The translations under genes and the position numbers were made by a program. A stretch of 64,000 nt of DNA from Pseudorhodoferax soli (GTDB lineage Bacteria; Pseudomonadota; Gammaproteobacteria; Burkholderiales; Burkholderiaceae_C): the NCBI RefSeq assembly GCF_003337555.1, contig NZ_QPJK01000002.1, positions 124,001 to 188,000 on the forward strand, in the 5' to 3' direction. Positions 1-64,000 of the stretch are shown here, piece after piece. The number at the start of each line of letters is the position of its first letter. Within the stretch, counting starts at the first letter, position 1. The notes beneath the pieces were generated by a model. The model saw only the letters and a list, made by a program, of their open reading frames with translations, ran no database searches and was not told the origin of the DNA.

Positions 1-1171
1 GCGGCTTCGCGGGGTCGGCTGCCGGGGCCGGTGCGTTGTTCGCGTCCCGGATCATGCCGGCCTGGGTCTTGCGCAGCGTTTCCAGCTCTGCGGACAGGCT
101 GTTGACCTCCTCGGTCGCTTTTTTGAATCCGCCCGTACCGGGGTAAGACCCACCAAGCCGTTCCTGGGCCTTCGCGAGCTTTCCACCGACCTCGTCGATC
201 TTCTCGCCCAACCGCTCGATCGGGTCGTCCGCACCATGCAGCGCGCGGGCAATGCTGATGCCCAGTCCCGTTCCAACCTTGCCAAGGAAATTGACGATGC
301 CGGCGCCTGCCTTGGTGGTGTACTCCAGGATGAGTGCCAGGCCGGAAACGAAGGTGTTGAATCCTTGCTTCGCCTCCTGCGAATTGAGCGTCTCCGAGAG
401 GCTACGCACGCCCTCGGTCGCACCCTGCAAACTTCCGTCGTCGCCCGTCATCAGGCTGTTCAGGCTGTGCTGCAGCTCGGTGACTGCGCCGCCGAAGGTG
501 TTGCGCGCGGCCTCTGCCGCGCCGCCGTACGACGACTTGAGCGCGTCCAGGATGATCTTCTGCGCCTCGGCTGTGCGGCCGGTGTCCTGCAGGCGCTCGA
601 CCAGCTTCTTCTGGTCCTCGCTGAAGCGGAAACCCTGCTTGGACAGAGCGGTCAGGCCCTCGGAAGGAACGTCCAGCGCCTTGCCAACGGTCTCGGCCGC
701 CTGCTCCACCGTCATGCCCAGGCGCGCGGCCATGTCGACCGCGGCCTGCAGCGCTTCGGGAAACTCGTTCCCGACGACGTTGGTGTAGGCCAGCAGGCGC
801 GTCTGCGCGCGGTTGATGTCGCCGTCGCTGAAGACGCCGGCCATGGCCGAGGCCATCTCGTTGAGCTCGTCGGCGGAGTAGCCGGCCGCCTCCTTCGTGC
901 TCTTGAGCACCGCGACCAACTGGGCCTGCTCGGCCTGGGCATCTTTGGATTCCTGGATGAACTTACCGAAGGTCGAGCCGATCGTGATTCCGGCGAAGCC
1001 CGCAGCGATCGCGCTGCCCAGCGTGGACCACTCGCGCTCGATCTCCTTCTTGCGCTTGGACAGCTCGCGCGCGGTGCGCGCCGCCTGGCGCTCAGCCTGC
1101 GTGGCGCCCTGCGTGAAGCCGCCGATCTTCATGATCAAGTCGAGCGTCAACGTGCCAAGGCTCCTGCTCAC
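1..1171 (-). CDS. Phage tail tape measure protein (N-terminal part, truncated by window edge)
   Basis: Tape measure proteins set tail length and act during DNA ejection. The frame runs open for 390 codons to the left edge. A basic, Ala/Gln-rich helical N-terminus (AERQAARTARELSKRKKE) is followed by a hydrophobic stretch (AIAAGFAGITIG) and by repeated helical text typical of lambda gpH / TP901 tape measures, including LVERLQDTGRTAEAQKIIL. The likely start is GTG at 1171, preceded by AAGG about seven bases upstream; no in-frame ATG lies upstream before a stop. A nine-codon ATG frame ending in the overlapping TGA precedes it and may couple translation. Its place after the chaperone genes fits siphovirus order, except that an SGNH gene is inserted between them. 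Confidence 0.9.
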   Translation of the reverse strand, partial: MSRSLGTLTLDLIMKIGGFTQGATQAERQAARTARELSKRKKEIEREWSTLGSAIAAGFAGITIGSTFGKFIQESKDAQAEQAQLVAVLKSTKEAAGYSADELNEMASAMAGVFSDGDINRAQTRLLAYTNVVGNEFPEALQAAVDMAARLGMTVEQAAETVGKALDVPSEGLTALSKQGFRFSEDQKKLVERLQDTGRTAEAQKIILDALKSSYGGAAEAARNTFGGAVTELQHSLNSLMTGDDGSLQGATEGVRSLSETLNSQEAKQGFNTFVSGLALILEYTTKAGAGIVNFLGKVGTGLGISIARALHGADDPIERLGEKIDEVGGKLAKAQERLGGSYPGTGGFKKATEEVNSLSAELETLRKTQAGMIRDANNAPAPAADPAKP

Positions 1172-1228
1172 GCTGCCACCTTCATTTCATCATTCATGGT
1201 TTGCCCTCTACCGGCAAGGGATGGGAGA

Positions 1229-2971
1229 TCAGACCTCGACCGAGCCGACGCGGCGAACGCGCAAAGCGGCAGTCTTGCCGGCCGCGACTTCGATGCTGAT
1301 ATAGACCGTCATGTTCGCGGCCTCGGTCGCATCCACTGTCATCGCAGGGATGCGCAGGAACCGGCGACGCGTGCCGGCCGTGTACAGCTTGGTGGCATCG
1401 TTCTCCTGCAGGTGGTTGCGGCCAGGCTGCGTGCCGGCCCAGGACTTCGTGCGCAGATGGAAGGACAGCACCGATGCGTCGTCCGGCACCTCCACCTCGA
1501 TGATGGCGCACACCGCGAATGAACCAGCGCCGCCAGCGATCTGTCGCTGGAACTCGAAATACTGCGTCGCCGACCCGGCGGTGCACACGACTTGCTGCCA
1601 GTCGGTCGGGTCGCTGTCGGTAGATGCGACTTTGGAGCAGACCGCCGTCGAGCCCGTCCCGCCGTTTGACGCAAGCCATCCATCCGCAACCACCCCGGAC
1701 GCGCCGCCCGCGACCGATCCCGCGGTGCCAGCCATGACGCCATTCACGATGCGCGGGCTGGCCGCGCCCACCGGCGCCCATGAAGCCGGCGACACCGGGA
1801 CTAGCGCTGGGCGCATCACGTCATACAGCCGCAGCCCCATCCGCTCGGCGCCGTTGGGTGCTGGGTGCACACCGTCATAGAGGATCGACACCGGGATCGT
1901 GCCGCTCGCCTGCTGCGGCACGTCGTCCCATTCGACCAGCGTCACCAGCCCCTGGTCGCGCGCGTCGCGCAACAGCTTGTTGACCGCCAGGCGCAGTGCG
2001 ATTTTCGGCGCCGTGACCGCACTGGTATTCGGCATCAGAAGCCCGACAATGGCCGCGCGGCCCGTCGCCTTGATCTTGCCGACGCCAGACATGATCTGGT
2101 CAAACAGCTGCTGTGCGGTCAGCGCTCCGGCCACCAGGTCGTTTGTGCCGGTGTACAGCACGATGGTGCGTTCAGTGGTCAGCGTGGGCAGCCACGCATC
2201 CATCGCTGCGACGATGTTGGCCGTGATGTCCCCGGACATACCGAGCACCTTGCCCGGAAGAATGGCGCCCCCAGCAACGGCGATCAGGTGCGACCCATAG
2301 CCGCGAATGTCGCGAGCGACAAGCGGCGGCGTGTTTACTTCCGTGAATGACGTCAGAGAGTCGCCAACGAATCCCACGACCATGGGCGCCCCAAAAGCGT
2401 CGGCCTTGCCGTCCGCCAACGTCTTGAGCGTCTTGCCCTGCTCTGCCGACAACGCAGCCGTGGAGCCGCCCGTGGTTAGGTCATCGACGATGGGAGTGGC
2501 CGCCCCGCCGCCCAGGGAAGCGACCTGGCCCCAAGCGCCGCCCGTCTTGAGATAGACGACGCCGGCGGTCTCGTCGAGGCACAGATCGCCGTTGTCGCCC
2601 ATACCGGACGCGGGAGCGCCGGTGCTGGCGTGCACGCGGTTGTCGTCGCTCGCCAGCGTGAACTTCTTGAACGCGATCACCGCGGTGCGGCCGTGGCTGG
2701 CGGCAGCGTTGGCTGCAGCCGATCCTGCGGTGGTGGAGAGCGTCCACAGCCGCTTGACCGCAGCGGGCTCGGCCAGCACCTGCAGGTCGATGCCGTCGTA
2801 CCAGACCGGCAGGCCCATTGCGATGCAGGCGCGCTCGTCGGCAAGGCCTTGCAGGAAGGCCGCGCGGTCTGCGTAGACCTTTTTTGTGCCAGGCACGCTG
2901 TCGCCCTGGGCCCGATCCAACGCGGAGATGTACCGCTGCGTCGATCCGGTGGGAGTGGTGAATTTAGGCAT
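1229..2971 (-). CDS. Phage tail protein with SGNH/GDSL hydrolase domain
   Basis: A 580-aa protein. Residues 1-155 are an N-terminal domain shared with the 693-aa protein at 6155-8236. Residues about 198-390 form an SGNH esterase fold: block I FVGDSL (Ser205), GTND block III (Asn277) and DGVH block V (Asp366, His369), so the complete catalytic set is present. The C-terminal 190 residues are Gly/Ala-rich and probably beta-structured. Such domains deacetylate or de-esterify surface glycans, so a role in receptor processing on the host envelope is inferred. The track-like upstream start is a TTG; the ATG at 2971 matches the paralogue. The gene sits between the tail chaperones and the tape measure, an unusual place for a receptor-acting enzyme. 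Confidence 0.85.
   Translation of the reverse strand: MPKFTTPTGSTQRYISALDRAQGDSVPGTKKVYADRAAFLQGLADERACIAMGLPVWYDGIDLQVLAEPAAVKRLWTLSTTAGSAAANAAASHGRTAVIAFKKFTLASDDNRVHASTGAPASGMGDNGDLCLDETAGVVYLKTGGAWGQVASLGGGAATPIVDDLTTGGSTAALSAEQGKTLKTLADGKADAFGAPMVVGFVGDSLTSFTEVNTPPLVARDIRGYGSHLIAVAGGAILPGKVLGMSGDITANIVAAMDAWLPTLTTERTIVLYTGTNDLVAGALTAQQLFDQIMSGVGKIKATGRAAIVGLLMPNTSAVTAPKIALRLAVNKLLRDARDQGLVTLVEWDDVPQQASGTIPVSILYDGVHPAPNGAERMGLRLYDVMRPALVPVSPASWAPVGAASPRIVNGVMAGTAGSVAGGASGVVADGWLASNGGTGSTAVCSKVASTDSDPTDWQQVVCTAGSATQYFEFQRQIAGGAGSFAVCAIIEVEVPDDASVLSFHLRTKSWAGTQPGRNHLQENDATKLYTAGTRRRFLRIPAMTVDATEAANMTVYISIEVAAGKTAALRVRRVGSVEV
2500..2971 (-). repeat. Direct repeat copy A (shared N-terminal domain coding region)
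   Basis: This stretch and 7765-8236 encode the same roughly 155-residue N-terminal domain in the same orientation. Nucleotide similarity is high throughout and near-identical in the middle. Both begin MPKFTTP and share YISALDR, PGTKKVYADRAAFLQG, GLPVWYDGIDLQVLAEP and AVIAFKKFTLASDDNRV. The downstream domains are unrelated. Confidence 0.85.
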
Positions 2972-2979
2972 CTTGCTTT

Positions 2980-3330
2980 TCAATTTGGTTGGTGCCGGGT
3001 GCGCACATCGACGGGTGCTCCGAACATGCGCGCGATCATTTCCAGGGATGCGGGTGACGCTTCGGCCGGCTTCTCTTCAGGCGGCGCGTCGTGGTAGCGC
3101 AGGAACTTGTCCAGCGTCTCCTTGCCGCCGTTGCTGGCATGGCGCTGCCAGTCCGATCGCCCGAACAGGAACTCAAGCCGGTGCCCCACGTTCAAGGTGC
3201 CGAAGCGGCTGCGGTACTCGGCCCACACCATCACTTCTTCAGCGCTCAGGCGCTCGCGGGCTTCTGCGAGGGTTCGGCCGCCGATTCCGTTGAGGACGAG
3301 CTCGCAGAGGAGCTCGTCGGCGGCCGTGAG
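2980..3330 (-). CDS. Tail assembly chaperone, minus-1 frameshift extension (lambda T-like, DUF4035-like)
   Basis: This frame has no good start of its own at the junction and is expected to be read as the extension of the gene at 3246-3662 after a minus-1 slip. The extension encodes 116 residues beginning LTAADELLCELVLNGIGG and continuing into VMVWAEYRSRFGTLNVGHRL, which resembles the phage tail assembly protein T family. The fusion would be 227 aa. In lambda the equivalent gpGT binds the tape measure and tail tube protein, and a low fixed frameshift ratio is needed for tail assembly. An internal ATG-ATG at 3234 could allow separate synthesis, but its context is poor. Confidence 0.82.
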   Translation of the reverse strand, partial: LTAADELLCELVLNGIGGRTLAEARERLSAEEVMVWAEYRSRFGTLNVGHRLEFLFGRSDWQRHASNGGKETLDKFLRYHDAPPEEKPAEASPASLEMIARMFGAPVDVRTRHQPN

Positions 3331-3662
3331 TTTTTTGCGTCACCACCCATGGCCTGGTTGATGGCCACCAGCAGCTTGAAGCCCAGTTGCGAGTTCAGCG
3401 CGCGGGCGTTCTCGGCGCCGAGCGGCACCAGCTTGCCACCCTCCTCGACCAAGACCATCTGGCCGATGGCCGCCGCCCGCTTATCTGGCGAGTCGTCCAG
3501 CTGCAGATCCATGGCCATGCCGAAGGCCATGGGCTTGACGAAGACATCGATCGCGTAGTCCTCGCCGTCGTCGCCCTTCCAGTCGATGGTCTGCAAGACC
3601 GGTTCGAGGTCGCGGATCGCCCCGGCCGACTTCATGCCGGCCAGGCCTTTGAGTTTTTTCAT
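3246..3662 (-). CDS. Tail assembly chaperone, zero-frame product (lambda G-like)
   Basis: A 138-aa protein starting at ATG 3662, with AAAGGA close upstream. Residues 1-100 form a compact acidic domain (KGLAGMKSAGAIRD, DWKGDDGEDYAIDVFVKP, ALNSQLGFKLLVAINQAMGG) of the phage tail assembly chaperone type. After codon 111 the zero frame becomes low-complexity Ser/Thr and stops, as expected when the biologically used continuation is in another frame. It lies downstream of the large FAD-like gene and upstream of the SGNH and tape measure genes. Confidence 0.85.
   Translation of the reverse strand: MKKLKGLAGMKSAGAIRDLEPVLQTIDWKGDDGEDYAIDVFVKPMAFGMAMDLQLDDSPDKRAAAIGQMVLVEEGGKLVPLGAENARALNSQLGFKLLVAINQAMGGDAKNSRPPTSSSASSSSTESAAEPSQKPASA
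3330..3336 (-). promoter_or_regulatory. Programmed minus-1 ribosomal frameshift slippery heptamer A AAA AAC
   Basis: On the minus strand the heptamer AAAAAAC is phased as A AAA AAC in the frame of the chaperone gene (GCA AAA AAC). This is the efficient X XXY YYZ arrangement. Slipping back one base leads directly into the open frame 3330-2980. The zero frame stops at 3246, 84 bases further on. Confidence 0.85.
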
Positions 3663-3678
3663 GGGGTCCTTTGAATGG

Positions 3679-6150
3679 TCAGTTGACCTGCTTGAGGTTC
3701 GGCGGCGTCGCGTCCTGCACGGCCAGCAATGCGGTACGAAGCGCTGCGTAGTCCACGCTCTGCAGCGCCGCCTCGCCAGAGGTGCGGGCCAGCCGTGAAG
3801 CCACCGCCATGGCCTGGCCAATCATCACGGAATGCAGCTCCATGCGGGTCGAGCCGAAGGCCGCGTGGGTTGCAGAGACGCAGAAGCTGGCCGACACGTT
3901 GGCCGCGTCTGCAGCCTTTGGCACCGCAGCCTCATAGGGGAAGGGGTACGCCTGGTCCGTGCCGCCCGTGGCCGTGCCGAAGCCGCCCTCCGTGCTGATG
4001 CCGTGCGGCGTCTGGCTGGTGTCCACCACCCGGCGCACCGCGTGCGAGTCGAGCGGGTAGCTGAAGACGCCGATGGTCTTGAGCGAGCGCGGCGCCGTGC
4101 CGTCGGTCATGGCCGTGTCGTTGGCGTCGAACACGAAGTCGCCGACCATGCGGCGCATCTCACGCACGTACAGTTGGCTGGGCCAGTGCAGTTGGTCGTT
4201 CGGGTGCGGGTCCAGGTAGTGGTACATGTCCCAGCCGTGCGTGCGCATTCGGCTGGAGAACGCGGTTGGGATGCGGCTGTCGCCGCTGTAGCCCAGCCAG
4301 TACAGGAACCCGCGCAGGTAGTCCTCGTGCGCTTTCCAGGATGCCTCGCGCCCGGCCAGGGTCGTGGCGTAGACGTACGCGTTCGCCTTCGCGCCGCCCA
4401 CCCAATCGGTCGTCCCGACGCCCTGGTTGTTCAGGTCGAAGATGTTGGCCGGCTGGCCGCTGGAGCTGCCCAGGTTGAACTCAAGGATCACGTCGTTGAA
4501 CGTGGTGGGCTGGCCGGAGGCGAGCCATCGCGCATGGATCTCGTACTGAGACGCGTCGTAGTTCGCCGGAGGCGTTGTTGTCAGCGGCAAGCGGCGCGTG
4601 TTGGTGATCGTCGTGGTGAGACGAAAGTTGTAGCTCTGGATGTCCTCGTCCGCCTGCCCCAGAGTTTTGAGATTGGCCGGGTAGATGCCGGGCAGCAGAC
4701 CGGAGCCGGGCACGTCAGGGGTGACGTAGGGACTGGCGCTCCACTTGCCATTGCCTTGCGCGCCACGGTAGCCGCTCAAGGCTTCCAGGCCCGTGCCTGC
4801 GGCTTCGCGCCCCGTGACGGTCGAGACGCCGGCCACCGCCAGCAGATCGCCCTCGTAGCCACCGTCGTGGAAGTACTTGCCCACGAAGGTGCGCCCGTCG
4901 CGCGTGGTGATGCTGGTGACCTTGTCGCCGGACTTGGTGGCCGACACCACGCCGCCGGAGAGATAGATCGGGATCGTGAGGCCACCGTCCCGGGCACCAT
5001 CCAGCATCATGCGCAGCATGCGGGTGTAGTCCACGGGGCGGAAGTCGCTGGCGTTGTTGGGCCGGCCGAAGAGCTCGCGCACCTTCGTCGTCATCGTCTT
5101 GGCCAGGCCGCCCAGCTGCGAGAAGGCAATGTAGTCGGTCCGGCCCAGGCCGTGCGCGGACATGCCGCCCGGCTGGGTCTCCCGCCACCCGCCCACCAGC
5201 ACCACCGATTCGCCGTCACGGGCGCACTGGATGGCGTAGGCCAGCGCACCAGGCGCCAGGCTGTAGACGATGTGATCTGCAGTGACCACGGCGGGCGCGA
5301 AGCCCGGCTCGTGGACCTCGATGTCGCCGTCGCGGATCTTGTCGCAGCAATCCCAGACCGCGGCATACAGGATCTGCATCTGCTGGTCGGTCATGCCCTC
5401 ACCCACGAAGGCGGCGGTGATCCGCTGGGCTGATGGGGTGGTGCGGCCGTTGATCTTGCCGATGGTGATCGGCGCGGAGATGCTTCCGCCCGGGACCGAC
5501 GTGCTGGCCAGCGTGTCCGTCTTGCGGCTCATGTGCCAGCCCTGCGCCTCGGCGGCGCTCAGCCGGTTGACCGCATGCATGCCGCCGCCGTCGCTGACCA
5601 GGCCGGCCGTGACTGCGGACATCGCGCCGAAAGAAGGCGTCTTGTCGGCCGCGGACAGCAGCTGCAGCCCTGCATTGGCCGAGCCATCGCTGGTGCCCAT
5701 GTTGAACGAGGCAGCATCCACCTCGAACGTGGCCGACGTGTAGCAGCCCATGGAGACGTTGTCCTGCGACAGCGTGCCGAGCGTGATGCCGGTGTTCAGG
5801 AAGGCGCTGATGGCCGGGAACGTCATGCCGCGCTGCAGCACGAACGTGGGCGATCCAGCGACCGTCAGATCGTTGGTGCCCGGATTGCGGAAGTTGACCA
5901 GGGCTTGGGCTTGGCTGTCGGCCGACAGCAGCCACAGGCCGCGCAGCTTGGACCAGGCGCCGCACGCCTTGAGACGCTGCACCATGCGGTTGAGCGTGAT
6001 CTTGCGGCGCGCGTTGGGGGTCGCGCCGGCGGCGTCCATGGCAGCGAACACCGCAGACGACTCGGCCTCGTACGCGAAGGCGGGCAAGGCACCGCCGCTG
6101 ACGACGGCACGGGCCGAGGCCTGGAGCGCGGCTTTGATGGCAGGACGCAT
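3679..6150 (-). CDS. Phage tail protein: lectin-like N-terminus fused to FAD-dependent oxidoreductase-like domain
   Basis: An 823-aa protein starting at ATG 6150, five bases after the preceding stop. Residues about 20-265 look like a phage concanavalin/LamG-type domain (SKLRGLWLLSADSQAQALVNF, TFPAISAFLNTGITLG). From about 287 to 800 the text follows the FAD_oxidored family: a degenerate nucleotide-binding segment (VYSLAPGALAYAIQCARDGE), GGMSAHGLG, the family box FHDGGYEGDLLAVAGV followed by TGREA, YVREMRRMVGDFV, and the C-terminal FCVSATHAAFGSTRMELH with MIGQAMAVASRLA. The first glycine-rich motif lacks the GxGxxG spacing, so FAD binding may be weakened or lost. The gene lies inside the tail operon, so a virion-associated or receptor-related role is inferred; the reaction is unknown. 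Confidence 0.75.
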   Translation of the reverse strand: MRPAIKAALQASARAVVSGGALPAFAYEAESSAVFAAMDAAGATPNARRKITLNRMVQRLKACGAWSKLRGLWLLSADSQAQALVNFRNPGTNDLTVAGSPTFVLQRGMTFPAISAFLNTGITLGTLSQDNVSMGCYTSATFEVDAASFNMGTSDGSANAGLQLLSAADKTPSFGAMSAVTAGLVSDGGGMHAVNRLSAAEAQGWHMSRKTDTLASTSVPGGSISAPITIGKINGRTTPSAQRITAAFVGEGMTDQQMQILYAAVWDCCDKIRDGDIEVHEPGFAPAVVTADHIVYSLAPGALAYAIQCARDGESVVLVGGWRETQPGGMSAHGLGRTDYIAFSQLGGLAKTMTTKVRELFGRPNNASDFRPVDYTRMLRMMLDGARDGGLTIPIYLSGGVVSATKSGDKVTSITTRDGRTFVGKYFHDGGYEGDLLAVAGVSTVTGREAAGTGLEALSGYRGAQGNGKWSASPYVTPDVPGSGLLPGIYPANLKTLGQADEDIQSYNFRLTTTITNTRRLPLTTTPPANYDASQYEIHARWLASGQPTTFNDVILEFNLGSSSGQPANIFDLNNQGVGTTDWVGGAKANAYVYATTLAGREASWKAHEDYLRGFLYWLGYSGDSRIPTAFSSRMRTHGWDMYHYLDPHPNDQLHWPSQLYVREMRRMVGDFVFDANDTAMTDGTAPRSLKTIGVFSYPLDSHAVRRVVDTSQTPHGISTEGGFGTATGGTDQAYPFPYEAAVPKAADAANVSASFCVSATHAAFGSTRMELHSVMIGQAMAVASRLARTSGEAALQSVDYAALRTALLAVQDATPPNLKQVN

Positions 6151-6154
6151 CGGA

Positions 6155-8236
6155 TCAGCCCGGCAGGTAGGTGAAGAACTCGGCCGAGTCAACCTGCGGG
6201 CCGGTGCTGTTGCTCCAGACTGTGGCCGTGTGCGTGAAGCGCAGGCCGCACTCCGTTCCAAGCTGGGTCATCTCGGAATCGGGCTTCGTGGTGCTGAAGA
6301 TCTCCACGCCGTTGACGCTCACGGTCTGCTTGTTTGGCTCGACCTTGAAGACGACTTCGCAATCCGTTCCCTCGGCGGGGATGTTCGTTGCCACGGCAGT
6401 CGCCAGAGCAGTGCTGGTGCCACTGCCATCGCGGTAGGACAGCGACCAACCTGCGGTGCTGTAGCCAAGCACAATGCCCTTGTCGGCAGACGCTGCCCCG
6501 CTCATATCGCCGCGCAGGTAGATGGCGAACGAGATACCCGTGGTCGGCGTGAATTGATGGAACTTGACCTTAGCCATCACGCCACCCGTTCCGGGCATGG
6601 TGATGCTGGTGCAGGTGTAGAAGAGGGTGATAGTGTTGCCCTGCGGCGATCCGCGCAGGCGCACCGGGTTGGGCGACGTGCCAGAAGCTGCCGCGCTGTA
6701 GCCGCTGACGCCTGCACCGCTGGACGTGGGCCGCTTGACCCAGTTGGCACCGGCGCTGTTGATCACGTCCTGCAGCAGCGTACCGGATGTGGCGGTGTTG
6801 AAGTTGGAACCCGCCACCAAGGCGTTCAGCCGCAGTTCGCCGAGCTCGACGGTGTAGTAGTTCTTGCCGGCGATGCGCTGGAAGGTGACGATGTATTCCT
6901 GGGCATTGGTGTTGCCCATGGCGACGCCGCCGCGCTTGATGAAGGGGCCGAGGCTCGGCGTGTTGGTTCCGTCGCCGATCAGCACGGTGGTCCAGCGCGC
7001 GCCGTCGGCCAGGCCGGCAGAGTTCAGGCTGAACGACATCGGGCCCGCGACCTGTTGCGGCGCCGAGACCATGCGGTTGCCGTCCAGTTGGATCGACGTG
7101 CCGAAGGCCACGGCCGCAGGCAGGCCGGATGGCAGCGTTGCGTAGGACTGCCAGTTGGCCAAGGTCGTGGCCGGCAGCGCCTTGAGTTCGTAGCCGATGC
7201 CGCCCAGGTCGGTGCGGCTCATCCAGTCGCCGACGGCAGCACCGGACAGGGAGAGCATGGCCGCTTCGTTGGCAGCGGCGCCGCGCCAGACGCGCGTTGC
7301 GCCGCCTGTACCGTAGGCCTTCCAGTTCGCCAGGGCGGTGGCCGGGCTCGCTGTCAGCTCGTAGGCTGCAGCGTTGAGGTCGGTGCGGGTGACCCAGTCG
7401 CCTACCGCCGCAGTGGCCGCCAGCATCGCGGCCTGATCAGCGACCGCCCCACGGAAGGTGCGTGTGCTGCCGCTACTGGCCGGCGCGCCGTTCAGAAGGC
7501 GTAGACCGTTGAGCGTGCTCGTGCCGACGATGGCGCCGCTGGAACCCGCTGCAGCATTGGCGTTGCCTGCCGTATTCGCAAGGTCCACGCCGCTTCCGGC
7601 TGCAAAGGACACCGCCCCCAAGCCGGTGACGACATAGGACATCGCAAAGGACCGCGGAAGACCGGGTGGGACAGTGACCGCGCACGCCACCTTGAAGTCG
7701 AGCGTCTTGTCCAAAGCAAGCAAGGTGTACGTGGACGCCTCGATCGCCTTGGGCTCCGGGTCGGACGCCGTTCCTCCCAGCGTAGTCTCCTGCGCCCAGG
7801 CGCCCAATGCCTTGCGGTAAACGATACCGGCCGTCTCGTCGAGTGCCAGGTCCCCGTTATCCCCTACCCCAACGCCAGGAGCACCGATCGTGGCCAGCAC
7901 GCGGTTGTCGTCGCTCGCCAGCGTGAACTTCTTGAAGGCGATCACCGCCGTGCGGCCGTGGCTGGCAGTGGCGTTGGCAGCTGCCGAGCCTGCAGTGGTG
8001 GAAAGCGTCCAAAGCCGCTTGACCGCTGCGGGTTCCGCGAGCACCTGCAGGTCAATGCCGTCGTACCAGACAGGCAGACCCATGGCGATGCAGGCGCGCT
8101 CGTCTGCGACGCCCTGCAAGAAGGCCGCCCGGTCGGCATAGACTTTCTTTGTGCCGGGAATGCTGTCGGGCGCGTTGCGATCCAGCGCAGAGATGTAGCG
8201 CTGCGTCGTGCCTGCGGGAGTAGTGAACTTGGGCAT
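6155..8236 (-). CDS. Phage tail fibre-like protein with duplicated internal repeat
   Basis: A 693-aa protein from ATG 8236, just downstream of the tail tube gene. Residues 1-155 are the N-terminal domain shared with the SGNH protein. Residues 258-308 and 315-366 are two copies of a repeat of about 50 aa with the pattern RGA-x-A-x-(D/E)-AAML, VGDW(V/M)(T/S)RTDL, YEL and ALANW. The C-terminal 320 residues are Gly/Thr/Ser-rich and probably beta-sandwich, ending TVWSNSTGPQVDSAEFFTYLPG-like text. No catalytic motif is visible. The modular build and shared front domain suggest a receptor-binding or tail-decorating protein. Confidence 0.7.
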   Translation of the reverse strand: MPKFTTPAGTTQRYISALDRNAPDSIPGTKKVYADRAAFLQGVADERACIAMGLPVWYDGIDLQVLAEPAAVKRLWTLSTTAGSAAANATASHGRTAVIAFKKFTLASDDNRVLATIGAPGVGVGDNGDLALDETAGIVYRKALGAWAQETTLGGTASDPEPKAIEASTYTLLALDKTLDFKVACAVTVPPGLPRSFAMSYVVTGLGAVSFAAGSGVDLANTAGNANAAAGSSGAIVGTSTLNGLRLLNGAPASSGSTRTFRGAVADQAAMLAATAAVGDWVTRTDLNAAAYELTASPATALANWKAYGTGGATRVWRGAAANEAAMLSLSGAAVGDWMSRTDLGGIGYELKALPATTLANWQSYATLPSGLPAAVAFGTSIQLDGNRMVSAPQQVAGPMSFSLNSAGLADGARWTTVLIGDGTNTPSLGPFIKRGGVAMGNTNAQEYIVTFQRIAGKNYYTVELGELRLNALVAGSNFNTATSGTLLQDVINSAGANWVKRPTSSGAGVSGYSAAASGTSPNPVRLRGSPQGNTITLFYTCTSITMPGTGGVMAKVKFHQFTPTTGISFAIYLRGDMSGAASADKGIVLGYSTAGWSLSYRDGSGTSTALATAVATNIPAEGTDCEVVFKVEPNKQTVSVNGVEIFSTTKPDSEMTQLGTECGLRFTHTATVWSNSTGPQVDSAEFFTYLPG
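7765..8236 (-). repeat. Direct repeat copy B (shared N-terminal domain coding region)
   Basis: Partner of the copy at 2500-2971, same orientation. The pair brackets the FAD-like gene, the chaperone genes and most of the 693-aa gene; recombination between the copies would remove about 5.3 kb. Confidence 0.85.
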
Positions 8237-8248
8237 GGCAGGCTCCGA

Positions 8249-9121
8249 TCAGCTGGTGGTCCAGTCGCCAGCGGTGGGCTGCGAGTGGGGGTAGTCCATG
8301 CGGAACAGGCGCCACACGAAGCCGTCTCCATCGGCGAATGTCACGGCCGACTGCGCCGGCGATGGGCCACCGTCGGTGTTGGGGCCCGCCTCGCCTGCGC
8401 CGTTCCAGTCGCCCGGGGTGTTGGTGTCGTCGCGGAAGGTCACACCGACGGCAGAGACATCGCCAGGCATGGCCACCCAGCCGTAGTTGCCGGTCGTGGT
8501 CTGCAGGTTCTCGATCGTGCCGATCTTGCTGCCAGGCGAGCCGAACAGCGTTGCGGCATCCAGGAACGCTTGCGTGCCGCTGGTGTGCGCGTTGGCCGGG
8601 CCGACGAACCAGCGCGGCCGCGGGCCGGTGCCGGATGCCTTGGGGATCAGCACCTGCGTGCCGCTGATCTGGATGCCGACGGCGGACTTCACCACGTCGT
8701 TCAAGTTGAAGCTGAACGGGAACGAGCTCATGTAGCCCTCGAACAGCAGCCAGGACCGGCCGTCCGGCAGATCGAAGTCGTCGTTCACGACCGTGGGCGG
8801 CAGGTCGATGGTGCCGTCCGGCTCCATCGGGCCGTCACCCCAGCCGATCGCCCACTTGAGCGTCAGGCCCAGCTGCTTGAGCTGATACAGCTTCAGGTGA
8901 GAGGCGTCGGACGGGTCGATGTTGATGCCGAAGGAAGCCGCACCGGGCGAGCCCATGCCGGACACGTACTTGCGGTCCTTGCCCGAGTTCAGGCAGGTCG
9001 TCTCGATCTGCTCGACCGACGAATCGATGCCGTCGATGGTGGTGACGCAGCCGACGACGATGATGCTGTTGTCGCGGGGGTCGAGACCGAACAAGTCGGT
9101 GCCTTGGGTCTTTACGGTCAT
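8249..9121 (-). CDS. Major tail tube protein
   Basis: A 290-aa protein in the position of lambda gpV / HK97 gp10-adjacent tail tube genes, after the tail completion genes and before the chaperones. The first 160 residues match the tail tube fold in composition (VKTQGTDLFGLDP, GCVTTIDGIDSS, SFGINIDPSDASHLKLYQL, SFPFSFNLNDVVKSAVGIQISG). The last 110 residues are a Gly/Asp/Pro-rich extension that could be an external decoration domain like the lambda gpV C-terminus. Two intrinsic terminators lie immediately upstream in the direction of transcription. Confidence 0.85.
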   Translation of the reverse strand: MTVKTQGTDLFGLDPRDNSIIVVGCVTTIDGIDSSVEQIETTCLNSGKDRKYVSGMGSPGAASFGINIDPSDASHLKLYQLKQLGLTLKWAIGWGDGPMEPDGTIDLPPTVVNDDFDLPDGRSWLLFEGYMSSFPFSFNLNDVVKSAVGIQISGTQVLIPKASGTGPRPRWFVGPANAHTSGTQAFLDAATLFGSPGSKIGTIENLQTTTGNYGWVAMPGDVSAVGVTFRDDTNTPGDWNGAGEAGPNTDGGPSPAQSAVTFADGDGFVWRLFRMDYPHSQPTAGDWTTS

Positions 9122-9141
9122 GGCGTGGGCCTTTGCAAAAG

Positions 9142-9161
9142 AAAAGGCCGCGAAGGCGGCC
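9142..9161 (-). terminator. Intrinsic terminator upstream of tail tube gene
   Basis: Minus-strand hairpin with arms GGCCGC and GCGGCC, loop CTTC, followed by TTTTCTTTT. It lies about 20 bases before the tail tube start codon, so readthrough or a promoter after it would be needed for tail tube expression. Confidence 0.65.
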
Positions 9162-9180
9162 GACAGGTGGGAAAACGAAG

Positions 9181-9201
9181 AAGGCCGCGATATGCGGCCT
9201 T
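9181..9201 (-). terminator. Second hairpin upstream of tail tube gene
   Basis: Perfect 8-bp arms AAGGCCGC and GCGGCCTT with a 5-base loop. On the minus strand it is followed by CTTCGTTTTCC, a weaker U-tract. It lies between the tail completion stop and the first terminator, giving a tandem arrangement. Confidence 0.5.
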
Positions 9202-9223
9202 CGGGTGGGTGGCGGCCTTGCGG

Positions 9224-9604
9224 CTACCGGAAAACGATCCAGGACACGTCGAACCCGACGTGGAAGTTCTTGGTCTGCGGGTCGATGCTCTCGCCGCGCC
9301 AGGCGGTCAGGTGTGCATGGCCCTCGATCGCATCGCGGATGGCGTGCGCGACCGCACGCACGGTGTCCACGCCCTGCGATGGCTTGGCGTAGACATCGAT
9401 CTGAAACAAGCCGGCGTCGTGGTCAGGCCGCCTGGCCAGCGTGTTGCCAGGCGTGCCGGCCGCGGTGCGCCAGACCGCGTAGGGGTACTGCACGTCCTGC
9501 GGCGCCATGCCGAAGGCATAGAACCGCAGCGGCCCGCGCAGCGCGCGCAAGTGCGCCTGGACGGCCGGCACGTTGACGGCTTTGAAGATAGGCGGGTTGT
9601 TCAT
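9224..9604 (-). CDS. Tail completion protein (DUF3168 / gp17-like)
   Basis: A 126-aa protein with the DUF3168 pattern: YAFGMAPQDVQYPYAVWRTAAG, RRPDHDAGLFQIDVYAKP and a C-terminal SWIVFR strand. It connects the neck to the tail tube in siphoviruses. Its ATG overlaps the stop of the gp10-like gene by ATGA, and it precedes the tail tube gene, which is the canonical order. Confidence 0.82.
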   Translation of the reverse strand: MNNPPIFKAVNVPAVQAHLRALRGPLRFYAFGMAPQDVQYPYAVWRTAAGTPGNTLARRPDHDAGLFQIDVYAKPSQGVDTVRAVAHAIRDAIEGHAHLTAWRGESIDPQTKNFHVGFDVSWIVFR

Positions 9605-10071
9605 GCGCCCGCCTTCTTGGCGATCTTGTCCAGCTCGCGCTCCAGGTTGGTGGCCGCGCCGGCTACCACCTGGTCGACGTTGCCCTCGAGCGCCGGGCGT
9701 AGGAATGGCTGCGCGGCCATCTGCTCGGTGCCGAGCTCCACCAGGTGCCAGTGCGGCGTGTTGCCCTTCGGGCCCGTGTCCGGGTTGCCCTTCGGGATGG
9801 CGCCGCGTTCGGTGGCCACGCCCACGCTGATCATGATGTCGCCGGTGCGCTTCTGGTAGCCGGAGCGCACGCGCTGCACCACGTTGTCGGAGATCTTGCG
9901 GCCCGTCTCCGGGTCGTTGATGCCCTCGGCATTGCGCTTCGCGGCATTGGTGACCAGGCGGGCGGCCTTGCCCAGCGCCGAGCGGCCGGCCTTGCCACGG
10001 AACTGCACCGGCAGCGCGCGCAGCTTGGCGATCGCGGAGTCGAAGCCCTGAAGGTCGAAGGTGTCGGCCAT
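9601..10071 (-). CDS. HK97 gp10-like head-tail protein
   Basis: A 156-aa protein from ATG 10071 (MADTFDLQGFDSAI), chosen because it follows the upstream stop by two bases; a TTG/CTG-type start further upstream would overlap the previous gene. Family signs are AARLVTNAAKRNA and GNTPHWHLVELGTEQMAAQPFLRPALE, typical of HK97 gp10 / tail component proteins involved in head-tail joining. Confidence 0.87.
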   Translation of the reverse strand: MADTFDLQGFDSAIAKLRALPVQFRGKAGRSALGKAARLVTNAAKRNAEGINDPETGRKISDNVVQRVRSGYQKRTGDIMISVGVATERGAIPKGNPDTGPKGNTPHWHLVELGTEQMAAQPFLRPALEGNVDQVVAGAATNLERELDKIAKKAGA

Positions 10072-10073
10072 GG

Positions 10074-10454
10074 TCACTGCCCCTCGCCCACGCCGCGCGA
10101 GCACGGCGCAGTCAGATAGTCCAAACCCGATTCCTTATCCGGCAGGAAGTCGGCTGGGTTGTAGATCACGTCCGGCCGGCCGCTGCGCACGTGCACCAGG
10201 CGCATGGATGCGTCCAGGCCATCGCGGTAGCGGATGACGATGCGCGCGACGATCTCGGCCTGCGTCTTGGCGCTGGCGATGAACTCACGCGCGCTCAGGG
10301 GCTCGATCGAGGCCCAGACGGTGGCGACCTCGACCCACTGCTGCGCGGTCTCACCGGTGGAGGGGTCCTGCAGCACGGCGCCCGTTTCGTCCCGCAGGTA
10401 GTCCAGGCGCTCGATGCGGACCTGGTGACGCAGCTTGCCGGCTTCCATGGTCAT
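10074..10454 (-). CDS. Phage head closure protein (SPP1 gp16 / HK97 gp7-like)
   Basis: A 126-aa protein with the head closure pattern: GKLRHQVRIERL, VEVATVWASIEPLSAREF, AKTQAEIVARIVIRYRDGLDASMR and the YNPADFLPDKESGLDYLTAPC ending. It forms the ring that plugs the connector after packaging. It overlaps the upstream connector gene by four bases. Confidence 0.9.
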   Translation of the reverse strand: MTMEAGKLRHQVRIERLDYLRDETGAVLQDPSTGETAQQWVEVATVWASIEPLSAREFIASAKTQAEIVARIVIRYRDGLDASMRLVHVRSGRPDVIYNPADFLPDKESGLDYLTAPCSRGVGEGQ

Positions 10455-10843
10455 GCCACCGTCGAGCGGCGCGAGCTAGCCAGCAACGCCGTAGCGCCCT
10501 GGCCCAGGGTATAGCCGTGGCCGGCGTGGGACGGCACGGCCGGCGCGCCGTCGCCATCGCGGAACCGGTGCTGCTGAGCCAGCTCGACCAGGACCGCAGC
10601 CTTGACTGTGGGACGAACGGCCGGCTTGCCCTCGCTGTCCACAGCCGGCACGGGGACTCCGTTGGCGTCGCGCACCACCGAGCCGGCACCATCTCGCGCC
10701 AGCACGTACAGGCGCCATTCGTCCTTGAGCCAGTCCCTCACGGCCTCGCTGACGGCCGGGATCATGATGGCGATCCAGGGGCCATCGGCGGCGGTGTCGC
10801 TCCGCACGTGCAGCGCGGCTTCCTGAACGGTTACCAGATCCAC
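10451..10843 (-). CDS. Head-tail connector protein (gp6-like)
   Basis: A 130-aa protein beginning VTVQEAALHVRSD, the usual start of phage gp6-like connector proteins (LVTLEEAKAHLR in relatives), with a helical AIMIPAVSEAVRDWL segment and AVLVELAQQHRFRDG near the C-terminus. The start is GTG at 10843, adjoining the stop of the collagen-like gene. It forms the adaptor ring under the portal. Confidence 0.82.
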   Translation of the reverse strand: MDLVTVQEAALHVRSDTAADGPWIAIMIPAVSEAVRDWLKDEWRLYVLARDGAGSVVRDANGVPVPAVDSEGKPAVRPTVKAAVLVELAQQHRFRDGDGAPAVPSHAGHGYTLGQGATALLASSRRSTVA

Positions 10844-10844
10844 C

Positions 10845-11747
10845 TCAGCGCCCCAGCTTGATGGGCGCGGGCGGCCCGGCCTGAATGGTTTTCACGATGG
10901 ACTCGCCATCGCGGCCCTTGCGCGCTGCGATGATCCAGTCTTCGCTCTGCGCCTGGGGCTTGCCCGAGGTGTCTTTCGTGGCGATCCACAGCGAACCGTC
11001 GTGCACCCAGGCCTCGCAGGCCTTGGCCTTCGTGCCTTCGCGCCAGTAACTCCCCGGACGCAGCCCGCCGGCCGGGAAGCGCACTTCCTTCGTGCGCCCA
11101 GCACAGGCGGCCTTGATGGCCACCTCGTGGGTCTCCTCGAGGTAGGTCAGATCGAAGGCGTCCAGGCTCATGCCGTCGGCGCCATCGGTCCCATCCTTGC
11201 CGTCCTTTCCGACCACCGGGCCCAGCGACTTCACGGTGCCGTTGGTCAGCGTCACCAGCAGCGCGCCGTCGCGGTCGATCATGGCACCGGCCAGGCCGAT
11301 GCCGTCTGCGCCCTTCTCACCCGGGTCGCCCTTCAGTCCGGGTTCGCCATCCTTCGGCACGGGCAGCGCCTTGATGGCAGCGGCGACGGCGTCCGCAGAC
11401 TCGTCCCGGACGCTCTTCACTGCGGAGGCGATCAACGGCTGTAGGTCTTCAATGGTGACGCTGCGACCGTCCCTACCGTTCTCACCGTCATTTCCATCTT
11501 TCGGCACAGGCAGCGCCTTGACCGCGGCCGTCACCATGGTCTGCACGACCTCCATGTCGCAGTCCTTGCCGTCCGCAGGGACGGGGACGGCGGCCACGGC
11601 CTTGGCCACTTCCTGAGCAACCAAGGCGGTGAAGTCGGGGCGCTGGGCCAGCTGCGTCTTCAGCTCGGAGATCTCGGACAGCAACGGCGCGACGGCCTTG
11701 CGGATCTCCTCGCCCATCGCCTGGCCGAACAGTTCGGGGTCAAACAT
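10845..11747 (-). CDS. Phage collagen-like repeat protein
   Basis: A 300-aa protein. Residues 1-60 are a coiled-coil-like helix (EEIRKAVAPLLSEISELKTQL). There are then several short Gly-X-Y tracts (GNDGENGRDGRS, GEPGLKGDPGEKGADG, GKDGKDGTDGADG) separated by helical AVKALPVPKDG units. The C-terminal 100 residues contain SYWREGTKAKACEAWVHDGSLW, resembling the small carbohydrate-binding modules found on phage head fibres and tail fibres. It lies between the portal and connector genes and overlaps the portal by 8 bases. A trimeric head-fibre or decoration role is inferred. Confidence 0.75.
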   Translation of the reverse strand: MFDPELFGQAMGEEIRKAVAPLLSEISELKTQLAQRPDFTALVAQEVAKAVAAVPVPADGKDCDMEVVQTMVTAAVKALPVPKDGNDGENGRDGRSVTIEDLQPLIASAVKSVRDESADAVAAAIKALPVPKDGEPGLKGDPGEKGADGIGLAGAMIDRDGALLVTLTNGTVKSLGPVVGKDGKDGTDGADGMSLDAFDLTYLEETHEVAIKAACAGRTKEVRFPAGGLRPGSYWREGTKAKACEAWVHDGSLWIATKDTSGKPQAQSEDWIIAARKGRDGESIVKTIQAGPPAPIKLGR

Positions 11748-13167
11748 TCACGGCCTCCCGGTTTGCGGCTTTGCGCATGGCTGCGATCGCCTTGTGCGTC
11801 GACACGACGGCTTTCGCCGCATCCACGGTTGCTTGGTCTTCTTCTGACATGGGAGCGGGCGCAGGCGCGGGAGCGGGAGTTGGGGCAGCTGCCGGGGCCG
11901 CCGCTGCGGCGAGGTCCTGGCGCTTCTCCAGCACCGCCAGCGGGTAGTCCTGGTGCTGGCCCCACAGCGTGCCACCACCACCCGTAGGCGGCAGATTGAA
12001 GCGCGCGCGGCCTTCGTTCGGCGTCTTGATCTTGCCCTGCACCAGCTTGGACTCCACCTCTGCCCGCTTGGCCTCATCCATGCGCAGCAACGGGTCGAGG
12101 TCGAGCTCGACCCCGAGGGGCGCGGCAATGGCGAGGCCTTGATCTAGCAGCGACTCCATGTGCTCGATGTGCGTCTGCAGCGCGTCGGAGTAGTACAGCT
12201 GGTTGAGGTCGTCCACCGCCATGCCCGCAGGGATGGTTCCGATGCCGACCTTGAACGGCGGAATTCCGAAGGGCTGACAGATCTGCTCATCGCTGGAGCC
12301 CATCTGCTCGACCATCTGGGCGTCGATGCTCTTCATGTCGAAGGGCGTGAACTTCATGTCCGCGCCGATGATGGCCAGCTTCCCCGCGTTGGAGCCGCTG
12401 AAGTTCGTCTCCCAGTAGGCCTTGACCTCCTTGGCCTCGTCGTCGGTCATGCCGGCCGGGCCAGTCAGCAGGCCGCCAGGCCGAGCGTTGTTCGTGAAGA
12501 ACTCGGTTGCCGAGCGAAGGATCTTCATGTTCTTCAGCGCCGGCCAGTGCGCGGCAGCGACGGGCGGGACGCCCACCAGCGGGTGGAACAGCGTCATGCA
12601 CCGATCGTGGATGATCTCGCTGGCCGGCACGATGAGGTCTGCAGCCGGATAGCCCACGGGCAAAGAGTTCAGTGCGTCGGTCTGCAGCTGGTAGAACACG
12701 AAGCCGGACTCCGAGATCATCGGCAGGCAGCGCTCGGGGTCGAGGATGTACAGCGCATTCACGACGCCGCGCGCGTCACGGCGCTTCAGGACGTACGTGT
12801 TCCCAGCCGTCAGCTTACTCAGCATCCAGTACTCGCGGAACTGGGCCGGCGTCTGGAAGTCGTTGGGCTTGCGCAGCACCGGGTCATAGGCGGCGTTCTC
12901 CACCGCGACCCAGTTGCCACTCTTCTCGCGCTTGCGCAGCGAGAACGGAAGCTTGCCGATGTCCGACGAGATGCGGTTGATGCAGGCATACAGCGTCGGG
13001 TACGTCAGCAAGTCGGCCTGCTTCTCCTCGATGTTCTTCTGCCACGCGCCCGCGAAAGGCTCGGTGATGGTGCGTCCATAGTTGCGCCAGGCGCCGGGGA
13101 CCATGCTCAGCGACTTCTGCCGCGTTAGCCCGCTTTTCAGCGCTCCGAGAACGGTCAGTTCAGACAT
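11740..13167 (-). CDS. Portal protein, HK97 family
   Basis: A 475-aa protein forming the dodecameric DNA gate at the capsid vertex. Family marks are LLTYPTLYACINRISSDIGKLPF, FREYWMLSKLTAGNTYVLKRR, VPASEIIHDRCMTLFHPLVGVPPV, FFTNNARPGGLL, SDEQICQPFGIPPFKVG and DLNQLYYSDALQTHIEHMESLLD. The C-terminus carries an unusual Ala/Pro-rich tail (APTPAPAPAPAPM) before a final helix. It overlaps its neighbours by 8 bases on each side. Confidence 0.95.
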   Translation of the reverse strand: MSELTVLGALKSGLTRQKSLSMVPGAWRNYGRTITEPFAGAWQKNIEEKQADLLTYPTLYACINRISSDIGKLPFSLRKREKSGNWVAVENAAYDPVLRKPNDFQTPAQFREYWMLSKLTAGNTYVLKRRDARGVVNALYILDPERCLPMISESGFVFYQLQTDALNSLPVGYPAADLIVPASEIIHDRCMTLFHPLVGVPPVAAAHWPALKNMKILRSATEFFTNNARPGGLLTGPAGMTDDEAKEVKAYWETNFSGSNAGKLAIIGADMKFTPFDMKSIDAQMVEQMGSSDEQICQPFGIPPFKVGIGTIPAGMAVDDLNQLYYSDALQTHIEHMESLLDQGLAIAAPLGVELDLDPLLRMDEAKRAEVESKLVQGKIKTPNEGRARFNLPPTGGGGTLWGQHQDYPLAVLEKRQDLAAAAAPAAAPTPAPAPAPAPMSEEDQATVDAAKAVVSTHKAIAAMRKAANREAVNV

Positions 13168-13351
13168 CGGTGCTCATCCCCTTGGCGATCAGCGAGGCCG
13201 CGGCCAGGAGGAACGCGCCTCCCACTGCCAGCGCCCAGCCGGTTCCCGCGATCAGGCCAACACCGGCCACGATGCATCCAGCGCCGGCCACACCCAGGCC
13301 CAGCACGGCCGTCAGCGGCTGCGTGGCGGCGCGCTTCAGGCGATCCTTCAC
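13160..13351 (-). CDS. Small membrane protein between capsid and portal genes
   Basis: A 63-aa protein with a basic N-terminus (KDRLKRAATQ) and two hydrophobic Gly/Ala-rich helices (about residues 14-34 and 38-58), with a short positive end. The start is GTG at 13351, overlapping the upstream stop as GTGA, and its stop overlaps the portal start. No family recognised. Position in the head operon makes a lysis, superinfection or assembly role possible, but nothing in the sequence decides. Confidence 0.7.
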   Translation of the reverse strand: MKDRLKRAATQPLTAVLGLGVAGAGCIVAGVGLIAGTGWALAVGGAFLLAAASLIAKGMSTDV

Positions 13352-13584
13352 GCGGCGTCAACGCGCAGGGCGGCGCGCAGCTTGTCCGCGCCGGCGTTGT
13401 GGTGGACCTTGAGGCCGCGCTCTTGCGCGAGCGCGCGCAGGGCGTCGAGGTCCATGGCGTCCAGGTCGGGCGCGGCATCGGCCATGACCACGGACCCTTT
13501 GCCCAGGCGCAGCAGCAAGCGCGACTCGGCCTGCGTGACCTTGCGCGTGCGGCCGTCCTTGAATGTGAAGATGACTTGGCTCAT
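13348..13584 (-). CDS. Phage protein with SAP/HeH-like C-terminus
   Basis: A 78-aa protein from ATG 13584, chosen over an upstream start because AGGAAGGA precedes it. The N-terminal half is a small beta domain (QVIFTFKDGRTRKVTQAES). The C-terminal 35 residues (MDLDALRALAQERGLKVH, then ADKLRAALR) resemble the helix-extended-helix or SAP-like motifs often found in small phage head proteins. It lies directly after the capsid gene. Confidence 0.72.
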   Translation of the reverse strand: MSQVIFTFKDGRTRKVTQAESRLLLRLGKGSVVMADAAPDLDAMDLDALRALAQERGLKVHHNAGADKLRAALRVDAA

Positions 13585-13644
13585 GGTGTCCTTCCTCTTG
13601 CGCAAGGGGCCTCCTTGCGGAAGCCTCTTGCACCAGCTGGCTGG

Positions 13645-15045
13645 TTACGGGGTGGGCTGGCCGGTCCAGTTGACGGTCGCCCAAACCACGGCGCCGGGGC
13701 GGCGCTTCATGAAGTTGACGATGCGCTCGACCAGGAAGCCGACGCTGTTGGTCTGCCAGAGGCTGACCACGCTGGTCGTTCCGGGGGCGCCGGTGGTGGC
13801 GTCCTGGGCCGGGGCGTCGTCCATGACGATGGAGGCCTGGTCGGAGATCGACACCTCGATGCCGCCTTCGTCACCCAGGAAGATCTCGTCGCCCTTGACC
13901 AGCATCACCACGTTGGCGGGAATCGCCTGCGAGGTGAAGGCTGGCAGGCCTGCCAGCGTACCGCCCTCCGGCGTGATGCCCGGGAACGCAGCTGCGCCCG
14001 CCAGGTTGGTCACCCCGCCGAGGTCGATGGCCGTCGTCTCGGCCATGAGCCAGAAGGCACCTGCCACGCTCAGGTTGTTGCCGACAAGTGCCTTGAGCAT
14101 CGTCGCGATGTCCAGGCGGATGCCCTCCAGCGAGCCGTCGCCGGCCAGCACGGTTGCCGTGACGCCGTTGCGCAGGCCAGCCGGAGACACACCCGCGACC
14201 GCGGCTGCCGTGCCGACCAGCGTGCCGTCCAGGGCGGTGCCGATCGACAGCGTCAGCTCGTCGCGAATCAGGGCGTCGGCGGCGGCGGAAGCGCGGCGGA
14301 TGGTCTCCTTCGTCGCCGCGGCGATGGTGGCCACCTTCAGCGGCTCCAGCTTCGTCTTGGCGTAGCTCCATTGGGTGACGGGCTTGGACTTGCCCTCGCC
14401 AACCCACTTCGCCGCACCCGCCGAGCCTTGCACCAGCACGGGCGTGTCGAACGGCAGGCGCCGCAGGCGGGCCTCGATCTGACCCAGGACGGTCTTCGCG
14501 CGCAGGTGCGTCACGAAGTCGGCGAAGTAGGCGCCACCGTCCAGGATCAGGTTGCCGGCCCAGCCAGCGTTGCCGGTGTTGGCGGCGGGGACAGCTGCCT
14601 TGGTCAGCGAGGTGCGCAGCTCTTTGTCGTCCGGGTACAGGGCGGACGCGACCTGCAGCGGATCGGCATTGTCCAGGCGCGCGAGGGCCTTGATGCGTGC
14701 GATGCGGGCGAAGCCGATGCCCTCTTCCACCTTCTCGGTGTTCTTGACCTGCACGGGCAGGCGCTCGGCGGCGCCGCCGACGGCGATGGCTGCGGCCTTG
14801 GTGGTCGCGTCCACGGGCTTGGCGCTGTCCTTCTCGGCGGCCTCGATCTCGGCCATACGCGAGAAGCGGGAAATATCGGCGTCCAGCGACTTGATGGCCG
14901 TGGTCAGCGTGTCGAACTGCTCGGCTTCGCCGGTGTCCATGGAGCGGCCCTCATCGACCGGCTTGCGGGCGATGGTGTCGAGCTCGGCGGATTTCGTGGT
15001 GCGGGTGGCCTTGAGGTCGGCCAACTGTTGGGCGTACGTCTTCAT
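13645..15045 (-). CDS. Major capsid protein, HK97 fold
   Basis: A 466-aa protein from ATG 15045 with AAAGGA upstream. Residues 1-95 are a charged coiled-coil (QQLADLKATRTTKSAELDTI) that fits the HK97 delta scaffold domain removed by the prohead protease. The rest follows the family: LRAKTVLGQIEARLRRLP, AKWVGEGKSKPVTQWSYAKTK, ATKETIRRA, ALDGTLVG, FLVERIVNFMKRRPGAVVW. The neighbouring protease and portal support the call. An intrinsic terminator and a second hairpin lie in its 5' leader. Confidence 0.95.
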   Translation of the reverse strand: MKTYAQQLADLKATRTTKSAELDTIARKPVDEGRSMDTGEAEQFDTLTTAIKSLDADISRFSRMAEIEAAEKDSAKPVDATTKAAAIAVGGAAERLPVQVKNTEKVEEGIGFARIARIKALARLDNADPLQVASALYPDDKELRTSLTKAAVPAANTGNAGWAGNLILDGGAYFADFVTHLRAKTVLGQIEARLRRLPFDTPVLVQGSAGAAKWVGEGKSKPVTQWSYAKTKLEPLKVATIAAATKETIRRASAAADALIRDELTLSIGTALDGTLVGTAAAVAGVSPAGLRNGVTATVLAGDGSLEGIRLDIATMLKALVGNNLSVAGAFWLMAETTAIDLGGVTNLAGAAAFPGITPEGGTLAGLPAFTSQAIPANVVMLVKGDEIFLGDEGGIEVSISDQASIVMDDAPAQDATTGAPGTTSVVSLWQTNSVGFLVERIVNFMKRRPGAVVWATVNWTGQPTP

Positions 15046-15064
15046 GTCGTTCCTTTCAGAAACG

Positions 15065-15086
15065 AAAAAACCGCCTCTCGGGCGGT
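15065..15086 (-). terminator. Intrinsic terminator in the major capsid leader
   Basis: Minus-strand arms ACCGCC and GGCGGT with a 5-base loop, followed by TTTTT, ending 20 bases before the capsid start. A second hairpin (arms GCCGTG / CACGGC, loop of 4, at 15099-15114) and a longer imperfect one (15126-15165) precede it. Confidence 0.75.
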
Positions 15087-15168
15087 CTGTGATGGGATGC
15101 CGTGGTGACACGGCGTTGGGGCTTTCGGTCAGAGCGGCCTGCGTGCAACGGCAGGCGGCCGACCGAGA

Positions 15169-15720
15169 TCAGGAGCGATCCAGAGGGATGGCCCCCTTCA
15201 GGAACCGGAGGTCAATCTCACGGATCAGTGGAATTGACTCGCGCTGGCGCGCATAGAGCGCCTTCACGGTGTCGATGGTGGCGTCGGCATTGGCCGGCAC
15301 GGTGACGGGCGAGAGCTCGACCACCTCCATGTCGACCAGCAGCGGCGGGCCGTTCTTGCGGACGAACTTCCGGCCGCCCATGGCGCCGATGCTGACGAAC
15401 TTGACCAGGCCGGACTTCACGGCCTGCCAGGCGAGGTCGGCCCGCTCCTTGAGCAGGCCCGGCTCGGTCAGCTTGGCGAAGTTGGCCACGAAGCGGATCG
15501 CGTCGCCGTCCTTGAACAGCTGTGCGCGGCCGATGGCCGGCATGGATTGCTGGTGCTGCCAGATCAGCGGAACCTCGGGGCGGAACCGCGCAGAGGCGAT
15601 GTCCAGGATCTCGCCGTGGCGGTCCATGCTGCCGGTCGTCGCGATGCCGGTGATCTGGCGCAGGTCCTCGCGGACGCCTTTCAGGACCATCTCGCAGAAG
15701 GTGACGTGTTGGGCGGTCAT
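15169..15720 (-). CDS. HK97-family prohead protease
   Basis: A 183-aa serine protease that matures the capsid by removing the delta domain. Family marks are ITGIATTGSMDRHGEIL, PLIWQHQQSMPAIGRA (catalytic His56), KFVSIGAMG (Ser110) and VVELSPVTVPANADA near residue 137. It lies between the large terminase and the capsid gene, the standard HK97 order. Confidence 0.94.
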   Translation of the reverse strand: MTAQHVTFCEMVLKGVREDLRQITGIATTGSMDRHGEILDIASARFRPEVPLIWQHQQSMPAIGRAQLFKDGDAIRFVANFAKLTEPGLLKERADLAWQAVKSGLVKFVSIGAMGGRKFVRKNGPPLLVDMEVVELSPVTVPANADATIDTVKALYARQRESIPLIREIDLRFLKGAIPLDRS

Positions 15721-15744
15721 GGCGTCCTCGCTTTCTCGTTGCGG

Positions 15745-17586
15745 TCAGCCGGCCACGGCCAGGACCAGTTTCTTTTTAGGCACGGCGGTCGCGACAGCAG
15801 CACCGATCGCCATGCACAACGCAACAGCGGCATCGATCTTGTTGATCGACCTGGTCTTCGCCAGCCAGTGGTTGCCCCATTTGTCCTCTTCGGTCACCGC
15901 GGACATCATTGCGGAGACCAAAACGGGGTTGCGTCGCAGCCGGATGCGGCCTTCGAGCAGCGCATCCTCCAGCAGCCGGAGCGAGCCGGGCATCCACAAG
16001 CCCTCAGCCTTTTCCTTGCGCTTCTCGGCCGCCTCTTTCATTGCGTCGGTGGGCTGACCCTTCTTCGTCCCGCCCTGCGGGTGTTCCACGAACTCCAGCG
16101 CCAGGCCAATGTCCTTCACGTCCTCTTCGAACCGCTTGAAGGCGTACCGGTCATAGGCCACCATCTGCACGCTGTAACGCGTCGCGTCGTCGGCCAGCGA
16201 CTGCGCCACGTGCCGGAAGCTGACGTTCTCGCCCTGCGGCGCGTGTATGTGGCCCTGCTGCTTCCAGACCGTGTACGGGATCTTGTCGCGCAGCTCGCGC
16301 GCCTGGATCGTGTCGCCCGGTGTCCACGCCTCAATCCAGGCATCGAACAGCGGTTTGTTGTCCTTGTTCACGCCGGTCTGCACGACCGATGCTTTGGCGG
16401 TGATGTCTCGGTTCTGCGAAAGGTCCAGCCCCATGAACACCTTCGCACCAGCGTGCAGCTGCTCGGGCTCGAAGTCGGCCAGCGCCGGCTCCAACGTGGC
16501 CCGCGTCATCCAGGCCGTCTCGGCATCGGTCCACACGCAGAAGTGCAGGCGCAGGATGCCGTTCAACTGGCCCGGGATCGCCTTCGCCTGGGCCACCACG
16601 TCGGCCAGGTACTGTTCGGTGATCGTGACGCCCAGCAGCGGGTTGGCTTTCGGCCAGCACGACGGGTCTCGCAGCGGATCGTCGCCCTGATCCAGCGCGC
16701 ACACGAAACTGAACGTCGTGTCGTCAATCACCTCACCGACATAGGTCGGGTCGTTGACGGCCTCGGTGTGCCCCGCCGCGACCTTCACTGCGTGCTCATG
16801 CTCCTCCCAGCAAACGCTGTTGCGGTCGCTGCCGCTGTTGGTGATCATGAACAGCAGCGGCTGCCGTCGGAACTTGAACCCGCGCTCCAGCATCTCGATG
16901 CTCTTGCGGTCGGGCAGCTCGTGCACCTCATCCGCCAGAACGAAGTGCGGTCGCGGGCCCGAGCCAGTCTTTCCCGTGTCCCGCGACACGGGCCTGAAGA
17001 AGCTGCCGTTCGGGTGGAAGGCGATGTTGTACTCGCGCCCTTCGCCACCCGAGAACTCAAGCCGCTGCTTTAGCTTTTTCGACGCCTTCACCATCTTCAC
17101 GGCGTCGGCGAACAGGATGCCGGCCTGCTCCTTCTTGGCGGCGGCGGCGTACACCTGGGCGCCGGCCTCGCGGTCAGCCGTCAGGCCATACAGACCAATG
17201 CCGCCCGCCATGGGGCTCTTGCCGTTGCCCTTGCCCTGCTCAATGAAGGCGCGCCGGAATCGGCGTGTGCCGTCCGCACGCTTCCAGCCGAACAGCGATC
17301 CGATGATGAATGCCTGGCTCGAATGCAGCCGGAACGGCGTTCCCTCGAACTGGCCCTCGGAAAGCATGAGCATGCCTTCGAAGAACCTGAAGGCGTATTC
17401 GGCCGCTTCGTGGTCGAACCGCAGACCCCTCTTGTGCCCGTTCTCCAGGTCCTGCAGGTGCCGGCGACACGCATTGCGCACGTGCGGGCCTGCGACGATC
17501 TCGCCGGCCACCACTGCCAGCGCATAGGCCTTAGTGCGGTCGGCCGAAGAACTCGTCGGTAGGGTCTTCTTCTTCGTCGCTGGCAT
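15745..17586 (-). CDS. Terminase large subunit
   Basis: A 613-aa packaging motor and nuclease. The ATPase has Walker A QGKGNGKS (residues 117-124) and Walker B HFVLADE (Asp219, Glu220). The nuclease begins at VFMGLDLSQNRD (Asp388) and ends near INKIDAAVAL. The overall text matches HK97/P27-type TerL. It overlaps the small terminase by 56 bases. Confidence 0.95.
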   Translation of the reverse strand: MPATKKKTLPTSSSADRTKAYALAVVAGEIVAGPHVRNACRRHLQDLENGHKRGLRFDHEAAEYAFRFFEGMLMLSEGQFEGTPFRLHSSQAFIIGSLFGWKRADGTRRFRRAFIEQGKGNGKSPMAGGIGLYGLTADREAGAQVYAAAAKKEQAGILFADAVKMVKASKKLKQRLEFSGGEGREYNIAFHPNGSFFRPVSRDTGKTGSGPRPHFVLADEVHELPDRKSIEMLERGFKFRRQPLLFMITNSGSDRNSVCWEEHEHAVKVAAGHTEAVNDPTYVGEVIDDTTFSFVCALDQGDDPLRDPSCWPKANPLLGVTITEQYLADVVAQAKAIPGQLNGILRLHFCVWTDAETAWMTRATLEPALADFEPEQLHAGAKVFMGLDLSQNRDITAKASVVQTGVNKDNKPLFDAWIEAWTPGDTIQARELRDKIPYTVWKQQGHIHAPQGENVSFRHVAQSLADDATRYSVQMVAYDRYAFKRFEEDVKDIGLALEFVEHPQGGTKKGQPTDAMKEAAEKRKEKAEGLWMPGSLRLLEDALLEGRIRLRRNPVLVSAMMSAVTEEDKWGNHWLAKTRSINKIDAAVALCMAIGAAVATAVPKKKLVLAVAG

Positions 17587-17917
17587 GCCTCACCTTGCTG
17601 ACATCCACCGGCGTCGCTCCGAGCTTGGACATGATGGTGGCCAAGGCGCTGGAAGCAGCTACCCCCAAATCGTCCTTGTCCATGCGGGCAACCCACGAGC
17701 ACGCCAGCCGCACCATGATGCGATCGGAGCTTGTCAGCCATGGCATGTCGTGCTGAATCTCAGCCCAGGCAGCTTTCTGCTCCGGCGTCATGGTGGCGTA
17801 CGGCTCGCCGAGTGGGCGCGAGCCTTTCTGAATCGTGCGGTCCTTGAACCGTCCCGCGTTCTTCGCGATGGCCCCAGACACCGCAGCCTTCGCTGTGGGT
17901 GTTCTCGGTCGTGGCAT
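17531..17917 (-). CDS. Terminase small subunit (P27-like)
   Basis: A 128-aa protein recognising the packaging site. It has a basic N-terminus (MPRPRTPTAKAAVSG), RPLGEPYATMTPEQKAAWAEI, a helical middle (TSSDRIMVRLACSWVARM) and an acidic tail. The long overlap with terL and the upstream HNH gene are typical. Confidence 0.87.
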   Translation of the reverse strand: MPRPRTPTAKAAVSGAIAKNAGRFKDRTIQKGSRPLGEPYATMTPEQKAAWAEIQHDMPWLTSSDRIMVRLACSWVARMDKDDLGVAASSALATIMSKLGATPVDVSKVRHASDEEEDPTDEFFGRPH

Positions 17918-18032
17918 TTGCCCTATATCCTGAATCGTGGATGCGTGAAGAAAGGGTGAGGCGCGGTGTCCAAGGGTGTCGCCTTAAAACTACAGACCAT
18001 CCCCCCCCTGTCTCGGTCGCCCTGCTGCACCA

Positions 18033-18329
18033 TCACGGTGCGGGATCGACGGGCCAGCCGTCCTCGCCGATGGCCACGGTGTGCCGCCTGCCCAGGTCGT
18101 CGCTGGTCTTCTTGTCGTGGCACACGAGGCACAGGACCTGCATGTTCTTGTCCTCGTCCTCGCCATCCTTGTAGAGCGGGACGATGTGGTCGGCGTTGAA
18201 GCCGTCGGGCCAGTTGGTCAGCTTGCGGCAGTGGGCGCAGTGCGGGTCCTTGGACCACAGGCGTAGGCGCCGGGCCTGCGCCCTGCGGCCCCGCAGCCGG
18301 CCGTCCTGGTCGTCATAGCGGGCGGCCAT
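18033..18329 (-). CDS. HNH endonuclease next to terminase
   Basis: A 98-aa protein with the HNH arrangement: CAHC zinc pair, FNADHIVPLYKDGEDED, then CLVCHDKK. HNH proteins beside terS-terL stimulate cos cleavage in HK97-like phages (known for the family). ATG 18329 is preferred; a GTG three codons upstream is possible. It overlaps the preceding small gene. A C-run at 18001-18008 lies just downstream in the gap before terS. Confidence 0.88.
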   Translation of the reverse strand: MAARYDDQDGRLRGRRAQARRLRLWSKDPHCAHCRKLTNWPDGFNADHIVPLYKDGEDEDKNMQVLCLVCHDKKTSDDLGRRHTVAIGEDGWPVDPAP

Positions 18330-18507
18330 TGAGCCCACGAGCGGGGAGCGGCGTCACGTCGCCCTGGTCTGCGTCATCAGCCTCTGCCATCGCGCGCACC
18401 AGCGCCTCGTTGCTGGCTGCCAGGCGGCTGATGGCCTGCGTCTGGTTGTGCATGGCCTGGATCAGCATCGCGATGCCCATGGTCAAGAATTGTTCGGGCT
18501 CGTTCAT
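18313..18507 (-). CDS. Hypothetical small phage protein
   Basis: A 64-aa protein (starts MNEPEQFLTMGIAMLIQA). It is mostly one long amphipathic helix with several Met and Gln, then an acidic ADDADQGD segment. It overlaps the HNH gene. No family recognised; coding is supported by the tight fit between neighbours. Confidence 0.55.
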   Translation of the reverse strand: MNEPEQFLTMGIAMLIQAMHNQTQAISRLAASNEALVRAMAEADDADQGDVTPLPARGLNGRPL

Positions 18508-18567
18508 AGGCTACCTTGGTCCACTTGGCGATCCAGGCACGGCGAGCAGCGCATGCGGTGCACGGCA

Positions 18568-18801
18568 TCAGCGCCAGCCCCAATGGCCAGCTACCCCGTC
18601 GCAATGGATGCAGTCGCGGTCCTGTCGGGATGGGCTTGCGGTCGGCCCGGCTTGCATGACGATGCACTGCCCGTCGAGGGTGTGCGCGACGATCTCGCCG
18701 TCGTGCAGTTCAGGCACGGCATGCGACAGGCCGACGCCTTCCACCACGACGACGTAGTCGGTGCGGCGTTCCTGCAATCCTGCGGAGGTCTGCACGAGCA
18801 T
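18568..18801 (-). CDS. Hypothetical phage protein with CxxC pair
   Basis: A 77-aa protein from ATG 18801, with AGGAG at good spacing. It has a beta-rich middle (RRTDYVVVVEGVGLSHAVPE, HDGEIVAHTLDGQCIVM) and a C-terminal DCIHCDGVAGHWGW that could bind zinc. The longer open frame upstream lacks a ribosome binding site and looks non-coding. Function unknown. Confidence 0.6.
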   Translation of the reverse strand: MLVQTSAGLQERRTDYVVVVEGVGLSHAVPELHDGEIVAHTLDGQCIVMQAGPTASPSRQDRDCIHCDGVAGHWGWR

Positions 18802-19108
18802 GGCGTAACTCCTGGTGGTGGATTGAGGGGTGCACCCATCGGACCTACCGGGCTTGGTCTCGCCCGGCTGGGTGCTGCCGTTCGCTGTTCGCATGGCACC
18901 GCACCAGCTGGCGGCGGAAATCTCCCCGCCATTTGCCCGTGGCGGGCCGGCGCCAAGGTGCCGTGATGCTCGGGGGAGCAAGAGGAGCCGGCCGCGGTCC
19001 CGAGCGGACAAGGTGTGCGCGGAGGGGTGAGGGATGCGGCCGGCGTATTTCTCAAGGCTCAGGGTTCGCACTGACGCGCTGGACGTTGCGCCGCCTATAG
19101 TCCGGCCC
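18802..19108. other. Gap without recognisable gene
   Basis: About 300 bases of very GC-rich sequence. The open frames in it are Pro/Arg/Ser-rich and lack ribosome binding sites. A TATAGT hexamer at 19096-19101 lies eight bases before the next plus-strand ATG, so a leaderless transcript is possible. Confidence 0.4.
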
Positions 19109-19354
19109 ATGCTTACACCGGGCACCCGAGCTTGTCTGGAAGAATGCCGCGCTCTCGTGGCAGATGCAGACGTGAAAGATGAGCTGAGGCAGCTTGGCCT
19201 CGATCTGATCGGCCATTTGCTAGCCATGCATGCAGACAAGCGGCTGAATTCCCAGATCCTCCTCCTTGCGCTGCCAAGTCTGGAGCTAGTGCCTGGACTG
19301 GAAGACGCAGTGAGCGAGCTCCGGGCCGCGGCAAGCCGGGAAGGCCTCAACTAA
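19109..19354 (+). CDS. Hypothetical protein, opposite to the late genes
   Basis: An 81-aa plus-strand frame from ATG 19109 with real-looking helical content (CRALVADADVKDELRQLG, LDLIGHLLAMHADKRL, EDAVSELRAAASREG). No Shine-Dalgarno sequence is visible. No family recognised. It converges on the minus-strand gene at 19385-19636. Confidence 0.45.
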   Translation: MLTPGTRACLEECRALVADADVKDELRQLGLDLIGHLLAMHADKRLNSQILLLALPSLELVPGLEDAVSELRAAASREGLN

Positions 19355-19384
19355 GGTGAACCGAGGCGCGGGAAGTGCCTCCGG

Positions 19385-19636
19385 TCATGGAGCCAGGGGC
19401 GGTCCCTCTAACTCTGCAATGACGCTACTGGCGTTGGCGGTCAATCCCTCGATCTGCGAAAGCCGCCGTAGCGCTACCAACGCGGAAGACCTCGTAAGGC
19501 CGCTGCCGTTCTGCAGGATAAGCAATCCCCGAATGAGGCGAGCAGCTTCCAGTCGCTCGTGATCTGACATGGTCGCGGTCCGCACCGCCTTGAGAAGGCG
19601 GTCGAAGTGTTGCAAGGGAATGACTGGTGCAGTCAT
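19385..19636 (-). CDS. Hypothetical helical protein
   Basis: An 83-aa protein from ATG 19636 (MTAPVIPLQHFDRLLKAVRT). It is all-helical in appearance (SDHERLEAARLIRGLLILQ, SSALVALRRLSQIEGL). The upstream extension of the frame is Arg/Ser-rich and not believed. No family recognised. Confidence 0.5.
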   Translation of the reverse strand: MTAPVIPLQHFDRLLKAVRTATMSDHERLEAARLIRGLLILQNGSGLTRSSALVALRRLSQIEGLTANASSVIAELEGPPLAP

Positions 19637-19827
19637 GTCCAATTTTAGATGCGCCGAACAGCGCTCGCCTGTCAGGCGACTGGCTGAAGCGCTTGTAGCC
19701 GCCGCCGCAATAAAGGGCTTCTTCGGTCGCCGACTTGCGCTCTGTCCTGCGCGCGTTCGGCTGGATGGCCCACGGATGCGGGCACCAAACCGCGCGGGAA
19801 TGGGCCACCACTCCCAGAAAGCCTTCC

Positions 19828-19980
19828 ATGCTCGAAACGAAGCCCGAAAATGGCGCAGTCCCCACCTCGTCAAGCCGCAACCGATACGCCAACAAGCGCA
19901 TGCTGATCATCTGCGGCGCGATCGCGGCGGTGATCATCCTCGTCGTTGTCCTGAGAGTGCTGAGCACGGTGCAGGCATAG
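19828..19980 (+). CDS. Small single-pass membrane protein
   Basis: A 50-aa plus-strand frame: a polar N-terminus (residues 1-26), then RMLIICGAIAAVIILVVVLR, a clear transmembrane helix, and a short tail. Weak ribosome binding site. It lies against the direction of the surrounding late genes, like a lysogenic conversion gene, but this is inference. Confidence 0.45.
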   Translation: MLETKPENGAVPTSSSRNRYANKRMLIICGAIAAVIILVVVLRVLSTVQA

Positions 19981-20288
19981 CCAAGGCCGATGGCAGGTGC
20001 GCCGTGGGTCGAGCCGCCATGTTTGACCCACCCAAACGGGAAAGGCCCGCCGACCTTGGGAGGGGCGGGCCGACGCCACGGGCTCACATAGAGCAGTGGT
20101 TTGCAACGGTGTCGGGCCAGGACTGCGACGGCGCTAACCCGCCGCACCCGTGGGCGTCGGGTCAAATTGTGAAGAGCGCGACGCCCGGCCTGATGACAGC
20201 GCAGGGACCGCGTCCACTGAACTAACGAAGACTGCCCAGAAACAACGAAGCCCTCCGCACGGGAGGGCTCACTGAAGCAACGTGGGCG
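19981..20288. other. Gap without recognisable gene; holds hairpins
   Basis: No convincing coding frame. It holds an 8-bp hairpin (GGCCCGCC / GGCGGGCC, 20044-20071) followed by TTTCCC on the minus strand, and the terminator at 20241-20269. Confidence 0.45.
20241..20269 (-). terminator. Intrinsic terminator after the Q/N-rich gene
   Basis: Minus-strand arms AGCCCTCC and GGAGGGCT, loop of five, followed by TCGTTGTTTC. It lies about 20 bases past the stop at 20289. Confidence 0.65.
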
Positions 20289-20525
20289 TCACTTCTGCTG
20301 GTTCGGCGCCTGCTGCTGGCCCTGCTGGCCACCCTTTTGCTTTTGATTGGGGTCCATCTGCTGTTGACCAGGCTGCTGGCTGTTCTGGCCGGCTTGGTTG
20401 CCTTGGTTCGGCATCTGTTGGCCCTTGTTGTCCATCCCGCTGGTGTTCGGGTTCGTAGCGCTCTGCTGGGTCTGCGGCGACTGCGGGTTCTGGTTCTGGC
20501 CTTGGTTCTGATTCGCTTGCGTCAT
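20289..20525 (-). CDS. Gln/Asn-rich low-complexity protein
   Basis: A 78-aa protein from ATG 20525 with AGGAG at good spacing. It is composed almost wholly of Gln, Asn, Pro, Gly and Ser (for example NQNQGQNQNPQSPQTQQ and GGQQGQQQAPNQQK) with almost no hydrophobic residues. It is expected to be disordered. A terminator lies on each side, so it looks like its own short transcription unit within the prophage. Function unknown; a prion-like or phase-separating character is only suggested by composition. Confidence 0.62.
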   Translation of the reverse strand: MTQANQNQGQNQNPQSPQTQQSATNPNTSGMDNKGQQMPNQGNQAGQNSQQPGQQQMDPNQKQKGGQQGQQQAPNQQK

Positions 20526-20650
20526 CTGAAGTCTCCTGTGTTACGTGGACCAGCTGGCCCACGGATCCACAGTAGAGAAGGTACGCGTCGCGAAATGTCG
20601 TGCGGGAGCGCTCCTGCTTGTGGGAACCGGCTCACATGACAGCAGAAAGC

Positions 20651-20672
20651 AAAAAGCCTCCTTGACGGAGGC
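20651..20672 (-). terminator. Intrinsic terminator after the zinc-ribbon gene
   Basis: Minus-strand arms GCCTCC and GGAGGC, loop GTCAA, followed by TTTTTG. Confidence 0.72.
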
Positions 20673-20811
20673 CTCGAACTTTCGAGCGCTGCATCTACCG
20701 ACACCGCCGCCTCCAACATGGATGGGCGACCCTGGATATGCGTTTGCGCTCAGTCGTTGGGTGGCACGATACACGAAACAAGGACCGCGCGCAAGGGGGA
20801 TTTCGTACAGC

Positions 20812-21156
20812 TCACCACGGCTCTCCCGCAATGTCGCCGTGGTCCTGCCTAATTTCGAGCAGCTCTTGTTGATCGGTTGCCGGCAGCCGAAGCCCGCACG
20901 ATGCGCACTGCAGCCGCCGCTCCCGGCCGTCATAGTCTTCCAGCTCCGCGGTGCAATTGGGGCACCACAGGTAGGGCGCCATTGAGGGCTGTCGGGGCGG
21001 TTCTTTTGGCGTGTCCACGCTGTAGACGGCCCGGCGAATCGAGAATCCAAGTCGCGGCGAGTAACCACCGCCGCGCACCCCTGCCGAACAATTGAACCTG
21101 TTGCTGCCTCGCTGCTCGATCGGTGCTGCGCAAATCAAGCAGTGAAGAACCCTCAT
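20812..21156 (-). CDS. Zinc-ribbon phage protein
   Basis: A 114-aa protein with CLICAAPI at the N-terminus and a zinc-ribbon pair CPNC (about residue 65) and CASC (about residue 84), separated by an acidic ELEDYDGRER loop. The start ATG at 21156 follows GGAG. Single-ribbon proteins of this sort bind nucleic acid or protein partners; no specific family recognised. It is the last gene before a terminator in the early-late transition region. Confidence 0.65.
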   Translation of the reverse strand: MRVLHCLICAAPIEQRGSNRFNCSAGVRGGGYSPRLGFSIRRAVYSVDTPKEPPRQPSMAPYLWCPNCTAELEDYDGRERRLQCASCGLRLPATDQQELLEIRQDHGDIAGEPW

Positions 21157-21168
21157 GTTGCGATGCTC

Positions 21169-21567
21169 CTAGATGTCGCGGTTGATCAGCATCTGGCGGC
21201 CGTCGCGCACGAGCTTGGCCAGGCCTTCCATTGTGGCGCCCAAGGCCTGGCACGCTCGCTTCGGGCTCACGGGCTTGACGTAGTGCCAGTTGATCGCCGT
21301 TCGGTTCGACTGCGGCAGCGCGGCCACGGCCTTGGCCATCTTCGTCGCGTCGGCCGTGTCCAGCACATCCGAGATCTGGTAGGCCATGTCCGCCCGGACG
21401 CGAGGCGGTGGCGGCGTCATGCGGAACATGGGCGAAGTCATCGGCGCAGAGGTGCCGTTGCACCAGCGCGCCCAGTTGGCCAGGCGACGATCCATGTGGC
21501 GCTGATGCGGCTCGACGGCGTGGAAGTCGACTTGCACGCGGCGGGGGCGCTCTGCTACAGCACTCAT
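21169..21567 (-). CDS. Putative late-gene regulator (Q-like, sigma-type HTH)
   Basis: A 132-aa protein from ATG 21567, overlapping the upstream stop. The N-terminal half is basic with WARWCNGTSAP. The C-terminal half (ALPQSNRTAINWHYV, SPKRACQALGATMEGLAKLV, GRQMLINR) has the rhythm of a sigma region 4 / antiterminator-Q helix-turn-helix. Position between replication genes and the late operon, with terminators downstream, fits a Q-type regulator. This is inference from pattern and place. Confidence 0.55.
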   Translation of the reverse strand: MSAVAERPRRVQVDFHAVEPHQRHMDRRLANWARWCNGTSAPMTSPMFRMTPPPPRVRADMAYQISDVLDTADATKMAKAVAALPQSNRTAINWHYVKPVSPKRACQALGATMEGLAKLVRDGRQMLINRDI

Positions 21568-21860
21568 GCCTGGACTGCTTCCCGACGTGCGTCCTGGCGC
21601 GTGTGCATCGTGCCTCGCACTGAGGCGGCGATCGCCCGGCAGTCCTCGTCCGTGCCGATGAACAGCGGGACGTAGTCGATGCGCCGGTCGTCGGCATAAG
21701 CCTGGCGGTTGGTGCTCAGCATGGCATCCATCGGCTCGATGTGGAGCGCGCATTGGCTCTGGCTCCACAGCATGACGTGGGTGCCAGGGGCATGGCCGGC
21801 CGGCTTCGGCGGGGTTCCCGCCACGACCTGGGCGGCGGCGTCTGGGGTCAAAGTGATCAT
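21564..21860 (-). CDS. Hypothetical phage protein
   Basis: A 98-aa protein from ATG 21860 (MITLTPDAAAQVVAGTPP), overlapping the helicase stop as ATGA and the next start as well. The middle contains HVMLWSQSQCALHIEPMDAM and YVPLFIGTDEDCRAIAA. No family recognised; translational coupling supports coding. Confidence 0.62.
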   Translation of the reverse strand: MITLTPDAAAQVVAGTPPKPAGHAPGTHVMLWSQSQCALHIEPMDAMLSTNRQAYADDRRIDYVPLFIGTDEDCRAIAASVRGTMHTRQDARREAVQA

Positions 21861-23647
21861 GGGTTGGCCTCCTGGGATGAGTACGGAACGAAGGAAAGGG
21901 GATAGCGGCGCTCCTGGGTGCGGTACTGCATGGAGTCGCGGTCGAACCACAGCAGCTGCGTGTAGTTCTGGGTGTCGCCGTTGCGCTGCTTCTGCAGCTC
22001 AAGCTTTGCGTCGCAGGTGCCGTCGTCGGCCTGCGACTGGTCCTTCTGGGCGCGCCAGACGCTGAAGACGTTGTCAGCGCCGTCGGTGATCTTGGAGCTG
22101 CCGGCCACGTCCAGCTTGCCGGGCGCCTGGGACTCGTCGCGGGCCTTGCGGGGATGCGCCACCAGGTGCAGGTGCACGCCCTGGCCGCGGGCGAAGGCGC
22201 ATAGCTTGCGCATGGCCTCCTTCTGCGCCGTCATGGCGCCGGGCCCGTCCTCGGGCACGTCGGTCATCATCAGCGAGTCGATGACGAAGTGGTTGCAGCC
22301 GTACCGGCGCCGCGCGTGCACGAACACCTCCAGCAGGCGATCGAGCTTGGCCGTGCCCAGCACGTCGAACAGCCAGTACTTCTCGCGCATCCACTCGGCG
22401 ATCTCGCGGATGTAGGCCTGACTCGGCTTGTCCAGGCCGGCCGCCTGCTTCATGGCCCGCTTGAGCAGGCGCGCCGGCTTCATCTCGCCGGAGAAGACGA
22501 CGAAGTTCGCGCCCGCCTGCATGAGGCCGATCTGCACCTGCTGCAGCAGCAGCGATTTGCCGTGGCCGTTGATGCCGGTCCAGACCGAGACCTCGCCGCC
22601 GCGAAACTGGAACCAGTCGAGCGGCTTGTCGAGGAACAGCGACGGGTCGCGCGGCGCGTCGTGTGGCGGGTAGAACAGCGCCGTCACCTGGGCGGTGTAG
22701 TCGGCAGCCGAGCGCAGCTCTTCGGGGTCCTGGGCCTTGGCGGCCTTGAAAGCGTCGTGGAAGTCCACGGGCTCGGCGCCGCTCTGCAGGTACTCGTTCG
22801 CGTCCTTGGCGCCGGGGAAGGTCATGCGCCGGCAGCGCTCCAGGCCCAGGCGCTGCATGACCTCGCGCGCCCCCTTCTCGCCCGCGTCGTCGCTGTCGAA
22901 GCAGATCACGATGTCATCGAAGCGCTCCAGGCGGTCGAAGTCGTTTTCGATCCACTGGTGGTTTCCGGCGCCCGCGTTCACGGACAGCGCAGGCAGGCCG
23001 GCCTGGTGCAGCGTCATCGCGTCGAGCTCGCCCTCGGCGATGATCACGGTGCGGCTCTTGCGGTCCAGCAGCGGCCAGCCGAACAGGCAGGGCATCGCGC
23101 CCGGCTCCTGCCGCATGTCCCTCTTGTTGTCGATGTTGCGGGCCTTCCCGTTGATGTACTCGCCGGCCTCGTCCAGGTACGGGAACAGGGCATAGACGGC
23201 GTCGCCCCGCGTCTGTTCCACGACCTTGAACGCCGCCACGGTCTCCTGCGTCAGGCCGCGGCCCTGCATCCAGGCCAGCACCCTGCTTTCGCCGGACGCT
23301 GCCGCCCTGCCCTTCGGCTTCGCAGGCTTCGTGAAGGCCTTGCGCTCGCGCTCGGGCATGACGTCGTGCACGCCCAGGAAGCCCTTCGCCTCGGCGATCG
23401 CCTCGGCCAGCGACAGGCTGCGCACAGCCATCCAGAGGTCGATCAGGTCGCCGGCCTCGCCGGTCGAGAAGTCGCTCCACACGCCGGCCTTGGCGCCAGC
23501 GATGCACACGGACAGGCTGTCGCCCGGCTCGCCTGCAACGCTGCCGGCCTTCCACTCGCGGCCTGCCTTCTTGCCCTGCTGCAGCAAGTACTCGGCCACC
23601 CGGGCGGCGTCGCGCGCCAGCACCTGGCTCACGTCCTTGGCCTTCAC
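21857..23647 (-). CDS. Primase-helicase (TOPRIM plus RecA-fold helicase, T7 gp4-like)
   Basis: A 596-aa replication protein from GTG 23647, overlapping the upstream stop as GTGA. Residues 1-90 correspond to the primase front but have no zinc-binding CxxC pair. TOPRIM motifs are IIAEGELDAM (about 202-211) and CFDSDDAGEKGA (about 249-260). The helicase has Walker A GINGHGKS (358-365), FVVFSGEMKP, and the DnaB-like NHFVIDSLMMTDV and HLVAHPRK motifs. It unwinds DNA at the phage fork and may prime. It follows the initiator-like gene, matching an O-P style module. Confidence 0.9.
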   Translation of the reverse strand: MKAKDVSQVLARDAARVAEYLLQQGKKAGREWKAGSVAGEPGDSLSVCIAGAKAGVWSDFSTGEAGDLIDLWMAVRSLSLAEAIAEAKGFLGVHDVMPERERKAFTKPAKPKGRAAASGESRVLAWMQGRGLTQETVAAFKVVEQTRGDAVYALFPYLDEAGEYINGKARNIDNKRDMRQEPGAMPCLFGWPLLDRKSRTVIIAEGELDAMTLHQAGLPALSVNAGAGNHQWIENDFDRLERFDDIVICFDSDDAGEKGAREVMQRLGLERCRRMTFPGAKDANEYLQSGAEPVDFHDAFKAAKAQDPEELRSAADYTAQVTALFYPPHDAPRDPSLFLDKPLDWFQFRGGEVSVWTGINGHGKSLLLQQVQIGLMQAGANFVVFSGEMKPARLLKRAMKQAAGLDKPSQAYIREIAEWMREKYWLFDVLGTAKLDRLLEVFVHARRRYGCNHFVIDSLMMTDVPEDGPGAMTAQKEAMRKLCAFARGQGVHLHLVAHPRKARDESQAPGKLDVAGSSKITDGADNVFSVWRAQKDQSQADDGTCDAKLELQKQRNGDTQNYTQLLWFDRDSMQYRTQERRYPLSFVPYSSQEANP

Positions 23648-24693
23648 GCGTGGGCCTCCTCGTCGCGCGGCAGCTTGCGGCCGTCGCGGAACTTGCCCGC
23701 GTTCCAGTGCCAGCACATGCCGTTGTGCGCTTCGTAGACGTTGGGGAACCCGGCGTCCTTCCACCACTGCGCGTCGCGGTGCGCCGCGAAGTACTCGTCG
23801 GTTCCGGGCTTGAGCACCGACAGCGTGGCGGTCCCCGACATCAGCGTGAGTTCGGCGCCATCCCACGGCTTACCGCGGAGGTACACGATCGGCGCTTCAA
23901 CGAACTGGCAGTTCTGCTTGGTCCAGTCCGTTCGCGAGATCCGGGCCTGCAGGTGCTCCAGCACCGTGTCCGCGATCGCCTCGTAACCCCGCTGCCGCCA
24001 GACCTTCGCGCACTCGCCCTTGGCCTCCTTGCGCTTGCTGCGCGGCCACAGGTTCCAGAAGCGGACGAAGCCTTCCGGCAGGGTCTCCTCGGGGGGCTTG
24101 CCCCCCATAGAGGTTTTCTTCGTAGGAGACGGAGACGGAGACGGAGACGGAGACGGAGACGGAGCATTGCTACTCTGTGCTGCGTGCATGCTGCTAGCAC
24201 TGCTGGCAGCATTGCTACTAGCATCCTCTGCAGCATGCTGCGTAGCAGGTGCGGCGGTGCTACTGCTACCCGGCGGCATGCTGCTGTTGTTCGGTCGCAC
24301 TGCTGCGTACTCGGGCACCAGGCGGTCGGCCTCGGCCACACCGTGGTGGCGCTTCGCAGCGTTCCAGCGGGCCTTGGCCGAGCGCTGCTCGCTGCCCGCC
24401 GCCCACGGGTTGTGCTCGACCCAGTCGTGCAGTTGGTACTGTCCGTCGGAGCCATCAAGGAAGCGCACCTCGGCCAGCGTGGCAACGAAGCGCCCCTCAT
24501 CGCCGTCCCACTCGGCGGCGAGCTCAATGTCTTCAGCCGACATGCCCGACAAGTCACCGTCGCTTCGGTTGGATGCCGCCCAGAGGAACAGGCAGACGAG
24601 ATTCCAGCCCGCGGCCTGGCCAAGCTTTCGGATCAGTTTCTTGGTCTTCGGGTGACCGGGCAGACCGGTCGAGATGCGCGCGTCTGTTGCCAT
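23644..24693 (-). CDS. Phage replication initiator / helicase loader-like protein
   Basis: A 349-aa protein from ATG 24693. Residues 1-110 contain GLPGHPKTKKLIRKLG, a CLFLWAASNRSDGDLSGM segment and QYQLHDWVEHNPWA, typical of phage replication O-like N-termini. Residues about 125-195 are an Ala/Ser-rich linker ending in a Ser-Pro tract encoded by a hexanucleotide repeat. The C-terminus (FVRFWNLWPRSKRKEAKGE, KVWRQRGYEAIADTVLEHL) resembles the domain that contacts the helicase. It overlaps the helicase gene by GTGA. Confidence 0.78.
   Translation of the reverse strand: MATDARISTGLPGHPKTKKLIRKLGQAAGWNLVCLFLWAASNRSDGDLSGMSAEDIELAAEWDGDEGRFVATLAEVRFLDGSDGQYQLHDWVEHNPWAAGSEQRSAKARWNAAKRHHGVAEADRLVPEYAAVRPNNSSMPPGSSSTAAPATQHAAEDASSNAASSASSMHAAQSSNAPSPSPSPSPSPSPTKKTSMGGKPPEETLPEGFVRFWNLWPRSKRKEAKGECAKVWRQRGYEAIADTVLEHLQARISRTDWTKQNCQFVEAPIVYLRGKPWDGAELTLMSGTATLSVLKPGTDEYFAAHRDAQWWKDAGFPNVYEAHNGMCWHWNAGKFRDGRKLPRDEEAHA
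24125..24160. repeat. Hexanucleotide microsatellite (GGAGAC)6 in a coding region
   Basis: Six perfect tandem copies of GGAGAC plus a partial copy. On the minus strand it encodes alternating Ser-Pro in the linker of the replication protein. Copy-number change keeps the frame and would alter linker length. Confidence 0.9.
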
Positions 24694-24700
24694 CGATAGC

Positions 24701-25174
24701 TCAGAACAGCAGCGCGTCGGGTTCGCCAGCTGCCGCAACCCACTGCGTCGAGAACCGGCCCTCGCTGTCGGGAATGCTGGCCTCAATCGCAGCGCCCAAG
24801 CGCCGCACCTCCGTTGGGGGGAATTCAATCGTCTCCCTCTCGTCCCAGAGGTCGGCGACGACAAACCGGGACTCGCAACGCGCGAGGTCAACAATGATCG
24901 ACGCATCGAAGTGGGGCCGCGGCCCACCGCTGACCGGTGTCACGATGACCACGGGGCGCCTCGACGGAGGAGGCGAAGGGTTCCTGACCCACTTGTCTCC
25001 GACCCTAGATGAACTGGACGCCGAAGAGAAGATCTGCCCGCCGAACTGAAGGAGCGCGAGGTAGCTCTGCCCGCCTACAGCGCAGAACTCACCCAGAAGG
25101 ACCGTTGCGCCACCGCGCATCGGTCCTTGGTCTATCTCGCCGGGCCGGCCTGGGGTTGGAGTACTTTCAGTCAT
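24701..25174 (-). CDS. Hypothetical phage protein
   Basis: A 157-aa protein from ATG 25174. It has a Pro-rich N-terminus, then GATVLLGEFCAVGGQSYLAL, a second strand-rich half (RRPVVIVTPVSGGPRPHFDA, RFVVADLWDERETIEFPP) and ends DALLF. It sits between the CII-like gene and the replication gene on the same strand. No family recognised. Confidence 0.55.
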   Translation of the reverse strand: MTESTPTPGRPGEIDQGPMRGGATVLLGEFCAVGGQSYLALLQFGGQIFSSASSSSRVGDKWVRNPSPPPSRRPVVIVTPVSGGPRPHFDASIIVDLARCESRFVVADLWDERETIEFPPTEVRRLGAAIEASIPDSEGRFSTQWVAAAGEPDALLF

Positions 25175-25299
25175 CTTTGCCTTTCAACATGAGCAAGACG
25201 CCCTTCGGGAAAAAGAAGCCAGCGGCAGGCAGGAAAGGCAACTGCTCTTCGGGGCGGGTAGCTATTCCGCGACCTAGCCGTGGCGTCAAACAGTTGGGA

Positions 25300-25821
25300 T
25301 CAGGTCGTCTCGTGGACGCGCAGATCGACCACCGCGCGGCGGCGTTGGCCCTCAGGCTTGCCGGCGTCGTGCGCCGCCTGCAGGTGCGCAAACAGCGCAG
25401 CCTGGGCGGCCATGGACTCGGCGAACTCCTTCGTGATACGCACCATGTCCGCGTCCTTGATGCCCTTCGCGGCAGCGTTGGTCGCTGCCTCCGCCAAGAA
25501 CTCGCCGAACTCCTTGGCAGATGCAGCGATGCGACAGGCGTCGGCCGCGCTCATGCCGCCGGTCGACTCAATGGGGACCAGCACATAGCCGAGCTGGAAA
25601 GCCATGGCTTGCAAGGGCGAGTGATCTCCCGTCAACCGGCAAATGTCCACCACCTCTTCCGGGCTGCAATGGGCGCTGGGGTGGCTCGGTGCGACCTTGT
25701 GGCTCAGGCTGGTGGGCGAGATGCTCATGTACGCCGCCAGGCCGGTCGCGCCGTTCGAATCGTCTGGGCCTGCGCCCCGGAAGCCGCGCACCGCAGCGTG
25801 AAGAAGACCTCGGACGTTCAT
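25300..25821 (-). CDS. Phage regulatory protein CII family (CP76-like)
   Basis: A 173-aa protein from ATG 25821. The N-terminal 80 residues fit the phage CII/CP76 family: MNVRGLLHAAVRGFRG, AYMSISPTSLSHKVAP, CSPEEVVDICRLTGDHSPLQAMAFQLGYV. The C-terminal half is a long helix rich in Ala and Glu (EFGEFLAEAATNAAAKG). It is the transcriptional regulator of the early arm, located beyond the Cro-like gene on the same strand as in many Proteobacterial prophages. Confidence 0.83.
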   Translation of the reverse strand: MNVRGLLHAAVRGFRGAGPDDSNGATGLAAYMSISPTSLSHKVAPSHPSAHCSPEEVVDICRLTGDHSPLQAMAFQLGYVLVPIESTGGMSAADACRIAASAKEFGEFLAEAATNAAAKGIKDADMVRITKEFAESMAAQAALFAHLQAAHDAGKPEGQRRRAVVDLRVHETT

Positions 25822-25893
25822 GCTCCGGCTCCTGGCAAATTCGATGGTTTGTTGGCAGTGACTTGGTTGGGGTAGCTCGGCAAACTGGCGCCA

Positions 25894-26148
25894 ATGAATC
25901 CACCCGAAAGACCAGCCAGGTTCGACCCCGTGGCAGCCATGCCGCATGCAGAGGGCACGCTCGTGATCAACACGTCGGTGACGCTGCGTGTGCATGCGCA
26001 GCCAGGCATCCCGGAGCACAGGCTGCTGTCGGTGATGACTGCGCGCGTCGCGGGCGGGAAGTTGCTGATGAAGTTCAGCTCGGTGCGGCTGCCCGATCGG
26101 AACGAGCAGTTCGAGGCGCGGATGCGGCGCCAGAGGATGCAGCGGTGA
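25894..26148 (+). CDS. Hypothetical protein between cro-like and cII-like genes
   Basis: An 84-aa plus-strand frame from ATG 25894 with protein-like text (TLVINTSVTLRVHAQPGIPE, LLMKFSSVRLPDRNEQFEARM). The opposite-strand frame is Ser-rich and looks non-coding. The ribosome binding site is weak, and its orientation is opposite to the two regulators that flank it. No family recognised. Confidence 0.45.
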   Translation: MNPPERPARFDPVAAMPHAEGTLVINTSVTLRVHAQPGIPEHRLLSVMTARVAGGKLLMKFSSVRLPDRNEQFEARMRRQRMQR

Positions 26149-26154
26149 GCGGGG

Positions 26155-26367
26155 TCAAGCATGGACGCCCTCCACGGCCGACTGCGTGGCGACGTGCCAC
26201 AGGAAGATATGCGGATGGGCTAGCTTCACACTTGGCGGGATGCCGCGTTTCAGCCAGTTGTGGACGCGTTGCGGCCTGCTATAGCCGAGCTTGGCGGCCA
26301 ACTTGGACGGGCCACCGAGCCGCTTTATCAGCGCGATGTCGGCTTGGACTTGAGCAGTGATCGTCAT
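26155..26367 (-). CDS. Cro-like repressor
   Basis: A 70-aa helix-turn-helix protein: RLGGPSKLAAKLGYSRPQRVHNWLKRGIPP is the YdaS/Cro-type HTH, with the recognition helix at about residues 30-42. It is divergent from the CI-like gene with an inverted repeat between them, the classic immunity layout. It would shut down repressor synthesis and start the lytic programme. Confidence 0.8.
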   Translation of the reverse strand: MTITAQVQADIALIKRLGGPSKLAAKLGYSRPQRVHNWLKRGIPPSVKLAHPHIFLWHVATQSAVEGVHA

Positions 26368-26382
26368 GCCACAGTGGTTGAG

Positions 26383-26421
26383 TAAACGTGGCGTGTACTG
26401 TAGACCAAGTCGCCGCGTTTA
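26383..26421. promoter_or_regulatory. Putative operator of the lysogeny switch
   Basis: Between the divergent starts at 26367 and 26430 lies an inverted repeat with 11-base arms, TAAACGTGGCG (26383-26393) and CGCCGCGTTTA (26411-26421), one mismatch, 17-base spacer. Confidence 0.6.
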
Positions 26422-26429
26422 ACAACACC

Positions 26430-26897
26430 ATGTTTGAAGTTGCGACAATCGGACGCGTGCTGCATGCATCCAAAGACGTCCACCCTTCCTTCGTCCGCCT
26501 CCTTGAAGCCGTGATGGCGATAGGAGTGATGAACTCGAGCATGCTGGCCGCAGAGTTGAACGAGTCTCCTCAGACGATCACGAATTGGGCGAGGCGTGGC
26601 GTATCCAAAGCCGGCGCGCTAAACGCACAGCAGCGCTACGGGATCTCGGCCACCTACATCCTCACAGGAGAAGGGCCGCCACTTCCGAGTCAGTCGGACC
26701 AAGAAGTTGATCCCGTGTTGGTACGCCGGTACGCAACGCCTTCGATCGACAAGGCACTCGCAGTGATTGCCGCAGCTGCAGAGCGGGCAACCGAGAGCGA
26801 GCGCGCCAGCATTGCTGGCTTGCTTCGGGAACTCGTGATGGATCCGAAGCGCAACTCTGCCGACTTGATCCCGATTCTTACGCGGCGCTTGTCATAG
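26430..26897 (+). CDS. CI-like phage repressor (no peptidase domain)
   Basis: A 155-aa protein from ATG 26430. The HTH is at about residues 22-70 (RLLEAVMAIGVMNSSMLAAELNESPQTITNWARRGVS split across the motif; then GALNAQQRYG and ATYILTGEGPP), the form seen in many phage repressors. The C-terminal 80 residues are helical and lack the Ser-Lys S24 autopeptidase, so RecA-driven self-cleavage is not expected. No Shine-Dalgarno sequence, so a leaderless transcript as for lambda cI is possible. A GTG 14 codons upstream is an alternative start. Confidence 0.8.
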   Translation: MFEVATIGRVLHASKDVHPSFVRLLEAVMAIGVMNSSMLAAELNESPQTITNWARRGVSKAGALNAQQRYGISATYILTGEGPPLPSQSDQEVDPVLVRRYATPSIDKALAVIAAAAERATESERASIAGLLRELVMDPKRNSADLIPILTRRLS

Positions 26898-26915
26898 CGT
26901 TTACGAAGCTCAATA

Positions 26916-26955
26916 AAACACCGTGTTGACTTTTTAGATTCACGCAGTGTTTAAT
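26916..26955 (+). promoter_or_regulatory. Promoter with overlapping inverted repeat downstream of the repressor gene
   Basis: TTGACT (26926-26931) is spaced 18 bases from TTTAAT (26950-26955), a reasonable sigma-70 promoter for the plus-strand genes. An inverted repeat flanks it: AAACACCGTG (26916-26925) and CACGCAGTGTTT (26941-26952). The arms resemble those of the switch operator. Confidence 0.5.
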
Positions 26956-26991
26956 CGCTCCATGCCAGCGCGTCGCTGGGCAGGAGCGAAG

Positions 26992-27282
26992 ATGGTCACC
27001 AATCCCACCGAACACGCAGCTGTCGTAGCCGCACATGCAAGCCGCGCCGCGCTGACTATCGACCGCGGCCCGGTCAGCCTGCGCAAGCTGTACTTGCCTG
27101 ACGTCTTCGCGTCGCAGGCCGCCTACGACCTTGCGTCCAATCTAGCCCGCAAGGCCAACCGCGACTTCGGCGCCGCGCTGCACCTCTGCGCCCTCGCCCG
27201 CATGGACCTCCATGAGCGCGTCGAGCGCGTCGTGATCCGCGGCGGCCTGCTGCACATCGGCGCACCCGGGCTCTGCGCATGA
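26992..27282 (+). CDS. Hypothetical early protein
   Basis: A 96-aa protein from ATG 26992 with AGGAG at good spacing; an ATG ten codons upstream lacks one. It contains HAAVVAAHASRAALTIDRG, LRKLYLPDVFASQAAYDL and RDFGAALHLCALARMDLHER. First gene of the plus-strand accessory arm behind the promoter at 26926. No family recognised. Confidence 0.6.
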   Translation: MVTNPTEHAAVVAAHASRAALTIDRGPVSLRKLYLPDVFASQAAYDLASNLARKANRDFGAALHLCALARMDLHERVERVVIRGGLLHIGAPGLCA

Positions 27283-27362
27283 ACGCCGTAGCAGACGTGA
27301 TCGTGGCCGGCTTGATCGGCCTGGGCCTGGCTGCGAGCCTGTGCACCTGGTGGGCGGCATGA
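27279..27362 (+). CDS. Very small membrane protein
   Basis: A 27-codon frame whose ATG overlaps the previous stop as ATGA. It encodes a short polar start and one hydrophobic helix (VIVAGLIGLGLAASLCTWW). Translational coupling and a plausible transmembrane segment support it; length makes it uncertain. Confidence 0.4.
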   Translation: MNAVADVIVAGLIGLGLAASLCTWWAA

Positions 27363-27367
27363 GCCAT

Positions 27368-27640
27368 TCAGTATTGGCGGTCGCGCTCTTCGTAATGCAC
27401 CGTCATCGCAATGCGACGGCGGTCGGCTTGGTTGAGGATGTTGAAGTGGCGCATACGGATGGGCTTGCCGAAGAGCTCCGCATCTACTGGACCGTGCATC
27501 AGCAAGGTGCTGAGGGTGTGGATGCAGTCCTCTGTGCCGAAGATCTGAACGTTCATCACACCAGGCTCGTCTACCGCCGCAGCGATCCGGAAGAATCCTT
27601 CGACGCAATGAAACCCGGGCACCTCCAGGGTGACGTACAT
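27368..27640 (-). CDS. Hypothetical minus-strand protein
   Basis: A 90-aa protein from ATG 27640: MYVTLEVPGFHCVEGFFRIA, VMNVQIFGTEDCIHTLSTLL, RMRHFNILNQADRRRIAMTV. The frame stays open upstream to 28009, but that part has poor composition. AAGGTGG lies upstream at a somewhat long distance. It is convergent with the 26992-27362 genes. No family recognised. Confidence 0.5.
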   Translation of the reverse strand: MYVTLEVPGFHCVEGFFRIAAAVDEPGVMNVQIFGTEDCIHTLSTLLMHGPVDAELFGKPIRMRHFNILNQADRRRIAMTVHYEERDRQY

Positions 27641-28038
27641 CGAGGGACCACCTTTTCCTGCAGCGCATTGGACGGCTTCAGGATGACCGGGGTGCGTGGC
27701 CAGAGCCGTCCTCTGCGGGGCCGTCAGGACGTGGGAGGACGGGCCGACCTCACCCGGTTTTGCATAACGCAAAAGCAACGGAGTAGCGGGTCGCAATTCC
27801 AGGCGAGGCTGGGGAAAGTCGCCGGCATGAGTGGCACGCGGGAACATATGCCATGTCAGGACGCACTCGAACCGTCCGGGATCCTGAGCGCAGTCCGAAC
27901 GACCATCGGACACTTGCGCTTCCGCCACGCTATTGCCGCACCCCCCTTGTATTCGGGCCGGGAAAAAATTCTCATGGCCGAAATGGCCAACCCCACGATC
28001 AAGCAGCATGCTGGACCAGATCCAAACCGACTATGAGA
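27641..28038. other. Gap without confident gene; contains an inverted repeat
   Basis: About 400 bases with no well-supported frame. TTTTGC (27758-27763) and GCAAAA (27769-27774) form a perfect 6-base inverted repeat with a 5-base spacer, a possible operator. Confidence 0.4.
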
Positions 28039-28773
28039 CTACGGTTTTTTTGGTCTGCTCAGTACATCCTGGTAAGCCTTGGCTTCATCACTTCCGCGGA
28101 CTTCATTCAGCGGCGTGAATCTGATCAGCTCGTCGGGATGCGGACGGTGGCTTCTGACCATCAGCAACTGGCGCGCAAGAAAAATGTTGCTCATCGACTT
28201 CTCGTACTCGGCGATGAACAACGGTTCCGCCTGCCCTTCTGGCGACAGCTTCTGGTAGGCGGCGCGAAACCGGTCCGCGCACTGCAGCACCTGTTCCGCC
28301 CAATACTCTTGAGACCGCTTGGCGCCAGCAAGCAGTTCGTCTTTGGCCGCTATTGCACTCTTGAGTGCTTGAACCAATTCCGCAGAGTCCGAGCGCGTGC
28401 GAACCTCCTCAAGTTCACGCCTAGCGGCCAAAACGCTCCGTTCCATGTCGGATTGGCGCATGCGCTCACTATCCAACAGAGCTCGCAACTTCAGTACTTC
28501 GGACTGCAGCTCGCTCGAGCGTTTCGCTTCGGCATCCATAGCTTTCGACGTTGCTTCAAGCCGCTCGCGAATGTGTTCGCGTTCAATTTCCAATTGAACA
28601 CGCAGCCTGCGATTTCTTTCGGACTCCTCTTCCAACTCGCTGGCGTCGTGAAGCCGGGCAACTATTTCCGCATTGACGCTTTTGGAAGTAGCCGCCGCTG
28701 CGTCACCGAGTCGCGCGTGCAGCTCCTTGGGGAGACGCAGCGTGATGCGCGTGTAGCGGTCTTCTTCTTCCAT
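28039..28773 (-). CDS. Ribbon-helix-helix DNA-binding protein with long coiled coil
   Basis: A 244-aa protein. Residues 6-45 are an Arc-type ribbon-helix-helix (RYTRITLRLPKELHARLGDAA, SVNAEIVARL). Residues 46-140 form a strongly charged coiled coil (EEESERNRRLRVQLEIERE). A C-terminal domain of about 100 residues follows. Arc-like proteins with such extensions occur in phage and plasmid regulation. It is divergent from two further Arc-like genes with a promoter region between them. Confidence 0.8.
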   Translation of the reverse strand: MEEEDRYTRITLRLPKELHARLGDAAAATSKSVNAEIVARLHDASELEEESERNRRLRVQLEIEREHIRERLEATSKAMDAEAKRSSELQSEVLKLRALLDSERMRQSDMERSVLAARRELEEVRTRSDSAELVQALKSAIAAKDELLAGAKRSQEYWAEQVLQCADRFRAAYQKLSPEGQAEPLFIAEYEKSMSNIFLARQLLMVRSHRPHPDELIRFTPLNEVRGSDEAKAYQDVLSRPKKP

Positions 28774-28805
28774 GCACCAAATTTACATGAAAACCGTGCC
28801 AATCC

Positions 28806-28835
28806 TTGACACGACTTCTATGCTTCACATACATT
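28806..28835 (+). promoter_or_regulatory. Promoter of the small Arc-like genes
   Basis: TTGACA (28806-28811) with TACATT (28830-28835) 18 bases on, just before the ATG at 28847. The segment is AT-richer than its surroundings and lies between divergent ribbon-helix-helix genes, so autoregulation is likely. Confidence 0.6.
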
Positions 28836-28846
28836 TGAGTGACACC

Positions 28847-29035
28847 ATGAATACGCCAAAAAGTGACATTGATTTCGTGCGAATCACCTTTAGGGTGCCG
28901 TGCCACTTGCTCAACCACCTGAAAAAGCACGCCACTCGAAACTTTCGATCGGTCAACAACGAAATGGTGCACCGCTTGGAATCGACACGTAAGCGGGACA
29001 TGAATCCGACAACTGAGGAAGGACAGCAACCGTGA
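28847..29035 (+). CDS. Arc-like ribbon-helix-helix protein 1
   Basis: A 62-aa protein from ATG 28847 with the Arc pattern: a short strand FVRITFRVP, HLLNHLKKHATRNFRSVNNEMVHRLE as the two helices, then a polar tail. Small dimeric regulator such as Arc or Mnt of P22 (known for the family). Confidence 0.75.
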   Translation: MNTPKSDIDFVRITFRVPCHLLNHLKKHATRNFRSVNNEMVHRLESTRKRDMNPTTEEGQQP

Positions 29036-29220
29036 GCAAGTCGATGACCGTCAAGCCGGTTCAGGTTCGCATGAGACCGGAACTGCATAGCTGGCTCCAC
29101 CGACAAGGGCAAGAACAGGACCGATCGGTGAACTGGATCATCAATGACGTGCTCGACCGTGCTCGACGATCCGAACAAGACCGCTCGCGAGTTATTCCTC
29201 AAGTTACCCACAACACTTAG
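29032..29220 (+). CDS. Arc-like ribbon-helix-helix protein 2
   Basis: A 62-aa protein from GTG 29032, overlapping the previous stop as GTGA. Strand KPVQVRMRPELHSWL, helices QEQDRSVNWIINDVLDRARR. It is distinct in sequence from protein 1, so the pair may form separate or mixed dimers. It precedes the BRO-type antirepressor gene, as in P22-like immI regions. Confidence 0.75.
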   Translation: MSKSMTVKPVQVRMRPELHSWLHRQGQEQDRSVNWIINDVLDRARRSEQDRSRVIPQVTHNT

Positions 29221-29341
29221 TTCGAAACACACAGACGATCTACCACTTATACACAGGTTGTCCTGCGCTTGTCCCATGACGCTAGGCCAAGGTGCGTCTA
29301 CATTGCGTCACCGTGCCATCGCCCACCGAAAGGAACTCCGA

Positions 29342-30133
29342 GTGAACAGCATTACCCCCTTCAAATTCGACGGCGCCAGCGTGCGCGTGATCGACATCGA
29401 CGGCGAGCCGCACTTCGTCGGCAAGGACGTGGCCGAGGCACTTGGCTACGGAGACCCCACGACGGCAATTCGGTCGCACTGCAAGGGGGTGCAAAAGCTG
29501 CACCCCCTTCAAACGGCAGGCGGTCGACAGGACGTGCGCGTGCTGGCAGAGCCCGACGTGCTCCGCCTGATCGTTGCCAGCAACCTTCCAGCCGCAGAAC
29601 GCTTCGAGCGCTGGGTGTTCGAGGAAGTGTTGCCCTCGATCCGTAGGACCGGCGGCTACACAGTTCCGTCACGGACCCCGCAATTGCCGGCCACCGTCAG
29701 CGCCATGTTGGCCATCAACAAGGCCATCTCCAAGATTCCCGGCGTGAACGCGGGCATCGCAATGTCGCTGACTCTCGACGCCATTGAACGCCACACCGGC
29801 CTGCCGACAACCGGCCTGCGCCTGGCACTGCCCGGCGCCAAGGTGGATGACGCGAAGAAGCTGAACGCTACGCAGGTCGGCGAGATGCTGAACCCGCAGA
29901 AGAGCGGCCGCGCCGTCAACACTGCGCTCCAAGTGCTTGAGCTGCAGGCGAAGGACGAGCGCGAGGGCTGGATCTTGACGGACGCCGGCACCAAGCACGG
30001 CGAGATGGTGCCCTTCACGCGCCATGGCCACAGTGGCTATCAGCCCCTCTGGCGCGAGTCGGTGTTGGCAGTCCTGCAAGCCCACTACGACACAAGCACC
30101 AACGTGGTGACGCTGGTAGGTGCACCGGCATGA
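29342..30133 (+). CDS. BRO-N domain phage antirepressor
   Basis: A 263-aa protein from GTG 29342 with AAAGGA upstream. The BRO-N domain spans residues 1-105 (VRVIDIDGEPHFVGKDVAEALGYGDPTTAIRSH split, then RFERWVFEEVLPSIRRTGGY). The rest carries a second DNA- or protein-binding half (LNATQVGEMLNPQKSGRAVN, REGWILTDAGTKHGEMVPF). Ant-type proteins inactivate repressors. The Arc-like genes directly upstream are likely its regulators. Confidence 0.88.
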   Translation: MNSITPFKFDGASVRVIDIDGEPHFVGKDVAEALGYGDPTTAIRSHCKGVQKLHPLQTAGGRQDVRVLAEPDVLRLIVASNLPAAERFERWVFEEVLPSIRRTGGYTVPSRTPQLPATVSAMLAINKAISKIPGVNAGIAMSLTLDAIERHTGLPTTGLRLALPGAKVDDAKKLNATQVGEMLNPQKSGRAVNTALQVLELQAKDEREGWILTDAGTKHGEMVPFTRHGHSGYQPLWRESVLAVLQAHYDTSTNVVTLVGAPA

Positions 30134-30261
30134 CATGCGTCGTCCACATCAACGGCCCGCCGCGAAGACGGAAGACCAATGTAGGTGAGGCCTGGGCAGG
30201 TGAGAGCGCCCAGACCTCGATGAAGTCCCCCAGCGATCAAACCGAAAGGATTCACCCGTGA
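30130..30261 (+). CDS. Small coupled protein after the antirepressor
   Basis: A 43-codon frame whose ATG overlaps the antirepressor stop (ATGA) and whose stop overlaps the next start (GTGA). The sequence begins MTCVVHINGPPRRRKTN and ends ERIHP. Fit at both ends suggests real translation. No family recognised. Confidence 0.45.
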   Translation: MTCVVHINGPPRRRKTNVGEAWAGESAQTSMKSPSDQTERIHP

Positions 30262-30569
30262 ATCATGCCATGGAGGCGCCTGGGTGCGCCAGAACTGAGG
30301 AAATGACCAGCGGCCGCCATGCGGTTGCTGCCGTCGAAGTCGACCACGCCGCGCGCAATGCCCTGCTCAAGATCGCGGGCCTGGCCTGCGATCTGCAAAA
30401 CTTGCTCGACATCTGGGCCTCGGCCGAGTTTGAGGACTACCAGCGAGACGCAGCCGCCAGCGCATCGAGGGGCTTGGCCACTTTGATCGGCGCCATCACT
30501 GCAACGGTCGGCAGCGACCCGCCCGTCCCGGCCGGCGTGAGCATGTGGCTGTTGGGAGGCCAAGCATGA
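30258..30569 (+). CDS. Hypothetical coupled protein A
   Basis: A 103-aa protein from GTG 30258 with AAAGGA upstream. Helical middle: EVDHAARNALLKIAGLACDL, ASRGLATLIGAITATVG. One of a run of genes linked by four-base start-stop overlaps. No family recognised. Confidence 0.6.
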   Translation: MNHAMEAPGCARTEEMTSGRHAVAAVEVDHAARNALLKIAGLACDLQNLLDIWASAEFEDYQRDAAASASRGLATLIGAITATVGSDPPVPAGVSMWLLGGQA

Positions 30570-30880
30570 GCACCGCCACCGTTGAGACGCCGTGGCACGC
30601 CGATCTCTCTGAAGATCAGGACAACGCGCGCAAGCTGGCCCACGCCAGCGTCTGCGACATCGAGCACCTGTGCGCCGACTTGCTCGAGCGCGCCAACGAC
30701 CGGCTGGGCAGCGAAGAGCTCTCAGACAGCGCTTGGTGTGCGCGCATCCGCATGTTCGCCACGCGGATCAAGGATCTGAACTCCTTGGTGATGTCGCACC
30801 TCGACGAAGACAGCGTGCAGCTGCGCGAGGCGCACCGCATGGTCTATGGCCGGTTTCCACATGAAGGAGAAGCGCTGTGA
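30566..30880 (+). CDS. Hypothetical coupled protein B
   Basis: A 104-aa protein from ATG 30566 overlapping the previous stop. MSTATVETPWHADLSEDQ, then helices NARKLAHASVCDIEHLCADLL and RIRMFATRIKDLNSLVMSHL. Its N-terminus and helix pattern resemble proteins C and D, hinting at tandem duplication with strong divergence. No family recognised. Confidence 0.62.
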   Translation: MSTATVETPWHADLSEDQDNARKLAHASVCDIEHLCADLLERANDRLGSEELSDSAWCARIRMFATRIKDLNSLVMSHLDEDSVQLREAHRMVYGRFPHEGEAL

Positions 30881-31200
30881 GCACCGCCACCTTCACGATG
30901 GAGCGGCCCGCCCAGGCTCCGGTCGCACCTGCAGCCGACGACCTGAACGCGCGCCGGGCGCTTGCCTTCGACGCCAACTTCGAACTGGAATCACTGGCCG
31001 AGGCGGCCCGGGAACTGCTCGAGGCAGAACGAAGCGAAGGCACGATCAAGTACAGCGGCATCTTGGCCCGGATCGTGACCCTCAACGAGATAGTCTTCTT
31101 CGCCATGCGGTTGCACGGCGAGCCCGATGCCGACAACGCCTGGGGTGACCGCGACAAGCTGGACTTCCTCCGTCGCATCTTCGAAGGGAAGCTGCCATGA
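30877..31200 (+). CDS. Hypothetical coupled protein C
   Basis: A 107-aa protein from GTG 30877 overlapping the previous stop as GTGA. It starts STATFTMERPAQ, then ARRALAFDANFELESLAEAA and YSGILARIVTLNEIVFFAMR. The start motif matches protein B. No family recognised. Confidence 0.62.
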   Translation: MSTATFTMERPAQAPVAPAADDLNARRALAFDANFELESLAEAARELLEAERSEGTIKYSGILARIVTLNEIVFFAMRLHGEPDADNAWGDRDKLDFLRRIFEGKLP

Positions 31201-31880
31201 GCATCGCGACCATTGACAAGCCGCGCGCCGTCCGCAAGGCCCGCGCGAAGGCGCCGGGTGTTGGCCAAGCGAAGCTGACGCAGCTGTCCGACATCCTCTG
31301 GCAGGCCTCGCAATGGGATGGAGACCTTTCGTCCGGCTACTCCCTCCGGCTGCTTCGCATCGCGTCCGAGATGGCGCTGGACGACGCGAAGAACTTCGAC
31401 GCGCTTCGGCCTGACAACCAAGTCGACAAGGCGTTTGACCTTGCGGCTCTCGTCTCGTCCGCTCGGCGCGTGCCGAAGGACCAGCCCATGCCCTCAGGAC
31501 TTGCGGCGCTGATCGCCAGCGCGCACACGGTGCTGAACGACCTCACGGACTGCGAAGATTGCTTCGATGACGGCGAGGAAAGGGCGGCCGTCGAGCCGGC
31601 GCCGATGCTCAACGGCTACACGCCGATGCAGCTGATGGAAATCCTGGATCACATCGCATGCAGCACGGAAGCAGCCGCCGAGATCCTGATGGATGTCGAG
31701 GGCCACATCGGGGGCGAAGCGTGGACGCCATCGCAGTGCAAGACGACTCTGCACGTAGCCGCCCAGGCCGTGCGCATGGTGGGGGCCATGGCCGACCAAG
31801 CCAGCGGCACGCACCTCATCGGTGGCCCGATTGAGTGGTCGATTGGCGACCGGGATCTGAAGGGGAATCACCATGCATGA
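31197..31880 (+). CDS. Hypothetical coupled protein D
   Basis: A 227-aa protein from ATG 31197 overlapping the previous stop. It starts MSIATIDKPRAVRKARAKAP. It seems to contain two helical halves (KLTQLSDILWQASQWDGDLS and QLMEILDHIACSTEAAAEIL) joined by an acidic CEDCFDDGEE stretch. No family recognised. Confidence 0.62.
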   Translation: MSIATIDKPRAVRKARAKAPGVGQAKLTQLSDILWQASQWDGDLSSGYSLRLLRIASEMALDDAKNFDALRPDNQVDKAFDLAALVSSARRVPKDQPMPSGLAALIASAHTVLNDLTDCEDCFDDGEERAAVEPAPMLNGYTPMQLMEILDHIACSTEAAAEILMDVEGHIGGEAWTPSQCKTTLHVAAQAVRMVGAMADQASGTHLIGGPIEWSIGDRDLKGNHHA

Positions 31881-32268
31881 ACGCGTAGAAGTCGCGCCTG
31901 GCGTGTTCCGCCGAGTGCAGCAGCGTCGCGCCGTCTACAGCGGCGACGCAGACGATCTGCAGGCTGCAGGTCTGCTCACGCAGGACATGCTGCCTGGCCA
32001 TGGTGGCAATCCGCGTGGCATGTGCAGCTACCTGCCCGATGGGACGCGGATCAAGCGCGGTGCGATCAGCCAGACCAAGCCTGGGCACACACGCATCGTG
32101 CAGATCAGGGGCAAGGGCAGCACGTTCTTCGAGGTCTGGGTGCTGCTCAGTTCCCAGCGAGTCGAAGCTGTTGAGGCCGAACGGGCCAGCGAGTTCTACA
32201 AGCCCTCGCTCGGCGCCGACGCCATCTTTGCTGGACGGCAGTCCGCCCTCGAAGGAGTCGCGGCATGA
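31873..32268 (+). CDS. Hypothetical coupled protein E
   Basis: A 131-aa protein from ATG 31873, overlapping the previous gene by 8 bases. Unlike its neighbours it looks beta-rich (GVFRRVQQRRAVYSGD, TRIKRGAISQTKPGHTRIVQ, KGSTFFEVWVLLSS). No family recognised. Confidence 0.6.
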   Translation: MHERVEVAPGVFRRVQQRRAVYSGDADDLQAAGLLTQDMLPGHGGNPRGMCSYLPDGTRIKRGAISQTKPGHTRIVQIRGKGSTFFEVWVLLSSQRVEAVEAERASEFYKPSLGADAIFAGRQSALEGVAA

Positions 32269-33233
32269 TGTACCGCCCCAACCCTGAGAGCTTGGCAGCA
32301 AAGGTCTGCTGCTGGTTTGCAACGCACCCCGAAAGCACCCTGAGCCTGGCCGACATCGTTGAGCGGTTCGTCGTGCCAGGCGACAGCCGCAACGTGCCCG
32401 CCCAGTTGGTCTTGGCCATGGACTACGACCTCATCGCCTTCAGCGGCGACGACAAGCTGTTCCGCAAGGGCCCAGCAGACTTGCCTAGCTGCGCCCTGCC
32501 CCATGACGACAACAAGGATCGCGATGACGAAGCGCCTGTGGACAAAGGAGGACGAGGCCCAGCTGCGCGCCCTGTACCCGGTGACGAGCGTGCAACAGAT
32601 CTCGCAGCTGACAGGCCGCAACGGGCCGGCGATCTACAAGCGAGCGCACGAGCTGGGGCTGAAGAAGCTTCACCATCCGGCGCGCAACTGGAGGCCCATC
32701 GGGTCGGAGCGGTTGGACCGCGGCATCTTGATCCGGAAAGTGACGGACACCGGCAACCCGAAGAAGGACTGGCGGCGGGTGGATGTGATCGAGTGGGAAG
32801 CGATCCACGGGCCAGTTCCGCCGGGCTACACGTTGATGCTCAAGGACTGCAACGGGCCGAGGACCGTGGAGAACCTGGCGCTGTTCACGAAGCAGGAGCA
32901 CTTCGCACGAACGAGCGTCCGCAACCTTCCGCCCGAGGTGGCCGCGCTGTATCAGCTCAAGGGGCAGATCACTCGAGCAGTCAGGCAGCGGATGGAGAAG
33001 GAGCAGCAAGCCCCATCGCCGCCATCCGGCGACACCTGATGGCCACGCTGGCGGACCTGCGTGACCGCGAGAACCCCATGCCCATCGACCGCGCGAGGGC
33101 CGTTGCGGAAGTGGCCACGGTGCTGATCAACAGCGCCAAGGTTGAGGTGGAGTACCTGAAGGTGACGAAGCGCAAGACCGGCGAGTTCTTCCGGCCCGGC
33201 AAGGCAATCGAACCGGGGCGCGGCGATGCATGA
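32265..33233 (+). CDS. Long frame spanning an embedded HNH-like gene
   Basis: A 322-codon frame from ATG 32265 (ATGA overlap). Residues 1-85 read like a real protein (SLAAKVCCWFATHPESTLSL, NVPAQLVLAMDYDLIAFSGD). The middle, 86-255, overlaps the HNH-like gene at 32524-33039 in another frame and has the Arg/Gly/Ala-rich text of an unselected frame. The last 64 residues (from 33039) again look coding. Either the first gene has lost its own stop, or an overlapping fusion is made. The first 85 residues are the most reliable part. Confidence 0.45.
   Translation: MMYRPNPESLAAKVCCWFATHPESTLSLADIVERFVVPGDSRNVPAQLVLAMDYDLIAFSGDDKLFRKGPADLPSCALPHDDNKDRDDEAPVDKGGRGPAARPVPGDERATDLAADRPQRAGDLQASARAGAEEASPSGAQLEAHRVGAVGPRHLDPESDGHRQPEEGLAAGGCDRVGSDPRASSAGLHVDAQGLQRAEDRGEPGAVHEAGALRTNERPQPSARGGRAVSAQGADHSSSQAADGEGAASPIAAIRRHLMATLADLRDRENPMPIDRARAVAEVATVLINSAKVEVEYLKVTKRKTGEFFRPGKAIEPGRGDA
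32524..33039 (+). CDS. HNH-like protein with SANT/Myb-type front
   Basis: A 171-aa protein from ATG 32524. Residues 1-50 (RLWTKEDEAQLRALYPVTS, ISQLTGRNGPAIYKRAHELG) are a Myb/SANT-like helix-turn-helix. Residues 60-145 follow the phage HNH-type layout (WRRVDVIEWEAIHGPVPPGY, LKDCNGPRTVENLALFTKQE), but the catalytic His-Asn-His set is partly altered (MLKDCNG). It may be a DNA-binding protein derived from a homing nuclease. Confidence 0.75.
   Translation: MTKRLWTKEDEAQLRALYPVTSVQQISQLTGRNGPAIYKRAHELGLKKLHHPARNWRPIGSERLDRGILIRKVTDTGNPKKDWRRVDVIEWEAIHGPVPPGYTLMLKDCNGPRTVENLALFTKQEHFARTSVRNLPPEVAALYQLKGQITRAVRQRMEKEQQAPSPPSGDT
33039..33233 (+). CDS. Hypothetical protein, possible independent C-terminal gene
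   Basis: A 64-aa product if translation restarts at ATG 33039, which overlaps the HNH-like stop (TGATG). Text such as MATLADLRDRENPMPIDRAR, VATVLINSAKVEVEYLKV and TGEFFRPGK is protein-like and resembles small phage proteins found near HNH genes. It is in frame with the long frame starting at 32265. Confidence 0.55.
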   Translation: MATLADLRDRENPMPIDRARAVAEVATVLINSAKVEVEYLKVTKRKTGEFFRPGKAIEPGRGDA

Positions 33234-33291
33234 TCACGTCCCGTTGGGCACCGGCTTTCGCAATGCGTACTCAGCCTGCGCGGCCGACGCC

Positions 33292-33531
33292 TTAGTTCAA
33301 ACCAAGTCGGCGTTCGATCTCAGCCTTCGCACGGCGAACAGCGTCGGCGAGCGCAGCGTCACGCGTCGCAAACGATTCGTCCGAGTTGAAGCGAATGCAG
33401 TCTGCGCCGGCAACTGGCGTATAGATGGCGCAGTTGCAACGAAAGCCACCGCGCTCACAGAGTACGGGAGTTGCAACGACGCGGTAGCCGCTGTGTTTGC
33501 CACTGCTGTAGCCACTGTCGCTCTGAGGCAT
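33292..33531 (-). CDS. GGFRCNC-motif protein 1
   Basis: A 79-aa protein from ATG 33531 with GGAG at good spacing. It has YRVVATPVLCERGGFRCNC, FNSDESFATRDAALADAV and a final helix EIERRLG. It is a paralogue of the protein at 33973-34242, sharing GGFRCNC, the F-x-(S/C)-(D/S)-x-x-F pattern and the terminal helix. The paired cysteines may bind metal. No named family recognised. Confidence 0.7.
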   Translation of the reverse strand: MPQSDSGYSSGKHSGYRVVATPVLCERGGFRCNCAIYTPVAGADCIRFNSDESFATRDAALADAVRRAKAEIERRLGLN

Positions 33532-33639
33532 CTGACTTCTCCAAGTGCCGACGGCGGGCGGAGTATGGCCGTCTGGGCTACACATCCTGCAAGCAGATGT
33601 ATCCGCTCCTGCGCACCCGCGTCCAAGTCACGGCGCAAA

Positions 33640-33909
33640 TCAGTCGGAGCGGGTGCCTCGCTGATCAACATCCTCTCTTTGAACGAACGGGCTGAGATGG
33701 CCTCTGGCGCGCAAGCCAAGCGCCGCTGCGTGGACGTGGCGCCAGCAGCGCCTATAGGCTGCGATCGCTTGCTCCTCACCGTATACGGCTTCGTCGGCGA
33801 GAACCGCAAGAGCATCCAGCGTGACCGCCCCTACGTGGACGTCGGCATCGGCAACGTACTCGAACACCACTCGCCGGGGGTTCATTCGGTATTGAGCTTC
33901 AAAGTCCAT
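33640..33909 (-). CDS. Hypothetical protein, possibly DUF1488-like
   Basis: An 89-aa protein from ATG 33909 between the two GGFRCNC paralogues. RRVVFEYVADADVHVGAVTL, ALAVLADEAVYGEEQAIAAY and a Trp-His helix RRCWRHVHAAALGL are faintly like DUF1488 proteins. Tentative. Confidence 0.55.
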   Translation of the reverse strand: MDFEAQYRMNPRRVVFEYVADADVHVGAVTLDALAVLADEAVYGEEQAIAAYRRCWRHVHAAALGLRARGHLSPFVQREDVDQRGTRSD

Positions 33910-33972
33910 GGCGCATTCTCTAGGAGCCCAGTGACGGCCCCGGAGATCCCACAGCCCATGCGTAATGGGCTG

Positions 33973-34242
33973 CTAACCCGGGCTACTTGCGCTCAGCGTC
34001 TGCAAGCCATAGAGCCTTCGATCGATCATCCGCTTTGCCAGGGCGACGCCGTGGCTCAGAGCCAACTCTACCGACGTGAACGTGTGGTTCGAGTCGCAGC
34101 GGAAGGTGTCCCTCATCTGATCTGGAGGACCGACAACGCAGTTGCATCGGAACCCGCCTCGTCCGCTCGCGCCAGCGGTCACAACGATGTGAAAACCTCG
34201 GTGGAGCTCGCTGAGCTGATGCGACTCGATTCGATCGGTCAA
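33973..34242 (-). CDS. GGFRCNC-motif protein 2
   Basis: An 89-aa frame beginning at TTG 34242 with GGAG upstream (start uncertain). FHIVVTAGASGRGGFRCNC, MRDTFRCDSNHTFTSVELAL, ALAKRMIDRRLYG. Paralogue of the protein at 33292-33531, same strand, one gene between them. Preserved motif spacing is strong evidence that these frames, and not the long plus-strand frame over them, are coding. Confidence 0.65.
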   Translation of the reverse strand: MTDRIESHQLSELHRGFHIVVTAGASGRGGFRCNCVVGPPDQMRDTFRCDSNHTFTSVELALSHGVALAKRMIDRRLYGLQTLSASSPG

Positions 34243-34304
34243 GGAGACGCTCCAAGTTGGAGCCCGATACTACCCCCCGTGCAGATGTCGCATGGGCCAG
34301 TACT

Positions 34305-34544
34305 TCAGGAGCGCCGTCCGCGCCCCCTGACCGTTAGCTTTTGTCTGTGGGCAATCAGCTCCCGAGCCTCCGTGCGTGTACGACGCGCCTGCTCCGAAAG
34401 CCATCCGGCAGTCCAAGCCACATCGGCAAGCTTTGCGGTAACGCTTGCGTGCTGTGCGGCAGCGTACGGGTTTGCGTGCAGAGTTTCTCCCCGCAGAAAT
34501 GCCATGCGGCCCTGCCGGCTGATCTCATCGACGCTGAAGGACAT
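34305..34544 (-). CDS. RMF-like protein (ribosome modulation factor family)
   Basis: A 79-aa protein from ATG 34544. SRQGRMAFLRGETLHANPY, then a loop, then WTAGWLSEQ reproduces the RMF pattern (R-x-G-x-x-A-x-x-G, NPY or CPY, W-x-x-GW). The tail is basic (RRTRTEARELIAHRQKL). RMF dimerises ribosomes in stationary phase (known for the E. coli protein); phage copies are common but of unknown role. Confidence 0.65.
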   Translation of the reverse strand: MSFSVDEISRQGRMAFLRGETLHANPYAAAQHASVTAKLADVAWTAGWLSEQARRTRTEARELIAHRQKLTVRGRGRRS

Positions 34545-34607
34545 GCCACATGCCGGCAATACGCGTGCCGTGGGGCCCGTGGCTGCAGCCCCAAAGGAGT
34601 TCGGGTC

Positions 34608-34892
34608 GTGACTGTTGCAACCCTGATCTCCGACACCGGCCGGCCGGACCTGACCGACCAGCAGGTGGACGCGATCTGCGACGGGTTGACCCAGAACGCC
34701 GCGAAGGTGCGCTATCTGCGCGGCCTAGGCCTGCGCGTCGATCGCCGCCCGAATGGCCGGCCCCTGGTCGCGCGCGCCGACTGGGAGCGGGTCTACTCCA
34801 AGCGCCAGCAAGCCGACGAAGCACCCGATGGGGCGCGGGATGCTGACCTACCCGCCAATGGCCCGCGCTGGCGAACCGCCATGCCTGCATAG
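34608..34892 (+). CDS. DUF4224 protein next to integrase
   Basis: A 94-aa protein from GTG 34608 with AAAGGAG upstream. DLTDQQVDAICDGLTQNAAK, VRYLRGLGLRVDRRPNGRPL matches the DUF4224 pattern; such proteins usually precede phage integrases and may act like excisionases (inference). The C-terminus is disordered. Confidence 0.78.
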   Translation: MTVATLISDTGRPDLTDQQVDAICDGLTQNAAKVRYLRGLGLRVDRRPNGRPLVARADWERVYSKRQQADEAPDGARDADLPANGPRWRTAMPA

Positions 34893-34894
34893 CG

Positions 34895-35956
34895 ATGGGA
34901 CGAACACGAGACCGCGCGTCGGCCGCAGGCCTGCTACCGCGCATGGAGGCCAGGCCCTGGAGCGACGGCAAAAAGATCACCTACCGCTATCACCCGGTGG
35001 GCGGCAAGCCGATCAACCTGGGCACTGACAAGGCGGCCGCGCTGCGCAAGGTCCTGGACCTCAACGGTAAGGCGCCAGCCGACGAGAAAGGAACGCTACG
35101 CTGGGTCTGGGCCAAGTTCAAGGACGCCCCGCGCTGGAAGAAGCTCAGCGACGGCACCAGGGCCGACTACGAAGGCGCCTGGAAACAGATCGATGAGCGC
35201 CTGGGCCACATGCACATGGGCGAGATCACGACGTTCGTCGTGGCGCAGTACGTGCACATCGAGCGCGCGGAGTCGCCGCGGCGGGCCGACATCGAGAAAA
35301 GCCTGCTGTCGCGGCTGTTTGGCCACGGCATCAAGCTGGGCGTGTGTGCGATCAACGCAACAATCGGCGTGGAGCCGCACGGCAGCGAGCCGCGCACGGA
35401 GGCGCCCGATCCGGTGCTGCTCGAGCGTTTCCTGGGCTGGCTGGCCAAGCAAACCGAGCAGCGCCAGGTCATCGGCATGGCAGCGGAGTACGCCAGCCTA
35501 GCCGGCAATCGGCAGGTGGAGTTTCTGCCGCTGAGCTGGCCGCAGGTGGACCGGGCGGCCGGCGAGATCCGCGTGTTCCGGGCCAAGCAGCGCGGCAAGA
35601 AGCGCGAGCGCATCGTGGAGGTGATTCAGATCACGCCGGCCATGGAGGCCCTGCTGGACCGCCTGCAGGCCGTGCAGAAGGAGCGCGGGAAGGATTGCCT
35701 CTACGTGTTCCCGACGCGCGACAACAACGCCTACACGGCGCGCGGCTTCAAGACGCTATGGCAGCGCTCTGTGATGAAGGCGATCGAGGACAACGTGATC
35801 ACGGCCGAGGACCGGTTCACATTCCACGACCTGCGGGCCTACTACGCCACGGTGCACAAGCAGGTGCATGGCGCCCTGCCGGACATGCACACCAACCCGG
35901 CCACGACGGCCAAGGTCTACGACCGGAACAAGGAGGTCAGGCGTCGGGCGCTGTAG
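34895..35956 (+). CDS. int: Tyrosine-type phage integrase
   Basis: A 353-aa site-specific recombinase. The catalytic set is Arg206 (SLAGNRQVEFLPLSW), Lys in the beta-hairpin (RAKQRGKKRER), His311 and Arg314 (HDLRAYYATVH), a second box MHTNPATTAKVY with His332, and nucleophile Tyr342. The N-terminal 60 residues are an arm-binding domain and 65-150 the core-binding helices. It lies directly after the DUF4224 gene and points at the tRNA-His attachment site. Confidence 0.95.
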   Translation: MGRTRDRASAAGLLPRMEARPWSDGKKITYRYHPVGGKPINLGTDKAAALRKVLDLNGKAPADEKGTLRWVWAKFKDAPRWKKLSDGTRADYEGAWKQIDERLGHMHMGEITTFVVAQYVHIERAESPRRADIEKSLLSRLFGHGIKLGVCAINATIGVEPHGSEPRTEAPDPVLLERFLGWLAKQTEQRQVIGMAAEYASLAGNRQVEFLPLSWPQVDRAAGEIRVFRAKQRGKKRERIVEVIQITPAMEALLDRLQAVQKERGKDCLYVFPTRDNNAYTARGFKTLWQRSVMKAIEDNVITAEDRFTFHDLRAYYATVHKQVHGALPDMHTNPATTAKVYDRNKEVRRRAL

Positions 35957-35959
35957 CCC

Positions 35960-36397
35960 TCACCGGTACTCTAGCTTGAACCGCCAGTGCCCCATGGTCA
36001 GTTCAAGCTGATTCAGAACATCTCGCCCGATGAGCCCCTCGATCGAGCTGTTGAAGAACGGCCTAGCCAGCACCTGCAGGGCAGGTACTGCAAATGGTGC
36101 CTCTCCTGGCGTGCGGATCTCAAACGCGATGTCGTGCGCTGAGCAGGTTGTTGGATCGATGTGTGTAGTCGAGCCAACAATATCTCTGGACCCGCTTTGC
36201 GGAATGCCAAGAGTCCGCATGAGTTGCTCGCTCACCATGGTCGTGTCGGCGCCGGTGTCAATGAGGAACGGCACCCTTTGGAAGGGCGCCGGCTCAAATC
36301 CCAACTGGTGCATCACCCGACGCCGAGGCTCGCTGACGCCTACGAAGACGTCGAGGATCGGTCCACTCTCGGCGTAGTTCCCCCTCAGGGTCGGCAC
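35960..36397 (-). CDS. Retropepsin-like aspartic protease
   Basis: A 145-aa protein, probably from GTG 36397, overlapping the upstream gene. It has the single-lobed aspartic protease motif FLIDTGADTTMVSEQLMRTLGI (Asp-Thr-Gly at about residues 46-48) and the second hydrophobic-hydrophobic-Gly box EGLIGRDVLNQLEL, followed by a final strand WRFKLEYR. It would act as a dimer. Substrate unknown. It lies between int and the attachment site, a usual place for prophage cargo. Confidence 0.78.
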   Translation of the reverse strand: MPTLRGNYAESGPILDVFVGVSEPRRRVMHQLGFEPAPFQRVPFLIDTGADTTMVSEQLMRTLGIPQSGSRDIVGSTTHIDPTTCSAHDIAFEIRTPGEAPFAVPALQVLARPFFNSSIEGLIGRDVLNQLELTMGHWRFKLEYR

Positions 36398-36627
36398 GGG
36401 CCGAGGTCGCGCGTGAAATGTGCCACGTCTTGATCCACGGCCACCTTCTTGACGAAGAACTGGTCGAGGCCAAACGTCTGGTAGGCCCACTCGAGCGCCG
36501 CAGCGTACGTAGGCGAATAGTGCATCGTCTGGTCACCCTTGATCACGACGTATTCGCCGTCGTGGCGGTCCAGCATGCCTGGTAACTGTGCGCGGTAGGT
36601 TCGAAGTTCCTGTTGCAGTTCAACCAT
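36385..36627 (-). CDS. Hypothetical partner of the aspartic protease gene
   Basis: An 80-aa protein from ATG 36627: VELQQELRTYRAQLPGMLDR, HDGEYVVIKGDQTMHYSPTY, AALEWAYQTFGLDQFFVKKV. The EYVVIKG / FFVKKV text resembles small proteins found next to retropepsin-like genes in other bacteria (recalled pattern, not searched). Its stop lies inside the protease gene start region, so the two are co-translated. Possible regulator or substrate. Confidence 0.65.
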   Translation of the reverse strand: MVELQQELRTYRAQLPGMLDRHDGEYVVIKGDQTMHYSPTYAAALEWAYQTFGLDQFFVKKVAVDQDVAHFTRDLGPCRP

Positions 36628-36655
36628 AGCGGTTGACCGGGTTGCCGTTGCTCAT
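36620..36655 (-). CDS. Possible leader peptide
   Basis: An 11-aa frame (MSNGNPVNRYG) preceded by a strong AAGGAGA at good spacing. Its stop TGA overlaps the beginning of the next gene, whose own ribosome binding site is poor. It may couple translation, or the true start of the downstream protein may be here with a sequence slip. Confidence 0.4.
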   Translation of the reverse strand: MSNGNPVNRYG

Positions 36656-36798
36656 AAGGTTCTCCTTGTTATGAACCGGCTATCCCCACAGTTGTCCACA
36701 GCCGGTTTACGAAGGTTAACCGCGAGCAGCGCCGCTAGCCAATTGATTTTTTTTAACAAAACCTGCAGGCGAATTCCCACGGTGGGAACAAAAACAAA

Positions 36799-36831
36799 AA
36801 GGCGCTACAGCATTGATAGCTGTAGCGCCTT
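36799..36831 (-). terminator. Terminator of tRNA-His
   Basis: A 13-bp perfect stem (AAGGCGCTACAGC with its complement) and a 7-base loop, followed on the minus strand by TTTTTGTTTTTG. It lies eight bases beyond the tRNA 3' end. Confidence 0.85.
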
Positions 36832-36839
36832 GAATTACG

Positions 36840-36916
36840 TGGGGTGACTGATGGGGCTCGAACCCACGACAACCAGAATCACAATCTGGGACTCTACCAA
36901 CTGAGCTACAGCCACC
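36840..36916 (-). tRNA. tRNA-His (GTG)
   Basis: Reading the minus strand: an extra G at -1 (typical of tRNA-His), acceptor GTGGCTG pairing CAGTCAC, D-loop AGCTCAGTTGGTAGAG, anticodon loop TTGTGAT with anticodon GTG, T-loop GGTTCGAGCCC, and encoded CCA. The 3' half faces the prophage and is the inferred attachment site. Confidence 0.96.
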
Positions 36917-36950
36917 ACGAAAGCTCATGAGTATAACCCAGCTTTGGAGC

Positions 36951-38867
36951 TCACTGCGCCGGCAGGCCCGCAGGTGCCGCAACTTCCATGCGGACCTTGA
37001 GGCGCTCCTTGAGCAGGTTGTAGTAAGCGACGGTCTCCGCGGCCGCCCAGGCCTGGGCGTACTGCTGGCGGATCTGCTGCTCCGCCTCGGCCGGCAGGGC
37101 GCGCGGTGGTGCGATCTTGTCGACGCGGACCACGGCATAGCCCTGCTCGGCCAGGTCGACGCCCAGCAGTGTCGGCAAGGCCGCGGGATCGGCACGCAGT
37201 GCGGCATCGATGAGCTTCGCCGGGAACTGGTGCGTGTCGTCACGCGCGATGGTCACGGCCGCTGGGAGCTTGGCCTGCGCGCCCTGCGTCTTCCACTCGG
37301 CCAGTTGCGACTCGCCCTTCTGCTTGGCCAGTTCGGCCGCGCGCTGCGCGGTCCAGCGCGCCCTGACCTGGTCCCGCACCTCGGCCAGTGTCTGCGTGCG
37401 CGCCGGGCTGTGCTCGACCACGCGTGCGGACACCAGCTGGTTCGTGCCGACTTCGACAGCTTCCGTGTTGCGCTTTTGTTGCGTGGCATCGGCCGAGAAC
37501 ACTGCCTCGAGCAGGCGGGCATTGGCCAGCGGGCCCGTGGCACCGGCTGGCGGCACGGGCGAGACGGTGGCGGTCTGGATCTGCAGCTTGAGCTTGTCGG
37601 CCACGGGCTTCAGGCTGTCGGACTGCTCGTAGACGGAGTTCGTGAAGGTCTCCGCAGCTTCGGCGAACTGGCGTTGTGCCTGCTGGGTGCGCAATTCGGC
37701 CTCCAGCTGCGTGCGCATCTCGGCAAAGCTCGGCACCTTGGGGGCGCGGATGTCGGTCAGCTGGATCACGTGGAAACCGAAATCGGACTCCACCACATCG
37801 CTGATGTCGCCCTTCTTGCCGAGGCCGAAGATCGCATCGGCGATGGGCTTGTCGATCGCGCTGCGGGCCAGGTAGTCCAGATCACCGCCGCTGGCCGCGG
37901 AGCCCGCGTCATCGGAGTTCTTGCGCGCCACATCGGCAAAGGTGGCCGGGCTCTTGCGCACATCCGCCAGGAGTTGCTCGGCACGGGCCTTGGCCTTGGC
38001 ACGCTCTTCGGCCGAGGCGCCTTTGGGTGCATTCACCAGGATGTGGCTGGCGCGGCGCTCTTCCTTGCCGGCCAGTTGCGCATTGTTCTGCGCGTAGAAG
38101 GTCTTGAGATCGTCTTCGTTGACGGTGGTGTTCTTCTTCACGGCGTCCAGGTCCAGCACCACGTACTCGATCTTTGCCTGCTCCGGCGCCTGGAACTGCG
38201 CCACATGGTCCTTGTACCAAGCCTCCAGTTCGGCGTCGGTCGGTTTCAGGCCAGCGCTGAAGTCGCCCGCCGCGAACTGCGCCACCTGCACTTCACGCCG
38301 TTGGAGGAAGGCCCCGAAAGTGGCGTCCGCCGCGGCGGCCACACCGAACGCCGATTCACCCACGCCGGCCATGACTTGGCGGGTGGAAATCTGGCGGCGC
38401 GCGTTGGCCTCGAACATCTCGGGCGTCATGCCCTGCGCGCCCACCAGCAGGCGGTAGCGCTCCACGTCCAGGCTGCCGTCCGGCTTGCGCAGACTGGCGA
38501 TGGCCGGGTCTTCCTGCAGCGCGCGCGCCAGCCGGCCATCGGTCGTCACGAGATGGGCTTCGTCGGCCGCAACGGCCAGCACGCGGTCGCGCACCAGGCG
38601 CTCCAGCGTGGCGTACTTGGCTTCGGGCGAATCCAGGAGGCGAGGATCCAGGGTGGGCGTCTGCGCCAACATGCGCTGCACCTCGTTGCGGTGCGCGTTG
38701 TCCCACTCGATCTGCTTGATCTCCGAGCCGGCCACGCGTGCCACCACATGGCCGCCTTCGTTCATCCGCGTATAGCCTTCCAACCCGAAGAACACGAACG
38801 ACGGGATGATCAGAAGGAACAGCAGTCCCATCATGATCTTGGTGTGCTGGCGGACGAAATCGAACAT
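36951..38867 (-). CDS. ppiD: Peptidyl-prolyl isomerase PpiD (SurA/PpiD family)
   Basis: A 638-aa inner-membrane-anchored periplasmic chaperone. Residues 12-34 are a transmembrane anchor (IMMGLLFLLIIPSFVFFGLE). SurA_N-like helical region follows, with a parvulin domain at about 265-365 (RRASHILVNAPKG, FADVARKNSDDAGSAASGGD, SDFGFHVIQLTDIR). It assists folding of exported proteins. It starts at ATG 38867, downstream of tRNA-Val. Confidence 0.93.
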   Translation of the reverse strand: MFDFVRQHTKIMMGLLFLLIIPSFVFFGLEGYTRMNEGGHVVARVAGSEIKQIEWDNAHRNEVQRMLAQTPTLDPRLLDSPEAKYATLERLVRDRVLAVAADEAHLVTTDGRLARALQEDPAIASLRKPDGSLDVERYRLLVGAQGMTPEMFEANARRQISTRQVMAGVGESAFGVAAAADATFGAFLQRREVQVAQFAAGDFSAGLKPTDAELEAWYKDHVAQFQAPEQAKIEYVVLDLDAVKKNTTVNEDDLKTFYAQNNAQLAGKEERRASHILVNAPKGASAEERAKAKARAEQLLADVRKSPATFADVARKNSDDAGSAASGGDLDYLARSAIDKPIADAIFGLGKKGDISDVVESDFGFHVIQLTDIRAPKVPSFAEMRTQLEAELRTQQAQRQFAEAAETFTNSVYEQSDSLKPVADKLKLQIQTATVSPVPPAGATGPLANARLLEAVFSADATQQKRNTEAVEVGTNQLVSARVVEHSPARTQTLAEVRDQVRARWTAQRAAELAKQKGESQLAEWKTQGAQAKLPAAVTIARDDTHQFPAKLIDAALRADPAALPTLLGVDLAEQGYAVVRVDKIAPPRALPAEAEQQIRQQYAQAWAAAETVAYYNLLKERLKVRMEVAAPAGLPAQ

Positions 38868-38891
38868 GAAAATGGTCTCGCAGAAATACGA

Positions 38892-38914
38892 AAGGCGAAC
38901 GGATCGTTCGCCTT
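38892..38914 (-). terminator. Hairpin after tRNA-Val
   Basis: A 9-bp perfect stem AAGGCGAAC / GTTCGCCTT with a 5-base loop, followed on the minus strand by TTCGTATTTC. Weak U-tract. Confidence 0.5.
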
Positions 38915-38926
38915 GGCCGGAGTGGG

Positions 38927-39002
38927 TGGTGGGTGCTGACGGTCTCGAACCGCCGACCTACGCCTTGTAAGGGCGCCGCTCTACCAACTGAGCTAAGCAC
39001 CC
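38927..39002 (-). tRNA. tRNA-Val (TAC)
   Basis: Minus-strand cloverleaf: acceptor GGGTGCT / AGCACCC, AGCTCAGTTGGTAGAG D-arm, anticodon loop CTTACAA (TAC), T-arm GGTTCGAGACC, encoded CCA. Confidence 0.96.
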
Positions 39003-39015
39003 CACTGCAATCGGA

Positions 39016-39288
39016 TCAGTTCAAGGCGTCTTTCAACGCCTTGCCCGGACGGAACTTGGGAACCTTGGCAGCCTTGATTTTAATCGCCGCGCCGGTGCGG
39101 GGATTGCGGCCGGTGCGGGCTGCGCGCTTGCCGACGGCGAAGGTACCAAAGCCCACCAACGACACCGTGCCGCCTTTTTTCAAGGTCTTCTTGACCGCCT
39201 CGATCGTTGACTCCAGGGCGCGCGTAGCGGCAGCTTTGGAGATGTCGGCGTTGTTGGCGATGTGTTCGATGAGTTCAGTCTTGTTCAC
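39016..39288 (-). CDS. hupB: DNA-binding protein HU
   Basis: A 90-aa histone-like protein from GTG 39288 ([20 protein letters not shown]). It carries the HU signature [25 protein letters not shown] and ends [13 protein letters not shown]. Usual length. It sits upstream of tRNA-Val and ppiD, a common betaproteobacterial order. Confidence 0.95.
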
Positions 39289-39535
39289 GAAGTGCCCCTC
39301 ACTTGGGTTGTGTGGTCGGATTCGACACGAAGTTTCCACGGCCCGCACGAGAAGCGGCGCGCATCAGGCGAAGGGAGTGGACACGAATTGTTGCGGCGTC
39401 AAAGCCCGCCGCTACCGCCTCTCAACGGGCATGCAGGGCATGGCCTCTCAGGCGGCGCGGACGCGGATTCTAGACGCATTTGCAGGGCTGCCAAGGCAGC
39501 TTGCGCAAGGTGCATCGACCATCTTTTCGGTGGTC

Positions 39536-40621
39536 TCAGAGAGCCTGTGCAATGGCCTTGCCCAGGTCCGAGGTCGAGGCCTTGCCGCCGATGTCGGGGG
39601 TGCGCGGCGCCCCGCTGCCGGGCTGCAGCGCGGTCTCGATCGCCTTGAGCACGGCGTCGTGCGCGTCCTTGTGGCCCAGGAATTCCAGCATCATCGCGCC
39701 GCACCAGATCTGGCCGATCGGGTTGGCGACCCCCTTGCCCGCGATGTCGGGCGCCGAGCCGTGCACTGGCTCGAACAGCGAGGGCGTGGTGCGCTCCGGG
39801 TTCAGGTTGGCGCTGGGCGCGATGCCGATGGTGCCGGTGCACGCCGGGCCCAGATCGGACAGGATGTCGCCGAACAGGTTGGAGGCCACGACCACGTCGA
39901 AGAAGTCTGGCCGCTGCACGAAGTGTGCGGTCAGGATGTCGATGTGGAACTTGTCGAGCCGGATCTCGGGATAGGCCTTGGCCATGGCCGCCACGCGCTC
40001 GTCCCAGTACGGCATGGTGATCGCGATGCCATTGGATTTGGTGGCGCTGGTCAAGTGCTTCTTCGGCCGCGACTGCGCGAGCTCGAACGCGAACTTCAGC
40101 ACGCGGTCCACGCCGTGGCGCGACATCACGGTCTCCTGCATCACGATTTCGCGCGGCGTGCCCTCGTACATGCGCCCGCCGATCGAGGAGTACTCGCCTT
40201 CGGTGTTCTCGCGCACGATGTACATGTCGATCTCGCCGGGCGCGCGGGCGCTGCCGTCGCGCCGTACCACGGGCGCCACGATGCCGGGCATCAGGCGCGC
40301 AGGACGCAGGTTGATGTACTGGTCGAACTCGCGGCGGAATAGCAGCAGAGAGCCCCACAGCGACACATGGTCGGCGATCTTCTCGGGCCAGCCCACCGCG
40401 CCGAAGTAGATCGCGTCGTGGCCGCCGATCTGCTCCTTCCAGTCGTCGGGCAGCATCTTGCCGTGCTTCTCGCAGTAGTCCCAGCTGGAGAAATCGAAGT
40501 GGTCGAACTGCAGGTCGATGTTGAAGCGGCTGGCGGCTGCCTCCATCACGCGCAGGCCCTCGGGCATGACTTCCTTGCCGATGCCGTCGCCGGCGATCAC
40601 GGCGATGCGTTTCTTGCTCAT
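39536..40621 (-). CDS. ttuC: Tartrate dehydrogenase / isopropylmalate dehydrogenase family enzyme
   Basis: A 361-aa NAD-dependent oxidative decarboxylase family member. MSKKRIAVIAGDGIGKEVMP, the substrate arginines in FRREFDQYINLRPARLMP, RENTEGEYSSIGGR, and the metal-binding NLFGDILSDLGPACTGTIG. The sequence flavour (YEGTPREIVMQETVMSRHG) suggests the tartrate dehydrogenase/malate decarboxylase subgroup and not LeuB. It overlaps the EamA gene downstream. Confidence 0.85.
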   Translation of the reverse strand: MSKKRIAVIAGDGIGKEVMPEGLRVMEAAASRFNIDLQFDHFDFSSWDYCEKHGKMLPDDWKEQIGGHDAIYFGAVGWPEKIADHVSLWGSLLLFRREFDQYINLRPARLMPGIVAPVVRRDGSARAPGEIDMYIVRENTEGEYSSIGGRMYEGTPREIVMQETVMSRHGVDRVLKFAFELAQSRPKKHLTSATKSNGIAITMPYWDERVAAMAKAYPEIRLDKFHIDILTAHFVQRPDFFDVVVASNLFGDILSDLGPACTGTIGIAPSANLNPERTTPSLFEPVHGSAPDIAGKGVANPIGQIWCGAMMLEFLGHKDAHDAVLKAIETALQPGSGAPRTPDIGGKASTSDLGKAIAQAL

Positions 40622-41511
40622 GGTGTGCTCCTTTTGGTGGTGGCCGGCGGGCGCACGACCAGCGCCACGCCGAAGGCCGTCAACGCCGTGCCGGCCAGGG
40701 TGAAAACGGTGATGGGCTCGCCAAACAACGCCCACGCCATCAGGGCGGTGGTCGGCGGCACCAGGTACAGCAGGCTGGTCACGGCCGTGGCCGCGCCACG
40801 CTGGATCATGAGGTACAGCAGCGAACTGCCGCCCAGCGTGAGCACCAGCACCGACCAGGCCATGGCACCGATGAAATCGGCATTCAAGCGGATGGCTTCG
40901 GTCTCCAGCAAAAGCGCCAACGGCAGCGTGACCAGCAGCGCCGCCAGGTTCTGCACACAGTTGGCAGTGGGCACGGCACAGGGCTGCAGGTAGCGCTTTT
41001 GGTAGAGCGTGCCGATGGTGATGCTGGCCAGTGCGAGCAAGGCCAGCACGAGGTTCTGCGCATCGACCTCGCCATGCCCCAGCTTGTGCCAGACCACCAG
41101 CGCCAGCCCGCCGAAGCCCAGCGCCAGACCGGCCCATTGCCGGCCCGCGACCTGGCCGCCTCGCGAAGCGACCCACACCGCCGTCAGCACGGGCTGCAGG
41201 CCCACCAGCAAGGCCACCAGGCCAGCCCCCATGCCGAGCTTGACGGCGGCCCATACGCCCCCCAGGTAGCCCGCGTGCATGAACACACCCGTCACGGCCA
41301 GATGCCGCCACTGCCTGCCGCCGACCGGCCAGGCCGAGCGTGCCACGCGTGCCCAGGCACCGAAGCACAGCAATGCCAGCGCAAAGCGCAGGGCGAGGAA
41401 CTTGAGCGGCGGCGACTGCGGCATGCCGTAACGCGCGACGATGAAACCGGTGCTCCAGATCAGCACGAACACCACCGGCATGGACCGCACCCAGCCGCTG
41501 GACAGGCTCAT
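40618..41511 (-). CDS. EamA/DMT family transporter
   Basis: A 297-aa inner-membrane protein with about ten hydrophobic helices and two EamA repeats (VFVLIWSTGFIVARYGMP; LVLALLALASITIGTLYQKR). Members export amino acids or other metabolites. In an operon with pgsA (4-base overlap) and with the dehydrogenase gene on the other side. Confidence 0.88.
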   Translation of the reverse strand: MSLSSGWVRSMPVVFVLIWSTGFIVARYGMPQSPPLKFLALRFALALLCFGAWARVARSAWPVGGRQWRHLAVTGVFMHAGYLGGVWAAVKLGMGAGLVALLVGLQPVLTAVWVASRGGQVAGRQWAGLALGFGGLALVVWHKLGHGEVDAQNLVLALLALASITIGTLYQKRYLQPCAVPTANCVQNLAALLVTLPLALLLETEAIRLNADFIGAMAWSVLVLTLGGSSLLYLMIQRGAATAVTSLLYLVPPTTALMAWALFGEPITVFTLAGTALTAFGVALVVRPPATTKRSTP

Positions 41512-42074
41512 TGGGCGCGGGCCCGGATCTCCGGGATGGCCTTCTGCAGGTAATAGACCATGGACCAGACCGTCAGCACGGCGGCGATCCAGATCAGCAC
41601 GATGCCCCACAGTGCGGTGTCGATGAAACCGAACAGCCAGCCGTCGTAGAGCAGGAAGGGAATGGCCACCATCTGCACCGTGGTCTTGAGCTTGCCGATC
41701 ATGTGCACGGCCACGCTGCGCGATGCGCCGATCTGCGCCATCCATTCGCGCAGCGCCGAAATGGCGATCTCGCGGCCGATGATGATCAGCGCCACGAACA
41801 CGTCGGCCCGGTTCAGGTGCACCAGCACCAGCAGGCTCGCGCAGACGAGGAACTTGTCCGCCACAGGATCGAGGAAGGCGCCGAAGGCCGAGGTCTGGTT
41901 GAGCCTGCGCGCGAGATAGCCGTCCAGCCAGTCGGTGGCGGCGAACACCACGAACAGCACGGTCGCGATCAGGTTGCAGGTGGCCACCGGCAACGGCAGG
42001 TAGAACACCCCCACGATGATCGGGATCGCGACGATGCGCGTCCACGTCATGATGGTGGGAATCGTCCAGAACAT
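41508..42074 (-). CDS. pgsA: CDP-diacylglycerol-glycerol-3-phosphate 3-phosphatidyltransferase
   Basis: A 188-aa membrane enzyme making phosphatidylglycerophosphate. It has the CDP-alcohol phosphotransferase motif D-G-x2-A-R-x8-G-x3-D-x3-D, here DWLDGYLARRLNQ followed by GAFLDPVADK, plus several hydrophobic helices. ATG 42074 (MFWTIPTIMTWTRI) matches the family start; an ATG three codons upstream is possible. It is next to uvrC, a conserved pairing. Confidence 0.93.
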   Translation of the reverse strand: MFWTIPTIMTWTRIVAIPIIVGVFYLPLPVATCNLIATVLFVVFAATDWLDGYLARRLNQTSAFGAFLDPVADKFLVCASLLVLVHLNRADVFVALIIIGREIAISALREWMAQIGASRSVAVHMIGKLKTTVQMVAIPFLLYDGWLFGFIDTALWGIVLIWIAAVLTVWSMVYYLQKAIPEIRARAQ

Positions 42075-42138
42075 GGCGGGCATTGTGGCATGCGACCGAA
42101 CGCCTTTTTTGCGCCCGGCCATGGCGCCGGCCCGGGTC

Positions 42139-44124
42139 TCAGTGCAAGGCTTTGTAGATGCGCTCGGCCAGTTCGCGCGAGACACCCTCGACGGTGGCGA
42201 TATCGTCCACGCTGGCCGCCGCCACGCCGCGCACGCCGCCGAAGCGCTGCAGCAGCCGGGCACGGCGCTTGGGGCCGATGCCAGGGATTTCCTCGATGCG
42301 GCTGCCGCCCGTGCGCACCTTGGCGCGCGCCGCACGCATGCCCGTGATCGCGAAGCGGTGCGCCTCGTCGCGGATCTGGGCCACCAGCATCAATGCGGCC
42401 GAGTCGCGCGCCAATTGCGCCTTGGGCCGGCCATCGGCGAACACCAGTTCTTCCAGGCCGACCTTGCGGCCTTCGCCCTTTTCCACGCCGACGATGAGCC
42501 CGATGTCCAGGCCCAGGTTCTGGAACACCTCGCGCGCCATCGACACCTGGCCGCGGCCGCCATCGACCAGCACGAGGTCGGGCATGCGGGCCTTGGATGG
42601 CGGCGGCGGTGCTTCCGCCTGCGGTCCGGCCTCGGTGGCCTCTGCGGCCTCTGCGGCCGCTTGCGCGATCGCCTGCGGCGAGAACTTGGCATAGCGCCGC
42701 GTCAGCACCTGGCGCATGGCGGCGTAGTCGTCGCCGCCCGTGATGCCTTCGATCTTGAAACGCCGGTACTCCGAGCTTTGCATCCTGTGCTGCTGGAACA
42801 CCACGCACGAGGCCTGCGTGGCCTCGCCGGCCGTGTGCGAGATGTCGAAGCACTCGATGCGGAACTGCTCCAGCGCGTCCGGCGCGAGGTCCAGCGCCTC
42901 GACCAGCGCGCGCGTGCGCGCCTGTTGCGAGCCCTCCTCGGCCAGCAGCCGGGCCAGCTGCAACGCAGCGTTCTTCTCGGCCATCTCCAGCCACTGGCGG
43001 CGCTGCTCGCGCGGCTGGTGCTGGGAGGTCACACGCTGGCCGCTGTCGGCCGACAGGGCCGCGATGAGATCCTTGGACACGGCCTCGCTCGTGATCAGCA
43101 GCGGCGGCACGGGCACACCGGTGTAGTGCTGGGCGATGAAGGCCTCGAGCACCTGCACCTCCACCGGCACGGCCGCCTGGGCATCGCTCTCGGCCTCGGC
43201 CGCCTGCAGTGCCACGGCATCGTCCACATGGCTCGGGAAGTACGGCCGGTCGCCCAGGTGGCGGCCACCGCGCACCATGGCCAGGTTGACGCAGGCGCGC
43301 CCGCCCTGCACCTTGACGGCCAGGATGTCGGCGTCCTTGTCCGAGCCCGTGTCCACCGACTGCTGGTGCAGCACGCGCGAGAGCGCGCCCATCTGGTTGC
43401 GCAGCTCGGCGGCCTGCTCGAATTCCAGCTTCTCGGCGTGGGCCATCATGCGCTGCTCCAGGCCCTTGAGCACCAGCTGGGTCTCGCCGTCGAGGAAGCG
43501 TTCGGCGTTGCGCACGTCCTCTGCGTACTCGGCGGGCGCGATGTAGTGCACGCACGGACCCGAGCAGCGCTTGATCTGGTACAGCAGGCAGGGCCGCGTG
43601 CGGTTCATGAACACCGTGTCTTCGCAGGTGCGCAGGCGGAACACCTTCTGCAGCAGCAGGATGGACTCCTTGACAGCCCAGGCGTTCGGGAAGGGGCCGA
43701 AGTAGCGGTGCTTCTTGTCCACCGCGCCGCGGTAATAGGCCACGCGCGGAAAGTCGGATGGCGCCGTCTGTCGCGAGGTCGACAGCTCGGTCGGACCGGC
43801 CCCGGTGATCTTGAGGTAGGGGTAGCTCTTGTCGTCCCGGAACAGGATGTTGTACTTGGGACCAAGCGCCTTGATCAGGTTGTTCTCGAGCAGCAGCGCC
43901 TCGGCCTCGGAGCGCACCACCGTGGTCTCCATGCGCGCGATGCTGGCCACCATGTGGCCGATGCGCGTGCCACCGTGCGTCTTCTGGAAATAGCTGGAGA
44001 CGCGCTTCTTGAGGTCTCGCGCCTTGCCGACATAGAGCAACTGGTCGGCGGCGTCGAAATAGCGGTACACGCCCGGCAGCGCGGGCAGCGCGGCGACCTG
44101 GGCGAGCAGTTCATCGGAATGCAT
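42139..44124 (-). CDS. uvrC: Excinuclease ABC subunit C
   Basis: A 661-aa nucleotide excision repair nuclease from ATG 44124. GIY-YIG domain at 12-100 ([20 protein letters not shown]), Cys-rich segment ([17 protein letters not shown]), UVR motif around 210-245, the RNase H-like endonuclease domain ([16 protein letters not shown]) and C-terminal helix-hairpin-helix pairs ([18 protein letters not shown]). An Ala/Glu-rich insertion ([19 protein letters not shown]) lies before the nuclease domain. Confidence 0.96.
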
Positions 44125-44232
44125 GGCGCTATTGTGGCCATGGAAAGACATCATCCTCACGCTCGCCCCTTTGCCGGGTCAGCTGACCCGGCGAAGGGGC
44201 GCGAGCTTGCTTGGGGCGGCCCGGCGCTGCGC

Positions 44233-45201
44233 TCACTCCGCTTCGATGCGGGCGCTCTTGACCACCCCGGCCCAGCCAGCCAGGTCGGCCTTGACCTTGG
44301 CACCCAGCTGCGCCGGGTCCTGGTAGTCGGCCGTGGCGCCTTGCTCCTCGGCCTTCTTGCGGAACTCCGCGCTTTGCACCACGGTGCGCGCGTCGGCCGC
44401 AAGCTTGTCGACCACGGCCTTAGGCGTCGCGGCCGGCGCAAACAGCGCGAACCACGAGGTGGCGTCCACCTTGGGCAGACCGGCCTCGGCCGTGGTCGGC
44501 ACGTCGGGCAGGCTGGGCAGGCGCTGCTTGCCGGTGACGGCCAGCACGCGCAGCTTGCCGGCCTGGATGTGCGGCATGAAGGGCGGTGCCGTGCCGAAGG
44601 TCAGGTCGACCTGGCCACCCAGCAGGTCTTGCAGGGCCGGGCCGGTGCCTTTGTAGGGCACGTGGACCATCTTGATGCCGCCCTGCTGCTCCAGCATGGC
44701 GCCTGTCACGTGCTGCAGCGAGCCGTTGCCCGAGGAGGCGTAGTTGAGCTTGCCGGGGTTGGCCTTGGCATAGGCGATCAGTTCGGCCAGCGTCTTCACG
44801 GGCAGGCCCTCGCGCACCACGATGATCTGCGGCGCCGAGATCACATTGGCCACCGGCTGGAAGTCGGCCTGCTCCCACTGGTGCGCCTTGGTCAGGTGGG
44901 GCGAGATGACGTGGTAGCCCGAGTACTGCATGAGCAGCGTGTAGCCGTCCGCCGGCGCGCGCTTGACGATGCCGGCCGCGATGGCGCCGTTGCCGCCGCC
45001 CTTGTTGTCCACGACGACGGACTGGCCCAGCACGGGCGTCAAGGCCTGCGCGAGCATGCGCGCCGACAGATCGGTCGTGCCGCCCGTGGCGGTTGGCACG
45101 ACCATGGTGATGGGCTTTTGCGGGTAGGCCTGCGCGAGGGCTGCGCCCGAGATGGCGCTCAGCGCTGCCAGCGCGAGAAGGGACCGTCGAATGCGTTGCA
45201 T
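44233..45201 (-). CDS. Bug-family solute-binding protein 1
   Basis: A 322-aa periplasmic tripartite tricarboxylate transporter receptor. Signal peptide at residues 1-23 (LALAALSAISGAALAQA), then YPQKPITMVVPTATGGTTD, VDNKGGGNGAIAAGIV, YASSGNGSLQHVTGAML and VPYKGTGPALQDLLGG, all Bug family marks. It binds a carboxylate. Adjacent to a second Bug protein and two CoA-ester enzymes. Confidence 0.92.
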   Translation of the reverse strand: MQRIRRSLLALAALSAISGAALAQAYPQKPITMVVPTATGGTTDLSARMLAQALTPVLGQSVVVDNKGGGNGAIAAGIVKRAPADGYTLLMQYSGYHVISPHLTKAHQWEQADFQPVANVISAPQIIVVREGLPVKTLAELIAYAKANPGKLNYASSGNGSLQHVTGAMLEQQGGIKMVHVPYKGTGPALQDLLGGQVDLTFGTAPPFMPHIQAGKLRVLAVTGKQRLPSLPDVPTTAEAGLPKVDATSWFALFAPAATPKAVVDKLAADARTVVQSAEFRKKAEEQGATADYQDPAQLGAKVKADLAGWAGVVKSARIEAE

Positions 45202-45227
45202 GGGTTCATGTCTCCGTGTTCAAAAAA

Positions 45228-46202
45228 TCAATCCACCTGGGCACCGGTCTCTTTGACCACGCGCGCCCACTTGGGCAAGTCGGACTGCACCAGCGCAGCC
45301 AGTTGCTGGGCCGAGCCTTTGAACGGCTCGCAACCCACGCCGGCCAGCTTCTCGACCGTCTCTTTCTGCTCCAGCGCGCTGGCCACGGCGGCCTGCAGGC
45401 GCGCCACGATGGGCGCAGGCGTTCCCGCCGGCGCGAACATCGCGTACCAGGGCGCCTGGCCGAAGCCCTTGAGCGTCTCGCCGATCGTCGGCACATCGGG
45501 CAGCGCGGCCACGCGCTTCTCGTTGACCACGCCCAGCACCTTGAGCTTGCCGGCCTTGATGAGGCCGATCACCGAGGGCAGGCTCTGCACCGACAGCGGC
45601 ACCTGGCCACCGGCCACATCGGCCGCCGCCGCCGCCGAGCCCTTGTAGGGCACATGCTGCAGCTGGATGCCGGCGGCCTTCTGCAGCATCTCGCCGATCA
45701 AATGGTTCAGCGTGCCGTTGCCGGCGGAGGCATAGCTGTACTTGCCGGGTGCGGCCTTGGCCAGCGCGATGAGCTCGGCCACGTTGTTGGCCGGGAACGC
45801 CGGGTTGGCCACCAGCGTGTAGCCTGCCGTGGCGATGGGCGCCACGGGCGTGAAGTCCCGCACCGGGTCGAAGCCGGGGTTCTTGTAGAGCGCGGGGCCG
45901 ATCACGTGTGCGCTGTCGGCCGTCACCAGCAAGGTGTAGCCGTCGGGCTTGGCGCGGGCGGTGTTGGCCGTGGCCAGCGTGCCGCCCGCACCGGGCTTGT
46001 TGTCCACCACCACGCTCTGGCCCAGCTGTTCGGACAGGCGCTGCGCGAGCACGCGTGCGATGGCGTCGTTCGCTCCACCGGCCGCCTGCGGCACGATCAG
46101 CGTGATGGGCCTGCCCGGATAGGCGTCTTGCGCGTGCGCGCCCAGGGCACAGGCGGCCAGGGCCGACAGCAGCAGGCGGCGAGTCAGCAATGGAAGCGTC
46201 AT
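45228..46202 (-). CDS. Bug-family solute-binding protein 2
   Basis: A 324-aa periplasmic receptor with a signal peptide (LLLSALAACALGAHAQ), YPGRPITLIVPQAAGGAND, VDNKPGAGGTLATANTA, YASAGNGTLNHLIGEML and VPYKGSAAAAADVAGG. Same family as the adjacent gene but clearly divergent, so probably a different ligand or a retained duplicate. Confidence 0.92.
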   Translation of the reverse strand: MTLPLLTRRLLLSALAACALGAHAQDAYPGRPITLIVPQAAGGANDAIARVLAQRLSEQLGQSVVVDNKPGAGGTLATANTARAKPDGYTLLVTADSAHVIGPALYKNPGFDPVRDFTPVAPIATAGYTLVANPAFPANNVAELIALAKAAPGKYSYASAGNGTLNHLIGEMLQKAAGIQLQHVPYKGSAAAAADVAGGQVPLSVQSLPSVIGLIKAGKLKVLGVVNEKRVAALPDVPTIGETLKGFGQAPWYAMFAPAGTPAPIVARLQAAVASALEQKETVEKLAGVGCEPFKGSAQQLAALVQSDLPKWARVVKETGAQVD

Positions 46203-46234
46203 GTTTCTGTCTCCTCTCGTTGTCGAAAAATCGT

Positions 46235-47212
46235 TCAGGCGCGCGCCAATGCGCGCACGCGCGTCGCCTCGAAGTCCGCTGGCACGGGGTGCAGGTCGAG
46301 CCGGCGGCCGGCCTTGACGATCTGGCCCGGCAGCTCGTGGCCGATCAGCGCCGGCAGGCGCCGGGCCGCGGCGATCAGCTGCGCCAGGTCGACCCCCGTG
46401 TCGTAGCCCATCAGTTGCAGCGCGTGCACGATCTCCTCGCTGCAGACATTGCCCGACGCGCCCGGCGCATACGGGCAGCCGCCCAGGCCGCCCAGCGAGG
46501 TGTCGTAGCAGTCCACGCCAGCCGCGATGCCCGCCAGCACATTGGCCAACCCCATGCCGCGCGTGTTGTGGAAGTGCAGCGTGAACAGCACGCCAGGCCA
46601 GCGCGCCCGCGCCGCCGCCGCGAGCGGCTGCACCTGCGAGGGGTAAGCCATGCCCGTGGTGTCGCACAGCGTGATGCCGGCTACGCCGAGATCGACGAAG
46701 CGCTGCACCCAGCCGAACACGGCCTCAGACGCCACGTCGCCCTCCATCGGGCAGCCGAACACGCAGGACAACGAGACGTTGACCGACACGCCGGCGGACT
46801 GCGCCGTGGCGATGACCTGGGCCAGCGCCGCGAATGACCGTTCCTGCGTCATGCGCAGGTTGGCCAGGTTGTGGGTGGCGCTGGCCGACATGACCAGGTT
46901 CAACTCGTCGGTGCGGGCCTCGATGGCGCGCTCGGCCCCGCGCACGTTGGGCACCAGCGCGGTGTAGACCACACCAGGCACACGGGTGATCTCGCGCATC
47001 ACGATCTCGGCGTCGCGCAGCGCCGGGATGGCGCTGGGCGAAACGAACGAGGTGACCTCGATCTTGGACAGCCCGGCCGCCGACAGCGCGTTGGCCAGCG
47101 CGATCTTCTCTTCGGTCGGCACGAAGGCCTGCTCCATCTGCAGGCCGTCGCGCATGCCGACCTCCTGGATATGGATGCGCCGGCCGGCGCCTTGCCAGAT
47201 GTCGTTGCTCAT
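46235..47212 (-). CDS. HMG-CoA lyase family enzyme
   Basis: A 325-aa class II aldolase-like TIM barrel. Metal/substrate motif QEVGMRDGLQ near residue 20, ITLCDTTGMAYP, metal histidines in LHFHNTRGMGLAN, and the catalytic cysteine loop SLGGLGGCPYAPGASGN. Family members cleave 3-hydroxy-3-methylglutaryl-CoA to acetoacetate and acetyl-CoA, or related citramalyl-type CoA esters. The stop of the upstream CoA-transferase overlaps its start (47209-47212), so the two are co-translated. Confidence 0.9.
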   Translation of the reverse strand: MSNDIWQGAGRRIHIQEVGMRDGLQMEQAFVPTEEKIALANALSAAGLSKIEVTSFVSPSAIPALRDAEIVMREITRVPGVVYTALVPNVRGAERAIEARTDELNLVMSASATHNLANLRMTQERSFAALAQVIATAQSAGVSVNVSLSCVFGCPMEGDVASEAVFGWVQRFVDLGVAGITLCDTTGMAYPSQVQPLAAAARARWPGVLFTLHFHNTRGMGLANVLAGIAAGVDCYDTSLGGLGGCPYAPGASGNVCSEEIVHALQLMGYDTGVDLAQLIAAARRLPALIGHELPGQIVKAGRRLDLHPVPADFEATRVRALARA

Positions 47213-48411
47213 GCAATCACTCCATTTCTGCGCAGCAGCGCAATCTGTTCGGTGGTGAGCCCGGCCTCGGCCAGCACCGCATCGGTGTCGTCGCCCAGGC
47301 GCGGCGCGCTCGTGCGGATGCGGCCCGGCGTGGCCGAGAGCTTGGGCACGATGCCCGGCACGGTCACGGTGTCGCCGTCGCGCGTGGTCTGTGCCAGCAG
47401 CATGTCGCGCGCGCGGTAGTGCGGGTCTTCGGCGATGTCGCGCGCGGTGTAGACCTTGCCGGCCGGCACGCGCGCCGCGCCCAGCGCCTCCAGCACCTGC
47501 GGGACGCTGCGCGCCGCGGTCCAGGCGCCGATGGCTTCGTCGATCTCGGCCACGCGCGCCACGCGGCCGGCGTTGTCGGCCAGGTCGGTTGCCGTGGCGA
47601 GGTCGTCGCGCCCGATGGCGGCCATCAGGCGCTTGAAGATGCTGTCGCCGTTGCCGGCCACGAGCACCCAGCCGTCGGTGCAGGGGTAGGCATTGCTCGG
47701 CGCGATGCCGGGCAAGGCGCTGCCGGCGGCCTCGCGCACGGCGCCGAACGCGCTGTACTCGGGGATCAGGCTCTCCATGCAATTGAAAACCGCCTCGTGC
47801 AGGGCGACGTCGATGACCTGGCCCTGCCCGCCGTTGACCTTGCGGTGGTACAGCGCCGTCAGCACGCCGATGGCGCCGTGCAGCGCGGCCAGGGTGTCGC
47901 CGATGGAAATGCCGCAGCGCACCGGCACGCGACCCGGTTCGCCGGTCAGGTGGCGCAGGCCGCCCATGGCCTCGCCGACCACGCCGAAGCCGGGCATGTC
48001 GCGGTAAGGGCCGGTCTGGCCATAGCCCGAGATGCGCAACATGACCAGGCCGGGGTTGAGGCTGTGCAGTTCTTCGGGCGACATGCCCCAGCCCTCCAGG
48101 GTGCCGGGGCGGAAGTTCTCGATCAGCACGTCGGCTTCGGCGATCAGCTTGCGCGCGATGTCCTGGCCTTCGGCCTGGCGCAGGTCCAGTGCCAGCGAGC
48201 GCTTGTTGCGCGACTGCACCTGCCACCAGACCGAGGTGCCGTTCTGCAGCATGCGCCAGTTGCGCAGCGGGTCGCCGCCGCCGGGTGCCTCGATCTTGAC
48301 CACATCGGCGCCGAACTCGGCCAGCGTCTTGCCGCAGAACGGGCCGGCGATCAGCTGCCCCATCTCGACCACGCGCACACCGGCCAGGGCCAGCGGCTTG
48401 TCTGTCTCCAT
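47209..48411 (-). CDS. Class III CoA-transferase (CaiB/BaiF family)
   Basis: A 400-aa CoA-transferase. GVRVVEMGQLIAGPFCGKTL at the N-terminus, VKIEAPGGGDPLR, NKRSLALDLRQAEGQ, ADVLIENFRPGTLEGWG, and the catalytic Asp in CGISIGDTLAALHG. Such enzymes activate a carboxylic acid using a CoA donor. Paired with the lyase it would supply its substrate. Divergent LysR gene upstream. Confidence 0.92.
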   Translation of the reverse strand: METDKPLALAGVRVVEMGQLIAGPFCGKTLAEFGADVVKIEAPGGGDPLRNWRMLQNGTSVWWQVQSRNKRSLALDLRQAEGQDIARKLIAEADVLIENFRPGTLEGWGMSPEELHSLNPGLVMLRISGYGQTGPYRDMPGFGVVGEAMGGLRHLTGEPGRVPVRCGISIGDTLAALHGAIGVLTALYHRKVNGGQGQVIDVALHEAVFNCMESLIPEYSAFGAVREAAGSALPGIAPSNAYPCTDGWVLVAGNGDSIFKRLMAAIGRDDLATATDLADNAGRVARVAEIDEAIGAWTAARSVPQVLEALGAARVPAGKVYTARDIAEDPHYRARDMLLAQTTRDGDTVTVPGIVPKLSATPGRIRTSAPRLGDDTDAVLAEAGLTTEQIALLRRNGVIA

Positions 48412-48527
48412 CGTCTCGTCTCCTGCGTTGCGAACGGCGCGGATGATGCGCCAGGCGGCCGCCGGCGCAAAACCCCGATGCGCGAAGCCGCCATCGCAAT
48501 CCGGCATGGCGGCTACGATCGCGGCCC

Positions 48528-49427
48528 ATGAAGCTGGACCCGGTCTCCCTGCGCCTGTTCGTCGCCGTGATGGAAGAGAGCGCCATCGCACGTGCCGCCG
48601 CGCGCGAGCACATCGCCCCCTCGGCGGCAAGCAGGCGCCTGGCCGAACTGGAGCAGCAGCTGCGGGTGGAACTGTTCGCGCGCAGCAACCGCGGCATGCA
48701 GCCAACCGATGCCGCCTGGGCATTGCTGAACCTGGCGCGTGGCGTGCTGCACGAGCTGGACGGCATCGCGCTGCAGATGCGCGAGTACGGCAGCGGTCTG
48801 CGTGGCCAGGTGCGGCTGGTGGCCAACATCTCGGCCATCACCCAGTTCCTGCCGGGCGAACTGCAGCGCTTCATGGCCAGGCACCCGGGCGTGCACGTGC
48901 AACTGCAGGAGCAGATCAGCAGCGCGATCGCGCGCAGCGTGGCCGAGAACGCGGCCGATCTGGGCATCCTCAACGAGGGCAGCTACGGCGCCCACCTGCG
49001 CCTGTTGCCCTACCGCGAAGACGAACTGGTGCTGGCCCTGCCGGCCGGCCACGTGCTGGCGCGGCGCAAGCAGGTGCGGCTGGCCGAGGTGCTGCCCTAT
49101 GAGCTCGTCGCCACGCACCCGGGCAGCGCCATCCACCACCAGCTGCAGCGTGCTGCCGCCGAGGCCGGTCTGCCGCTCAGGCTGCGCATGCAGGTTTCGG
49201 GCTACGACGCGCTGTGCCTGATGGTCGCGGCCGGCATGGGCCTGGGCGTGCTGCCGCGCGGGAGTGCGCAGATCTACAAGAGCGCGCTGTCGATCCGGCT
49301 CGTGGCGCTCGACGAAGCCTGGGCCCGGCGCCGGCTCATGCTGTGCCTGCGCGCCGACGAACAGCCCGGCGGCGCGGCGCGGCTGCTGGTCGAGCACCTG
49401 CAGACCGATGCGGGCGTGGCGGCATGA
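48528..49427 (+). CDS. LysR-type transcriptional regulator
   Basis: A 299-aa regulator. N-terminal winged HTH (LRLFVAVMEESAIARAAARE, APSAASRRLAELEQQL), then an effector domain with QVRLVANISAITQFLPGELQ and a C-terminal AAGMGLGVLPRGSAQIY. It is divergent from the CoA-transferase gene across 116 bases, so it likely controls the catabolic cluster in response to a pathway intermediate. Its stop overlaps earP, which is probably incidental. Confidence 0.92.
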   Translation: MKLDPVSLRLFVAVMEESAIARAAAREHIAPSAASRRLAELEQQLRVELFARSNRGMQPTDAAWALLNLARGVLHELDGIALQMREYGSGLRGQVRLVANISAITQFLPGELQRFMARHPGVHVQLQEQISSAIARSVAENAADLGILNEGSYGAHLRLLPYREDELVLALPAGHVLARRKQVRLAEVLPYELVATHPGSAIHHQLQRAAAEAGLPLRLRMQVSGYDALCLMVAAGMGLGVLPRGSAQIYKSALSIRLVALDEAWARRRLMLCLRADEQPGGAARLLVEHLQTDAGVAA

Positions 49428-50455
49428 CCTGGGACATCCTGTGCCGCGTGGTGGACAACCACGGCGACCTGGGCGTGTGCTGGCGACTCGCGGCCGATCT
49501 GGCGGCGCGGGGTGAACAGGTCCACCTGTGGTGCGACGACGCCAGCGCGCTGGCCTGGATGGCGCCGCAGGGCCGGGCCGGCGTGCAGGTACACCCGTGG
49601 CCCCAGGCAACGCCGGCCGGCGGCCTGGGCGAGGTCGTGGTCGAGGCCTTCGGCTGCGAGCCGCCCATGGCCTGGCTCCAAGCGTTTGGCCAGGCCGCCG
49701 AACCGCCGGTCTGGATCAACCTCGAATACCTCTCGGCCGAGGCCTATGTGGCACGCTGCCACGCCTTGCCCTCGCCGCTGATGGCCGGGCCGGCCGCGGG
49801 CCGCACGCGCTGGTTCTACTACCCTGGCTTCACGCCCGACACCGGCGGGTTGCTGCGCGAGCCCGACCTGCTGCAGCGCCAGGCCGCGTTCGACGGGCCA
49901 GCCTGGCGCCGCCAGCAGGGCCTGGCGGCCGGTGATCTGGTCGTCTCGCTGTTCTGCTACGAACCGCCGGCGCTCTCGGCGCTGCTGCAGCGCGTGGCCA
50001 TGGCCGGCGCCCAGCTGCTGGTCACGCCGGGCCGCGCCAGCGCCGCGGTGCGCGCCCTGCCCCACCCGCCCGGCCTGTGCCTGCACTGGCTGGCGCCCCG
50101 GCCGCAGCCGGAATTCGACGCTCTGCTGTGGGCCTGCGACCTCAACTGCGTGCGCGGCGAAGATTCACTGGTGCGCGCGCTGTGGGCCGGCCAGCCCCTG
50201 GTCTGGCAGATCTACCCGCAGGACGATGGCGCCCACCACGACAAGCTGCAAGCCTTTTTAGACTGGCTGCAGGCGCCACCCTCGCTGCATGCCTTCCACG
50301 CCGCCTGGAACGGACTGGCTGCTCCCGAACTGCCGCCTTTGAGTGCCGCCCTGCTCGGCGAATGGCGTGCCTGCGTGCAAGCGGCGCGCGACAGGCTGCT
50401 CGCCCAGCCCGACCTCGTCAGCCAGCTGCGCGACTTCGCTGCCGAAAAGCGATAA
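49424..50455 (+). CDS. earP: EF-P arginine rhamnosyltransferase
   Basis: A 343-aa glycosyltransferase (DUF2331) that transfers rhamnose from dTDP-rhamnose to Arg32 of EF-P. MTWDILCRVVDNHGDLGVCW holds the conserved Asp pair (Asp11, Asp15). FGCEPPMAW, FYYPGFTPDTGGLLRE and the donor-binding NCVRGEDSLVRALWAGQPLVW, then YPQDDGAHHDKL, are all family marks. Followed by efp 133 bases on. Confidence 0.94.
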   Translation: MTWDILCRVVDNHGDLGVCWRLAADLAARGEQVHLWCDDASALAWMAPQGRAGVQVHPWPQATPAGGLGEVVVEAFGCEPPMAWLQAFGQAAEPPVWINLEYLSAEAYVARCHALPSPLMAGPAAGRTRWFYYPGFTPDTGGLLREPDLLQRQAAFDGPAWRRQQGLAAGDLVVSLFCYEPPALSALLQRVAMAGAQLLVTPGRASAAVRALPHPPGLCLHWLAPRPQPEFDALLWACDLNCVRGEDSLVRALWAGQPLVWQIYPQDDGAHHDKLQAFLDWLQAPPSLHAFHAAWNGLAAPELPPLSAALLGEWRACVQAARDRLLAQPDLVSQLRDFAAEKR

Positions 50456-50466
50456 AATCGCAGGCT

Positions 50467-50482
50467 TTGCGAAATTTCGCAA
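50467..50482. repeat. 16-bp perfect palindrome in the earP-efp spacer
   Basis: TTGCGAAATTTCGCAA, a perfect 16-base palindrome 12 bases after the earP stop and 105 bases before efp. It could be a regulator site. It is too AT-centred and has no U-tract, so it is not a terminator. Confidence 0.6.
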
Positions 50483-50587
50483 CGGAACTCGCAACCTTGA
50501 CGCAGCCCACAGAGTACAGGGTTGCGCCCCGGCGCCATCCTGCAACCATGGGCGGCACGGGCCACCCAACCTCTCTGCAGAACGCTT

Positions 50588-51142
50588 ATGAAGATCGCTC
50601 AAGAAATCCGCGCCGGCAACGTGATCATGCACGGCAAGGATCCGATGGTCGTGCTCAAGACCGAATACAGCCGCGGCGGCCGCAACTCCGCCACCGTGCG
50701 CATGAAGCTCAAGAGCCTGATCGCCAACTTCGGTACCGAAGTGGTGTTCAAGGCCGACGACAAGATGGACCAGATCGTGCTGGACAAGAAGGACTGCACG
50801 TACTCGTACTTCGCCGACCCGATGTACGTCTGCATGGACACCGAGTACAACCAGTACGAAGTCGAAGCCGAGAACATGGGCGACGCACTGAACTACCTGG
50901 AAGACGGCATGCAGCTGGAAGTGGTGTTCTACGACGGCAAGGCCATCTCGGTCGAGTTGCCGACCAGCGTCGAGCGCGAGATCACCTGGACCGAGCCGGC
51001 CGTCAAGGGCGACACCTCGGGCAAGGTGCTCAAGCCTGCCAAGATCGCCACTGGCTTCGAAGTGCCGGTGCCGCTGTTCGTGGCGCAGGGCGACAAGATT
51101 GAAATCGACACCCGCACGGGCGAATACCGCAAGCGCGTCTGA
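50588..51142 (+). CDS. efp: Translation elongation factor P
   Basis: A 184-aa protein that rescues ribosomes at polyproline. The loop at 27-33 reads YSRGGRN with Arg at position 32, the residue rhamnosylated in EarP-type systems, in place of the lysine of E. coli. Standard length and KOW/OB text ([35 protein letters not shown]-like region, [14 protein letters not shown]). Immediately downstream of earP. Confidence 0.97.
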
Positions 51143-51160
51143 GCGAGCGGCTCCCCCCAC

Positions 51161-51187
51161 AAAAAAAGCGCCCGAGGGCGCTTTTTT
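51161..51187. terminator. Bidirectional terminator between efp and the DUF349 gene
   Basis: Arms AGCGCC / GGCGCT with loop CGAG, flanked by seven A and six T. It can end efp (plus) and the converging minus-strand gene. Confidence 0.88.
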
Positions 51188-51230
51188 GTTGCCTGCGCCA
51201 CCGAAGGCGCAGGATCTCGCAAGCACCGGA

Positions 51231-53927
51231 TCAGCGCTTGAGCAGCACCTTCAGCACGTTCTGCACCCGCCTGGCGGTGCCGGCGTCGTAGGGGCTTGCC
51301 AGCACCTTGGCAGTGTCCTGCGCCCAGGTCTGGGCCGGCGACGGGTCGTTGCGGCGCGTCAGCAACTGCAGCTGCAGCATGCGGCGGGCGCTGATCTGCT
51401 CGGCCGGCGTCGGCGCCTCGGCGGCGATCTCCAGGCGCAGCAGGGCCTCGGCAGCGGCCTTGCCATCGCCGGCGGGCGCCGAGATGCTCTGCACCCACTG
51501 GCCACGCACCGCCGAATTCACCCCAGCGCCCAGTTCCTGCGCGCTGGGCACCTGCTCTGGCTCGCGCTTCTCCCAAGCACCCAGCAGATTGGTGAGCACT
51601 TCGCCATGGGCCTGGGCCGCCAGCTTGCGCAGCGCGGCCTGCGCGTGTTCCATGGCATCGCGCTGGGCGCGGAAAGCGGCATCACCCAGGCGCGGACCAC
51701 GGTCTGCCATGGGAGGGCGGTCGCCGAAGCGACCACCGTCACGGCCATCGCGGCCGTCGCGGCGCGGTTCGAAGCGGTTCTCACCGGGGCGCGCAGGGCC
51801 GCGGTCACGGTCGCCGAAGCGCGCGCCGCCGCGTGCGGGGGCGGGCTGGGTCTTCTGCATGCCCGGGCGGTCGTCGCCGCGCATGGCCACCACGGGCTTG
51901 CGCACGGGTGCCGGTGCGGGCGCAGGGGCGTCAGCAGCGACTTCCCCTTCGGGCGTTGCGTCGGCAGGCGCATCGGCCGGCGTGGCTGCTGCGTCTGCAG
52001 GCGCTTCGGTGCCCGCGGACGTGGCCACAGGAGCCGCGGGCACTGCCGCCGCAGCAGCAGCGGCAGCAGCCTGACCACGTGTGGCGGCCTCCAGCGCTGC
52101 CAGTGCGCTGCGGATCTTCTGAGCGTCGCCACTTGCGTTGGCGGCTTCCACCGCACGGGCCGCGTCCAGCACGGCGCGGTCGACCTGGCTCATGGCGCCG
52201 GCGGCCTTCTCGCGCTCTTCGGTCTTGCGCTGGAAGGCTTCGTCGATCGGCTTGCGGAAGGCGTCCCACAGCTTCTGCTCGAACTTGCGTTCCAGCGGAA
52301 TGGTCTGCGCCTCGGCCTGCCAGCGCTGCTGCAGCGCCTTGACGGCGTCGATGCGCAGCAGGGGGGCCGCGCCCAGGACCTTGGCTTCCTCGATCAAGGC
52401 GCGGCGACGGTCGATGCTTGCCTGTTGCGCCTGCTCCAGCGGAGCCGCAGCGGCCTGGATGGCTTCCTTCCACTGGTTCTGCAGGTCGGCAAAGGCCTTT
52501 TCGCCCAGATGCCCCGCTTCGCGCCAGCGGTTGTCGAACTGGTGCAGGGAACGGCCCAGCAGCTTCCAGTCGGTGGAGGCGGCATGTTCCGCGCCCCAGG
52601 CCTTGAGCTCCTCCAGCAACGCCAGACGCTGGGCCTTGTGCTCGGCAGCCTCGGTCTTGCGCTTGTCCAGCCACTCTTCGACGACCTTGTGGGCGGCGTT
52701 GCAGGCTTCGTCGAAGCGCTTCCACAGGGCGTGGTTGGCGGCGCCGCCCTGGTCGGTCTGCTTCCACTGCTCGCGCATCTGGCGCAGCGTGTCCTGCATC
52801 TTGCGGCCGCCCAGCGCATGGCCCTCGGGCCGCTTGAGCAGGCCTTCGGCCTTGATGACGAGTTCTTCGCGCAGCTGGTCGGCACGCCAGCGCTGCCAGC
52901 CTTCCAGTTCACCGGCCGAGACCAGCGCGGTGTGGACTTCAGCCTCGAGCTTGTCGCCGACATGGCGGCCATGGTCCTTGAGCACGGCGCGCAGCGCGGT
53001 CGCGGCGGCGCTGCTGGCCTTGCCGTGGCCTTCGGCCACTTCCTGCTGCAGCTTGGCCAGGGCCTCGCTCACGCGCGCCTCAGCCTGCTCTCGCTGGGCG
53101 GGATCGACGGCGGGACGCGCCGGCTTGGGCGCCGCGGCCGGTGCGGCCACGGGCTCGGGCACCTCGCCGCGCGCCAGGCGCAGTGCATCGGCCCAGACGC
53201 GCACGGGCGGCAGCGGCGCCTCGGCGTTCTCCGAAGCCAGGCGGGCCTGCTCCAGTGAAGCCTGGAAAGCGTCCCAGACCACCAGCAGCTGGGCCTTGGA
53301 TGCGTCCAGCAGCGGCGGGAACTTGCCGTCCACGCTGGGCCAGTTGGTGTCCTGCGCCAGTGTGTCGGCCTGTTGCTGCCAAGCGGCGACATCGGTGCGC
53401 AGGGCCTCCAGCGCGGCCAGTGCGTCCTGCCATGGCTTGGTCGACAGCACCTCGATGCGCTGCGCCAGCAGCACGGCTGCCTCGCGCTGCACCTGCACGC
53501 GGTGCTGCAGGTCCTCGATGCCGCGCACGCGCTCGGCCAACTGGGTCTTGAGCGCGGACAGGGGCTCCTTGGACAGCGGCGCGCCGGCCTTGGCCGCGTC
53601 GCGCTGCCAGGCCATCGCGTCGGCGATGTTCAGGCGCGGCAGTTCCAGCAAGGCCTGGGCCTTGGTGGCCCATTCCGCCGCGATGGCCTCCCGGCCACGC
53701 GCACGCTTGATCTCGTCGAGCTTCTCGCGCAGCGGTTTGGCAGCGCCGCGGTCGCGCACGCTGAGCTCCTGGAATACCTGCTGGATCAGCTCGGCATCGG
53801 GATTGCCAGCCAGCCAGTCGCGGATGCGCGCAGTGCGCTCGCCCGAGGTCGGCGCGGAGAAGGCACCGCCGGTCAGGGTGTCCAGCGCCTGGGAGTCATG
53901 GGGTTTGGAAGGAGTCGTTGTCACCAC
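51231..53927 (-). CDS. DUF349 domain protein with RG-rich segment
   Basis: An 898-aa cytoplasmic helical protein. Several DUF349 repeats (charged helical units with Trp, such as QMREQWKQTDQGG, LWKRFDEACNAAHKVVEEWL, LQNQWKEAIQAA, LQQRWQAEAQTIPLERKFEQ). An Ala/Pro-rich linker (about 615-680) is followed by an Arg-Gly-Asp-rich disordered tract (GGARFGDRDRGPARPGE, RRDGRDGRDGGRFGD), then a final helical domain. Start taken at GTG 53927; an ATG at 53984 is the alternative, and neither has a clear Shine-Dalgarno sequence. Role unknown; the RG tract suggests nucleic acid contact. Confidence 0.8.
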   Translation of the reverse strand: MVTTTPSKPHDSQALDTLTGGAFSAPTSGERTARIRDWLAGNPDAELIQQVFQELSVRDRGAAKPLREKLDEIKRARGREAIAAEWATKAQALLELPRLNIADAMAWQRDAAKAGAPLSKEPLSALKTQLAERVRGIEDLQHRVQVQREAAVLLAQRIEVLSTKPWQDALAALEALRTDVAAWQQQADTLAQDTNWPSVDGKFPPLLDASKAQLLVVWDAFQASLEQARLASENAEAPLPPVRVWADALRLARGEVPEPVAAPAAAPKPARPAVDPAQREQAEARVSEALAKLQQEVAEGHGKASSAAATALRAVLKDHGRHVGDKLEAEVHTALVSAGELEGWQRWRADQLREELVIKAEGLLKRPEGHALGGRKMQDTLRQMREQWKQTDQGGAANHALWKRFDEACNAAHKVVEEWLDKRKTEAAEHKAQRLALLEELKAWGAEHAASTDWKLLGRSLHQFDNRWREAGHLGEKAFADLQNQWKEAIQAAAAPLEQAQQASIDRRRALIEEAKVLGAAPLLRIDAVKALQQRWQAEAQTIPLERKFEQKLWDAFRKPIDEAFQRKTEEREKAAGAMSQVDRAVLDAARAVEAANASGDAQKIRSALAALEAATRGQAAAAAAAAAVPAAPVATSAGTEAPADAAATPADAPADATPEGEVAADAPAPAPAPVRKPVVAMRGDDRPGMQKTQPAPARGGARFGDRDRGPARPGENRFEPRRDGRDGRDGGRFGDRPPMADRGPRLGDAAFRAQRDAMEHAQAALRKLAAQAHGEVLTNLLGAWEKREPEQVPSAQELGAGVNSAVRGQWVQSISAPAGDGKAAAEALLRLEIAAEAPTPAEQISARRMLQLQLLTRRNDPSPAQTWAQDTAKVLASPYDAGTARRVQNVLKVLLKR

Positions 53928-54057
53928 GGGTGTTCTGCGAAAAGAAGCGGCCGCCTCGGCAAGTCGGGCGGCCGCAGGATCCATGAGGGGCACACCGGTC
54001 GGCGCGCCAAGCCCGCTATTTTCGCTGGTTTTGCGCCGGTACCGCTGCGCTGTGGTT

Positions 54058-57000
54058 TCAGGGCGTGGCCAGCTCCAGCTCCGCATGCGGTGACCAGCCG
54101 GTTTCGGACGCCACGGTGCGGGGCGCACCGAGGAACAGGCGCTCCAACGGAACCTGCTGCGCGGCCAGGTAGTCGCGCACAGCGACGCTGCGCTGCACGG
54201 CCAGGTTGCGCACGGATTCGTCGGAGACCTGCATGTCGGCCAGCAGCAGCGCCTCCATGTCGGCCAACGGCAGCTCCTTGGCCACGCCCAACGCATTGCG
54301 CGGCTTGCTGGCCAGTTCTGCCCGGGCGTACAACGATTTCAACAGGGCGGGGTATTCCTCGGCGCTGACCACGGTAGGCGGCGCGCCTGCACCCTGCGCC
54401 GGCAGAGGCTGGCCCGCAGCCACGACCTCGCGGCGTTTTTCCGCCTGCACCATGCGCCCGAGCCGGGCGCGCTTCAGGGCCTCGCGCTCGGCCTCGGGGC
54501 TGGCCGTGCCGATCACCGAGAGCTTGAGGCCCGGCCGGTCGGTCAATGCACGTGCGACCTTGCCGAGTCGCTGTTCGGCCTCCTTGTCGAGCGTGGCGAC
54601 GCCCGGCGCGAAGGAGACCTGGCCGAGCTCCTCGCCGCCACCGCCGAAGGCGCTGGCCAGCAGGCTGAACGGCGACGTCACGGCCTTGAGGATGAGGTTG
54701 CCGAGGATCTTCAGGATCACCGGTCCGATGCTGAACTGCGGGTCGTTCAGCGAGCCCTGGATCGGCAGGTTCAGGTCGATCACGCCATGCCGGTCGGCCA
54801 GCAGGGCCGTGGCCAGGCGCACGGGCAGGCTGGCCGGCGCGCCCGGCACCGGGTCGCCGAAGGTGAGCTGGTTCAACACCAGGCTGTTGCTGGCCGTGAG
54901 CTGGCCGTTGGGCAGCACCTCGTAATGCAGGTCCACGCTGAGCTTGCCGCGCTGGATGCCGTGGCCGGCGTACTTGACGGAGTACGGCGACAGCGGCGGC
55001 AGCTCCAGGTCGCGTACTTTGGCGCGGATGTCCAGGGCCAGCGGCTTGGCAAGGGGGTTGAGCTTGCCGTCGATCTCCAGCGAGGCCGTGCCCTCGGCCC
55101 GGCCGCGCAGCGTGAGGTCGGCCATGGCCGGCTGGCCGCCAGCGGCGCCGGCCGAATCGAAGGCGCTGAGCCGGCCTTGCAGCTCAGTGAGGTTGGCCGT
55201 GTAGTTGGGCTTGACGAAGCGGTCGGAGAACAACACGCGGCCGCCCTGGACCTGGATCGGCCCGAACCGGATGTTGGGTGCCGGGGCGGCCGGCGCAGCA
55301 GCCGCCGAAGCATCCGCGGGCGCGGCCTTGACCAGATCCTGCAGGTTGATGCGGCCGGTCTCGTCGACGATCACGCGCGCGTAGAAATCACTGAGAGCCG
55401 TTTCCTTGACTGCCAAGGCGAGCGCCGCGCCAGGCGCCATCTCGAGCGCCAGGCCGCGCAGGCGCAGCGTGTTCCAGGTCAGCAGGTCGCGTCCGTTGGC
55501 GGCTTGCGCGGTGTCGCCGCTCCCCTGCTGGGCGCGCAGGTCGTCAATGCCCAGGTCGCCCGCGACGCGCAACGCAGGGCCGCCGCTCTGCGCCGCGTAG
55601 CGCAGGCTGCCCTTGAAACTGGTGTCGGCGCGCTGCAGCCGCACGTTGAGCGCTTCGCCGAAGTACGGCTCCAGCGCGTGCAGCGGCAGCTGTTGCAGGT
55701 CGAGATCAGCCTGCAGCACCAGGGGCTCCAGCGCCAACTGGCCGCGCAGCGACAGCTTGCCTGGCGTGGTCTTGCCGGCGGCGACAGCGGCCGACAACTC
55801 CACGGGCACCGGGTGCGCGCGCTGATCGAGTTGCACGGGGCCAGCGCGCAGCTTCAGCGCCGAGACCGCCAGCGCGACCGGCCTGGCGGTGGACTGGTCG
55901 GCATAGCCCAACGCGCCCTCGTCGACTTCCACAGAGCGCAGGCCGACGCGCCAGGGTGCGCCTGCTGGCGCCGGTGCGGGATGGGCCTCGGCGCGCGCGG
56001 GCACGAGCCAGTCCTCGAACATCCAGCGCCCCTTGGCATCGCGCGCGAGCGCCAGGCGGGGCCGCTCCACCTGCACGCGGCCCACATCCACGGACCGGTT
56101 GGCCAGGTCGACGCGGGCGTCGCGCACCTCGAGCTTGCGGATGTCGGTGGGCTCGGCCGTGGCCAGCGCGAGTTGCGTGACGCTGAGCTGCTCGGCGTTG
56201 AGCACCAGGCCGCCCTCGGCCTTCCAGGCCAGCGCCACGCGCGCCGACAGCTCGCCTTTCAGGCGTGGCTTGAACACAGCCGCCAGGTAGGGCGCGCCGA
56301 GTTCCAGCGGAGCCTTGTCCAGCGCGGCCTGGAGATCGGCGGCCTTGTCGGTCGCGCTGCCCTCGAAGGCCAACGCGGCGGCGCCACCGATCCGGGCCGA
56401 GCCCTGCAAGCGCATCGGGTGCGCGAAGGGATAGGCCAGGTCCTGCAGCGCCAGCGTCAACTGGTCCACCGAAAGTTCGGCCGGCGGCCCGCCGGGCGCT
56501 GCCAGTTGGTCGCGCCAGGCGATACGTCCGCCTTGCAGCGCGGCCTTGTCCAGCACCACCGACCAGGCCGGCGCGGGGGCGGCCGGCTCGGCGGCGGGCG
56601 CTGGCTCGGCCGCCGCTGTCGCAGCAGGCAGCAGGTTGAACTGGCCACCGCCGTCGCGCTCCACGCGCAACTGCGGTCCATCGATCTGGAGCGAGGCGAG
56701 CCGCAACACCCGCTGCAACGGGCGCAGTTCGGCCACGTCCAGCGCGATGCGCTCGACCTGCAGCAGCTCGCCACCGCCGACGTCATGCAGGCGCAGGCCA
56801 TGCAGGCCCAGCCGGCCCTTGACGACCACGGAGGCGGCCGGTGTCTGCTCGAAATCCAAGGCCAGATCGGCCTCCAGCACACCGGCCTGCAACTTGACCG
56901 GCAGACCTTGCGGCCAGTAAGGCAGGTAGGGCTGCACGTCGAAACCACGGATGGAGAAGTGCGCCGCCGTCTTGCGTGAATCCAGGAACGGCGTGCTCTG

Positions 57001-57636
57001 CGCTGAAGAGTCGAAGGCGCTGCCGTTGAGCGTGAACGCCAGCCGCGGCTGGGTCTGGATCTCGCGGTCGGCCTGCAGGTTGCTGAGGAAGGGCAAACCC
57101 AGCTGCAACCCGCGCAGGCTGTGCTGGCGTCCCACCACGTCGTCCTGGACCTCGACGGACCCGTCCATCAGCGCCAAGTTGTAGAGGGCGAACTTCGGCG
57201 GCTCGCCTGGAGGCTTGTCCGAAGGCGCCGACAGGCGCGCCAGGATGTCGTCGATGTCGTAATGGCCGGGCGACTGCTGGCGCAGCCGAAGTCGCGGCTG
57301 GCTCACCTCCAGTGCATCGAGCACCGGCGCGAGCCGCCAGAGGGAGTCCAGCGCCGCGTTGACGTAGATCTGGCCGACGTGCAGCTGATCGCCCGCGCCG
57401 TCCTGGGTGCGCACGGCCAGATCCTGTAGCGTGAGTTCCAGGCTCCAGGGGCGGAACTCCACCGTGCCGATCTGCACGCTGCGGCCCAGCGCCTCGCCGA
57501 TGGCGCGCTCGGCCTGGGGCTTGAGCAGCCACGGCACCCACAACATTCCGGCGCTCCAGAAAAAGGCGAGGCCCAGTAGCGCCAGGATCAGGCGCTGCAG
57601 CCTGAGGGAAATACGGGAGCGGAGCGCTGCGAGCAT
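54058..57636 (-). CDS. AsmA-like DUF748 envelope protein
   Basis: A 1192-aa protein with an N-terminal membrane anchor (ILALLGLAFFWSAGMLWVPW, residues 17-36) and a long beta-rich body of the DUF748/AsmA type (VQIGTVEFRPWSLELTLQDL; INLQDLVKAAPADAS; KYAGHGIQRGKLSVDLHYEV). The C-terminus has an OmpA-like piece (KLSVIGTASPEAEREALKRA). Relatives in the AsmA superfamily form channels for phospholipid movement across the periplasm (known for YhdP/TamB); a like role is inferred here. Confidence 0.85.
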   Translation of the reverse strand: MLAALRSRISLRLQRLILALLGLAFFWSAGMLWVPWLLKPQAERAIGEALGRSVQIGTVEFRPWSLELTLQDLAVRTQDGAGDQLHVGQIYVNAALDSLWRLAPVLDALEVSQPRLRLRQQSPGHYDIDDILARLSAPSDKPPGEPPKFALYNLALMDGSVEVQDDVVGRQHSLRGLQLGLPFLSNLQADREIQTQPRLAFTLNGSAFDSSAQSTPFLDSRKTAAHFSIRGFDVQPYLPYWPQGLPVKLQAGVLEADLALDFEQTPAASVVVKGRLGLHGLRLHDVGGGELLQVERIALDVAELRPLQRVLRLASLQIDGPQLRVERDGGGQFNLLPAATAAAEPAPAAEPAAPAPAWSVVLDKAALQGGRIAWRDQLAAPGGPPAELSVDQLTLALQDLAYPFAHPMRLQGSARIGGAAALAFEGSATDKAADLQAALDKAPLELGAPYLAAVFKPRLKGELSARVALAWKAEGGLVLNAEQLSVTQLALATAEPTDIRKLEVRDARVDLANRSVDVGRVQVERPRLALARDAKGRWMFEDWLVPARAEAHPAPAPAGAPWRVGLRSVEVDEGALGYADQSTARPVALAVSALKLRAGPVQLDQRAHPVPVELSAAVAAGKTTPGKLSLRGQLALEPLVLQADLDLQQLPLHALEPYFGEALNVRLQRADTSFKGSLRYAAQSGGPALRVAGDLGIDDLRAQQGSGDTAQAANGRDLLTWNTLRLRGLALEMAPGAALALAVKETALSDFYARVIVDETGRINLQDLVKAAPADASAAAAPAAPAPNIRFGPIQVQGGRVLFSDRFVKPNYTANLTELQGRLSAFDSAGAAGGQPAMADLTLRGRAEGTASLEIDGKLNPLAKPLALDIRAKVRDLELPPLSPYSVKYAGHGIQRGKLSVDLHYEVLPNGQLTASNSLVLNQLTFGDPVPGAPASLPVRLATALLADRHGVIDLNLPIQGSLNDPQFSIGPVILKILGNLILKAVTSPFSLLASAFGGGGEELGQVSFAPGVATLDKEAEQRLGKVARALTDRPGLKLSVIGTASPEAEREALKRARLGRMVQAEKRREVVAAGQPLPAQGAGAPPTVVSAEEYPALLKSLYARAELASKPRNALGVAKELPLADMEALLLADMQVSDESVRNLAVQRSVAVRDYLAAQQVPLERLFLGAPRTVASETGWSPHAELELATP

Positions 57637-57670
57637 GCCGGCATCCTACTGCGCCGGCACCAACAAGAAA

Positions 57671-57702
57671 GCCCGGCGCCAGGAAGATCCTGGACGCCGG
57701 GC
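57671..57702 (-). terminator. Strong hairpin in the leader of the DUF748 gene
   Basis: Stem GCCCGGCG plus CCAGG paired with CCTGG and CGCCGGGC, one bulged base, loop of five, followed on the minus strand by TTTCTTGTT. It ends about 25 bases before the DUF748 start codon, in the direction of that gene. Confidence 0.6.
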
Positions 57703-58021
57703 CGGGCAGCGGACTCATCGTCTTTCGCCGCCGTTTTCGCAGGCCGGAGGTCAATGTCCCGCCGTGCGGTGGAGGCAAGGTATTGCCTCCGAGGGGTTAC
57801 CGGGGCTGCAACCTTTGGCACGAATGCCGCGGAACTGCTCCTACCGGTGAGATGCTCGCTGTTAGGCAAGCGCCTTCACTCTAGTCGCCGCTTTGAACTC
57901 TGGCAAAGCTGGCGTTTCAATGACAAAAGTGTTCGCCATTGACGCCTTTGTGTTGACACAAATGGCCCACTGCATCCACTTTTAAAATTCCCCAGAAGAA
58001 TAACGATTGAATTTTATATTC
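57703..58021. other. Intergenic region with no gene recognised
   Basis: The first 200 bases are GC-rich with several potential helices (for example GAGGCAA near 57772 and TTGCCTC near 57783). The last 100 are AT-rich and include TTTGTG / CACAAA arms at 57947-57962. Short open frames exist on both strands but have no ribosome binding site. Confidence 0.4.
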
Positions 58022-58051
58022 TTGACTTGTTATTAAAGCCACTTCTAGAAT
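58022..58051 (+). promoter_or_regulatory. Promoter of the transglycosylase gene
   Basis: TTGACT (58022-58027) and TAGAAT (58046-58051), 18-base spacer, at the end of an AT-rich block. The leader to the ATG at 58219 would be about 160 bases. Confidence 0.6.
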
Positions 58052-58218
58052 CCGCCAGCCCCAACAGGGGCCCCTGGGGTTTTCCCGTAGTGCCACTAGG
58101 CCAAGCAATCGCATCCTTCCGCAGGATTCAGCGATTCCGGACATGGACCCCATCCGATCGACAAGCCTTCCGCCCAGCTCTCCTGCCGTGGCGGCGGGCT
58201 TCTGAGAGAAGGAAGGCT

Positions 58219-59064
58219 ATGGAGCTTTTACAGAACATCGGGCAAGGGCTGAGGACGTTCGCGTCCGACGTCGCCCAAGGGTTCTTCGAGATCACCCACA
58301 ACGGTTTCGCCTTGCTGGGCTTGGTCGTCGTGGTGTGCGCGGGCACCGCACTTGCACGTCCTGACCTGCGCCAGTCGGCGGAAGTGGAATTGATGGGCTG
58401 GCTGCAGGAGCGCCACATCGCCACGACCGAAGCCGCCTGGCAACCCTCGGAGCCCGGTGCGATCGAGCGCGCCACCGCCACCAACCCGGCAGAGCTGCCC
58501 AAGCAGCAGGCGGCCGTGGCGTTCTGGCTCAGCAAGAAGTACCGCGTCGCGCCCGAGCCGCTGGGCGCGCTGGTGGCAGAGGCCTACGAGGTGGGCCGTC
58601 AGACCAAGCTGGATCCGACGTTGATCCTGGCCATCATGGCTGTGGAATCGGGCTTCAACCCGTTTGCGCAAAGCACCGTCGGCGCCCAGGGCCTGATGCA
58701 GGTCATGACGCGGGTGCACACCGCCAAGTACGACCGCTTCGGCGGTACGCTGGCGGCTTTCGACCCGGTCACCAACCTCAAGGTCGGCGTCAAGGTGCTG
58801 CAGGAATGCATCGCACGCGCCGGCTCCATCGAAGGCGGCCTGCGTCATTACGTGGGCGACGGCCTCGGCGAACAAGGCCAGAACTACGCTCTCAAGGTGC
58901 TGGCCGAACATGCACGGCTGTTCCAGGTGGCCACCGGCCGTGCCCTGCCGCCGCCAGAGCCACGCGTGATCCCGGCAGCTGCGCCTGCCGAAGAACCGCA
59001 GCTCGCCCCGGTCCAGACCAAGGCCGACGACACCTTGCTGTCGCTGTCCCAGAGCGCTTCCTGA
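58219..59064 (+). CDS. Lytic transglycosylase (SLT domain)
   Basis: A 281-aa protein from ATG 58219 with GAAGGAAGG upstream. A hydrophobic anchor at 28-48 (GFALLGLVVVVCAGTALA), then the SLT domain: catalytic Glu143 in AIMAVESGFNPFAQS, GAQGLMQVM, YVGDGL in place of the usual YNxG-type motif, and LKVLAEHARL. Cleaves peptidoglycan with anhydro-muramic ends, at the inner membrane face of the periplasm. Confidence 0.88.
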   Translation: MELLQNIGQGLRTFASDVAQGFFEITHNGFALLGLVVVVCAGTALARPDLRQSAEVELMGWLQERHIATTEAAWQPSEPGAIERATATNPAELPKQQAAVAFWLSKKYRVAPEPLGALVAEAYEVGRQTKLDPTLILAIMAVESGFNPFAQSTVGAQGLMQVMTRVHTAKYDRFGGTLAAFDPVTNLKVGVKVLQECIARAGSIEGGLRHYVGDGLGEQGQNYALKVLAEHARLFQVATGRALPPPEPRVIPAAAPAEEPQLAPVQTKADDTLLSLSQSAS

Positions 59065-59152
59065 AGCGGGGCAGCCGGGCCGGAGGCTCGGCTACACTAG
59101 CGCCGTACGCAACTGGCGATAGGCAACGGTCAAGCGCAGACCGCATGCTGAC

Positions 59153-59260
59153 GTGGAACAGCCGGACTTTCACAAGCTCCTCGACAACCACTGGGAAGCG
59201 TACCGCAGGATCCTCGTGACCCCCGCGTTCAGCCGTTCGCCTGGGCAGCCCTTGTACTGA
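59153..59260 (+). CDS. Possible 35-aa protein upstream of glyA
   Basis: A GTG frame ending 27 bases before glyA. The text (EQPDFHKLLDNHWEAYRRIL, TPAFSRSPGQPLY) looks like a real peptide, not random GC-rich translation. No clear Shine-Dalgarno sequence. Could be a small protein or a leader peptide for glyA. Confidence 0.35.
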   Translation: MEQPDFHKLLDNHWEAYRRILVTPAFSRSPGQPLY

Positions 59261-59287
59261 TACAAGGCCATACCTCTGAGGACTGCC

Positions 59288-60532
59288 ATGTACGACCGCA
59301 ACATCCTGATCGAACAAACCGACCCCGAGCTGTACGCCGCCATCCTGGCCGAAAACCGCCGCCAGGAAGACCACATCGAACTGATCGCCAGCGAGAACTA
59401 TGCTTCGCCCGCCGTCATGGCCGCGCAGGGTTCGCAGCTCACCAACAAGTACGCCGAGGGCTATCCCGGCCGCCGTTACTACGGTGGCTGTGAGTACGTG
59501 GACGTGGCCGAACAACTCGCCATTGACCGCGTCAAGCAGTTGTTCGGCGCCGACGCCGCCAACGTGCAGCCGCATTGCGGCGCCTCGGCCAACCAGGCTG
59601 TGTTCCTGGCCTTCCTCAAGCCGGGCGACACCATCATGGGAATGAGCCTGGCCGAAGGCGGCCACCTGACCCACGGCATGGCGCTGAACATGAGCGGCAA
59701 GTGGTTCAACGTGGTGAGCTACGGCCTCAACGCCAAGGAAGAGATCGACTACGACGCGATGGAACGCCGCGCGCACGAGACGAAGCCCAAGCTGATCATC
59801 GCCGGAGCCTCGGCTTACAGCCTGCACATCGATTTCGCGCGCTTCGCCAAGGTGGCGCGCGATGTCGGGGCAATCTTCATGGTCGACATGGCGCACTATG
59901 CCGGCCTGATCGCCGCGGGCGTCTATCCCAACCCGGTTCCGCATGCCGACGTGGTGACCTCGACCACGCACAAGAGCCTGCGCGGCCCGCGCGGCGGCAT
60001 CATCCTGATGAAGTCCGAGCACGAGAAGGCCATCAACAGCGCCGTGTTCCCCGGCCTGCAGGGCGGCCCGCTGATGCACGTGATCGCCGCCAAGGCCATC
60101 GCTTTCAAGGAAGCCCAGGCGCCCGAGTTCAAGGCCTACCAGCAGCGCGTGCTCGACAACGCCCGTGTGGTGGCCGAGACGCTGACGGCGCGCGGCCTGC
60201 GCATCGTCAGTGGCGGCACGCAAAGCCACGTGATGCTGGTCGACCTGCGGGCCAAGGGCATCACCGGCAAGGAAGCCGAGGCCGTGCTCGGTGCCGCACA
60301 CATGACCATCAACAAGAACGCCATCCCGAACGACCCGGAGAAGCCGATGGTGACGAGCGGTGTGCGCGTCGGCACCCCTGCCATGACCACGCGCGGCTTC
60401 GGCACGGACGAGGCCCACGCCACAGCCCACCTGATCGCCGATGTGCTGGACAACCCACGCGACGAAGCCAACCTGGCCCAAGTGCGCACCAAAGTCGCCG
60501 CACTGACGCAGCGCTTCCCGGTGTACGGCTGA
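59288..60532 (+). CDS. glyA: Serine hydroxymethyltransferase
   Basis: A 414-aa PLP enzyme making glycine and methylene-THF from serine. [34 protein letters not shown], the PLP lysine in [16 protein letters not shown], and [15 protein letters not shown]. Full usual length; GAGG upstream of the ATG. Followed by nrdR, a common order. Confidence 0.98.
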
Positions 60533-60558
60533 GCCGTAAAGCCGAGCACAGGTCCGCC

Positions 60559-61008
60559 GTGCGGTGCCCCTTCTGCGGCCACGCCGAGACCCAGGTCGCC
60601 GAGACCCGGGTTTCGGAAGACGGCGACTTCATCCGTCGGCGTCGGCGTTGCGCCGGCTGCGACAAGCGCTTCACAACCTATGAGCGCGCCGAAGTGAGCT
60701 TTCCGGCCGTGGTCAAGAAGGATGGTCGGCGCACCGAGTACGCGCCGGCCAAGCTGCGCTCTTCCTTCGCGCTGGCGCTGCGCAAGCGGCCCGTCAGTAC
60801 AGAGCAGATGGACGCGGCGATCGAGCGCGTCGAAGAGAAATTGCTGAATCTCGGCGTCCGCGAAATTCCGTCGCAGTCCATTGGCGAACTCGTCATGCGC
60901 GAGTTGAAGAAGCTCGACAAAGTCGCCTATGTGCGGTTTGCCAGCGTCTACCGGAGCTTCGCTGACATCGAGGAGTTCAAAACACTCGTGGACGAGGTCA
61001 AACGCTGA
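60559..61008 (+). CDS. nrdR: Transcriptional repressor NrdR
   Basis: A 149-aa repressor of ribonucleotide reductase genes, from GTG 60559. Zinc ribbon CPFC (residues 3-6) and CAGC (about 31-34), then an ATP-cone ([39 protein letters not shown]). Located 26 bases after glyA. Confidence 0.97.
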
Positions 61009-61115
61009 ACAATTCGACGAATCGTATGCAAAGCGCTTCGTTGTGAATTTTCTACCTTCTTTGTAAGCAGTTGAATCCATAGACTGCCTCCCTGCCATTG
61101 CGCTGCGAGGTTGTC

Positions 61116-61646
61116 ATGAGCTTCTTTCGTCTGAAGGTTGGCGCGTACCGCGCCGTTGCGGGCATCACCCTGGTCGAAACCATGGTCTGCCTGCTGATCG
61201 CCGGAGTTCTGGTCTCGTTGGCCGGACCTGCGTGGCGTGATCTGCTGCTGCGCCAGCGCATGGGCATGGTACGCACGGAACTGTCCAGCGCAATGCAGGT
61301 GGCACGCTGGGAGGCGGTGCGGCGCAACGTCCAGGTCAAACTGCAGCGGCGCACTGACTGCGGCGCCTTGCTAGCCGCCATCCACGACTGGGACTGCGGT
61401 TGGGATGTGGAAGCGGCGCTTCCGGGCGAAGCACGAACATTGCAGACCTTCATGCCGCCGCCCGGTGTACGACTGGCGCACCCGGGCGGCGGAGCGGCAA
61501 TGGAGTTCGGTCCAAACGGCGTACCTACACTGGTTGCGCACAAGTTCGTCATCACTCCAGCGACGCAAGCCACATCGATGACCACCGTCTTGTGCATCAA
61601 CCGCACAGGGCGTGTGCGCACCGTCAACGGGGCGGCCACATGCTGA
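61116..61646 (+). CDS. fimT: Type IV pilus minor pilin, FimT/GspH type
   Basis: A 176-aa prepilin from ATG 61116. The cleavage site is AVAGITLVETMVCLLIAG: Gly, then the hydrophobic helix with Glu at position 5. The C-terminal GspH-like domain has paired cysteines (CGALL, WDCGW). First gene of the pilin operon; its stop overlaps the next start. Confidence 0.88.
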   Translation: MSFFRLKVGAYRAVAGITLVETMVCLLIAGVLVSLAGPAWRDLLLRQRMGMVRTELSSAMQVARWEAVRRNVQVKLQRRTDCGALLAAIHDWDCGWDVEAALPGEARTLQTFMPPPGVRLAHPGGGAAMEFGPNGVPTLVAHKFVITPATQATSMTTVLCINRTGRVRTVNGAATC

Positions 61647-62134
61647 GTCGCCGTCGCACACGCCAGACCGGTATCACCCTGCTGGAATCGCTGGTGGCCA
61701 TGCTCGTCCTGTCGGTTGGCATCGGCGCACTGGCCTGGACCCAGGCGCGGCATCTGGCAGACGGCCGCGAAACCACCGCACGCAGCATGGCGATTCTTCT
61801 GACCGAAGATCTTGCGGACCGCATGCTTTTCAATCGCGGCGCAGCAGCAAGCGGCAGCTACGAGTTGGCTTGGGGCGAACGTCCGGCGCCGGCAGATTGC
61901 CGCAGCGCCCCCTGCTTGGGCAGCGCACTGGCGCGCGCCGATTTGTCCGCATGGCGCGATGCCTTGGCGCGAGCGCTGCCCGCCAGCGATGCGCACGTGT
62001 TTGCAGCCGGCAGCAGTCGGCAGATGGGCATTGCGATCTCCTGGCGCTCGCCCCACTCCAACGTCCTGGCGCAGCCGACGGACCTCGATTGCCCCGCGCA
62101 AAGCAGCTGCCATGTCACCTACGTCCCGTTTTGA
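61640..62134 (+). CDS. pilV: Type IV pilus minor pilin PilV
   Basis: A 164-aa prepilin: RQTGITLLESLVAMLVLSVG is the cleavage site and helix, with Glu5. Then QARHLADGRETTARSMAILL, a PilV-like helix, and four cysteines in the C-terminal half. Overlaps neighbours on both sides. Confidence 0.9.
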   Translation: MLSRRRTRQTGITLLESLVAMLVLSVGIGALAWTQARHLADGRETTARSMAILLTEDLADRMLFNRGAAASGSYELAWGERPAPADCRSAPCLGSALARADLSAWRDALARALPASDAHVFAAGSSRQMGIAISWRSPHSNVLAQPTDLDCPAQSSCHVTYVPF

Positions 62135-62879
62135 GCGGCAAAGCGGCCGCATGCTGCTCGAGCTCATCGTGGCGCTCGCGGTGGGCCTGGGCGTTGTGCT
62201 GACTGCGATGGGGACGCTGGCTTTCGTGCAGGCCAGCGCCACCGTCCACGGCGACGCCCTCCTATTGCAGCAGCGTGCTGATATCGCGCTTCATGCGATC
62301 GGCCAGCAGCTGCGGCAGGCCGGCGCCGTCGAGTTGGTGGAGAACACCGATGGCAGCGTGCGCTTCAGTAACGCGTTCGACGGTCATGCTGCCAGCGGCT
62401 TCGCCGTGCAAGGAGAGAACGGCAGCCCGGGCAAACCCGACACGCTGAGCACGAGTCGACAGGACGACGGCGAGGCACACGATTGCCTCGGCAACCGCCC
62501 TGACGCCACAGCCCGAGGCATCCGCATGGACAGCCGCTTCTCCGTAGCCGGCGGCAGCCTGCGCTGCCTGGGCGCACAGACGGCCAGCGGCAGCCAGATC
62601 ATTGTGGACGGCGTGGAGGACTTCCAGGTCCTCTATGGCGTGCGCTCGACCGGCTCGGGCGGCGACCAGTTCCGGTTCGTCGATGCCGATGGGCTCGCCG
62701 GTCGGTGGGCCGATGTGGCCGCAGTCCAGATCTGCCTTCAGCTGCGCGGCGAGCACCTCCATCCACAGGCGGCGAGCGTGCGCAACTGTCAGGGGGTGGA
62801 CCAGGCCGCAGACGGCAGGCTGCACCGCGTGGCGTACGCCACGTTCAGCCTGCGCAACATCCACCCTACCGGTTCGTGA
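62112..62879 (+). CDS. pilW: Type IV pilus minor pilin PilW
   Basis: A 255-aa prepilin-like protein: RQSGRMLLELIVALAVGLGV with Gly-Arg before the helix (processing junction slightly unusual) and Glu5-equivalent. DIALHAIGQQLRQAGAVELV, GVEDFQVLYGVRS and RVAYATFSLRN match PilW. Starts inside pilV by 23 bases. Confidence 0.9.
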   Translation: MSPTSRFERQSGRMLLELIVALAVGLGVVLTAMGTLAFVQASATVHGDALLLQQRADIALHAIGQQLRQAGAVELVENTDGSVRFSNAFDGHAASGFAVQGENGSPGKPDTLSTSRQDDGEAHDCLGNRPDATARGIRMDSRFSVAGGSLRCLGAQTASGSQIIVDGVEDFQVLYGVRSTGSGGDQFRFVDADGLAGRWADVAAVQICLQLRGEHLHPQAASVRNCQGVDQAADGRLHRVAYATFSLRNIHPTGS

Positions 62880-62887
62880 GGTCAAGC

Positions 62888-63577
62888 ATGCAAGAGCGTG
62901 GCATCGCCCTTCTGAGCGTGATGGTGACACTGGTACTTGCCGGCCTTGCAGTGCTGGCCAGTGCCCGCGCCGGACTGCTGTACGAAATGGTGGCGGGACA
63001 CCGGTCCGACCGGCTGCGCACGCATGCCATGGCGGAGGCCCTGCTGCTCGATGCCGAAGCCGACATCCTCGGGCGCCATGGCGATGCGCCCTGCCAGCCC
63101 AGCGCCGCGGGGTCGCAGCGCACCGCAAGCGGCTTCATCGGCTGCCGTGAACGCGGCACGGCATCGGTCGCCGCGGCGCCCTACTTCCCACAGGACACGG
63201 AGGAGTTCGACGAGGTGCGTTCCCTGCTTCAGGTCGGCGCCGCCGTGCCATGCCGCGACGGCATCTGCGCGCCTGCAAGCCTCCATGCCCTGGCCAGCAC
63301 CGCGGCGCTGCCAGAAGCGCTCGGCGCCCGGCTCGGACAGTTCACCCGGCCGAGCGATGGCGCAGGGTCGGCAACCAGCATGCGCGGTCGGTACTGGGTC
63401 GAGATCTTCCTGTTCCACGGCGAAGGAACGGCCCCGACAAGCCTGCAGCAAGTCTTGCCAGACCCGGCACGCCCCTTCGTCTACCGCATCACTGCGCTGG
63501 CCGAAGGCCACAAGCCAGGCACGCAGGTGGTTCTCAGGAGCCTGTTCGTTCCCTATCCCAGAAGCCAGCTGCAATGA
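62888..63577 (+). CDS. pilX: Type IV pilus minor pilin PilX
   Basis: A 229-aa protein: MQERGIALLSVMVTLVLAGL is the short leader and helix (no Glu5, as is common in PilX). ASARAGLLYEMVAGHRSDRL and a Cys-containing C-terminal domain follow. Overlaps pilY1 by ATGA. Confidence 0.88.
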   Translation: MQERGIALLSVMVTLVLAGLAVLASARAGLLYEMVAGHRSDRLRTHAMAEALLLDAEADILGRHGDAPCQPSAAGSQRTASGFIGCRERGTASVAAAPYFPQDTEEFDEVRSLLQVGAAVPCRDGICAPASLHALASTAALPEALGARLGQFTRPSDGAGSATSMRGRYWVEIFLFHGEGTAPTSLQQVLPDPARPFVYRITALAEGHKPGTQVVLRSLFVPYPRSQLQ

Positions 63578-64000
63578 CACGACTGCCCCTGTGCGCCTGC
63601 GCTGCCTTGCTCAGCGTGCTCGCCACCAATGCCATTGCAGAGCCGCAGGCCAGCGCCATCGTCGCGGCTTCGGGCAGCCAGACGCAAAGCCAACAGATCT
63701 TCGTTGGCTGGTACGACAACGCCGCCGGCGACGTGCAGGCTCTGGACAGCCCCGCGGCAAGCCATCCACGGTGGAGCGCTGCCGCGCGGCTGCAAGGCCT
63801 GGGCAGTGCATCGCGCACCCTGGCAAGCGCCGGTGTGGAGCGCGGCAGCGCCGCCTGGACCGCATTGGCCGACCAATACGGGGCCGCGGCGCTGGGAGCA
63901 GTGCGCAACGCCAACCTGTGGTTCGTCGCGGGGCGCGCTGGCGTGCCAGGAGGGCGCGCCATGGTCTATGCCGGCGCCACCGACGGCATGCTGCACGGGT
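63574..64000 (+). CDS. pilY1: Type IV pilus tip adhesin PilY1 (N-terminal part, cut by window edge)
   Basis: The first 142 codons of a large secreted pilus-biogenesis adhesin. Signal peptide at 1-22 (LPLCACAALLSVLATNAIA), QIFVGWYDNAAGDVQAL near residue 45, and the beta-propeller-like AMVYAGATDGMLHG at the edge, a PilY1 hallmark. Last visible gene of the operon. Confidence 0.88.
   Translation, partial: MTRLPLCACAALLSVLATNAIAEPQASAIVAASGSQTQSQQIFVGWYDNAAGDVQALDSPAASHPRWSAAARLQGLGSASRTLASAGVERGSAAWTALADQYGAAALGAVRNANLWFVAGRAGVPGGRAMVYAGATDGMLHG

Follow-up and report, generated by a model that had tools for sequence, protein, structure and literature searches.

What is a redox-enzyme fold doing among the tail genes of a prophage, and is it still an enzyme there? 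The question is raised by a two-domain gene at 3679..6150 (minus strand) in a 64,000-nucleotide stretch of Pseudorhodoferax soli DNA, hereafter the window, which we followed through its translation, the Pfam family PF12831 and predicted models. Stop codons interrupt the plus strand across 3679-6150, whereas the minus strand is open from an ATG at 6150 to a stop at 3679-3681 and encodes the 823-aa protein proposed by the initial annotation. Its G+C at the three codon positions (0.62/0.53/0.89) is similar to that of the five neighbours measured, and the prophage resides in a Burkholderiales genome of 8.16 Mb. Among plasmid-type records, the 16S gene of this genome showed 96.0% identity to Variovorax paradoxus, 94.8% to Comamonas and 93.6% to Mitsuaria.

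Directly upstream of this gene, with 4 bases between its stop and the ATG, is gene A (6155..8236, minus strand, 693 aa), which had no match in Pfam, PHROG, NCBIfam or the phage collection at the limits used. Also upstream is the major tail tube protein (8249..9121, minus strand; PF16460, phrog_158), with terminase, head protease, capsid, portal, head closure, neck and tail terminator genes farther away. On the downstream side we identified a tail assembly chaperone (3246..3662, minus strand; PF16459 and phrog_1749 in frame 3249-3755, with the start codon read from the frame), and farther downstream gene B, the tape measure and the central tail fibre J. Gene B (1229..2983, minus strand, 584 aa) contains a phage fibre repeat (PF22337) and a GDSL-like domain (PF13472) whose score of 33.2 bits compares with a cut-off of 32.9, and matches the lipase family phrog_6102. 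This gene order on both sides assigns the 823-aa gene to the virion operon of a prophage of siphovirus type, and its annotated position in a tail operon beside a chaperone was confirmed, with the tail tube upstream and the chaperone downstream.

Several other features of the window were recorded. The first 160 residues of the products of genes A and B, which lie on either side of the 823-aa gene, are 84% identical while the remainder differs, and the shared stretch may be one anchor-like module used twice. Between the portal and connector genes is a 300-aa gene of collagen-like appearance (10848-11747, minus strand), which partially matches portal and fibre families. Two RNA matches were also obtained, a marginal one to int-alpA RNA at 25202-25284 (minus strand; 36.0 bits against a cut-off of 35.8) and one to the ZMP/ZTP riboswitch at 59099-59253 (46.4 bits), upstream of the open reading frame at 59288-60532.

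The rear of the protein (residues 285-823; 3682..5298, minus strand) had been described as following the FAD_oxidored family, and this was clearly upheld by Pfam, with PF12831 matching residues 300-808 over profile positions 9-416 of 416 at 2.1e-52. The score of 179.3 bits, where 27 would pass the cut-off, is far beyond chance, and all four members of alignment A1 matched the same family. NCBIfam returned no model for the 823-aa protein. The whole-protein model had a pLDDT of 84.3 and a pTM of 0.91, and a model of the C-terminal domain by itself had values of 92.3 and 0.94, respectively. When the latter was compared with the PDB using Foldseek, nearly all of the 50 matches listed were flavoproteins by title (best E 2.9e-7), and included flavocytochrome c fumarate reductases, flavin halogenases and monooxygenases, and MnmG. 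TM values were ~0.2-0.3, with ~190 columns and an rmsd of 4-5 in the better rows, which indicates that the common part is the Rossmann core and that the whole fold is not covered. The predicted domain therefore resembles the FAD/NAD(P)-binding Rossmann class of flavoproteins, with superposition of the core only, and an unrelated fold was not seen for residues 287-800. No solved structure was close in sequence, the best 60 of 165 matches all being short. From homology, we class the 823-aa protein as a member of PF12831 and not as a working FAD-dependent enzyme.

The front domain (residues ~24-284; 5299..6081, minus strand) had been called lectin-like, and structure comparison gives a hint of such a jelly-roll fold. 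Comparison with the Foldseek viral library placed rhizobial and uncultured phage proteins at the top (E to 8e-14), one of which bears an SGNH hydrolase domain name, with phage proteins named as ConA-like or LamG lower in the list (probability ~1.00, E ~2e-4 and weaker, low TM). However, there was no Pfam match, and the likeness to ConA/LamG domains rests on a model whose confidence is 44-60 in parts of this region. Two PHROGs that matched the front domain are both of unknown function.

We found 15 matching records among 50,697 phage records, three of which contain most of the protein (Rhizobium phages RHph_N3_19, RHph_I72 and RHph_Y55), and scans of viral and genome contigs added twelve further distinct copies (L016-L020, L023-L025, L133, L134, L136 and L137). 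Contigs L015 and L135 represent the same prophage as the window, L021 and L022 are duplicates of L020, and L123-L132 duplicate contigs already counted (L127 as judged from its length). Hosts can be named for four of the 15 other copies, namely the three Rhizobium phages and L025, in Pararhizobium. The front domain is present in all 16 phage copies, having been recognised in 11 of the others by alignment and in four (L133, L134, L136 and L137) by a front-domain HMM, which also matched protein 398 of Sinorhizobium phage phiM12 but neither genes A and B nor any of ten alphaproteobacterial homologues of the rear domain. There is no second copy in the host genome, where the top-scoring FAD_oxidored protein is L007 (381 bits across the full profile; not a row of the trees described below), and none of five congeners carries one. 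Likewise, among 399 genomes of the family, with at most two candidates scored per genome, 13 others matched only weakly, over no more than 157 residues.

The position of the gene differs between these phages. It adjoins terminase, portal or capsid genes in RHph_N3_19, RHph_I72, RHph_Y55, L133 and L137, is ahead of the terminase in L136 and ahead of head and tail genes in L134, and is downstream of a tail fibre gene in L017 and of an endolysin gene in L016, L019, L023, L024 and L025, while the L018 copy is at a contig end. In L020 it is among tail genes, between the tape measure and the hub, so relatives among phage tail genes do exist, but most are outside the tail module. The proposal that a redox fold is used as a tail protein thus stands as far as a late or structural gene region and the existence of phage relatives are concerned, but the tail role itself is read from gene order in this prophage only. 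Two copies are very long. In L136 (1324-8604) a 2427-aa chain joins the front domain to a GH16 domain (PF00722, 2.6e-15) and a C-terminal FAD_oxidored part, with an Ig-like match below the cut-off, and L137 encodes 1226 aa with the FAD_oxidored part at the end of the protein. Neither had PHROG matches, and their description as fibre-like is therefore a reading from length and domains.

Variation in gene position between head, tail and post-lysis sites is typical of cargo, and some other phage genes encode metabolic enzymes. We therefore considered whether the gene could be a moron of the late operon, outside the particle, whose redox role would be inside the cell or linked to lysogeny. This appears improbable, as the lectin-like fusion is found in all 16 copies, the very long versions in L136 and L137 do not suit such a role, and the gene is tightly spaced, at 4 bases, to gene A.

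We assessed the cofactor site using alignment column counts. Alignment A4 comprised 13 of the 16 phage rows, with the three RHph proteins excluded, and 43 bacterial rows. The dinucleotide-binding loop of the window copy reads Y-S-L-A-P-G-A (residues 296-302; 5245..5265, minus strand), and the initial annotation had interpreted it as having lost its GxGxxG spacing. This was not borne out, as the loop of the subfamily is Y-G-x-T-x-x-[GA], with Thr for the second Gly and Ala allowed for the third, and the window copy has the same spacing. Simple decay of the loop was also rejected as an explanation because GxTxx[GA] is a trait of the subfamily, and Ala at position 302 occurs in 7 of the 43 bacterial rows as well. 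What sets the window copy apart is the first loop glycine, which is present in 43/43 bacterial and 12/12 other phage rows, and in the three RHph proteins, but is replaced by Ser in the window copy only. Position 299 is Ala, where the bacterial rows have Thr in 39/43 and Ala in 1/43, so that S-L-A-P-G-A, with Gly to Ser and Thr to Ala exchanges, stands in place of an intact G-x-T-x-x-[GA]. The acidic residue of beta-2 was examined as a diagnostic and rejected, since it is absent from 12/35 rows of other phyla and from 8/8 alphaproteobacterial rows.

Beyond the loop, 58 positions were each invariant in at least 97% of the 43 bacterial rows. The window copy, at 32-39% overall identity to these rows, retains 52 of them and has lost six (G297S, G333H, A375Y, S580T, M775V and A785S), which indicates that it is not simply dead. 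Conserved positions that it keeps include GGM (328-330), D339, Y432-E433-G434-D435, R448, Q505, R510, D572, N574, R663, D701, H703, H762, R769 and E771, and the retained invariants would together form a ligand or cofactor pocket. Position 375 is Ala in 43/43 bacterial rows and 1/12 other phage rows, and is bulky in the window copy and most phage rows, which may reflect a changed cofactor site. The other 12 phage rows retain between 38 and 53 of the 58 invariants, although L018 (46) is cut by the contig end. L020 keeps a GATPGG loop and 53 invariants, L136 keeps 38, and H762 is missing in L133, L134 and L136. These counts suggest that the phage copies form a series, being near-canonical in L018 and L020, intermediate in the window copy and eroded in L133, L134 and L136. 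For five pairs of relatives dN/dS was 0.05-0.11 in both domains, values that are rough because dS exceeded 1 in all five (that of a sixth pair was uncomputable). They suggest constraint on both domains among the relatives; no close relative of the window gene itself was found for pairing.

These data bear on two further explanations. The first is a working flavoenzyme on the virion, which would bind FAD despite its loop and oxidise a sugar or polysaccharide of the host surface, as a redox equivalent of the depolymerases and deacetylases of phage tails. It gains from the 52 of 58 invariants kept, together with conserved positions such as GGM, E433 and H762, from the near-canonical loop and pocket of L020, from the GH16 partner in L136, and from the absence of the beta-2 acid in bacterial kin too, meaning that this residue is not needed in the family. 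Nevertheless, the Ser at an otherwise invariant first loop glycine counts against it, and the loss of H762 in three copies and the erosion of the L136 pocket show that activity is not a requirement for every member, so we regard full catalysis on the particle as possible but rather unlikely. The second is a pure scaffold, in which the enzyme fold is a stable, ligand-free block of a decoration fibre. The cofactor loop is indeed eroded in many phage rows, and passages of PMC9512402 describe Mimivirus GMC oxidoreductases as structural, although with FAD retained. However, many positions of the charged pocket do not vary at all among the 13 phage rows, beyond what a scaffold would need (D339, Q505, R510, R541, D572, N574, Y661, R663, Y698, D701 and H703 are identical in 13/13), and this explanation is very improbable.

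To place the rear domain among its bacterial kin, 80 of 376 confirmed stretches were kept, and of 79 non-phage loci the first tree used 53 and alignment A4 used 43, after removal of joined matches, partial contigs and near-copies. In the first tree a branch at 100/99 split 12 phage from 10 alphaproteobacterial rows, and in the second the split of 16 phage from 8 alphaproteobacterial rows was at 100/94. Phage and alphaproteobacterial rows together were separated from other phyla at 100/100 in both trees, and the window row grouped with L133 and L134 (98/95, second tree). The midpoint root of the first tree fell between the phage-plus-alphaproteobacterial rows and the other phyla, with the window row among the long branches, and that of the second fell inside the phage rows owing to the long branches of L136 and L137. 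The second tree supported a split of phage from all bacterial rows at 90/79 only, and the idea of a capture from bacteria therefore also draws on how the family is spread among them.

An RR-x-[FL] leader was found in 10/10 alphaproteobacterial rows, and in 0/16 phage rows within their first 70 residues. As judged from the motif, this leader is Tat-like and would direct export. Tat cargo usually carries a cofactor. The absence of the leader from all 16 phage rows fits action from the particle better than export, although the N-terminus of L024, whose start codon is uncertain, has RRGV before a hydrophobic stretch and could include a leader. In other phyla, SusC/SusD-type genes immediately precede the FAD_oxidored gene in two loci, L056 (Dyadobacter) and L085 (Chitinophaga), with GH16 plus CBM6 next in L085, and a Golvesin_C domain occurs in L056 and L036. 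This SusC/SusD context was seen in two of five other-phylum loci for which genes were listed, and the one neighbour searched from the other three gave no such sign. The GH16 domain of phage copy L136 points the same way, towards glycans, but for the alphaproteobacterial kin there was no glycan signal in one Methylobacterium locus examined with Pfam or in four gene lists inspected by eye. Separately, a plasmid of Rhizobium sp. AB2/73 encodes a stand-alone FAD_oxidored homologue (L138:9914-11662), flanked by virB1 and a gene for a VirA-like kinase.

Taken together, we favour, at a probability of about 0.47, a virion-associated and host-surface-directed phage protein in which an enzyme-derived pocket engages a surface saccharide at adsorption; its virion location, glycan ligand and mode of action are what we infer from these comparisons. 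The C-terminal domain would descend from bacterial FAD_oxidored enzymes, probably through one capture, and the nearest kin found of the captured enzyme are the alphaproteobacterial proteins with Tat-like leaders. An exported flavoenzyme would thus have been captured and joined to a lectin-like domain, and the resulting cassette moved among phage late genes. The front domain, perhaps with a partner such as gene A, would attach the protein to the particle or to a glycan, leaving the pocket to engage the saccharide during adsorption. As this prophage encodes an ordinary central tail fibre J of its own and most relatives are outside the tail module, the 823-aa protein would be an accessory. In the window copy the charged pocket is kept yet the loop lacks a glycine that is normally invariant, and we lean slightly towards ligand binding by this pocket, with weak, altered or no flavin use, over full redox turnover.

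A broader form of this idea is that a class of phages has carried a once-captured surface-glycan oxidoreductase on the particle, the cofactor site then having decayed to a lectin in several lineages. We hold this as tentative and rather doubtful, but if true a redox step on host polysaccharide would be part of adsorption. Action on host surfaces is known for virion enzymes that are hydrolases, lyases and esterases, and a flavoenzyme-derived domain recruited to this position would add to the chemistry available for phage adsorption or provide an enzyme-to-binder series. Our findings suggest that the fold of a redox enzyme was recruited by some phages for recognising or changing host surfaces, and since near-canonical, intermediate and eroded copies exist in one family, the timing of the passage from enzyme to lectin is testable on isolated Rhizobium phages.

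In the literature searched we found no paper on a FAD_oxidored tail protein, nor any proteomics of the particles. A passage of PMC10783043 reports an FAD-dependent oxidoreductase common to a T4-like cluster, and PMC9512402 and PMC11042495 place Mimivirus GMC oxidoreductases in the genomic fibre and surface fibrils. The latter share with our protein a flavoenzyme fold as a virion component, a likeness in use for which sequences were not compared, but belong to another flavoenzyme family in a giant virus of a eukaryote, with FAD density present (PMC9512402).

Sinorhizobium phage phiM12 398 and phiN3 'YapH' have the front domain in common with the window protein, although at their C-terminal end, and phiM12 398 is without the FAD_oxidored part. 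Its record notes a partial GDSL domain, which we dropped as support since no Pfam family matched at 0.01. Phage tail depolymerases and deacetylases likewise combine binding with an enzyme module acting on surface glycans, but are hydrolases, lyases or esterases, and we know of none with the FAD_oxidored fold. The alphaproteobacterial FAD_oxidored proteins (Agrobacterium, Rhizobium, Allorhizobium, Methylobacterium and Caulobacter) are 35-38% identical over the C-terminal domain, share a VGGWR stretch with the window copy and form the neighbouring group on the tree, but have a Tat-like leader and an intact G-x-T-x-x-[GA] where the window protein has a lectin-like front and an altered loop. The closest parallels are the proteins of RHph_N3_19, RHph_I72 and RHph_Y55, which have the same two domains at 32.6-36.1% identity over 96-98% of the protein, and are annotated in the latter two phages as FAD dependent oxidoreductase; in all three the gene is among terminase, portal and head genes, whereas in the window it lies between the tail tube and the chaperone.
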